DNA of 33,738 nt from NCBI GenBank assembly GCA_005888755.1, contig VBBQ01000037.1:85903-119640 (forward strand), written 5' to 3'. The DNA is from Candidatus Bathyarchaeota archaeon (GTDB lineage Archaea; Thermoproteota; Bathyarchaeia; 40CM-2-53-6). A model generated the notes under the pieces. The model was given only the letters and a program-made list of their open reading frames with translations, did not search any database and was not told where the DNA came from. The translations under genes were made by a program, and so were the position numbers. This document shows, in pieces, positions 1 through 33,738 of this stretch; position 1 is the stretch's first letter; the number at the start of each line of letters is the position of its first letter.

Positions 1-1030
1 CTCGAGGAGACTCCAGCCCATTGAACCCCAAGATGGCGATTCTAGAATGGCGAAAGCGTTTTCCGCAAAGCGACAAGGCATTCTTGACCAAATCGAGTAC
101 CTTTTGCTCTCCGGCCTCGTTGATCCGTCGTGCTGCTCTAACTACGCTCATGCTTCCTCGTCCACCTGTGCCGCTGATCGCGATGTTGCTTGCAATCGCA
201 TCTCTAGCCACGAAGATGTTGGGTATTCCCAGGTTGTCGGTTCCGGATTGTCGGCATAGATCGAGTGCCTCGGCGTAGTCCACGTCGTCAGCTTCACACA
301 GGCTTGCTAGTTCGAATTCCAAAGCTCGCAGGACGTCTCGATATATTGGCCCGAAGAGCCCGGCTGCCTCGGCGGCGCCGAGCTTTGTGCTAGTGCTAAT
401 AGAAGGGAATATCGAGAGAAATATTTCCTGAGCTGACGAAGGTGCCCCTGCCCCGATTCCTGCGACAAGTTTCGGCTTCTCTCTGAATTTCTGAAGAGTT
501 TCACCCCCCCAAAACAATGGGAGGTAGCTCAGCTGAATATCTCTGCCAATTGTATGGCCGCTATGCTTTTCGATCACCTCTCGAAGAACTGTACCGGTGA
601 AGTTCGGCCGGCATAACCCGGTGAAGGTTAGGCTCGCTCCATGAGGGAGAAACTTGCACACGGCACGAGTGGTCCTCTCAAGCTCGCTAAGCTCCCTCTG
701 ATTCACTGCGTGTCCAGTCAGGATAACGATTGACGGAGGGATTGCCGAAAGCTCTTCTACGCTCGACAAGACTGTTGTAGTTCCTGCTTTTTGGTGAACT
801 CCAAGCAACCATCTTGCCTCGCTGAGTCCACCTGTTTCCGTTTTTTTGGTCTTGGCCTCATCAAAATGCCCTACGAGGTAGTTTGGTTGTCCTGCTTCAG
901 CGAACAGGGTTGAAAGCAAGAGTGCTTCTGGTTGGTTTCCGATGATCGCAATCTTGGATTCGGAATGTTGATTGTTCGTTCGAAACCACCCATAATCTTG
1001 CGAGGAAAGGCTGATAGTCGGTTCAGCGGG
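1..1030 (-). CDS. Degenerate nucleotide-sugar dehydrogenase paralogue, partial (runs off left edge), no canonical start
   Basis: The minus strand is open from just after a TAA at 1031-1033 down to base 1, with no internal stop over about 340 codons. From the ATT at 950-952 it reads IAIIGNQPEALLLSTLF, which resembles the start of the UDP-glucose/GDP-mannose dehydrogenase Rossmann domain but lacks the usual GxGYVG. The later part (KLGAAEAAGLFGPIYRDVL, then two Cys-containing helices and a segment ending RIAILGFNG) follows the central helical and C-terminal NAD-binding layout of the family. Where the family has GGxCxPKD, this frame reads IPNIFVARDAI, so the catalytic Cys is missing. There is no ATG, GTG or TTG in frame before the Rossmann strand. 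An ATG at 991-993 is one frame off and would need a single-base shift. The gene may be a non-catalytic paralogue, a frameshifted gene, or carry a sequencing error. The 3' end lies outside the window. Confidence 0.6.
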
Positions 1031-1175
1031 TTAACGAATTGATACCAATCTGTTACAATATCAGCAGGCCGACAAAGAGAAGTTGCCGTCGCTACGAGAG
1101 GGCGTCAATAGCCAGTTAACACGAATAGCGAGAGCCTTCCTCATGGAAAGAATTGGAGGCCCTAATTCTTTGCAT

Positions 1176-1185
1176 CTTTTATCTA
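1176..1185 (+). promoter_or_regulatory. Putative TATA box for the DUF354/dehydrogenase pair
   Basis: The sequence cttttatcta is an AT-rich, TATA-like box. It sits about 45 nt before the ATG at 1225, which would leave a short leader of roughly 15-20 nt. Identified by eye only. Confidence 0.35.
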
Positions 1186-1224
1186 CTTGTCGTTGGCCTT
1201 CGATGGGCGCTCGGAAAATAGCTT

Positions 1225-2307
1225 ATGAAAGTCTGGATTGAAGTCCTCACTCCTAAACAGGTACTCTTCTTCGAGCCGCTGTATCGCGCTTTGGAAGGGC
1301 GGGGACATGAGGCATTGATCACGACGCGTGTCTATCGCGAAGCCGAACAAACCCTCGGGTTGAAGAAGCTGCGATTTTCGGTAGTAGGAAGCCACGGCGG
1401 GGGAACGGCCTTTGGAAAACTCATCGCTAGCGCTGAAAGAATCACAAAACTCGCTAATCTGATTCAGAGGTGGAAGCCGGGCGTAGCGGTCTCCTTCTCC
1501 TCAGTCGAGGCATCTCGGGTGGCGTTCGGCCTGGGCATTCCCCATGTTGCGGCTAATGATTCGCCGCACTCTTGGATGGTAGCCCGGCTGACAATACCTT
1601 TGACGAATTTCCTTTGCTGTCCATGGATCATCGGTCGATCAGTCTGGAAAGAGTTCGGCGGACCTATGCGAAAAGTCATCCTTTACAGGGCTCTGGACCC
1701 AGCTGCTTGGCTCAAACGTCATCATCCCAAAGACAAGGTCCTACGACAACTGGGCCTGAAGAAGGACCGGCCGATTGTTGTTTTCAGAACTGAGGAAGCA
1801 TTCGCGTCCTATCTTATGGGGAAAGCGAGCGACAAGGAACCTGTCGTAGGGCCGATTATTGACGAGTTGTTGAGGAGAGGACTGGAATGCCAGGTGGTTG
1901 TCTCGACTAGGTATGGAATGCAAGCTCCCGTGATAAGGAAGCGATTTGGCGAAAAGGTCACTGTGGTTGACAGGATAGTTGATGCTACCAGCCTGCTTTC
2001 GTATTCGTCGGCTTTCGTCGGATCGGGTGGCACGATGACTGTGGAGGCTGCACTATTGGGGATTCCATCGATTTCGTGCTTTCCAGGGCCGAAACCCTTG
2101 TACATCCAGTATCTGGAGCGGCTCGGCATCGTCAAGACAATTAGGTCTCCTCGAGAGATCACCTCCAATATTCAACGAATTCTAAACGAGCCGGAAGCCT
2201 TCGAAAGCCAGAAGAAAAAGGGAAAACAACTTTTAGCGAAAATGGAAGATCCAGTCGCCAAGATTCTTAGCGCGGTAGAACTCGCGGGGAAGGAGAGAGG
2301 ACATTGA
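1225..2307 (+). CDS. DUF354 (COG1817-type) glycosyltransferase-fold protein
   Basis: A 360-aa protein beginning MKVWIEVLTPKQVLFFEPLY, the typical opening of the archaeal DUF354 family, which has a GT-B fold related to UDP-GlcNAc 2-epimerases. The N-terminal half contains the SFSSVEASRVAFGLGIPHVA segment. The C-terminal half has the conserved sugar-nucleotide-binding loop VGSGGTMTVEAALLGIPSIS near residues 265-290. ATG is preceded by a TATA-like box. The stop codon overlaps the TTG start of the dehydrogenase downstream (TTGA), implying translational coupling and a shared role in making an activated sugar for a surface glycan, S-layer glycoprotein or lipid. The substrate cannot be read from sequence. 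The family assignment is fairly secure, the biochemical function is not. Confidence 0.8.
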   Translation: MKVWIEVLTPKQVLFFEPLYRALEGRGHEALITTRVYREAEQTLGLKKLRFSVVGSHGGGTAFGKLIASAERITKLANLIQRWKPGVAVSFSSVEASRVAFGLGIPHVAANDSPHSWMVARLTIPLTNFLCCPWIIGRSVWKEFGGPMRKVILYRALDPAAWLKRHHPKDKVLRQLGLKKDRPIVVFRTEEAFASYLMGKASDKEPVVGPIIDELLRRGLECQVVVSTRYGMQAPVIRKRFGEKVTVVDRIVDATSLLSYSSAFVGSGGTMTVEAALLGIPSISCFPGPKPLYIQYLERLGIVKTIRSPREITSNIQRILNEPEAFESQKKKGKQLLAKMEDPVAKILSAVELAGKERGH

Positions 2308-3662
2308 GCGCCGATGCAGTTGCCTTGTTGGATAAGATAAGGTCAAAGAAGGCTAGAGTATGCGTTGTGGGCCTCGGTTATGTTGGAGTCCCACTAGCTG
2401 TTGCTTCTGCCCAGGCTGGTTTTGGCGTAATGGGTGTCGATGTGGAAAAAGAGAAAGTCTCCATGATCAACAACGGCGTCTGCTATGTCGAAGATGCTTA
2501 CAGCGAAAGACATCTACCCGAGCTTGTTAGGGCTGGATCAATCAGCGCCACAGAGAACCTATCCGAGGGGGCTTCATCTGCCAACATAGTAATTGTATGT
2601 GTACCAACTCCTCTTGACGCCGAAGGGGAACCAGACCTCTCGTTCCTCAAATCAGTCGCAAGGAACTTGTCGAAGAACCTCTCCGGGTTCAAGCTGGTTA
2701 TCGTTGAAAGTACAAGTTTTCCGGGGACCACGACAGACATTTTCCAACCTCTACTGGAGCGAAGTGGAAAGAAACCTGACAGAGATTTCGCTCTCGTCTA
2801 CTCCCCCGAGCGAATTGACTATGGCAATGCAAAATTCGGGGTCAGAAACATTCCAAAGGTGGTAGGAGGCATCAACGACGAGTCGACTCGCCTAGGTGCT
2901 GAATTCTACAAGTCAATCCTGGATGCCCCTGTCGTCACGGTCGGCAGCCCCTCAGTCGCAGAAGCAACAAAGATGCTCGAGAACATATTCCGCTACGTGA
3001 ACATCGCCCTGGTAAACGAGTTAGCGGTCCTCCATGAAACCTTGGGCGTTGATTTTGTCGAAGCGATCAACGCAGCAGCCACAAAGCCATTCGGATTCAT
3101 GCCACACTATCCAGGTCCTGGAGTCGGGGGTCACTGCATTCCGAAGGACCCGTTTTATCTCGTTTACAAAGCAAAACAGGCCGGATTCCCACTACGCCTA
3201 GTATCTGCGTCCAAAGCCGTTAACAAGATGATGCCCGTTCATACAATCGAGCGGCTGGCTTTGGCACTAAAAGCCGTTAACAAGAGTCTGCCAAACACCA
3301 CCGTGGTTGTATGGGGTCTAGCCTACAAAGGCGAAGTCAAAGATACTCGAAGAAGCCCGAGTTTAGAGCTTCTCAAGCTCCTCAAACAATCCAGAGCGAA
3401 GATACGTGTCTTTGACCCTTACGTCCCATGCGTGACTGTGGGAGGCAAAGAATACGAGTCCAACAGCTCCGAAATAGAATCTGTCCGCGACGCGGACGCA
3501 TTGATCATAGCAACAGCACACAACGCGTTTCGAAGTTTCGACCTTTCAAAAATAAGAAGCCTCATGCGTAGTAATCCCATCCTGTTCGATACAAGAAATC
3601 TCCGAACTAGGAGCGAGAGCGAGGAAGTCGGATTCACTTATCTCGCAACAGGACGACCATAG
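2304..3662 (+). CDS. Nucleotide-sugar dehydrogenase (UDP-GlcNAc/UDP-ManNAc 6-dehydrogenase type)
   Basis: A 452-aa, full-length UDP-glucose/GDP-mannose dehydrogenase family enzyme, which oxidises C6 of a nucleotide sugar to the uronic acid using NAD. Visible motifs are the Rossmann loop VVGLGYVGVP (residues 21-30), VCVPTPLD (98-105), VESTSFPGTT (134-143), SPERIDYGN (167-175) and the catalytic block GPGVGGHCIPKDPFYL with Cys278. The C-terminal NAD-binding part has WGLAYKGEVKDTRRSPS. The PHYPGPGVGGHCIPKDP form is typical of the WbpA/TviB-like enzymes acting on N-acetylhexosamine nucleotides, so UDP-GlcNAc or UDP-ManNAc is a better guess than UDP-Glc. The TTG start overlaps the preceding stop by 4 nt. 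This gene is the intact counterpart of the degenerate paralogue at the left edge. Confidence 0.9.
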   Translation: MSADAVALLDKIRSKKARVCVVGLGYVGVPLAVASAQAGFGVMGVDVEKEKVSMINNGVCYVEDAYSERHLPELVRAGSISATENLSEGASSANIVIVCVPTPLDAEGEPDLSFLKSVARNLSKNLSGFKLVIVESTSFPGTTTDIFQPLLERSGKKPDRDFALVYSPERIDYGNAKFGVRNIPKVVGGINDESTRLGAEFYKSILDAPVVTVGSPSVAEATKMLENIFRYVNIALVNELAVLHETLGVDFVEAINAAATKPFGFMPHYPGPGVGGHCIPKDPFYLVYKAKQAGFPLRLVSASKAVNKMMPVHTIERLALALKAVNKSLPNTTVVVWGLAYKGEVKDTRRSPSLELLKLLKQSRAKIRVFDPYVPCVTVGGKEYESNSSEIESVRDADALIIATAHNAFRSFDLSKIRSLMRSNPILFDTRNLRTRSESEEVGFTYLATGRP

Positions 3663-3779
3663 AAATCCTCTTGCCTCAGAAGAAGAAAACCAACTCAACA
3701 CCTGATTCTGAAGAATTCAAACCACCCTCATAGTTACCCTTATCCCGGAAGGCTTAGACATAGAAGATCCAGAGTAGCG

Positions 3780-4058
3780 ATGAAAAGACGGCTGATGGAT
3801 ATCCTCGCTTGTCCGATCGACAAGCATTACCCGCTGGATCTACATGTGTTCGAAGAGAAGGACGAGATCGTCGAAGGATTACTTGTGTGTTCAGAGTGCG
3901 GCCGTTGGTATCCAATCATGGACGAGATACCCCAGCTGCTTCCCGACGATTTGCGGGAGCAGAGAGACGAACTGTCTTGGCTGAACAAGTGGAGAGAGAA
4001 CGCGCCGCCTCAAGTCTTGAGAGAGGGTAAACCCTTCAACCTTCAATTGTCAGGCTGA
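3780..4058 (+). CDS. Trm112-like zinc protein
   Basis: A 92-aa protein beginning MKRRLMDILACPIDKHYPLDL, with Cys11 and a second pair in LVCSECGRWYPIMDEIPQLLPDD (Cys37, Cys40). This is the Trm112/UPF0434 fold. In archaea and eukaryotes Trm112 is a small activating subunit for SAM-dependent methyltransferases that modify tRNA, rRNA and release factor. Only three of the possible four zinc-binding cysteines are evident; Asp or His may supply the fourth ligand. The partner methyltransferase is not adjacent. Its 3' end overlaps the convergent nucleotidyltransferase gene by 9 nt. Confidence 0.8.
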   Translation: MKRRLMDILACPIDKHYPLDLHVFEEKDEIVEGLLVCSECGRWYPIMDEIPQLLPDDLREQRDELSWLNKWRENAPPQVLREGKPFNLQLSG

Positions 4059-4826
4059 CGAGACTGACTGCGTTCGTATGGGTACCTCTGGGAGATCATA
4101 CCAGCGCTTCTTTTCCCCGACCTTGTCACGCAGTTTCCATTTGAACGATTTCGGGACTGTTTCAATCGCGTGGAGGAGCTTGTTGATTCGTGTTTCGAGG
4201 ATCTCTTTGGCTTCGGGTTCTAGTTCGTATTTCTGAAGAAAGGTCAGGAGCTTCCTTAGTGTTAGAGAGAGGGTCTTGCATAATCCCCAATCGTCTGCAC
4301 ACAAAGACGAGACGTAACCAGCATCAATCCCCTCCCTATCCCCAGAAGCCGCATGATCGACTACATCATGATCCTTTAGAATCGCGATTAGGTCACGGAT
4401 GTCCTTCTCGTTAATTTCTACAACCTGGAGTTTCGTCAACAACAAGTCGGAGATAGGTATAGTATAGTCATCAAGTGTAAGCCTGTCTCCGAGATGAAGC
4501 GTATGGCACATTCTAAAAACATCAAGGAAAATGTCTACGACCCTCTGATTCTTCGCGTCTTCGAAGATCAACCTCGTGGTGCCGTGGAGCGCGTTGAACC
4601 GTTGATTGGACTCATACCCCAGATCCAGGAGAAGCTTCCTGATTTCCCGCCCTTGCTTTCCTTTTCCAAAGAAATCCAGGTCAGGATAAGATCTCTGAAG
4701 TGACCTGTGCGTTGCACTAGGACAATGATACTTTACTGCAACTCCGCCTAATAGTCTTAGAATTATTCCCCTGTTCCTTGCCTCGTCCAGTATCCGTTTT
4801 GCTTCGTCAGATATTGCGGAGAGCAT
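4050..4826 (-). CDS. Nucleotidyltransferase-fold protein (DNA polymerase beta superfamily)
   Basis: A 258-aa soluble protein. The N-terminal half carries signatures of the nucleotidyltransferase fold: LRLLGGVAVKY (Gly27-Gly28), then YPDLDFFGKG with Asp49 and Asp51 as the metal-binding pair, and a later acidic strand RVVDIFLDVF that could give the third carboxylate. A segment rich in Asp and Leu (SDLLLTKLQVVEINEKDIRDL) resembles the helical part of AbiEii/MNT-type nucleotidyltransferases. The C-terminal 100 residues are helical and unassigned. No antitoxin-like partner lies next to it: it converges with Trm112 and is divergent from the metallophosphoesterase. Substrate and role are unknown; it could be an orphan nucleotidyltransferase. 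Confidence 0.65.
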   Translation of the reverse strand: MLSAISDEAKRILDEARNRGIILRLLGGVAVKYHCPSATHRSLQRSYPDLDFFGKGKQGREIRKLLLDLGYESNQRFNALHGTTRLIFEDAKNQRVVDIFLDVFRMCHTLHLGDRLTLDDYTIPISDLLLTKLQVVEINEKDIRDLIAILKDHDVVDHAASGDREGIDAGYVSSLCADDWGLCKTLSLTLRKLLTFLQKYELEPEAKEILETRINKLLHAIETVPKSFKWKLRDKVGEKKRWYDLPEVPIRTQSVSSA

Positions 4827-4925
4827 GAGTAGGTAGCTTCTTCCACCCTATGCAAGGGAGACTGGTCTTGTTCCGTACTTAAATTTCGTAGAACCCGGGA
4901 TAGTACGCTAACAACTACCCTAGAC

Positions 4926-4934
4926 AATTTAAAG
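4926..4934 (+). promoter_or_regulatory. TATA box for the metallophosphoesterase; transcript probably leaderless
   Basis: The element aatttaaag is centred about 30 nt before the TTG at 4960. With the usual archaeal TATA-to-start distance, transcription would begin at or a few bases before the start codon. No Shine-Dalgarno motif is seen just upstream. Confidence 0.5.
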
Positions 4935-4959
4935 GGTTAGAGATCTCCTTTCCTTAAGT

Positions 4960-5904
4960 TTGCCCAGGACCAGAATAATTTTCTCCTCAGACTTTCACGG
5001 AAGTGACGTAGTTTGGAGAAAGTTTCTGAACTCCGCCTCTATGTTCAAGGCGAATGTTCTGTTGATGGGTGGAGACATGACGAGCAAAGTCATGATCCCC
5101 ATTGTACGTGAGCCTGAAGTTGGTTACACAGCTAACTTCTTGGGCAAACAGATGAAAATTTCGGAGGAGGGTCTTCCCGACCTCAAGAAGCAAATTCGCC
5201 AACACTGTTACCTCCCCTATGTTTGTTCAAGTACCGAGGTCGAAAAGCTAAGCCATGATCAAGAGTATGTCGAAAAGGTCTTCGAGGACTTGGAGGTCGA
5301 GATGGTAAGAGACTGGCTTGCTCTAATCTCAAAGAAAGCTCCGGATGCAAAGGTCATCATACATCCGGGAAATGACGATAAGTTCGTTCTCGACGATGTT
5401 CTAAAGAATTCTGCGAATGTAGTCTTTGCAGAGGAATCGGTTGTCCATTTCGATGATCTCCACGAGGGGGCATGCGTTGGTTGGTCAAATCCAACTCCAT
5501 GGCACAGCCCACGAGAATGCACTGAAGAACAACTCTTGGAAAAATTGGAGAAAACAGTATCACAACTGAAGTCTGTTGAGACATCGTGCTTCTGCTTTCA
5601 CGTGCCCCCTTACAATTCCACCATTGACATGGCTCCGAAACTTGACGCCACGCTCCGGCCAGTCTATGAGGGAGGAAGACCCGCATTCATTCCAGTGGGA
5701 TCCACATCAGTTCGTAAAGTCATCGAAAAGTACCAACCCCTCTTAGGGCTTCACGGCCACATACACGAGAGCCCCGGTCTCGTGAAGATCGGTAGGACCC
5801 AATGCATCAATCCCGGAAGCGAGTATTCAGAAGGCATCCTCAAGGCCTACATTATCGAGTTAGAGGGTGGAAAAGCTAAGCGACTTCAGCGGCTTGAAGG
5901 CTAG
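4960..5904 (+). CDS. Calcineurin-like metallophosphoesterase
   Basis: A 314-aa protein with the metallophosphoesterase motifs in order: FSSDFHGSD (DxH) near the N-terminus, LLMGGDMTSK (GD), IIHPGNDDK (GND), a histidine in CFCFHVPPYN, and GLHGHIHESPG (GHxH) near the C-terminus. These residues normally bind two metal ions and hydrolyse phosphomonoester or phosphodiester bonds. About 100 residues between the second and third motif form an extended, Glu/Lys-rich insertion. The start is a TTG placed at the expected transcription start. The gene resembles archaeal phosphodiesterases of unknown substrate. The 3' end overlaps the convergent membrane-protein gene by 29 nt. Confidence 0.85.
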   Translation: MPRTRIIFSSDFHGSDVVWRKFLNSASMFKANVLLMGGDMTSKVMIPIVREPEVGYTANFLGKQMKISEEGLPDLKKQIRQHCYLPYVCSSTEVEKLSHDQEYVEKVFEDLEVEMVRDWLALISKKAPDAKVIIHPGNDDKFVLDDVLKNSANVVFAEESVVHFDDLHEGACVGWSNPTPWHSPRECTEEQLLEKLEKTVSQLKSVETSCFCFHVPPYNSTIDMAPKLDATLRPVYEGGRPAFIPVGSTSVRKVIEKYQPLLGLHGHIHESPGLVKIGRTQCINPGSEYSEGILKAYIIELEGGKAKRLQRLEG

Positions 5905-6349
5905 CTCCTCTTGGACTTCGGCCATCCACGAGGGACTGGGCATAGTCTCGAAATCGCTGAGGTTCTGCGTTGGTGCGTGAGATCGGCAGATCCACATGAT
6001 CGCCTCCTTTCGTCTTATAGAGTCGAAGGTTTGGCTTCCCAAACTGATCAAGTACGAGGGACACCATCCTATAGTTCCTCCAAAAACCGGTTACAACTTC
6101 CTTCGATCCCTTGATCACACGAAAGCTGGAATTGTCGAATTGGATTTCAACATGAGACCGTCGGGTATAGATTAGACGACCAAGTACGAAGCCGATGGGA
6201 AACGATCCTGCGAGAAGCACAAGCCTCAGGGTTCCCCCAGAAATGTGGAAGGTGACCAATAGAGCGTTGATCGCGAACGATGAGAGAAGAACCAAGGGCA
6301 TGCTATACGATGCAAGAATCGAAACTTGGGTCTTGGTTAGTTTTTCCAT
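5876..6349 (-). CDS. Small membrane protein, two N-terminal TM helices and a soluble tail
   Basis: A 157-aa protein I do not recognise. It has two hydrophobic helices near residues 13-32 and 39-60, followed by a short basic loop (YTRRSHVEIQ) and a beta-rich soluble part that could be a small PH-like or barrel domain (from FDNSSFRVIKGSK to DLPISRTNAEP). Its ATG overlaps the end of the upstream 175-aa gene by 13 nt, so the two are almost certainly one operon. Its last nine codons overlap the convergent metallophosphoesterase gene. No catalytic motif is visible. Confidence 0.6.
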   Translation of the reverse strand: MEKLTKTQVSILASYSMPLVLLSSFAINALLVTFHISGGTLRLVLLAGSFPIGFVLGRLIYTRRSHVEIQFDNSSFRVIKGSKEVVTGFWRNYRMVSLVLDQFGKPNLRLYKTKGGDHVDLPISRTNAEPQRFRDYAQSLVDGRSPRGASLQAAEVA

Positions 6350-6864
6350 GTACGGTTTGACCCTATGGTTTTTCTTAGTTTCAATTGTTTTCCTATGCTG
6401 CGTCCAACTTGATTATTGCTCAGGACAACCTGACGAGAAGATGTGCTTGCCGCTGCAAGTCCGAGCTCCCTCTTATCATACCTCGAGATGAATGACACAA
6501 TCGGAGGTGGGAAATCCCTGTCGGAGAAGAAAACCAGCCACGCCCACTTCAGATCCTCATCCTTTATGATCCTCGCTACGGTATCTACGCTTTTCCGGAC
6601 CTTCTCAGTTGTGAGAAGGGCACTTCCTTCATCTACGCAGAACAGCGAAACAGAATAGTTTGGAAGAACGGTCCAGGCAAGAAATCTAGACAAGAGGAAG
6701 CCCTTGTTTCTAGTAGCTCCTTTGGCATAGATAGTGAAAGTGGTGTCGTCAACTCGGTAGTCCCTGAAAAACTCTGTTAGGTCAGCTATTAGACGAGTAC
6801 CGCCTCGAATCAGCCTTGACTCGAATAGATCTACTGCAGATTCGCTCGGAGTTGATGACTTCAA
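6337..6864 (-). CDS. Uncharacterised soluble alpha/beta protein, operon partner of the membrane protein
   Basis: A 175-aa protein starting at a TTG (MKSSTPSESAVDLFESRL). It alternates helices and strands, with strands such as TTFTIYAKG, SVSLFCVDEG and WAWLVFFSDRD, and a basic C-terminal tail. There is no signal peptide, membrane helix, Walker motif or metal-binding cluster. The shape is reminiscent of a Rossmann-like or nuclease-like alpha/beta fold, but I see no catalytic signature. It overlaps the next gene by 13 nt, and the pair is likely translated together, perhaps with this protein recruited to the membrane by its partner (inference). Confidence 0.55.
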   Translation of the reverse strand: MKSSTPSESAVDLFESRLIRGGTRLIADLTEFFRDYRVDDTTFTIYAKGATRNKGFLLSRFLAWTVLPNYSVSLFCVDEGSALLTTEKVRKSVDTVARIIKDEDLKWAWLVFFSDRDFPPPIVSFISRYDKRELGLAAASTSSRQVVLSNNQVGRSIGKQLKLRKTIGSNRTWKN

Positions 6865-6994
6865 GCTCTAGATTTGGGAACAATCGTTGCACATAAGAAG
6901 ATCCCCGCTTTCTGCGCCACCAATCACGTGTCGAACGAGGATGGATCATCGCCTCGGGGAAGGCCTTCTCGACGGAGAAACCTCCCCCTATTTG

Positions 6995-8734
6995 CTATTC
7001 GGGTGGGATTTGGGCGAAGATCGTCGAGTAATTGATGCCGCGACGGTTCCTATGAACGAAGAAGACGACTATCCCTAGAACGGCCACAATGATTGTGAAG
7101 ATCACCGCAAATAGATCACTGAATAGTGTAGGCGACGACCAGTTTATGGAGCCAAGCCCAAAGTCGCCTCCTGGCGCGACGGCGAAGAAGTAGTCCACCA
7201 CCAGATTGGCGGCAAATCCTCCTATACCGATGAGGACCATTCCCCATTTCCCGCCGGGTTTGTAGGGCGCGGTTTCGAAAATCTGACGTCTGCTCGCCCT
7301 CAAGGGTAGGATGACCAACGAGAGGGTAAATAGGGTGAAGAAGAAGGAGTCGTAGAAATCTGTAATCTGGACTCCACCTCCGCTACCAAGAACGTTGCTG
7401 ATCAGCGTATTTCCGCCCTGGTTTAGAGTATGTCCTACATCCAAGATCTGTGACTCAGAGAAGCATCCAAGGATTGCGATGACGCCTGTTATGATCACAG
7501 CGTTAATTGGCGAATGGAACCGGTCGTTGATATTAGAGAGACGTGTTGGGAGGACGCGATCAAAAGACATTGCAAAAAGTATCCTAGATCCTGTTAGAAT
7601 AAATGGGGGAATGTCGTTAGCGATCCAGAGGACCCCGAAGACAACGAGCAAGAAGTTAGCCCCTCCCAAACCGATTGCATTGCCGGTCAATCCAGCTAAT
7701 GTTGTCGTCCAGAGAGATACGTTTGGAAGGCCAGGTGATAGGCTTCCTCCTCCATATGATAGGTAGCTCCATGCCGAAAGCAAAGAGTACGTGTTCCCAT
7801 TGACGGTCGCTGGTGCAATACCCTTGATAGCGTTGGCTGCCACCAAAGAAATGCTCACGTAGAGAGCGATGATGAGAAGCGAAGCCAGAATCAGAGTTCT
7901 GGGGAGGGACTTGTTCGCCTCTTTTATCTCGCCAGCAACAAATGTCGACGCGGCATAGCCTATGTAGGCAAAATAGGCACCGATCAGGGCCGTTTGAACT
8001 GCCCCGACATACCCTCCTGCACTCATACCCTTGGCATCCAGCCCCTGGTTCAATGCCGCAGTCACATAGTCGCCAGGAGCATGTCCAAGGACATTCGTCA
8101 TACCGAGCTGAACATTTGCGGTGGTAGCTTGACTGAGAAGGCCAAAAACGTAGAAAGTCAACACTGCAGGAATCCAAAACATCCCCTGTAGAAGCAACCC
8201 TGTGAGTTTGATGCCGAACACGCCTATGACGGTGAACACCACGACAAGAACGATGCCGACCAAGAACAGGAAAACATCCTGTGGAATACCACCCGGTGTC
8301 GTGAAATTTAGTCCGAATGCTATTGGACCCATGATGAAGTAGAGCCCTTCAAAGACCGCCACCGCAATGATTCCGAAAGACCATGCAATACTAAGAAACT
8401 CGAGCCAAGCGCCCAGAAAACCCCACACAGGTCCCAGGACTCGGGATATCACGACATAGCCGCCACCTGAACGGGGCATCGCTGCGGAAAGAACCGAAAC
8501 CGCCAAGACCGAGAGCAGTATCGCGATGCCGCCGATGATGAAAGCCATCGCCATAGGCGGAATACCTGCAAAGTACATGTTTTCGGGAAGCGGTGCTTTA
8601 CCCGTATACTGGAAGACCCTCTTTTGCCAACCGAGTCCTATCGTGTTAGCCAGGACAATAATTACAGCGGTTACGGCTCCTATTTCACGGACGAGTCCCG
8701 TTGCTTTTCGGACGAATAACTTCTCTTCTGCCAA
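6995..8734 (-). CDS. APC-family amino-acid permease
   Basis: A 579-aa polytopic membrane protein. The N-terminus IGAVTAVIIVLANTIGLGWQ matches the first discontinuous helix of the amino acid-polyamine-organocation superfamily. It is followed by MPRSGGGYVVISRVLGPVWG, the conserved G-rich loop and helix of APC transporters. About 12-14 hydrophobic segments follow, including FAYIGYAASTFVAGEIKEANK, the family's conserved YxG...GE(V/I) region. It probably imports amino acids using ion gradients; the substrate is not predictable. TTG start, with a TATA-like box about 40 nt upstream. The C-terminus ends in a short cytoplasmic tail. Confidence 0.88.
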   Translation of the reverse strand: MAEEKLFVRKATGLVREIGAVTAVIIVLANTIGLGWQKRVFQYTGKAPLPENMYFAGIPPMAMAFIIGGIAILLSVLAVSVLSAAMPRSGGGYVVISRVLGPVWGFLGAWLEFLSIAWSFGIIAVAVFEGLYFIMGPIAFGLNFTTPGGIPQDVFLFLVGIVLVVVFTVIGVFGIKLTGLLLQGMFWIPAVLTFYVFGLLSQATTANVQLGMTNVLGHAPGDYVTAALNQGLDAKGMSAGGYVGAVQTALIGAYFAYIGYAASTFVAGEIKEANKSLPRTLILASLLIIALYVSISLVAANAIKGIAPATVNGNTYSLLSAWSYLSYGGGSLSPGLPNVSLWTTTLAGLTGNAIGLGGANFLLVVFGVLWIANDIPPFILTGSRILFAMSFDRVLPTRLSNINDRFHSPINAVIITGVIAILGCFSESQILDVGHTLNQGGNTLISNVLGSGGGVQITDFYDSFFFTLFTLSLVILPLRASRRQIFETAPYKPGGKWGMVLIGIGGFAANLVVDYFFAVAPGGDFGLGSINWSSPTLFSDLFAVIFTIIVAVLGIVVFFVHRNRRGINYSTIFAQIPPE

Positions 8735-8770
8735 GGTATCTCGTTAGAAGGGCTAATTTGCGCCTCGTAG

Positions 8771-8780
8771 TTAATTTAAG
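8771..8780 (-). promoter_or_regulatory. TATA box for the APC permease
   Basis: Read on the minus strand the sequence is cttaaattaa. It lies about 40 nt before the TTG at 8734, giving a short leader. Identified by eye only. Confidence 0.45.
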
Positions 8781-9026
8781 ACTTTGCAATAGCTTCGAAA
8801 ATGGCTTCCGGGGAAGAATATGACAATATCATGTATTGATCAGGACAAGCTAACGTGTTGATAGCGACACAGGTTCGGAGGGAGATCCGCGATGCGCGTG
8901 CCAATTCAATTCAACGGATCGGAATGGGTCCATTCGAGAACGGACCGACTCGGATCGAATGCCGAACTAATCAATTTGTAATGCGGTAGATCTCCTCGTA
9001 GGACTATCTAGAAAAGCTGGCTATGT

Positions 9027-9800
9027 TTGAGCGACAAGGTCGACGAGAATGTTCGACGGCGCGAGGTCCGGTACGACAGAGAACGCAGGGTGAGGATAAA
9101 GTGGAGTGAGGACACAGAATCGCTCGAAGAGGTCTTTGATCGACGAACAATAATGACGGTTCTCAAGATGCTGAATACTGGTATCTTGAAAGAACTTCAT
9201 GGTGCTATGAAATCGGGAAAGGAGAGCAAGATCTATCATGGGATCGACACGAAGGACAAGGAAGTAGCTGTGAAGATCTTCCTCACCACATCCAACATAT
9301 TCCGACACGGCCGATTGAAGTACATCCAGGGAGATCCTCGGTTCAAGGATGTTCCCCATGATACGATATCTCTTGTTGACCAATGGGCGTCGAAAGAGTT
9401 CAAGAACCTCGAGCTGGCAGATCAGGCAGGAATATCCGTTCCGAAGCCAATCCATGTGGAGAAGAACGTTCTGATTCTCGGATTTATCGGGAAAGACGGA
9501 GTCCCGGCTCCAGTCCTTAGGGAAGTGAGGCTTCAGGCCGCAGCGGATTGGTACAAGAAAATCATCGAGTTAATCAAGCAACTGTACGATAAAGCGAAAC
9601 TCGTCCACGGCGACCTTAGCGAGTACAATATCATGATACCAGACGGATACCCGGTCCTGATTGACTTCGGGCAAGCAGTGACAACGGAGCACCCTGAGGC
9701 TCGAGCATTCCTCGAAAGAGATATCGAGAACATCAATCACTATTTTGCCGGCCTGAACGTCAGAACGCAATCTCCAAAGAGGATCATAGGAGCTCGATAA
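9027..9800 (+). CDS. rio1: Serine protein kinase Rio1
   Basis: A 257-aa RIO-family atypical kinase/ATPase. It carries the flexible nucleotide loop KSGKESKIYHG (62-72, in place of the Gly-rich loop), AVKIF with Lys83, the catalytic loop LVHGDLSEYNIM with Asp196 and Asn201, and the metal-binding LIDFGQAV with Asp213. Rio1 acts late in small-subunit ribosome maturation. Its size and order of motifs match archaeal Rio1 rather than Rio2, since the winged-helix domain of Rio2 is absent. TTG start. It is followed after 3 nt by the KH protein, its known functional neighbour in 40S/30S biogenesis. Confidence 0.93.
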   Translation: MSDKVDENVRRREVRYDRERRVRIKWSEDTESLEEVFDRRTIMTVLKMLNTGILKELHGAMKSGKESKIYHGIDTKDKEVAVKIFLTTSNIFRHGRLKYIQGDPRFKDVPHDTISLVDQWASKEFKNLELADQAGISVPKPIHVEKNVLILGFIGKDGVPAPVLREVRLQAAADWYKKIIELIKQLYDKAKLVHGDLSEYNIMIPDGYPVLIDFGQAVTTEHPEARAFLERDIENINHYFAGLNVRTQSPKRIIGAR

Positions 9801-9803
9801 CAA

Positions 9804-10394
9804 TTGGCTGAGACGAGAATGACGGCCATGATTCCGAAGGACAGGGTAGGAGTACTTGTTGGCCTCGGCGGAACCGTGAAGTCAACCATCGAAGAGAGGC
9901 TGTTCGTGGATCTCAAAATAGACAGCCCTTCCGGCGCTGTCGAAATTGGAGTGAAGCCGAATGCGCCCGATCCCTCAGGAGCCCTTCAAGCAAAAGACAT
10001 CGTTCTCGCGATTGGAAGAGGTTTTTCTCCAGAACGAGCCTTCAGACTCTTCAACGAGGACACCGCACTGGACATTATCGATCTTCACGACTTTTTCGGC
10101 AAGAATGAAGCAGAGATTCGAAGAGTTGATGGCCGAATCATTGGCAAAGAAGGAAAAACTAGGAGAATTCTCGAAGAACTAACGGGAGCTGCAATCTCCG
10201 TCAGCGGACACACAGTATCGATAATCGGTGGCTATGAAGCAGTTTCTATGGCCAAAGATGCGCTAGAAAAACTGATCAAGGGCCGACAACACGGAACAGT
10301 ATACAAGTTCCTAAGAAGAAGACGACAGGAAATCAAGAAGGAGAAAGCTTTAGGACTGTGGGAAGGCCAAGTGCCCACAGCAAAGAAACCATGA
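9804..10394 (+). CDS. KH-domain rRNA-processing protein (Dim2/Pno1-like)
   Basis: A 196-aa protein with two KH modules. The first has the degenerate GxxG loop GLGGTVK (residues 21-27). The second has GRIIGKEGKTRRILEELTGA, a canonical GxxG RNA-binding loop. The C-terminal RRRRQEIKKEKALGLWE tail is characteristic of archaeal Dim2/Pno1-like proteins, which bind the 3' region of 16S rRNA during maturation. TTG start, 3 nt after the Rio1 stop, so the two are co-transcribed. Confidence 0.88.
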   Translation: MAETRMTAMIPKDRVGVLVGLGGTVKSTIEERLFVDLKIDSPSGAVEIGVKPNAPDPSGALQAKDIVLAIGRGFSPERAFRLFNEDTALDIIDLHDFFGKNEAEIRRVDGRIIGKEGKTRRILEELTGAAISVSGHTVSIIGGYEAVSMAKDALEKLIKGRQHGTVYKFLRRRRQEIKKEKALGLWEGQVPTAKKP

Positions 10395-10422
10395 TCAAAA
10401 CGGACCTCGCGGACTGGGCCCT

Positions 10423-12000
10423 ATGACAGTGGCCGAGGTCTTCCAAGAAATAAGCGCCGCCGACTTCTTCTATCGCAACCGAGACATCGCAGGGTTCACA
10501 AGCCCGTCGAGATCCATATACTCAACGATTCGTGAGCTCGTGGAGAATTCCCTCGACGCCTGTGAGACAGGTGGAATTCCTCCTGACATCTATGTGCGAT
10601 TATCCCACGAATCCGGGCCCCTGGATGGGCCAGGAACTTACATTGTGAGGGTCGAAGACAATGGAATAGGAATACCAGCAAACGTCATCCCATCCGCCTT
10701 TGGTCAGGTCCTCTACGGTTCGAAGTATAAGCTCCGACAGACAAGAGGCACTTTTGGTCTCGGGGGAAAGATGGCCCTGCTCTATGGGCAGATTACCACA
10801 CACTCCGAAGCAGCCATAACCTCTAGCACCGGATCAAAATCTCGCATAGCCGAGGTAGTTCTTCGCATAGATATCCAACAGAACAAACCCGTAATTGTCA
10901 AGAACAAGACCCGAACCAACAAGCCTCACTGGCAGGGCACAATTATCGAGTTCAAAACAGAAGCCGACTACTCACGGGCGATGCCCAGGATTCTCGAATA
11001 CTTCAAACAGACAGCCATCATAGTTCCCTACGCCAACATCACATTCGTAGATCCGAGAGGAAGACTCTACAAGTTCCTCCGCGGCACGACAAAGGTACCA
11101 CCCGCACCTACAGAGACCTCGCCACATCCTCATGGAGTAGATGTTGAAACCGTCCAGAGAATGCTCAAACTAACCAACGCTAAGAGCGTGCAGGAGTTCA
11201 TGCGAAAGAATTTCCAGAGAATAGGGGAGACGACTGCTCGCAAATTCCTCCAGTTCGCGAGCCTTGGACAAAAGAAGAACCCTAGGAACCTCTCTGGGCA
11301 GGACATGGTCAAACTAGTGAACGCAATGAAGAACTACGACGGCTTTCTCTCCCCAGATCCAACATGCCTCTCACCCCTCGGCGAAAACTTGCTGGAGACT
11401 GGAATAAAGAAAGAACTGGGAATAACAGATCAGGAAATTGAGACGGGCTCAGCCTTCGTTACCACTCTCCAAAGACGCCCTGCAACCTACGCTGGCTTTC
11501 CCTTCATCATAGAGGTCGGGCTGGCAAGCTCCAAGCAAATCGAAATGCAAGGCAAGATTCTACTCTTCAGATTCGCAAACAAGATCCCCCTACTTTTCGA
11601 CGAGGCGAGCGACGTATCATGGAAGGTCGTCGATACCGAGATTGATTGGCGGAATTACAAAGTGATCCCCGGCGAAACCCCGTTAGCGGTCTTCGTACAC
11701 GTCTGTAGCACCAAGATTCCCTACAAGACCGTTGGCAAAGAGTTCATAGCCGATAGGCCTGAAGTCGAACACGAGATCCTAAACGCAATTCGAGAAGTTG
11801 GTCGAAACCTCAGGCTGTATCTATCAAAGCGCGAACACCTTACCCAAGAGAAGAGACGTCTCGATGTATTCGAGAAGTATCTGCCGAAAGTTGCCCAATT
11901 CTCGACAAAGCTCGCCAAAGAGAAGAAGGAGCCAGACATCAAGCCGCTGCTCAAAGGAGTGATCAAGTATGGTGCAGAAGAGGAAGAAGAGCAAGAGTAA
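10423..12000 (+). CDS. top6B: DNA topoisomerase VI subunit B
   Basis: A 525-aa ATPase subunit of type IIB topoisomerase. The GHKL/Bergerat motifs are clear: RELVENSLDAC (Asn42), VEDNGIGIP (Asp79) and RGTFGLGGKMALLY (residues 109-121). The central H2TH-like segment is consistent with KSVQEFMRKNFQRIGETTARKF read in parts, and the transducer domain includes a lysine switch region near GFPFIIEVGLA. The subunit dimerises on ATP binding to drive strand passage by the A2B2 complex. It follows the KH gene by 28 nt and overlaps top6A by 32 nt. Confidence 0.96.
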   Translation: MTVAEVFQEISAADFFYRNRDIAGFTSPSRSIYSTIRELVENSLDACETGGIPPDIYVRLSHESGPLDGPGTYIVRVEDNGIGIPANVIPSAFGQVLYGSKYKLRQTRGTFGLGGKMALLYGQITTHSEAAITSSTGSKSRIAEVVLRIDIQQNKPVIVKNKTRTNKPHWQGTIIEFKTEADYSRAMPRILEYFKQTAIIVPYANITFVDPRGRLYKFLRGTTKVPPAPTETSPHPHGVDVETVQRMLKLTNAKSVQEFMRKNFQRIGETTARKFLQFASLGQKKNPRNLSGQDMVKLVNAMKNYDGFLSPDPTCLSPLGENLLETGIKKELGITDQEIETGSAFVTTLQRRPATYAGFPFIIEVGLASSKQIEMQGKILLFRFANKIPLLFDEASDVSWKVVDTEIDWRNYKVIPGETPLAVFVHVCSTKIPYKTVGKEFIADRPEVEHEILNAIREVGRNLRLYLSKREHLTQEKRRLDVFEKYLPKVAQFSTKLAKEKKEPDIKPLLKGVIKYGAEEEEEQE

Positions 12001-13084
12001 AGGCGTAATCAAAGAACGGAAAGAAAAGGTCCTATCAGCGATGCGGGACCTTGGCGGACAAGTCTACACTCAACTCAACAAGAAAGAATTCCCAACCTTC
12101 CGCATGCCAAGCCGATCCATCGCCAACATACTCTACGACTCCAAGACAAGACAGTACATCCTGGGAAAGAGAACGGTCAAGAGGAGCGCTCGAAACGTTA
12201 GGCACCTTCGGCCCTTCACGCAACTTCTCTGGACGGCCATGTTCGCCGACGAGCTTACAGAGCAAAACAAGACCAGCACGTTGAGAGACGTGTTCTACTC
12301 GGCCCAAGCGTACGAGATGGACTTTCAGGACCAACAAGAGAGCGACAACCTCATCACCGACCTGGAAACAGTGACGGGATACTCAAGAGAAGACTTCAAC
12401 GTCTATCCCGAAGAGAGAAGCGCGATATTCGGAGACCTGACAATCGAGTACACGGTTCCCGGATACGAAGGACGTCGGCTAAACCTAGCTTCTCACCCTG
12501 ACGGAGTCATGATTGGACCTGCTCTGACAACATCGGAGTTCATCCAGCCTGACAGTAAGAAAGTCGACAAAGTAATTGCGATTGAGAAAGGTGGCTTGTT
12601 CACTAGGTTCATAGAAGAACGCGTGCACCAGCGTTTCAAAGCAGTGCTTATCCACACCGCGGGACAAGCGCCGAGAGCAACAAGGTTTCTACTCCGCAGG
12701 CTCAACCAGGAGTTAGACATCCCAGTCTACATATTCACGGACGGAGATCCATGGGGAATGCACATTGCCATGGTCATCATTTCTGGATCAGCCAATGCAG
12801 CCCATCTTCGCGAGCTGAACACTCCGGACGCAATCTGGGGTGGGGTCTGGGCCACAGATATTGTCGACTACAAACTTCCCAGCGATCCACTGACGGACCT
12901 GGATGTCAAAAGATTGAACGAGCTCGAGAAAGATCCTCGCTATGCCGGTGGACTATGGCAGAGAGAGATTGATACTTTCCGGAAGGTCAAGAAGAAATCG
13001 GAGCAAGAAGCATTCAGCCGGTATGGGCTCACCTACATCGTTGATGAGTATCTACCTAAGAAGCTGAAGATCAAGTCCAACTAG
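11969..13084 (+). CDS. top6A: DNA topoisomerase VI subunit A
   Basis: A 371-aa Spo11-like DNA-cleaving subunit. The 5Y-CAP domain holds STLRDVFYSAQ, with Tyr110 the likely DNA-linking tyrosine. The Toprim domain has VIAIEKGGLF (Glu206) and FTDGDPWGMH (Asp258, Asp260) for Mg2+. An ideal Shine-Dalgarno stretch (ggagtgat, 11956-11963) lies inside the end of top6B, just ahead of the ATG, so the start is secure and translation is coupled to top6B. Its stop codon is shared base-for-base with the convergent PHP/intein gene (ctag, 13081-13084). Confidence 0.96.
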   Translation: MVQKRKKSKSKGVIKERKEKVLSAMRDLGGQVYTQLNKKEFPTFRMPSRSIANILYDSKTRQYILGKRTVKRSARNVRHLRPFTQLLWTAMFADELTEQNKTSTLRDVFYSAQAYEMDFQDQQESDNLITDLETVTGYSREDFNVYPEERSAIFGDLTIEYTVPGYEGRRLNLASHPDGVMIGPALTTSEFIQPDSKKVDKVIAIEKGGLFTRFIEERVHQRFKAVLIHTAGQAPRATRFLLRRLNQELDIPVYIFTDGDPWGMHIAMVIISGSANAAHLRELNTPDAIWGGVWATDIVDYKLPSDPLTDLDVKRLNELEKDPRYAGGLWQREIDTFRKVKKKSEQEAFSRYGLTYIVDEYLPKKLKIKSN

Positions 13085-15441
13085 ACAAAGTGTTCAAGTC
13101 CCAAAGAGGGAGATTTCTTGATTGGAGCGGGCTTGGTGAGGTCAAGTTTTCCGTAGACCCCGTCGTAACCTGGTTCGACATAGATATCGTCATTGCGCAC
13201 GCGAAGAATTGCACCAGAGACCTCTGGTCCCACAACTGACTGCAATTGACCCTCTGGCACATCTAGCATGACGGAATATTCTGAGCCGAATTTTCCAACA
13301 AGCATCTTGTACTGGTCCCAGACTTTCGTCGATCCGGGATTGACGTCTCCACTCACAAGGGCGATAATCTCAGAGAGGGGGAGCAAATGGCGATACGCTA
13401 TGGCATTCTTCGGCACATAGTCTTCCGGGCGATCTGCGAGTTCTTCTATTCGTTCTTCGACGCCTCGTGTCATTTTCTTTCCACACCGGGGACACTTATC
13501 ATTCAGCCGTCGAGCCTCCTTCCCGGACATTGAGACTTTACATTCACGATGGCCAGTCCAGTGATATTTGCCATATGCCGGCGAGGTCTCTATCGTGAAC
13601 AAGAACCGTTTAGGATCTTTCTCTTTGACCGCGTCAACGAGACTGTGATAGGTGACGTGATCGAAATCGAACACGTTCGCCTCTCTTCCCAACCGCCATG
13701 GCCACGCTGAGTGCGCGTCGGAATTGGAAACGAGACAAAGACGGTCGAGTTGAGATAGACGCCAGTTCATCGGGGGATCCGAATTGCCGGACCAGACTGG
13801 TACTCCGTTTCTTCTCACATAGACGGTCTTGTTTGGTACGCTTACGCATGAAACGATGCCCTCATAGGACACCCAGTCCTCCGTATGGCCGCGGGCCTTG
13901 ATCATGGAGGGGATTACAGCGGGCTCATTCTTTCTTATGAAATAGACATTCCATGAATCTTCGCTCTGCCGATAGTGTTTCTCTTGTGAGAGCGAAGACA
14001 ATAGGGTGTCCTTCTCCCTATGGAGTTTGAAGTATGCCGACATTCCCAGCTTCAGAGCGATTTCTTGTAGATCGTCTCGAAGACGCAAGGAAATTGTAGT
14101 TGCAGACAAACCCCTCCCCTTCCTACCATATCTATGACCGTCTCCTTTGATGTACCATTCAAAGAAGATTCTCAGGAGCCTCGCCGAAAGAATCTTGATG
14201 TTATCCGGAACGAACTTGTTGCTTGCCCCGGAGAATTGTTGAAGATAGTGAAAGAGTTGAACATCTCGCACTCCAAGTCGGTATCCGTTCCTATCCTTTG
14301 CGATAATGGGATTGTATCCAAATGTCTTCAGAATCTGTTTCAACTGGGTAAGAAGCTTCATTTCGCGATTGGAAAGGTAAACCGAATATTCCCCCTTGGA
14401 TCTAGTAACCCATCCCTCAGCAATCCAAAACCCGAAGAACTTGAGCCAAGGTATCATGGGGACGCTCTTCTCTCGGATAATTCTGCTTCCAGAATAGTGT
14501 CGACTGCCATGCTTACTCTCAGTGCTGGGCAAGAGAAAGCTATCGTCTTCCCTTCCCCTCCATATTCCGTCCTTCTTGAAGCGTTTGGACCTGCCAAGCA
14601 AAATTCGCGCTTGATCCATCCTAAGGGCCTTTTCAAGTCTGAAGTCACAAGGCCGGTATACCAACTTATGATTCGGTGTCACCAGCAAATCCACTCGTTG
14701 AGTCTTCAGTTTGTACATAGCCCCGTTGTAGTCATACACGAATATTCCCTGCGGTTTCTGAAACTCAATTGCTTCGGATTCCGTGTTCAGAGTGCAGACC
14801 TCATCATCATATTCTATTTCATGAATTTTCTTCCAGCCACCACTTGTGAGGGCCTCAGTCTGGTAGTCGTAGCAGGACATGCCTGTTTCTAGCGCGAAAA
14901 TTCTGTCAGATCTCTCCTGATAGCAGTCGACGAGGCTGTCGAAGCCGCTGACAGCGCCGAAGAGGCTGAACCAGGGGGTCCATGCGTGAGCAGGAAAGAT
15001 TACGCATTGTCCGTCGGCTTCAAGCACCTCATCCACAAGCTCCGGAGCGGTAGCTCGGAGTGTTGGCCTACCATCGCTTGACAGGTTCCCGTAGTTCGCC
15101 AGTCGATCGCTTACCGCGTCCGCTGACTCTATCGAGGGAGCAAGCACACAATGGTGTATTCGTCGCGACTTATCGCCGAATGAGAAGGTGGTGTTAACTT
15201 CTCCGGTGATCATATACTGGGCTTGGAACGTACCATCCCTGAGCTGGTACAATCCGGAGTCCGTGACATCGTGAAGTTCCCTCCGAACTTCCTTCCTCCA
15301 ATCAGGGTGAGTGAAATCGCCCGTTCCAACAACGTTCAGTCCTTTCATCGAGGCGAAGCGGGCGACTTCTTTCAGGTTCATGTTCTTGCTTGTGGCCCTG
15401 CTGTAAGGACTGTGAATCTGAAGGTCGACAAAAACACGCAT
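13081..15441 (-). CDS. Endonuclease Q-type PHP-domain protein interrupted by an intein
   Basis: A 786-aa precursor. Removing the intein (residues 190-553) leaves 422 aa matching the archaeal endonuclease Q/PHP family, which nicks DNA 5' of deaminated bases such as uracil and hypoxanthine. The N-extein has PHP metal motifs DLQIHSPYSRAT, VGTGDFTHPDW, HHCVLAP and PAHAWTPW. The C-extein has SNSDAHSAWPWRLGREANVF, then a zinc-binding module (HRECKVSMSG and CPRCGKKMT), and a C-terminal domain. The host splice site joins ETGMS to SDPPMNW, a highly conserved active-site-proximal segment. ATG start. It converges on top6A with a 4-nt stop overlap. Unspliced, the protein would be disrupted next to its metal site. 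Confidence 0.88.
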   Translation of the reverse strand: MRVFVDLQIHSPYSRATSKNMNLKEVARFASMKGLNVVGTGDFTHPDWRKEVRRELHDVTDSGLYQLRDGTFQAQYMITGEVNTTFSFGDKSRRIHHCVLAPSIESADAVSDRLANYGNLSSDGRPTLRATAPELVDEVLEADGQCVIFPAHAWTPWFSLFGAVSGFDSLVDCYQERSDRIFALETGMSCYDYQTEALTSGGWKKIHEIEYDDEVCTLNTESEAIEFQKPQGIFVYDYNGAMYKLKTQRVDLLVTPNHKLVYRPCDFRLEKALRMDQARILLGRSKRFKKDGIWRGREDDSFLLPSTESKHGSRHYSGSRIIREKSVPMIPWLKFFGFWIAEGWVTRSKGEYSVYLSNREMKLLTQLKQILKTFGYNPIIAKDRNGYRLGVRDVQLFHYLQQFSGASNKFVPDNIKILSARLLRIFFEWYIKGDGHRYGRKGRGLSATTISLRLRDDLQEIALKLGMSAYFKLHREKDTLLSSLSQEKHYRQSEDSWNVYFIRKNEPAVIPSMIKARGHTEDWVSYEGIVSCVSVPNKTVYVRRNGVPVWSGNSDPPMNWRLSQLDRLCLVSNSDAHSAWPWRLGREANVFDFDHVTYHSLVDAVKEKDPKRFLFTIETSPAYGKYHWTGHRECKVSMSGKEARRLNDKCPRCGKKMTRGVEERIEELADRPEDYVPKNAIAYRHLLPLSEIIALVSGDVNPGSTKVWDQYKMLVGKFGSEYSVMLDVPEGQLQSVVGPEVSGAILRVRNDDIYVEPGYDGVYGKLDLTKPAPIKKSPSLGLEHFV
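13783..14874 (-). mobile_element. LAGLIDADG intein in the endonuclease Q gene
   Basis: A 364-aa in-frame insertion with intein blocks in order. Block A is CYDYQTEALTSGGWKKI, with Cys1. Block B contains LLVTPNHKLVY (TxxH-type). Two LAGLIDADG helices, FFGFWIAEG (335-343) and FFEWYIKGDG (426-435), provide the homing endonuclease, with a Glu and an Asp as likely catalytic acids. Block F/G is KTVYVRRNGVPVWSGN, followed by Ser as the +1 residue. The penultimate residue is Gly rather than the common His. Both LAGLIDADG helices and the frame are intact, so homing could still be active (inference). Confidence 0.9.
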
Positions 15442-15509
15442 CGGGAAAGCCAGCGACTCCCAAGGCTTTCTCCTGTAGCTAAAAGTTGACCTTTCGGCAA
15501 AACCGGCTT

Positions 15510-15518
15510 CTTTATTAG
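15510..15518 (+). promoter_or_regulatory. Putative TATA box for the Lrp-like effector gene
   Basis: The box ctttattag sits about 45 nt before the proposed CTG start at 15558. On the other strand the same AT-rich patch could serve the endonuclease Q gene 70 nt away, so it may act as a shared divergent promoter. Identified by eye. Confidence 0.35.
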
Positions 15519-15557
15519 AGGTTCGAAAAGAGCCTGGCCCGAGTCCGGGGGATATCC

Positions 15558-15830
15558 CTGCCGAACGAAGTCATAGTCATCCTCAACCTGTTCGTCGAGT
15601 CTACAGAACTGGAAAAAGTCACCAACAGCCTAGTGAAGCTTACAGACATCACCGATGTCTACGAGGTCACCGGTGAATACGACATTGTCTGCTTGCTGAG
15701 AACGGAAAGCATACTCGCCTTCCGCGAAGTTCTCAAGAATAAGATCCTAAGGATACCCGGCGTGAAGAGCACAGTGTCGGCGATAGTTCTTTACACTCAC
15801 AAACGCGACCGAAAAGCCGTATCGGAATAA
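15558..15830 (+). CDS. Stand-alone Lrp/AsnC effector-binding (RAM) domain protein, likely CTG start
   Basis: About 90 aa. From 15558 the frame reads PNEVIVILNLFVESTELEKV, then DITDVYEVTGEYDIVCLLRTES and VKSTVSAIVLYTHKR. This is the alpha/beta RAM fold that binds amino acids in Lrp/AsnC regulators, without the DNA-binding HTH. Such archaeal single-domain proteins may form mixed oligomers with full regulators. A GTG at 15633 would cut off the first beta strand. There is no ATG, GTG or TTG upstream in frame after the TAG at 15516-15518, so CTG at 15558, preceded by gggggat, is the best start. Confidence 0.72.
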   Translation: MPNEVIVILNLFVESTELEKVTNSLVKLTDITDVYEVTGEYDIVCLLRTESILAFREVLKNKILRIPGVKSTVSAIVLYTHKRDRKAVSE

Positions 15831-16039
15831 GGGTTTGTGGGAGGAACAAATGGGACCCTAGGTTAGGGTTTTGCGTTTCGAATCTGTACACTTTTGGGGC
15901 CGTGGAAAAGAAAGACTAAATACCGTCGCAAACATTTCGACCGGTTGCTGCTGAGGGTTCAGAAATGGGCGATTTACTTCCAGAATCACCTATTGCTCCG
16001 TAACGGTTCCTGTGTGTATTCTGTCCGGAGATTTTCCCA

Positions 16040-17482
16040 ATGAGCGGTAAAGACCTAGGGATTACTGTAAAGAAAGACCTGGACCTCTCGGAATGGTATA
16101 CGCAAGTAGTCACTAAGGCACAATTGGCGGACTATTCAAGCGCGAAAGGCTTCATGGTCCTAATGCCCTACGGCTACTCTATCTGGGAAAAAATCAAAGA
16201 GGATTTTGACAAGAAAATCAAGGCAATTGGACACAAGAACGCATACTTCCCCCTGCTCATACCCGAACGACTGCTCAAGACGGAAACCGAACATTTTGCA
16301 GGTTTCACCCCCGAGGTCTTCTGGGTCACGCACTCTGGAGATTCAGAGCTTGCCGAGAAGCTGGCGGTGAGACCGACCTCCGAGACCATTATCTACGAGT
16401 CTTACAGTAAATGGGTGAAGAGCTGGCGAGACCTACCCATCCTCATCAACGTATGGAACTCCGTGGTGAGAGCCGAGATAACGTCCACCCGGCCGTTTCT
16501 GCGAACAACCGAATTCCTATGGCAAGAAGGACACACAGTACATGAAACAGAGGAAGAGGCAGAGGAAGAAGTGATAACGATACTAGACATCTACACAAAG
16601 CTGGTCGAAGAGGAGTTAGCGATTCCGATTCTTGTCGGCAAAAAGACGGAGAGAGAAAAGTTCAGGGGCGCAGTCTACACGACGACAATGGAGGCAATGA
16701 TGCCTGACGGCAAGGCCTTACAGATGGGAACTTCACATCACCTAGGCCAGAAATTTTCCATACCCTTCGAGATCAAATACCTTGGAAAGGATGAGAAGGA
16801 GCACTACGGCTGGACGACGTCTTGGGGAATATCGTGGCGACTCATCGGAGCCACGATCCTTAGCCATGGCGATGACCGAGGACTAATCCTCCCCCCTAGA
16901 ATAGCCCCCACACAGGTCGTAATCATTCCAATCTTCTACAAAGAGACCGGTGAGAAAGATATTTCCGAAGAAGTAAAACATCTCTCCAACCAGCTCGAAC
17001 AGAGCGGGATTAGAACTCTCGTCGACGATCGAACCCAGTACACCCCTGGCTGGAAATATCATGAATGGGAAATGAAAGGCGTTCCCCTCCGCGTCGAGAT
17101 TGGACCCAAAGATGTTCAGGCAAAACAGGTTACTGTCGTCAGGCGCGACACGAGAGAGAAGATCGCGGTCAATCGATTAGAGGCCAAGACTAAGATCAAC
17201 GCGATTCTCGACGAGATCCAGAACCACCTTTACGAAAGAGCAAAGAATTCTCTTGACGGCCTTACAACGACAGTATCGAATATGCAGTCGTTCAAGAAGG
17301 TCCTGGAAGGAAAAGGAGGATTCATCAAAGCGTTTCTCTCCGACGACTCTTGTGAGGAAAAGATCAAAATCGAGACCGGGGCTACGGTGCGAGTGGTGCC
17401 TATGAAGACGGCACGTAAGGGCAATTGCGTGTACTGCGGGGCAGACGGTTCGAACGAGGTCTATTTCGCGCGCTCCTACTAG
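16040..17482 (+). CDS. proS: Prolyl-tRNA synthetase, archaeal type
   Basis: A 480-aa class II synthetase of the archaeal/eukaryotic ProRS form, without the bacterial editing insertion. Visible parts are SEWYTQVVTKAQLADYS at the N-terminus, motif 2 with FLRTTEFLWQEGHTVHET, the proline pocket around YGWTTSWGISWRLIGATI, and motif 3 ending GDDRGLILPPRIAP. An anticodon-binding domain follows. The C-terminal zinc domain has DDSCEEKIK and NCVYCG, and the chain ends in Tyr as is usual (YFARSY). The start is ATG. About 210 nt of non-coding leader precede it, including a weak TATA-like patch near 15912. Stop codons overlap with the convergent PfkB gene (ctag). Confidence 0.95.
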   Translation: MSGKDLGITVKKDLDLSEWYTQVVTKAQLADYSSAKGFMVLMPYGYSIWEKIKEDFDKKIKAIGHKNAYFPLLIPERLLKTETEHFAGFTPEVFWVTHSGDSELAEKLAVRPTSETIIYESYSKWVKSWRDLPILINVWNSVVRAEITSTRPFLRTTEFLWQEGHTVHETEEEAEEEVITILDIYTKLVEEELAIPILVGKKTEREKFRGAVYTTTMEAMMPDGKALQMGTSHHLGQKFSIPFEIKYLGKDEKEHYGWTTSWGISWRLIGATILSHGDDRGLILPPRIAPTQVVIIPIFYKETGEKDISEEVKHLSNQLEQSGIRTLVDDRTQYTPGWKYHEWEMKGVPLRVEIGPKDVQAKQVTVVRRDTREKIAVNRLEAKTKINAILDEIQNHLYERAKNSLDGLTTTVSNMQSFKKVLEGKGGFIKAFLSDDSCEEKIKIETGATVRVVPMKTARKGNCVYCGADGSNEVYFARSY

Positions 17483-18381
17483 CCCTTGACGAGTCTCGAG
17501 TTCTCATAAACCCACGAGGCGCGCCGGAAAAGTTCTCCTCTATCAAACCGGAACTTCGACACCCCAGTGCCTCGTACCGATAGAGAGGCAAAGGCTGCAC
17601 CAACCGCTGCGGCCCAAAGAGCATCCTCGACAAACATGAAAGTTGCAAGCCAACTACCGGTGAAAATATCTCCTGCCCCAGTCAGATCAACCACCCTGCG
17701 CTCCGGAACCGATGGAATACGGAAAGCACCGCCATACTTTTTCACTAGAAGAGAACCTGATCGACCCCGGGTGAGTATTGCGTATTGAGCTCCCTTGCGC
17801 AATAGCCTCCTCGCCGTGTCAACAATGGTCGGAGCCGGAGCCATGACGCGAGCTTCCTCCTCTGTCGCCTTCACAAGGTTGCACTTCGACAAGAATGGAT
17901 TGACATTTTTTCTTACCAGGCGAACAAACCCGTCTGGCCCCACAGTCCGCAAGAGCCCTTGTACGTCCAATGTGAGGAATTCTGAGTGTCTACGAGCGTA
18001 TGTTAGAGCGTCGAGTCCTAGTTCATTGAATACTGGTCCTAAGTGAATTGCTTGGAGCGATCTGAGGATGCGACCGGGCTTGAGTCTTTGGCCGGGATGA
18101 ACCACTTCCAACCTACGTGAGTTAGCCCCGTAGGATATTCTGAAACGAGTAGTAAGGCCGTCGAACTTCTTGACGCCGGCAAGATCTATAAGATTGCTAC
18201 TAATCGAAGAAAGGATGTTCTTCGGATAGTCGCGACCTATGCTCGAGAAAATTGACACTCTTGCACCGAGGTAGGCGGCTGCAAGGGACGAGTACAGCGC
18301 GGAGCCTCCTGGTCGGACTAATTGTTCCCCGTTTAGATCTAGCTCGTCGAGTGTAAGGTTGCCGTAGACACCGATCCTCAA
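17479..18381 (-). CDS. PfkB-family sugar/nucleoside kinase
   Basis: A 300-aa ribokinase-like protein. The N-terminal strand MRIGVYGNLTLDEL is followed by the substrate Gly-Gly motif RPGGSALYSSLAAAYLGA (25-26). The C-terminal signature VVDLTGAGDIFTGSW has the anion-hole GAGD with catalytic Asp238. The family phosphorylates sugars, nucleosides or related hydroxyl substrates with ATP. The lid region is short, so no specific substrate can be assigned. TTG start. Convergent with ProRS and divergent from S26e, leaving about 86 nt between the two starts. Confidence 0.85.
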   Translation of the reverse strand: MRIGVYGNLTLDELDLNGEQLVRPGGSALYSSLAAAYLGARVSIFSSIGRDYPKNILSSISSNLIDLAGVKKFDGLTTRFRISYGANSRRLEVVHPGQRLKPGRILRSLQAIHLGPVFNELGLDALTYARRHSEFLTLDVQGLLRTVGPDGFVRLVRKNVNPFLSKCNLVKATEEEARVMAPAPTIVDTARRLLRKGAQYAILTRGRSGSLLVKKYGGAFRIPSVPERRVVDLTGAGDIFTGSWLATFMFVEDALWAAAVGAAFASLSVRGTGVSKFRFDRGELFRRASWVYENSRLVKG

Positions 18382-18467
18382 GGCTCAGCTCCTTGCAGAC
18401 CTGAAACTACGGTCTGGGAAGAGATTATGTACTCAAGGTACCCTTTGAAGGGTAGGATTGTTAGATA

Positions 18468-18740
18468 GTGCCTAAGAAAAGACGCTCTAGGGGACGAAGT
18501 AAAGGCGGCAAGGGAAGAAGCGAGCTGGTCCAATGTGCCAACTGCGGAATGCTCACTCCACGAGACAAAGTTAAGCGGGTGACTAGCTGGGTGTCCCTGG
18601 TTGAGCCATCGCTGGCAAAGGAACTGAGAGCTCGAGGAGCATATATCGCCCGGCAGAGAGTCTTGAAGAACCTCTGCGTTTCCTGCGCTGTGCATTTCGG
18701 AGTCTCCAAAGTCAGGTCTGCAGAAGACAGACGCCTCTAA
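18468..18740 (+). CDS. rps26e: Small-subunit ribosomal protein eS26 (S26e)
   Basis: A 90-aa basic protein beginning MPKKRRSRGRSKGGKGRS, with zinc ligands in VQCANCG (Cys23, Cys26) and LCVSCAVH (Cys70, Cys73). This is the eukaryote-type S26e protein at the mRNA exit channel of the small ribosomal subunit. It is present in TACK and Asgard archaea and absent from most Euryarchaeota, which helps place the organism. GTG start. The stop shares bases with that of the convergent phosphatidyltransferase gene (ctaa). Confidence 0.93.
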   Translation: MPKKRRSRGRSKGGKGRSELVQCANCGMLTPRDKVKRVTSWVSLVEPSLAKELRARGAYIARQRVLKNLCVSCAVHFGVSKVRSAEDRRL

Positions 18741-19348
18741 ACTGAGTCTCTCACAGAGATTGAGAGTACGACTCGAGTTCTGTAGAGACGCTCGACCACA
18801 GTTACCGTGGACAATAGTGCGACTAGCACAACCCCGAACTCCAACGCCAAAGTATTGAACGCGGCCAAGATTGTTGAAATGAGCAGAATCAAGAGCCTCT
18901 CTGGACGCTCAGCCAGTCCAACTCCCTTCAACTTTACACCCTCACCATCGACCCGAGCCCTAACGTAGCTCACCATCAACGACGCGGATAGCGCCCATAG
19001 AGACAACCATCCCGGGACCAGATTTCCGATCGCAAGACCCGCGTAGAGTGCTATCTCACCCACGCGATCCAAAACGCTATCCAGTATTCCTCCCATTTTG
19101 GAAATCTGATGATACCGTCTAGCCATGGCGCCATCTACCGCGTCGAAGTAGGCGCCAACTAACAGTACCAAGACAGCCCCAGAGACTAACCATACAGAAC
19201 CAAAGCCTGTTGAGTAAAACAGGGATGCAACCAAGGTCAATAGAAAACCGACTCCCGTAACCGAGTTTGGAGCGAGTCCAACCTTGTTGAACACTCCCGC
19301 GGCCCGCTGAAAATGCCCTTCAACAAGGTACTGTATTTTCGAGAGCAT
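18737..19348 (-). CDS. CDP-alcohol phosphatidyltransferase (archaetidylinositol-phosphate synthase-like)
   Basis: A 203-aa integral membrane enzyme with the family signature D69xxDG..AR...G...D...D in YFDAVDGAMARRYHQISKMGG, then LDSVLD. It has about six hydrophobic segments. Enzymes of this type transfer a phosphorylated alcohol onto CDP-archaeol during polar-lipid head-group synthesis. The size, and the YVRARVDGEGVKLKGVGLAER segment, resemble archaeal archaetidylinositol-phosphate synthases, but other alcohols such as glycerol phosphate or serine cannot be excluded. Divergent from the zinc-knuckle protein/ThrRS pair. Confidence 0.85.
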   Translation of the reverse strand: MLSKIQYLVEGHFQRAAGVFNKVGLAPNSVTGVGFLLTLVASLFYSTGFGSVWLVSGAVLVLLVGAYFDAVDGAMARRYHQISKMGGILDSVLDRVGEIALYAGLAIGNLVPGWLSLWALSASLMVSYVRARVDGEGVKLKGVGLAERPERLLILLISTILAAFNTLALEFGVVLVALLSTVTVVERLYRTRVVLSISVRDSV

Positions 19349-19408
19349 ATGCTTGGAAAATCCCCTTTGAAACCGGCATTAGAGTATTGTCATTCGCTTC
19401 ACAAAACC

Positions 19409-19417
19409 TTCTTTTAG
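19409..19417 (+). promoter_or_regulatory. Putative TATA box for the zinc-knuckle/ThrRS operon
   Basis: The sequence ttcttttag lies about 38 nt before the TTG at 19451, giving a leader of roughly 10-15 nt. Identified by eye. Confidence 0.35.
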
Positions 19418-19450
19418 GGTGCACCGATGCGATGACGCAGGTCGCTACGG

Positions 19451-19657
19451 TTGGGTAAGGTCGCTAAGGGCGTCAAATGCTCTATTGTTGGATGCAAAGA
19501 AGACGCAGTACGTTCCATCTCACTGGAGGAGATCTCGAGGGCCGGTTTGAAGGCCTCTGCCTCAGGCCGCGGCTATCTCTGTAAGATCCACTACAAAGAA
19601 CTCAAGAAGAAACTCAGAAAAGACAAACAGATCGATCAGTGGAGGATGAAACGATGA
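19451..19657 (+). CDS. Small zinc-knuckle protein coupled to ThrRS
   Basis: A 68-aa basic protein. KCSIVGCKEDA gives Cys-x4-Cys and YLCKIHYKELKKKLRK gives Cys-x2-His, a likely single zinc site. The C-terminus is strongly Lys/Arg-rich, as in small RNA-binding or ribosome-associated proteins. TTG start. Its stop codon overlaps the ATG of thrS (ATGA), so the two are translationally coupled. The function is not known to me. Partnership with the synthetase or with tRNA/ribosome is inferred from position only. Confidence 0.7.
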   Translation: MGKVAKGVKCSIVGCKEDAVRSISLEEISRAGLKASASGRGYLCKIHYKELKKKLRKDKQIDQWRMKR

Positions 19658-21504
19658 GACTTCTCCTGATACACGCGGATCGATTCGAATACGAAGCCCG
19701 AGAGAAGGCTGTCAGAGAACCCGAGCCTCTAGATGAGTCACACAAGAAGGGAGCCCTTGAAAACGGGCTGGTCGTCTTCTCGACAGTGGAGAAGAATGAC
19801 GAACAGGATCCCGAACAGATTGCGACTAACGCAGCATCGTCTGTTGAAGAGGTCCTAGGATGGCTGAAAACAAAGAAGGTGATGGTGTACCCGTACGCCC
19901 ATCTATCTACGAGCTTGGCCTCCCGCGAACCAGCGATATCAATCCTCAAGGCCTTGGAGGAAAAACTTGTGAAGAAGGGCTATGAGGTTACGAGGAGTCC
20001 CTTTGGATGGTACAAGAGCTTCACGATAACAGCCAAGGGACACCCTCTCTCCGAATTGTCTAGGACCATAACAGTTGACACGAAGTCACGACAGGCGGCC
20101 TCCCCGGTCAAGACGGAATATGTCATCATGGACCAAGAGGGAAAGCTACACTCGCCTGAAGATTTCGAATTCAAGCCGCATGACTCGGAATTCAAGTCTC
20201 TAGTCGAGAAAGAAGCCCTCAAGAAGGGACTCACAGGAGGCGAACCACATTTCCTCGACTATGCCCGTCGATTCGGGATTGAATGGGAATCCTTCGCGGA
20301 CGTTGGCCAGATGAGGTTCGGACCGGAGTCCAACCTTATCATGGACCTCCTCGCGGAGTATGCGGGACAGGTAATCAGACGAATCGGTATTCCGATACTG
20401 AATGTGAAGGGGACTAACATGTTCGATGTTGCGGTCAATCCGATAAAAGAACATCTTCAGCTTTTCGGGTCAAGAGCCTATGAGGTAAAGGTGGACGAGA
20501 GAACATTCGTTCTCCGATACGCGGCATGCTTTCAGCAATTCTCAATGGTCAAAGACTGGACTCTAAGCTACAAGACGTTGCCTTTTGGAACCTTTGAGGT
20601 TGCGGACAGCTACAGGATGGAACAGAGCGGCGAGCTGCTGCTTTCTTTCAGGCTCCGAAAGTTCCTGATGCCGGATCTGCACATCTACCTCAAAAGCGTC
20701 GGAGAAGCCATTCGAATCGGAGACAAGATTCACCGAGCCATCTACGAAGAGATCAGGAAGCTGAACAGAGAATACGTATCGCTCTACAACACCACACGAT
20801 CATTCTTCGAAGCAAACAAAGACTCTTTCCTGGAACTGGTAAAGGTAGAGAAGAAGCCAATACTGCTCAACTTCGTCCCAGAGGGATTGTACTACTGGGT
20901 GCTCAACGTGGAGTACAACATCATCGACGACCTGGATAGACCGAGGGAGATTGGAACATTCCAGATAGACATTGGCAACGCGAAACGATTCGGCATATCA
21001 TACACGGATGAGAAGGGGGAAAAGCAATTCCCGGTCATCATTCACACCGCAGTGATAGGCGGACTGGAAAGATACCTATTCACCCTTCTGGACTCCGCGG
21101 TTCGCCTGGAAAGGCAGGGCAAGAAGCCAATGCTCCCCGTCTGGATCTCCCCTGCGCAGGTTCGAATTATCCCAATCGGGAATCACTTTGTGAAACAGGG
21201 AATGAAATTGCTCGGTACATTGGAGAAGGCAGGGATCCGAGCTGACCTCGACGATCGAGACGATACCATGCAGAGCAAGGTGCGCGATGCGGAGCTAAGT
21301 TGGATTCCATACACGATTATCTACGGGGAAAAAGAGATCAAGACTAGGGAGCTATCGATCAGGTCGAGAGCAGACGCAAGAGAAAGCAAGATCACGCTGG
21401 CTACGTTTCTGAAACGACTCAGGGCGGAGGTTGAAGGCTACCCGATAAGGCCCCTCACCTATCCAGCCCTTTTGTCTCAGCGTCCGGGCTACAAGAGAAT
21501 GTAA
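19654..21504 (+). CDS. thrS: Threonyl-tRNA synthetase, archaeal type
   Basis: A 616-aa archaeal ThrRS. The N-terminus MRLLLIHADRFEYEAREKA is the D-aminoacyl-tRNA deacylase-like editing domain of archaeal ThrRS, extending to about residue 140. The catalytic core has VADSYRMEQSGELLLSFRLR (motif 2) and IGGLERYLFTLLD (motif 3). The anticodon domain begins near LPVWISPAQVRIIPI. I choose ATG at 19654 rather than an upstream GTG at 19639, because ggagg sits 8 nt ahead of the ATG and the editing-domain strand begins there. It overlaps the zinc-knuckle gene by 4 nt. Confidence 0.95.
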   Translation: MRLLLIHADRFEYEAREKAVREPEPLDESHKKGALENGLVVFSTVEKNDEQDPEQIATNAASSVEEVLGWLKTKKVMVYPYAHLSTSLASREPAISILKALEEKLVKKGYEVTRSPFGWYKSFTITAKGHPLSELSRTITVDTKSRQAASPVKTEYVIMDQEGKLHSPEDFEFKPHDSEFKSLVEKEALKKGLTGGEPHFLDYARRFGIEWESFADVGQMRFGPESNLIMDLLAEYAGQVIRRIGIPILNVKGTNMFDVAVNPIKEHLQLFGSRAYEVKVDERTFVLRYAACFQQFSMVKDWTLSYKTLPFGTFEVADSYRMEQSGELLLSFRLRKFLMPDLHIYLKSVGEAIRIGDKIHRAIYEEIRKLNREYVSLYNTTRSFFEANKDSFLELVKVEKKPILLNFVPEGLYYWVLNVEYNIIDDLDRPREIGTFQIDIGNAKRFGISYTDEKGEKQFPVIIHTAVIGGLERYLFTLLDSAVRLERQGKKPMLPVWISPAQVRIIPIGNHFVKQGMKLLGTLEKAGIRADLDDRDDTMQSKVRDAELSWIPYTIIYGEKEIKTRELSIRSRADARESKITLATFLKRLRAEVEGYPIRPLTYPALLSQRPGYKRM

Positions 21505-21524
21505 CCTGAGTGAGCGAGAATAAG

Positions 21525-21535
21525 CAATTTATATG
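21525..21535 (+). promoter_or_regulatory. TATA box for the small two-TM protein
   Basis: The sequence caatttatatg is a strong TATA-like element about 45 nt ahead of the TTG at 21575. It leaves a leader of about 18 nt that contains gtgat near the start codon. Confidence 0.5.
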
Positions 21536-21574
21536 CAGCCCTTCATAGCCCGTCGCGATAAGTGATAGCCGGAC

Positions 21575-21844
21575 TTGAACAAAGACCAATCATATGGTGG
21601 CCTAATATTCGCAGTTTCCGCAATCGTATTCATCGTATATCTGATCTCGCTGACAGGAGAACCGTGGCGAACATACGCGATCGAAATCCCAGTCGTCCTC
21701 GGAGTCCTAGGGATACTGGGAATAACAGGATGGATTGGCTGGACAATGCTCACGACACCACCCCCGGCCCCGTTGGAAGCTGAGCCAAGCACTGCAGGCG
21801 CCGGATCCGGGTCGAGCAGCTCTAAGCCAGACGAGAAGCATTAG
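21575..21844 (+). CDS. Small conserved archaeal two-TM membrane protein
   Basis: An 89-aa protein starting at TTG. Two hydrophobic helices (LIFAVSAIVFIVYLISL and IPVVLGVLGILGITGWIGWT) flank a short outer loop GEPWRTYA. It ends in a Pro/Ser/Gly-rich, probably disordered tail (TTPPPAPLEAEPS onwards). The YGGLIF...WIGWTM..TPPP pattern recurs in small archaeal membrane proteins that are often misnamed transcriptional regulators. I see no DNA-binding motif, and the function is unknown. Confidence 0.7.
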   Translation: MNKDQSYGGLIFAVSAIVFIVYLISLTGEPWRTYAIEIPVVLGVLGILGITGWIGWTMLTTPPPAPLEAEPSTAGAGSGSSSSKPDEKH

Positions 21845-21941
21845 CTCCCTCTGATCACAGGTTACTCTTTCTCAGCGTTTCTGGTTACAACAGCTGTAAT
21901 TCTCGCTGCACCGTCAGTCAGCGTACTCTTCGGTGCGACAG

Positions 21942-22346
21942 ATGAGTGAGGTAGCAATAGACAAGGTAGTTACTGAGATCAACGGTTTCCGCCAGAGGCT
22001 TGCAATGCTGAAGGAGGAATACACAAGGGCCAACCGGGCTATGGCCGACAAGATGGCTCAGCTAGGCGAGAATCTTACTCGGAGAGTCCGAGATCTCAGG
22101 GACCAGGTTACGAACGCTCCCCAGAACCTGCTTGGGCTGGAAAGCCGTTTCATGTCCGGCGACATTCCGGAGCAAGAGTACAAGTCGACGAGAGAGGAGT
22201 ACCGCAACCAGCTTCAGACCAACCTGCGTAGTATCGACGAGATTCGGAGCCTTCTCATGGTCATGAGCCAGCTTGAGATGCGACCTGGAGCCGCTAGCGG
22301 GGCCGGGCAGGGCGGTATGGCTCCTCGTCCTTCGCCGACAGACTAG
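21942..22346 (+). CDS. Coiled-coil protein with SHOCT-like segment
   Basis: About 134 aa from the ATG at 21942 (a GTG at 21933 would add three residues). Residues 1-70 are a long, charged amphipathic helix suited to a coiled coil (EINGFRQRLAMLKEEYTRA and following). The segment ESRFMSGDIPEQEYKSTREEY resembles the short SHOCT-type motif that often sits near the ends of oligomerising proteins. The tail is Gly/Ala/Pro-rich and probably disordered. There is no membrane helix. The role is unknown; a structural or scaffold role beside the small membrane protein upstream is possible (inference). Confidence 0.6.
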   Translation: MSEVAIDKVVTEINGFRQRLAMLKEEYTRANRAMADKMAQLGENLTRRVRDLRDQVTNAPQNLLGLESRFMSGDIPEQEYKSTREEYRNQLQTNLRSIDEIRSLLMVMSQLEMRPGAASGAGQGGMAPRPSPTD

Positions 22347-22893
22347 CTGAGAATCGACTTACTCGCCTCAGTCTCTGCTTGATGACGTGTCAAGCCAAGC
22401 CCAGTCTAGTTTTTGCGCGTCGTCAGGACTCGCGTCTCTTGCGTCGCGAGACACACTGTGCAAGACTCCACCCACGAACGGTTTCCTGTCTGGCACTGAT
22501 TTTGGGCTATAGACACGTTGGTCAGGGCGCAATTCAGGCTTCGGTGGGGAGACACATCTACGGGGTTTTAACAGGTCGTCCTCGCATGATTAGAGGGAAA
22601 TCCAGAAAGCCCTTCCCTTTTCAAGATCAGGGCTGATAATAGGCGATTTCACAATCTTCTTGCTTTCTTAGTCGCCGCCCTCGCACACGAGGACTCTCGA
22701 AAAGTTATAGGAATTTCTTTTCAGAATCCTCTTTCTGTCTGGATGGGATTCCGGGCTTGTTTCCTTGAGACGGGTGCGTTATCGGCTTGTCTAGCCTTTT
22801 TCGACCCCCGTGGATTCCCCTTGGGATAAGCGTGGATATTGGGGGCGATTACTCTCTCCAAACTAGGGCAAAAACCGGCCTTTAAATTGAAGC
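22347..22893. other. Non-coding stretch of about 550 nt
   Basis: No convincing reading frame is present: the longest (85 codons at 22379-22636) has an unnatural composition and no recognisable motif. I looked for tRNA, RNase P RNA and SRP RNA signatures and saw none. It contains GC-rich, partly self-complementary patches (for example cgcgtct...gcgtcgcgag near 22431-22450) and, at the right end, the TATA box of the decayed oxidoreductase. Confidence 0.4.
22880..22889 (+). promoter_or_regulatory. TATA box of the F420-type oxidoreductase pseudogene
   Basis: The box ctttaaattg lies about 30 nt before a GTG at 22915. That would make GTG at 22915 a leaderless start, better than the TTG at 22894. 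The promoter appears preserved although the gene body is broken. Confidence 0.4.
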
Positions 22894-23873
22894 TTGGGAA
22901 CTGTTAAAGCCCGAGTGCCAAGCGCCATCAGTCGATCAGATGAATCGAACGTCGCTGTAGGGATCGCTCTCCCGCAATATGGAACAATTGCTTCCCCTAA
23001 GACAATCCTGCGCGTCGCGACGGAAGCTGAGAAGATGGGGTTGGCTTCTCTGTGGGTTAGCGACCGCATGCTTCTCCCAACAAAGCCGAAGGAAACGTTT
23101 GACGGCGATCCCTGGCCAGAGATTTTCGCGACGGTCTATGATCCAATTGAGACGCTAACGTTCGTCGCGGCGAGGACGAGGAAGGTTAAGCTCGGCACGA
23201 GCGTGATGAGCGCTCTCTTCCAGGATCCCGTGACCCTCGCCCGGCGCTTCGCAACACTGGACAGACTGAGCGATTGAAGAGTAATTGCTGGCATCGGCCA
23301 AGGCGATTTTAGAGTCGAGGTTGAAACCGCAAACATCCCGATAAAAAGGCGTGGAAGAGGATTTGAAGAATTTGCTATAGCGATGCGCGCCGTCTGGGGC
23401 CCAGACCCAGTCAGCTTCACTGGAGACTTCTATAATATCCCAGAATCAAGAATCGGACCAAAACCCCGTACAGCCTGGCGGCATACCAATGCTAATGGGT
23501 GCCTTCGCTCCCGCATCACTCGAGCGCGCGGCAAGAATCGCCGACGGGATCATGCCGGCCGCAGGACGAAACACCACGATCGAGAAGCTGAGTCAGACAA
23601 TCAACAACTTTTCGCGACATGGTGCGAAGAGTAAGTCGCAACCCCGAAGAGATCAAGTGGATCCTGAGAGTCCACAACCCCCTGGACGAAGAGACGGCCA
23701 GAGAGCCCCGAGCGTTATTGGGAGGTACGCCTCAACAAGCCGCAAAAGACTTGCCGAGACTCAAGGAACTAGGCATAAATCACGTATTCTACGACATGAA
23801 CCATCCCGCCCAAATTCCAATAGACACTCAACTAGTGCTACTAAGAAGGCTCGTGCGGCTGATCAAGGCCTAG
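22894..23873 (+). pseudogene. Decayed F420-dependent LLM-class oxidoreductase (one nonsense codon, two frameshifts)
   Basis: Pieces in three reading frames make up one luciferase-like monooxygenase/F420 oxidoreductase of about 325 aa. The first piece has VAVGIALPQYGTIASPKTIL and KLGTSVMSALFQDPVTLARR. It stops at TGA 23275-23277, exactly where the family has Gly in LSxGRVIAGIGQGD, which continues in the same frame. Near 23465-23470, in a C4 run, the homology moves to a second frame (PMLMGAFAPASLERAARIAD). Near 23613-23620 it moves to the third (MVRRVSRNPEEIKWILRVHN), ending at TAG 23871-23873. These enzymes transfer hydride to or from coenzyme F420. Three separate lesions make true decay more likely than one sequencing error. 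Confidence 0.82.
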
Positions 23874-24030
23874 GAATGCGATACTTAAAACCAGCCAGAA
23901 AAGATGCGCAATCGAGTCAGATAGGCCCCTCGATAGTGGACGCATAAGGAAAGAATTCAGTCACACCGCCCAATGACACAACAGAGTAAACGCCCCTGCT
24001 GTCTTGTGACATAGAGGCTCTAACGGTGGC

Positions 24031-24052
24031 ATACGATATGGGATACGATATG
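24031..24052 (+). repeat. Short tandem repeat, 10-nt unit
   Basis: The unit atacgatatg occurs twice (24031-24040 and 24043-24052), separated by gg. It lies in the short gap between the pseudogene and the convergent membrane-protein gene. It could be chance or a small regulatory duplication. Confidence 0.4.
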
Positions 24053-24097
24053 AACCCTGTTTCGCCCAGCACCGCTAGGCTTAGGCGTGCAGACCGC

Positions 24098-24586
24098 TCA
24101 ACGGCGGCCGAAAAGGAAGTTTCTAGCGAGAGTTCTCGTGAAATAGACTAGTACCAATACAGCTACAATAAGCCCGGGCACAGCATAGAATCCATCCCCC
24201 TGTTGAGCCCATGTGACGGTTTGGAGAATGCTTGACGCTACTCCAACTAAAGCCAGCATTATGCCGAGGGTCCATGCCCATCGGCGTCCCGAAAGGAAAC
24301 CGATCCCCGCAGCAAGATATAGAATTGCGAGAACGACGATCATGGCAACGTACATCCTAGGTAAATACTGCGCAAAGCCGACATAACCGAAACCCAGCAT
24401 AATCCAGAACCCAATCAGCCCCGGGCCATAGTCCCACCTAGAGTGAGAGGGTACAGCTAACACTATTCCTGCGAACATCAGCATGATTCCTGCTAGAAGG
24501 GCGAAGCCACCCAGTACTGTTATTACCTCGGGTCCAGGTGGGGTCCGCTTCGCGACCACTGGCTTCGTCAACACCGGGAGGCTCAT
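24098..24586 (-). CDS. Four-TM membrane protein of unknown function
   Basis: A 162-aa protein. After a short polar N-terminus (MSLPVLTKPVVAKRTPPGPE) come about four hydrophobic helices, around residues 22-45, 56-72, 80-100 and 104-120, with a further one near 133-150. Short loops such as GRRWAW resemble small archaeal and bacterial membrane proteins of the DoxX/YidH-like size class, but no family motif is clear. ATG start with a TATA-like box upstream. It stands alone on the minus strand, 210 nt from the next minus-strand gene. Confidence 0.6.
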   Translation of the reverse strand: MSLPVLTKPVVAKRTPPGPEVITVLGGFALLAGIMLMFAGIVLAVPSHSRWDYGPGLIGFWIMLGFGYVGFAQYLPRMYVAMIVVLAILYLAAGIGFLSGRRWAWTLGIMLALVGVASSILQTVTWAQQGDGFYAVPGLIVAVLVLVYFTRTLARNFLFGRR

Positions 24587-24646
24587 AGAAGACTTCTGGG
24601 GCCTGAAATTTGGGTCTTGCCCAAGTCGATTTTCTCAGGAGAAGAA

Positions 24647-24657
24647 TAGATATTTAC
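24647..24657 (-). promoter_or_regulatory. TATA box for the four-TM protein
   Basis: Read on the minus strand the element is gtaaatatcta, about 65 nt upstream of the ATG at 24586. That is far enough to leave a leader of about 35-40 nt. Identified by eye. Confidence 0.35.
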
Positions 24658-24799
24658 GGTTAGTTACCAATAACAGAAAGTAACGGTCTTGTCATGAGTT
24701 AGATGTAACATCAGTGGGTGCTATACACGTTTTTTCTGTGGCGCTGCTTGAAAACCGCCACCTGCCCCCTTCCTCGGATAGGTATAATCTGAGAGGTTG

Positions 24800-25627
24800 C
24801 TACCAGGGTGGCTTGCCCGTTGACCCTTGCGTCATGGGCGGTGGGATCTCGTGCCTGACGATTCTTTCTCTCGCTAGATAAAATGCCGTTCCATAAATCG
24901 CGGCGGGTATGGCGGCGAGGAAGCCGGTGAAAAGGAATACTCCTGTCCCGAAGTAGAGCGTCCAGAATCCGCCGCTGCCGAACGGAAGGAGAAACAGGTT
25001 AACGAGGCCTAGTGCTATCGAAAACGCGTAGGCTGTCCAGAGAAGTGTTCGACCGGGACTTTTTTGGAGGGAGTATGTGAGGAGAACTAGGGAGAGTCCG
25101 AAGATTGCTCCACCGATGAGGAAAATGATGCTGAACAGTGTGACGATGGTGGATGAGCTTCCTCCGTTGATAGCTGAGGAGACACCGTAGACAATGGCGT
25201 AGAAGAATCCGAATATCGTGACTGTAATCCCGACTATGAAGAATATCAGGGCTAGTGTTGTGTTTCGAACGTGGGCGTCCCCGAAGGGTTCGCGTCCTAC
25301 GAGAACGAGTATGGCGCCGATGAAGCCTACTATTCCTCCGATGGCGCCTGCAAATGGTATCCACGAGATCAGCGCGCCAATGACGAGTAGGAGCAGGCCA
25401 GTTAGGCTGTTGTTTATCTTGTTTGTCCGGGCGACCTCCCAAGCGTTCTGAGGATACTGGTATTGGTAGTATGGCTGGACGGGCTGCATCGCGTACGGAT
25501 ATACTGGTTGTGGCGGAGCCTGTGGTACTGGTGGAGCGGTGGGTACCAGCGCGGTTCCGCAGGTCATGCAGTATCGTGCTTGCGGAGCGTTGCTTGCGCC
25601 GCATCGCGGACAGGTGATCGCTGACAT
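24800..25627 (-). CDS. Zinc-ribbon, Pro/Tyr-rich linker and multi-TM membrane protein
   Basis: About 275 aa from the ATG at 25627 (a GTG at 25639 adds four residues). It starts with a zinc ribbon, ITCPRCGASN and ARYCMTCGTAL (two CxxC pairs). A Pro/Gln/Tyr-rich linker of about 40 residues follows (PPQPVYPYAMQPVQPYYQY). The rest is about six hydrophobic helices. This ribbon-linker-membrane layout is common in archaeal and bacterial proteins of unknown function, where the cytoplasmic ribbon is thought to mediate protein contacts. No enzymatic motif is seen. Confidence 0.7.
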   Translation of the reverse strand: MSAITCPRCGASNAPQARYCMTCGTALVPTAPPVPQAPPQPVYPYAMQPVQPYYQYQYPQNAWEVARTNKINNSLTGLLLLVIGALISWIPFAGAIGGIVGFIGAILVLVGREPFGDAHVRNTTLALIFFIVGITVTIFGFFYAIVYGVSSAINGGSSSTIVTLFSIIFLIGGAIFGLSLVLLTYSLQKSPGRTLLWTAYAFSIALGLVNLFLLPFGSGGFWTLYFGTGVFLFTGFLAAIPAAIYGTAFYLARERIVRHEIPPPMTQGSTGKPPW

Positions 25628-25677
25628 TCTAATGGTCACTTTAACGATGCCTCATCTTCACCCTTCGAGAATTAAGC

Positions 25678-25899
25678 TTGAGCATTCTTTTCGACACGGC
25701 TCTTTCCCGCCTCTGCTCTTTGATCAAGCCAGCCGACCCTAAAGTCGCCGAAGAGTGGAAGTGGAGGAAGCCGCAAGATGATTCCCCAGTGGCGCCTCGT
25801 TGGATGACCTCTCAGGTCTATTCAGTTCTAGTCTCGAGGGTAGAACGGGCGTGCCATCGATTTCTACTAAGGAAAGGAGTCGCCCTCAACAGAAGGTGA
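25678..25899 (+). pseudogene. Possible remnant of a DUF1801-like gene
   Basis: The 73-codon frame contains CSLIKPADPKVAEEWKWRKP, strongly reminiscent of the segment LI..ADP.V.EEWKWR that opens DUF1801-like proteins. After it the expected PVWSHDG...CTGETYK...FAKGA core is missing, and the frame ends at a KGVALNRR stretch similar to the family's C-terminus. This looks like a decayed or internally deleted gene. The match rests on one short motif, so confidence is low. Confidence 0.33.
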
Positions 25900-26270
25900 A
25901 CGTGGGAAATCTGGAGATTCAAGAAGGGCGGGCCTCGGGAAAATCGACCACCTCCCGGGGGGGTTACTAGAAAAAGAATGCTTAGAAAATAACTAGAGAA
26001 AAGGCCAACCCTAGCCACAGCCTAGGGGAGGAAGCGTGGATTTGGAGTTCGCGAACGACTCGCCAAATTTACCATATTCTGTTGCTACAGTTAAATAGCA
26101 TCTCGGTAGAAAGACGTCCGCGGACGTATTTTGAGTTCGTTTGTGGTAGAAGTATACTCTTTTCTGTAGGAATAAGTAAATCAGCTAGCACGTTCGTATC
26201 AAGGGTCTCGAAGGGCCATAAACCAAGAAGCCATTCAGTTAGACAGCCATGATGCCGACATTCTAATAAC

Positions 26271-26310
26271 CTTGTTACCTAAAAAAGGTAGCTTCCTCAA
26301 AGGCAACAAG
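26271..26310 (+). promoter_or_regulatory. Overlapping inverted repeats just upstream of a start codon
   Basis: A local hairpin pairs 26274-26280 (gttacct) with 26286-26292 (aggtagc) around an A5 loop. The same left arm, extended as cttgttacc (26271-26279), can instead pair with ggcaacaag (26302-26310) in eight of nine positions, ending 2 nt before the ATG at 26313. The two pairings exclude each other. Whether this region is transcribed is not known. Confidence 0.35.
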
Positions 26311-26312
26311 AA

Positions 26313-26996
26313 ATGGCAACACGAAAGATCACTTTCACACGCCTTGACCAGGGAAAACCCCTCCTCAACCGCGGAACACTCGACCAGTACCGTTTGGTAG
26401 TAGTATGCGTCCGAGGCAACGTTAGCGTCAGGGAAACCATGAGCCTCATCCTGAAAGAAGCAATAGGCCCCGAAGGCTCCTCTCCAACTCTTGTGCTTGG
26501 ACCAACGGCTCCAGAAGATCTCTCAACTGACTGGACTGGGAAAGTGGGGTGGATCACCTTCGTGGACGGGACCTCGATAGCCCACCCGTCAGCAAATGTG
26601 GAGATAATCTCCCCGGACAACTTGCTGGAGATCAACTTATTCATCGAAAAAGCAGCTCAGGGAGAAGGATCCCAAATAATTCTGGGCGACTTTCTCGACA
26701 ACATCATCAAGAGCATCGGCTCACCAGAGAGCTTCTACTCGTTCTTCTGCCAACTCGCCTCCAGGATCCGTCTGAGAAAGAGAACCGCGATTCTGGTCAT
26801 AAAAGAAGATATTCACGAGAAGCCGATGGTCGAGATGGTCAAACGATTCGCCGACATCGTCTTGGAGTTCCGCGACCAAGACAACGAGGGCGCACTGACG
26901 GTCGAGATGAGAACGCTAAATTTTGCAGATAATATCTACACAAGATGGCTGCCCTTCCCACAGGCCCTAAGGCCTCTCTGCATGAATTACACCTAA
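26313..26996 (+). CDS. RecA/KaiC-like domain protein lacking Walker A
   Basis: A 227-aa soluble protein. It resembles a RecA/KaiC-type core with alternating strands and helices: YRLVVVCVRGNVSVRETMSL, then a Walker B-like hydrophobic strand ending in Asp (SQIILGDFLDNII), then AILVIKEDIHEKPMVEMV and ADIVLEFRDQ, similar to late strands of KaiC-like proteins. No GxxxxGK(T/S) is present; the first loop reads VRGNVSVRET. It is therefore probably non-ATPase, acting as a regulator or binding partner. ATG start. Its end overlaps the longest possible biotin-ligase frame by 52 nt. The family assignment is tentative. Confidence 0.5.
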   Translation: MATRKITFTRLDQGKPLLNRGTLDQYRLVVVCVRGNVSVRETMSLILKEAIGPEGSSPTLVLGPTAPEDLSTDWTGKVGWITFVDGTSIAHPSANVEIISPDNLLEINLFIEKAAQGEGSQIILGDFLDNIIKSIGSPESFYSFFCQLASRIRLRKRTAILVIKEDIHEKPMVEMVKRFADIVLEFRDQDNEGALTVEMRTLNFADNIYTRWLPFPQALRPLCMNYT

Positions 26997-27034
26997 AACC
27001 GGGACACCAACCCCCGATCATACGGGGTTGCCTC

Positions 27035-27745
27035 CTGAAGATCATCACATACGAGAGAATCTCATCAACCAACACCATGGCAAAGGCCCTCGCCCAAAAA
27101 GGGGCTGCTGATTGGACAGTTGTTGTATCTGAGGTTCAGACACAAGGCAGAGGCCGATCAGGACGAAGCTGGAAATCACCTAAAGGCGGCCTTTGGTTTT
27201 CGCTAATTATCAGGCCGAAGATACCGACGGATCGGATACCGATTCTCCAGTTCTGGGTCGCCAACGCTCTTCGAACAGGAATTGAAGAGGTATGTGGAGT
27301 CCAATCAGAGGTAAAGTGGCCGAACGATCTCGTGGTCAACTGGAAAAAACTCGCCGGCATACTCATCAAGACGAAAATCAGCGGTCCAGAGCTTGTGTAC
27401 GCAATCGCCGGCATCGGGCTCAACGTGAACCTGACAGCCGAAGAATTGCCCACGGGAGCAACTTCGATTTTCCTGGCCAGAAAAAAACGATTCAGCTTAG
27501 AAAAGACGCTTGGCTCGATTCTGACAGCCTTAGAAGGGCAATACAAGACCCTGAGGGACGAAAATGCCGTTGTGGGCAACTGGTGGAAGCACTGTGCTCA
27601 TCGTATGAAACCGGTGATAATCGAAACCAGCAACAGTAGGGTCCGTGGAAAATCGGTTGGAGTCAACTTCGATGGAAGCATCATCGTCCAGACGGATCAA
27701 GGAAGTGTAACAGTTCCTGACGGGACTCTTCGACTGGACACGTGA
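27035..27745 (+). CDS. birA: Biotin-protein ligase (catalytic domain only), probable CTG start
   Basis: About 236 aa. It has the biotinyl-AMP loop QGRGRSGRSWKSPKGGLWFS and KWPNDLVVNWKKLAGILIK with the catalytic Lys region, then a C-terminal SH3-like cap ending SVTVPDGTLRLDT. It attaches biotin to the carrier protein encoded downstream. The N-terminal HTH of bacterial BirA is absent, so it should not be a repressor. Homologous enzymes begin at the strand KIITYERISSTNT, which follows a CTG at 27035 with gggg 7 nt upstream. The only ATG in frame (26945) would add 30 unrelated residues and overlap the previous gene by 52 nt. Confidence 0.88.
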   Translation: MKIITYERISSTNTMAKALAQKGAADWTVVVSEVQTQGRGRSGRSWKSPKGGLWFSLIIRPKIPTDRIPILQFWVANALRTGIEEVCGVQSEVKWPNDLVVNWKKLAGILIKTKISGPELVYAIAGIGLNVNLTAEELPTGATSIFLARKKRFSLEKTLGSILTALEGQYKTLRDENAVVGNWWKHCAHRMKPVIIETSNSRVRGKSVGVNFDGSIIVQTDQGSVTVPDGTLRLDT

Positions 27746-27759
27746 GCCTGTCTTCCGTC

Positions 27760-27768
27760 CTTTAATAC
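27760..27768 (+). promoter_or_regulatory. Putative TATA box for the acyl-CoA carboxylase operon
   Basis: The sequence ctttaatac lies 32-40 nt before the ATG at 27800. The carboxylase genes could therefore have their own promoter separate from birA. Identified by eye. Confidence 0.4.
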
Positions 27769-27799
27769 GGGAGGCCTCTTCAGCGAGTTCCAATCGACC

Positions 27800-29347
27800 A
27801 TGACGATGAAGGAACTGTCCAAGGAGCTGAGCAACCTCAGAGAAAAATCTGAGGAAGGTGGTGGCAGGGACAAGATCGAGGATCAGCATTCTAAGGGAAA
27901 AATGACTGCCAGGGAGAGAATTGTCGCTCTGGTCGACCCGGGCAGTTTTGTGGAAATGGACAGGTTCGTTGTTCATCAGACCGCTGATTTCGGCATGGCT
28001 GAGAAGAAGATTCTTGGCGATGGAGTTGTGACGGGTTACGGCAAGATCGACGGAAGAACGGTCTATCTGTTCTCTCACGACTTCACCGTCTTCGGAGGCT
28101 CCCTCGGAGAAATGTTCGCCCGAAAGGTCACGAAGATCATGGATCTAGCTCTAAAGACTGGGGTCCCAATTATCGGGATTAACGATTCAGGCGGGGCCAG
28201 AATCCAAGAGGGGGTCGTCAGCCTGGGCGGTTATGCTGAGATATTCTTTCGCAACGTCCTTGCCTCGGGAGTGATCCCGCAGATATCGGCTGTGATGGGT
28301 CCGTGCGCGGGAGGCGCGGTGTATTCCCCCGCCATTACGGACTTCACAATAATGGTCGACAAGACGAGCTACATGTTCATAACGGGACCGGACGTCATCA
28401 AGGCCGTTCTGAATCAGGACGTTGATTTCGAAGAACTTGGAGGCGCAAGACTCCACAACACCAAGAGCGGAGTCGCGCACTTTTTCGCACAGAACGAGCA
28501 GGAAGGGTTGCAGCAAATCCGGAAACTATTGAGCTTCATCCCCTCAAACAACACCGAAGACCCGCCTAGAGCCAAGCCAAAACCACCCGTCGGGGACAAG
28601 AGCGAGCTCAACGATGTCCTGCCTGACAACCCGGACAAGGCGTACGACATCCGGGATATCATAACCCGGATTGTCGATGGAAGCGAACTGTTCGAGATAC
28701 AGCCTCTCTGGGCTCAGAATATCGTCATAGGACTCGCGAGACTTAACGGATACTCGATTGGGATCGTTGCGAACCAGCCCAAGGTTAACGCCGGGACCCT
28801 TGACATTGATTCCTCCGTCAAGGCTGCACGCTTCGTCAGGTTCTGTGATGCTTTCAACATCCCGATCCTGACTCTGGTGGATGTTCCTGGGTTCTTGCCG
28901 GGGATTGATCAGGAGCACGACGGGATAATTCGGCATGGGTCAAAGCTCCTCTATGCCTACTGCGAAGCCTCTGTTCCCAAGCTTACTGTAATCGTGAGAA
29001 AGGCGTACGGGGGCGCCTACGACGTGCTTGGAAGCAAGCATATCAGGGCCGACGTGAACCTTGCTTGGCCATCGGCCGAAATAGCAGTAATGGGTCCCGA
29101 TGCAGCGATCAACATAATCTTCCGCAACGAAATCGCCAAAGCGAAAGACACTGTGGCAGAGAAGAGGAAACTCGTAAAGGAATATCGCGAAAAATTCAGC
29201 AACCCATACATCGCCGCGGGAAGAGGATATGTTGACGATGTTATCGAGCCTTCAGAAACAAGGGAAGTATTGATCAAATATCTTGAGTCTGTGAAGACGA
29301 AAAGAGAGGCACGCCCTCCCCGGAAACACGGCAACATTCCACTCTAG
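27800..29347 (+). CDS. Acyl-CoA carboxylase, carboxyltransferase subunit
   Basis: A 515-aa crotonase-fold carboxyltransferase of the PccB/MmdA type. It has both halves of the CoA/biotin-binding layout: [18 protein letters not shown] and [18 protein letters not shown] in the N-terminal half, and [21 protein letters not shown], then [16 protein letters not shown], in the C-terminal half. These oxyanion-hole and biotin-site sequences match enzymes that carboxylate acetyl-CoA or propionyl-CoA. Archaea lack bacterial-type fatty-acid synthesis, so propionyl-CoA carboxylation is the likelier role unless a 3-hydroxypropionate cycle is present. It is followed by biotin carboxylase after 15 nt. Confidence 0.93.
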
Positions 29348-29362
29348 ACCGGATCACTACCG

Positions 29363-30877
29363 ATGTTCAGAAAGATCCTTATCGCGAACCGTGGAGAAAT
29401 CGCCGTTAGAATAATACGAACCTGCAGGAAACTCGGAATCAAGACCGTTGCAGTTTATTCAGAGCCTGATCTGGAGTCCCAGCACGTCGTCTATGCTGAC
29501 GAAGCTTACAACATAGGGCCAGCACAGCCCTCTGAAAGCTACCTCAACAGCCCGAAGATAGTTAAGGTTGCGAAGGCTTCCAAAGCGGAAGCAGTGCATC
29601 CGGGGTATGGGTTCCTAGCGGAAAATCCCCAGTTTGCCCGAGAGTGTGAAGAAGTAGGACTAGTTTTCATCGGACCAAGAAGCAAGATTCTGGCTTCGGC
29701 CGCAAACAAGTTCGGATCAAGAGAAACTGCAGCTCGAGCCGGCGTCCCCACGATTCCCGGTTCGAAACGTCAACTAGAGACCGCGAACGATGCTGAAAAC
29801 GAGGCCCGTCGTGTGGGCTTTCCGGTATTGATCAAGGCCTCCTTTGGAGGGGGTGGGAGAGGCATGCGTATTGTGAAGACGGCGAGTGAATTGCGAAGGT
29901 CCTTCGATCTTGCTACTTCCGAGGCGAAAGGAGCCTTCGGCCGTTCAGAATTGTATCTGGAAAAGCATCTGATCAACCCTCGACATATTGAGGTCCAAAT
30001 AGTCGCCGGGAAAAGGGGACAAATGGTCCATCTCGGTGAGAGAGAATGCTCGCTTCAGAGACGACACCAGAAAATCCTCGAAGAGACCCCAGCGCCGCAG
30101 CTCGATTCCACATCAAGGAAAGAGCTAGTTTCGCTTGCTTTGAAGATCGCCAAAGCAACGAGATACGAAAATGCGGGAACGGTAGAGTTTGTGCGATCAG
30201 CACGAGGCGAGTTCTACTATCTTGAGATAAACAAGCGGATCCAAGTGGAACATCTCATCACGGAAATGGTTACGGGTGTAGATATTGTGGAACAGCAGAT
30301 CCGAATCGCTGATGGAGAGGGTCTCGGACTCTCTCAAAAAGAGGTCGAGTTCAACGGGGCTGCGATGAACTGCAGAATCAATGCGGAAGATCCGTCGAGA
30401 AACTTTGCCCCTTCGCCCGGTCGCATCGAAGGGTTTGTCCCGCCAGGCGGTCCTGGTATCAGGGTCGATACCGCTATAATCGATGGAGCCGTCGTCCCAG
30501 AATACTATGATTCACTCATCGCGAAGATTGCCTCACACGGCCGAACTAGAGAGGAGGCGATTCAAAGACTCAAAGGCGCCTTGAGCGAGACTATTGTCAA
30601 CGGAGTCGAGACCACGATTCCTCTCCATCAAACTATTCTTGAAGACAAGGGCTTTGTCAGCGGTGACTACCACACTCAACTCCTCGACAACAAGATCGCT
30701 ACGTGGGACTTCAAGCCGCGGCTGTCAGTAGAGGAGGTCGCCATGCTCGATTTGACAGCAGACTATCCACTCTCGGGAACTGGCAAATCCTCATTGCAGA
30801 ACAGTCAGACGAGATGGCGAAACACGCTCCAGACGGAACCATCACCGAGGCAACCCTTGTTTGTCGAAGGACTCTAA
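29363..30877 (+). CDS. Biotin carboxylase subunit of acyl-CoA carboxylase
   Basis: A 504-aa ATP-grasp enzyme that carboxylates biotin using bicarbonate and ATP. It begins MFRKILIANRGEIAVRIIRT. Visible motifs are AEAVHPGYGFLAENPQFA, LIKASFGGGGRGMRIV (Lys158, Gly-rich loop 162-167), HIEVQI near 208-213 and the metal and biotin site LEINKRIQVEHLITEMVTG (Glu288, Asn290, Arg292). At positions 291 and 298 it has Lys and Leu, where the family usually has Thr/Pro and Pro (N[TP]RLQVEHP). The C-terminus past about residue 450 is shorter and less conserved than in long family members. It overlaps the carrier-protein gene by 17 nt. Confidence 0.93.
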   Translation: MFRKILIANRGEIAVRIIRTCRKLGIKTVAVYSEPDLESQHVVYADEAYNIGPAQPSESYLNSPKIVKVAKASKAEAVHPGYGFLAENPQFARECEEVGLVFIGPRSKILASAANKFGSRETAARAGVPTIPGSKRQLETANDAENEARRVGFPVLIKASFGGGGRGMRIVKTASELRRSFDLATSEAKGAFGRSELYLEKHLINPRHIEVQIVAGKRGQMVHLGERECSLQRRHQKILEETPAPQLDSTSRKELVSLALKIAKATRYENAGTVEFVRSARGEFYYLEINKRIQVEHLITEMVTGVDIVEQQIRIADGEGLGLSQKEVEFNGAAMNCRINAEDPSRNFAPSPGRIEGFVPPGGPGIRVDTAIIDGAVVPEYYDSLIAKIASHGRTREEAIQRLKGALSETIVNGVETTIPLHQTILEDKGFVSGDYHTQLLDNKIATWDFKPRLSVEEVAMLDLTADYPLSGTGKSSLQNSQTRWRNTLQTEPSPRQPLFVEGL

Positions 30878-31382
30878 GCAGATCCACCGACTCACCGTCA
30901 ACGGAAAGACTTGGGCCGTTACAGAGCTCGAGAATCAAAAGATCAAAATCAGCCATCAAGAACTGACTTTTCGCATCCTCCGAGAGCCAACAACTGACCA
31001 ACCAGATCTGGTTGCGAATATCAACGGGAAGGTTCTCATCGCGAGAAGGGAAGAAGACCGCGACGGAAGCGGCTATCTTATTCGACTAAACGGAAGACTG
31101 CTCAAGGTCAGCTTAGGCAGAAGAGACCAATCGCCCCAAAATGCGGGAATTTCTGAGACAGTTCTTGGGCCGGTTGTGATAACTTCACCCATGAGCGGGA
31201 GAATCGTGTCGTTAAGCGCATCTCCTAACAAACCGGTAAACAAGGGCCAGCCGCTGGCTGTTCTTGAGGCGATGAAAATGGAAAACGAGATTGCCGCACC
31301 AAAGACTGGAATCGTGAAAGAGGTCTACGTTCAATCCGGCGCGTTGGTGAAGGCGGGAGACAAGTTATGCCTCCTAGAGTAA
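30861..31382 (+). CDS. Biotin carboxyl carrier protein
   Basis: A 173-aa protein. The C-terminal 75 residues are a biotinyl/lipoyl domain with SPMSGRIVSLSASPNKPVNKGQ and the biotinylation site EAMKMENEIAAP, Lys139. The N-terminal 100 residues form a beta-rich, less conserved domain of the type that holds carboxylase subunits together. TTG start overlapping the biotin carboxylase end, so synthesis of the two is coupled. It is the natural substrate of the biotin ligase encoded upstream. Confidence 0.92.
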   Translation: MSKDSKQIHRLTVNGKTWAVTELENQKIKISHQELTFRILREPTTDQPDLVANINGKVLIARREEDRDGSGYLIRLNGRLLKVSLGRRDQSPQNAGISETVLGPVVITSPMSGRIVSLSASPNKPVNKGQPLAVLEAMKMENEIAAPKTGIVKEVYVQSGALVKAGDKLCLLE

Positions 31383-31403
31383 CCTAGAATCAAGAGGTTG
31401 AAC

Positions 31404-32153
31404 ATGGACCGCTGGAAATACTACGATATCATACATCAGCGCCACTCCCTCATGAATCCTGTAGACGAGACCAAACTGGAGCGCTTGTATGATCTCCTGG
31501 AACTGAAACCGAATGCTAGCGTCATAGACATCGGCTGCGGAAAGGGAGAGATGCTGATCAGGCTAGCCGAGAAGTACGACATCAAAGGCCTAGGAATCGA
31601 CAAGTCCCCATATTGTGTACGGGAAGCTGAGAAGGGGAAACGTCAACGAGTTCCGCAGGCGGACGTGAGGTTCCTAGAAATGGACGGGGCCCAGTACAAG
31701 GCTGAGAGTGGAGAATCTTCACATCTAGCTATGTGCATAGGGGCCACATGGATTTACGGTGGCTACAGGAATACTGTCAGAGCTCTAGGCGGAATGACGA
31801 GGTCATCTGCATTCGTGATGGTCGGTGAGCCGTTCTGGCGTACAAATCCTCCCCGAGAATACCTTCAGTCTGAAGGATTATCGGTTGACTCTTTCGGCAC
31901 GCATCACGGAAATGCTACAACGGGAGAGTCAGAAGGACTAAGACTTGTCTACACAGTTGTCAGCAGCCAGGAAGATTGGGACAGATCGGAAGGGCTTCAT
32001 TGGTCCACTGCAGCTGAATATGCGCTTGCTCATCCCGAGGATACCGATCTCGAAGAACTGCTGGCACGTGATTCGAAGGAGAGAGAGTCGTATCTCAGAT
32101 GGGGAAGAGACACCCTTGGCTGGGCAGTCTACCTCTTTCGAAAGATGCGATAA
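31404..32153 (+). CDS. SAM-dependent methyltransferase (class I)
   Basis: About 249 aa from the ATG at 31404 (a TTG at 31398 adds two residues; gaggt is 6 nt ahead of the ATG). The Rossmann motif I VIDIGCGKGEMLIRLAEKYD is followed by GLGIDKSPYCVREAEK (motif II acid), VRFLEMDGAQY and HLAMCIGATWIYGG. The second half, from VGEPFWRTNPPREYL, lacks recognisable substrate residues and ends in a helical cap. Small molecules are the likely acceptor, but no target is evident. It follows the carrier-protein gene by 21 nt and probably shares its transcript. Confidence 0.85.
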   Translation: MDRWKYYDIIHQRHSLMNPVDETKLERLYDLLELKPNASVIDIGCGKGEMLIRLAEKYDIKGLGIDKSPYCVREAEKGKRQRVPQADVRFLEMDGAQYKAESGESSHLAMCIGATWIYGGYRNTVRALGGMTRSSAFVMVGEPFWRTNPPREYLQSEGLSVDSFGTHHGNATTGESEGLRLVYTVVSSQEDWDRSEGLHWSTAAEYALAHPEDTDLEELLARDSKERESYLRWGRDTLGWAVYLFRKMR

Positions 32154-32167
32154 AAAGTCTCTACCCA

Positions 32168-33738
32168 CTATTTTCCGCGCAGTTGTGGAAGTATCTGCGT
32201 GTAGAAGTCGAGGGATTCGGGGTTTGCTAGCGCATTACGATTAGTTACGGGTCTATTGTTCACAATATTCGCGACCGCAACCTCAACTTTCTTCATGTTG
32301 AGAGTGTAGGGAATATCAGGCACTTCCAGAATCAGAGCTGGAACATGCTTAGGTGAAGCCTCAGCCCGAATCATTTTCTTGATCGTCTCTTTCAGTTCCT
32401 CGGTAAGCTTGTGGTTCGGGGACAACTTGACAAAGAGGATGATTCTCTGATCTCCCGCCCAATTCTGACCTACAGCGAGACTGTCAGCGACCTCAGGTAG
32501 TTTCTCAATCACATTGTAGATTTCAGACGTTCCGATACGGACCCCTGAGGACTTTATCACAGCGTCCGAACGTCCATAGAACGTGTAGCCTCCCGTATCG
32601 CCGTGGACCAACACATAGTCGCCATGCCTCCAAACGTTCTTCCCCTTGGCGCGATAATATTCGAAGTAGGCCTCACGGTACCTCTCATTATTGGGGTCAT
32701 CCCAGAAGAATAATGGCATAGATGGTGTTGGCGCCTCGCAAACCAGCTCGCCCATCCCGTCAACAACAGGCTTCCCATTCTCATCGTATACGTTGATCTT
32801 CATCCCGAGCCCGGGTGCTTGCAGCTCGCCTCCAAAGACGGGAAGAATCGGCACCCCACCCGCAAAGCAACCGTTGATGTCCGTACCTCCACTGATCGAG
32901 TTGAGATGCAAATCCGCCTTAACCTCCTTGTAGACCCACTCGAACCCTTCTGTGGAGAGAGGCGATCCAGTTTGGGAAATCTCTCTAAGCGATGATAGAT
33001 CGTAATCTTTGCCCGGTTTCGCGCTTATTCCTCTGAGATGATTGATGTAGCTGGCACTGCATCCCAGGATTGTTATCTTCTCTTCCTGAACCAGCCTCCA
33101 CATTGTGCCCCAGTCAGGATGCAGAGGATTTCCATCGTACAAAGCGAGGGTCGCGCCTGCTGCTAAGCAGCTCATCAGCCAGTTCCACATCATCCAACTC
33201 GGCGACGTAATGTACGTAATCCGATCCGACTTCTTCACATCAGCATGAAGTTGCGTCTCTTTCAACTGGTTTACCAAAACTCCCGCGGCTCCCTGAACAA
33301 TGCATTTCGGCTTCCCAGTTGTCCCAGACGTGAACATGACATACACAGAATGGTCCGAGGGCAATTGCTCAAACCGAATCTCGCCCGCCTTATTCGCCGA
33401 TCCGAATTCATCGAACTTAACGGAGTTGACAAGTTGGCTCTTGTTGGATTTGGCGCCCAAAAGTGGGACCGTCACTATCTTCTCGAGCGACCGAACTCCA
33501 TTTGCAACATCTTTGACGTTTGAGGAAATGTCGAATTTCTTTCCCTTGTAGACATAGCCATCAACCGCGAACAATACTTTCGGTTTGACCTGACCAAGCC
33601 TATCCAGCACGGCCCCTGAGCCTAGTTCCGCGCCGCAACACGCCCAGACTGCGCCGATACTAGTAGCAGCCAACATTGCGATCGCTGCTTCCTCTATGTT
33701 CGGCAGATAGCCCCCCACTCGGTCACTAGGACGAACTC
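32168..33738 (-). CDS. Acetoacetyl-CoA synthetase-like acyl-CoA synthetase, partial (5' end outside window)
   Basis: Adenylate-forming enzyme; the frame is open to the right edge, where it reads VRPSDRVGGYLPN, so the internal GTG at 33718 is not the start. Visible motifs are VYVMFTSGTTGKPKCIVQG (the ATP-binding P-loop), SISGGTDINGCF, YGRSDAVIKSSGVRIGTSEIYNVIE (the A8 hinge) and the C-terminal lysine region TLNMKKVEVAVANIV. About 520 aa are present of an expected 640-660. Length, GGTDINGCFAGG and the KKVEVAV C-terminus fit acetoacetyl-CoA synthetase better than acetyl-CoA synthetase. It converges on the methyltransferase gene with a 14-nt gap. Confidence 0.85.
   Translation of the reverse strand, partial: VRPSDRVGGYLPNIEEAAIAMLAATSIGAVWACCGAELGSGAVLDRLGQVKPKVLFAVDGYVYKGKKFDISSNVKDVANGVRSLEKIVTVPLLGAKSNKSQLVNSVKFDEFGSANKAGEIRFEQLPSDHSVYVMFTSGTTGKPKCIVQGAAGVLVNQLKETQLHADVKKSDRITYITSPSWMMWNWLMSCLAAGATLALYDGNPLHPDWGTMWRLVQEEKITILGCSASYINHLRGISAKPGKDYDLSSLREISQTGSPLSTEGFEWVYKEVKADLHLNSISGGTDINGCFAGGVPILPVFGGELQAPGLGMKINVYDENGKPVVDGMGELVCEAPTPSMPLFFWDDPNNERYREAYFEYYRAKGKNVWRHGDYVLVHGDTGGYTFYGRSDAVIKSSGVRIGTSEIYNVIEKLPEVADSLAVGQNWAGDQRIILFVKLSPNHKLTEELKETIKKMIRAEASPKHVPALILEVPDIPYTLNMKKVEVAVANIVNNRPVTNRNALANPESLDFYTQILPQLRGK

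Follow-up and report, generated by a model that had tools for sequence, protein, structure and literature searches.

An endonuclease Q (EndoQ) gene that is interrupted at its active site by a segment of 364 amino acids raises the question of what the segment does there: whether it leaves the protein by splicing and spreads by homing, is a decaying form of such an element, or has become part of the enzyme. The locus lies in a window of 33,738 nucleotides (the whole stretch of DNA analysed) from the genome of a soil archaeon of the class Bathyarchaeia, assembled to 2.0 Mb in 48 contigs. The best explanation, in which we have considerable confidence, is a bifunctional class-1-type intein, capable of both splicing and homing, that moves independently of its host gene. 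Literature searches, which had limited coverage, returned no report of an EndoQ intein, nor of any intein in Bathyarchaeota; within the literature searched, EndoQ seems to be a host in which inteins had yet to be described, and the element provides a new endonuclease and splicing module that is open to experiment.

The host gene and the site of insertion

All of the features described here lie on the minus strand. The open reading frame at 13081..15441 encodes a precursor of 786 amino acids that belongs to the TIGR00375/PHP family. That the host is endonuclease Q, as the earlier note proposed, is borne out by the flanks: residues 1–189 and 554–786 match Pyrococcus furiosus EndoQ (5zb8) in two stretches around a gap (E 7e-59), TIGR00375 matches the same extein parts, again in two stretches (E 8e-61), and the EndoQ structures 5zb8 and 7k30 match the precursor with E about 1e-58. 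The N-extein (residues 1–189; 14875..15441) comprises the N-terminal part of the PHP domain and ends in LETGMS, and the C-extein (residues 554–786; 13084..13782) begins with SDPPMNW and contains SNSDAHS; both are delimited by alignment with P. furiosus EndoQ and with empty sites. Together they carry the PHP motifs HxH, PAH, ETG and SDAH and the CxxC zinc region expected of an EndoQ, except that the first His is Gln. The P. furiosus enzyme (5zb8, 7k30; PMC4357722) is similar in protein family, PHP motifs and zinc-finger region, but it has no intein and carries Ala at the +1 position, which is Ser (Ser554 in the window; 13780..13782) at every EndoQ site inspected, empty or occupied. The substitution of the first His is a feature of the window's EndoQ family as a whole: DLQxHS replaces DLHxHS at 15409-15426 and in loci L007-L014, such that the conserved PHP residue corresponding to P. 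furiosus H8 is Gln in all nine of the nine members, whether or not they contain an intein.

The intervening segment, residues 190–553 (13783..14874), is bounded by the junctions LETGMS/CYDYQT and PVWSGN/SDPPMNW. It has no match to EndoQ; it matches the LAGLIDADG_3 model and, more weakly, models of intein splicing domains. Its limits are defined by empty sites, by homologues at the same site (referred to as the EndoQ-a site) and by its fold. In six EndoQ genes of the same genus and one of the same family, all free of inteins, the flanks abut exactly, residue 189 being followed by residue 554, and almost every genome of the class Bathyarchaeia that has EndoQ likewise has an empty site. In a survey of the class, 189 of 256 genomes gave a match, and an uninterrupted succession of flank, intein and flank was present in only four of the 189 (G000, G007, G143 and G222). 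The coordinates and length given by the earlier note for an intein splitting the ETGMS/SDPPMNW segment of a DNA-repair nuclease are thereby confirmed by precisely the comparison with intein-free homologues that it had proposed. In the two nearest empty relatives (L008 and L009), the sequence just downstream of the insertion point is SDLPMNW, as opposed to SDPPMNW in the window; this may reflect chance or a partial resistance to homing.

The placement at the PHP active site, which had also been suggested, holds as well. The insertion point is four residues past the conserved E185 (14887..14889), which aligns with E167 in the published list of conserved P. furiosus EndoQ residues (PMC4357722), and about 20 residues ahead of the SDAH motif. 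Splicing would therefore be needed to rebuild the PHP active site. It should be added that AlphaFold2 (AF2) modelled the entire precursor poorly (pLDDT 67), and the geometry of the site within EndoQ is not taken from that model.

The earlier note regarded the proximity of topoisomerase VI to the intein as a notable pairing, a view that is not supported. The top6A gene adjoins EndoQ in every relative of the same genus examined, with or without the intein, and a link between the two was rejected, since a conserved neighbour of intein-free EndoQ genes carries no information on the intein. In two intein-carrying Bathyarchaeia of other families, the flank contains no top6A signatures.

Predicted splicing residues and fold

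Residue conservation was scored over 18 aligned relatives, phage inteins among them. The predicted splicing nucleophile, Cys1 (C190; 14872..14874), is invariant, as are T66 and H69 of the block B sequence TPNH (intein residues 66–69; 14668..14679) and the terminal pair Gly363-Asn364 (13783..13788). Cys1, a TxxH motif (T66PNH69), Asn364 and a +1 Ser are the features of a class 1 intein. Cys1, the Asn and the +1 Ser had been recognized previously; two further features had passed without remark, namely that the residue before the terminal Asn is Gly in place of the usual His, a common but not obligatory feature of inteins, and that block F has a cysteine at its F:4 position (Cys343; 13846..13848), where Asp is usual. 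Both are non-standard yet common to the subfamily, the block F cysteine being present in 17 of the 18 inteins. A class 3 mechanism was considered and rejected because there is no Trp at B:12 and Cys occupies position 1; in place of the WCT triplet, the residues at B:12, F:4 and G:5 are Leu, Cys and Ser.

The unusual C-terminus bears on whether the segment is spliced at all. It could instead be a large domain, Hint-like or of LAGLIDADG type, that was inserted in frame and remains part of EndoQ, as might be supposed from the absence of the penultimate His and from the scores of the curated models, which fall below their cut-offs (20.7 versus 35.8 bits for Intein_splicing of Pfam and 18.1 versus 24.5 bits for TIGR01445). 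A class 1 Gly-Asn intein of a mycobacteriophage, however, splices completely and does so less well once the Gly is changed to His (PMC5050341), so that the missing His is no objection. A domain that stayed in place would also split conserved PHP active-site motifs, and it would have to account for presence and absence at exactly the same site, for the conservation of Cys1, TxxH, Asn and +1 Ser, and for a complete Hint fold whose ends (residues 1..364 of the model on 1..371 of 7qsu) lie next to those of a solved intein. We regard a non-splicing domain as scarcely credible. The case also illustrates that Gly-Asn inteins score beneath the present cut-offs for splicing domains and are easily misannotated.

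The predicted fold is that of a full-length intein. The AF2 model of the segment (pLDDT 91.4) combines a Hint fold with a LAGLIDADG fold and superimposes on the TliVMA intein (7qsu) with Z 27.1 and an rmsd of 4.0 over 312 residues, residues 1..364 spanning 1..371 of 7qsu with both termini adjacent to those of the solved intein. It also aligns end to end with PI-TkoII, PI-PfuI and PI-SceI, and overall the Z scores reach 27 for inteins with a homing endonuclease (HEN) and 15–20 for mini-inteins. The TliVMA and PhoVMA inteins (7qsu, 7qss and 7qst; VMA-b site of the archaeal A-ATPase) share with it the Hint domain, a two-motif LAGLIDADG endonuclease, Cys1 and the full-length fold, but they occupy another host protein and site and are about 20% identical over the structural alignment. 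The window intein is also shorter (364 amino acids versus 429 in TliVMA), and it ends in Gly-Asn, not in the His-Asn that is canonical in VMA inteins.

In the scheme that we favour, the whole EndoQ precursor would be translated first. The Hint fold would activate the S189–C190 bond by means of Cys1 and the TPNH sequence of block B, the acyl group would pass to the +1 Ser554, and cyclization of Asn364 would free the 364-residue intein; S189 would then be joined to S554, giving ETGMS-SDPPMNW and a restored PHP active site. These steps are suggested by the conserved residues and the fold. The freed intein would be a LAGLIDADG endonuclease that cuts empty EndoQ alleles across the highly conserved sequence encoding ETGxSSDPxMNW, and it would be copied into the cut allele by repair from an occupied one. 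It is best regarded as a selfish element, one that persists since an inexact excision would ruin a conserved active site.

The homing-endonuclease domain

The putative endonuclease domain comprises approximately intein residues 137–318 (13921..14466). Pfam LAGLIDADG_3 matches the intein in two stretches (E 4.5e-15), and residues 137–318 of the model resemble I-DmoI (Z 15), which has the same fold but is intron-encoded and free-standing, whereas the domain of the window is nested in an intein. The two LAGLIDADG helices of the earlier note correspond to KFFGFWIAEGW (14410..14442), in which the acidic E153 and the following G154 are invariant in the 18 inteins, and FEWYIKGDGHR (14131..14163), in which the acidic D245 is nearly invariant. 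Both catalytic residues, E153 and D245, are present in the window copy.

It is conceivable that the intein still splices but that its endonuclease is dead or dying in the window lineage, the element having been held by inheritance since an earlier invasion. Such a stage is predicted by the homing cycle, and PhoVMA is a characterized degenerate case (PMC8966425). The EndoQ-intein family itself also holds degenerating copies: L069 (G268:C7:357663-358754) is an EndoQ intein, otherwise intact, in which the second catalytic Asp is replaced by Cys (KGCGH), and its endonuclease is likely to be dead. Against this explanation for the window copy are the retention of both acidic residues and the purifying selection that acts on the endonuclease domain. 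Its dN/dS is 0.10/1.44, or about 0.07, which is tighter than in the N-terminal splicing part (0.16) and is as expected if selection has maintained cleavage. Furthermore, the closest relatives are empty, which implies either that the invasion was recent or that losses were many. We therefore consider a defunct endonuclease rather unlikely here. The segment is probably an active homing intein of class 1 type, as judged from sequence and fold; the earlier view that it could be active is strengthened by the purifying selection on the endonuclease domain and by the horizontal spread at the same site described below.

Distribution and horizontal movement

When 84,980 species genomes were scanned with an alignment of four inteins, a pattern-based procedure whose counts are lower bounds, the same intein was recovered, complete and at the identical junction, from at least Bathyarchaeia, Pacearchaeota, Micrarchaeota, Portnoybacteria, another Parcubacterium, Peregrinibacteria and two Omnitrophota. 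A search of the phylum added three more genomes with this intein, all from one further genus of Thermoproteota. In a sample of 145 Patescibacteria genomes, 39 had a match to EndoQ and the EndoQ-a intein was found in the query's own genome only; an intein-only search of 380 Patescibacteria gave the same single match. Most of the sequences compared come from metagenome-assembled genomes; misbinning of contigs is made less likely by the agreement of the exteins with taxonomy.

Near copies occur at exactly this EndoQ site in unrelated archaea and bacteria, so the element has evidently passed between microbes that are far apart. Of 66 pairs compared, 62 have inteins more similar than their exteins, and the margin between Archaea and Bacteria reaches 25 points: 69% versus 44% for Portnoybacteria and Pacearchaeota, and 73% versus 49% for Bathy_Yes46 and Omni_bin291. 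This is not the result of an intein that evolves slowly, because between the window and G007, within the genus, the intein is the less conserved part (75% identity versus 83% for the extein). The approximately unbiased (AU) tests point the same way. The intein data reject the extein tree (p 2.8e-5), and the extein data reject the intein tree (p 2.3e-37). Bacteria group together in the extein tree, with modest support, and the intein data reject monophyly of the bacterial inteins (p-AU 0.0015). Deep nodes of the intein tree are weakly supported. Monophyly of the Bathyarchaeial inteins is not rejected (p 0.22), and part of the spread may thus have been vertical within the class.

A patchy distribution of this kind could also arise if an intein in the ancestor of all EndoQ had been lost many times, with no horizontal movement. 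The common site in both domains would be explained, and some losses are likely in any case. This history would nevertheless require nearly every lineage of the class to have lost the intein, given the four occupied sites among 189, and it conflicts with the incongruent trees and with the greater similarity of inteins than of exteins between domains in an element that, within a genus, evolves at least as fast as its host protein. It is accordingly very improbable. Comparison of the intein and extein trees shows instead that the intein has spread horizontally between species and phyla, including between Archaea and Bacteria, and apart from the host gene. The locus offers a clear and datable case in which archaeal and bacterial copies of one homing intein sit at a single codon junction, in a host gene that keeps its own history.

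The same appears to apply within the genus, where the closest EndoQ relatives of both carriers are empty (dS 0.33-0.37 between the window and L008/L009; dS 0.30 between G007 and L012). Between the window and G007, dS is 1.08-1.42 for the whole intein and 0.63-0.79 for the exteins, one estimate for the latter being 0.74. The excess in the intein, together with the empty nearest relatives, would be accounted for by two acquisitions from related but distinct donors. Separate acquisition by the window and G007 lineages is the simplest reading, although a history of gain and loss is conceivable. A footprint of exon co-conversion beside the insertion was sought in 30-nucleotide blocks between the window and L007, L008 and L009, with no clear signal. 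Nor is base composition informative: the intein has 47.1% GC and the exteins 51–54%, but GC3 is similar.

It is possible, though we put this forward tentatively, that the EndoQ-specific intein is still moving among Archaea, ultra-small bacteria and archaea (CPR and DPANN) and Omnitrophota, by way of viruses or direct cell–cell contact, in the sediments and groundwater that they share. If so, the EndoQ locus would serve as a tracer of DNA exchange between the domains.

Related inteins in viruses and in the same genome

In genes other than EndoQ, the most similar inteins share 24–40% identity with that of the window. They include inteins in ThyX and other genes of its own genome, in NrdD (L053 and L070) and in an epimerase-like gene (L055); viral relatives are found in phage terminases, a tape-measure-like protein, and phage ThyX and methylase genes. 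Nearest outside EndoQ are the ThyX inteins of Bathyarchaeia and of Corynebacterium phage P1201, along with class 1 phage inteins with a penultimate Gly (PMC5050341). These share with the window intein CYD..TE.LT..GWK, TP(N/D)H, the block F cysteine and the ending VRRNGk..W.GN/(S/T), but are 24–37% identical to it and differ in host gene (ThyX, NrdD, terminase, epimerase and methylase). The circulation of the subfamily in viruses suggests that viruses could be the vehicle. No virus was found to carry the actual EndoQ intein, the viral relatives being at most 32% identical and in other genes.

A second, different EndoQ intein was found in L073 (Patescibacteria G646, C2 about 6062-8569), with the junctions VIPAH/CLLPDT and AAVHN/CWTPWF and a canonical His-Asn end. 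It lies directly after a PHP His (P. furiosus H139). Both EndoQ intein sites thus touch active-site residues, which agrees with the preference for conserved sites that has been reported for inteins (PMC2814812); the patescibacterial intein, unrelated to the first, conforms to the rule by which conserved active sites are the targets.

The window's own genome is rich in inteins. Besides the EndoQ intein, they are present in ThyX, an MCM-like helicase and a Hel308-like helicase (L002, L004 and L005), the two helicase reading frames seemingly containing two each. A further one (L003; G000:C18 about 19823-20524) interrupts subunit B of the A-type ATPase, with the junctions GYPGYMY/S and HN/TDLSTIYERAGR, whereas subunit A is the host of the well-known VMA inteins. 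Among the viral sequences, L058 is an intein in a tape-measure-like protein, and L060, on contig IMGVR_UViG_3300044580_000126, is a glycosyltransferase-like reading frame of more than 1,600 amino acids with at least four intein-like segments in series.
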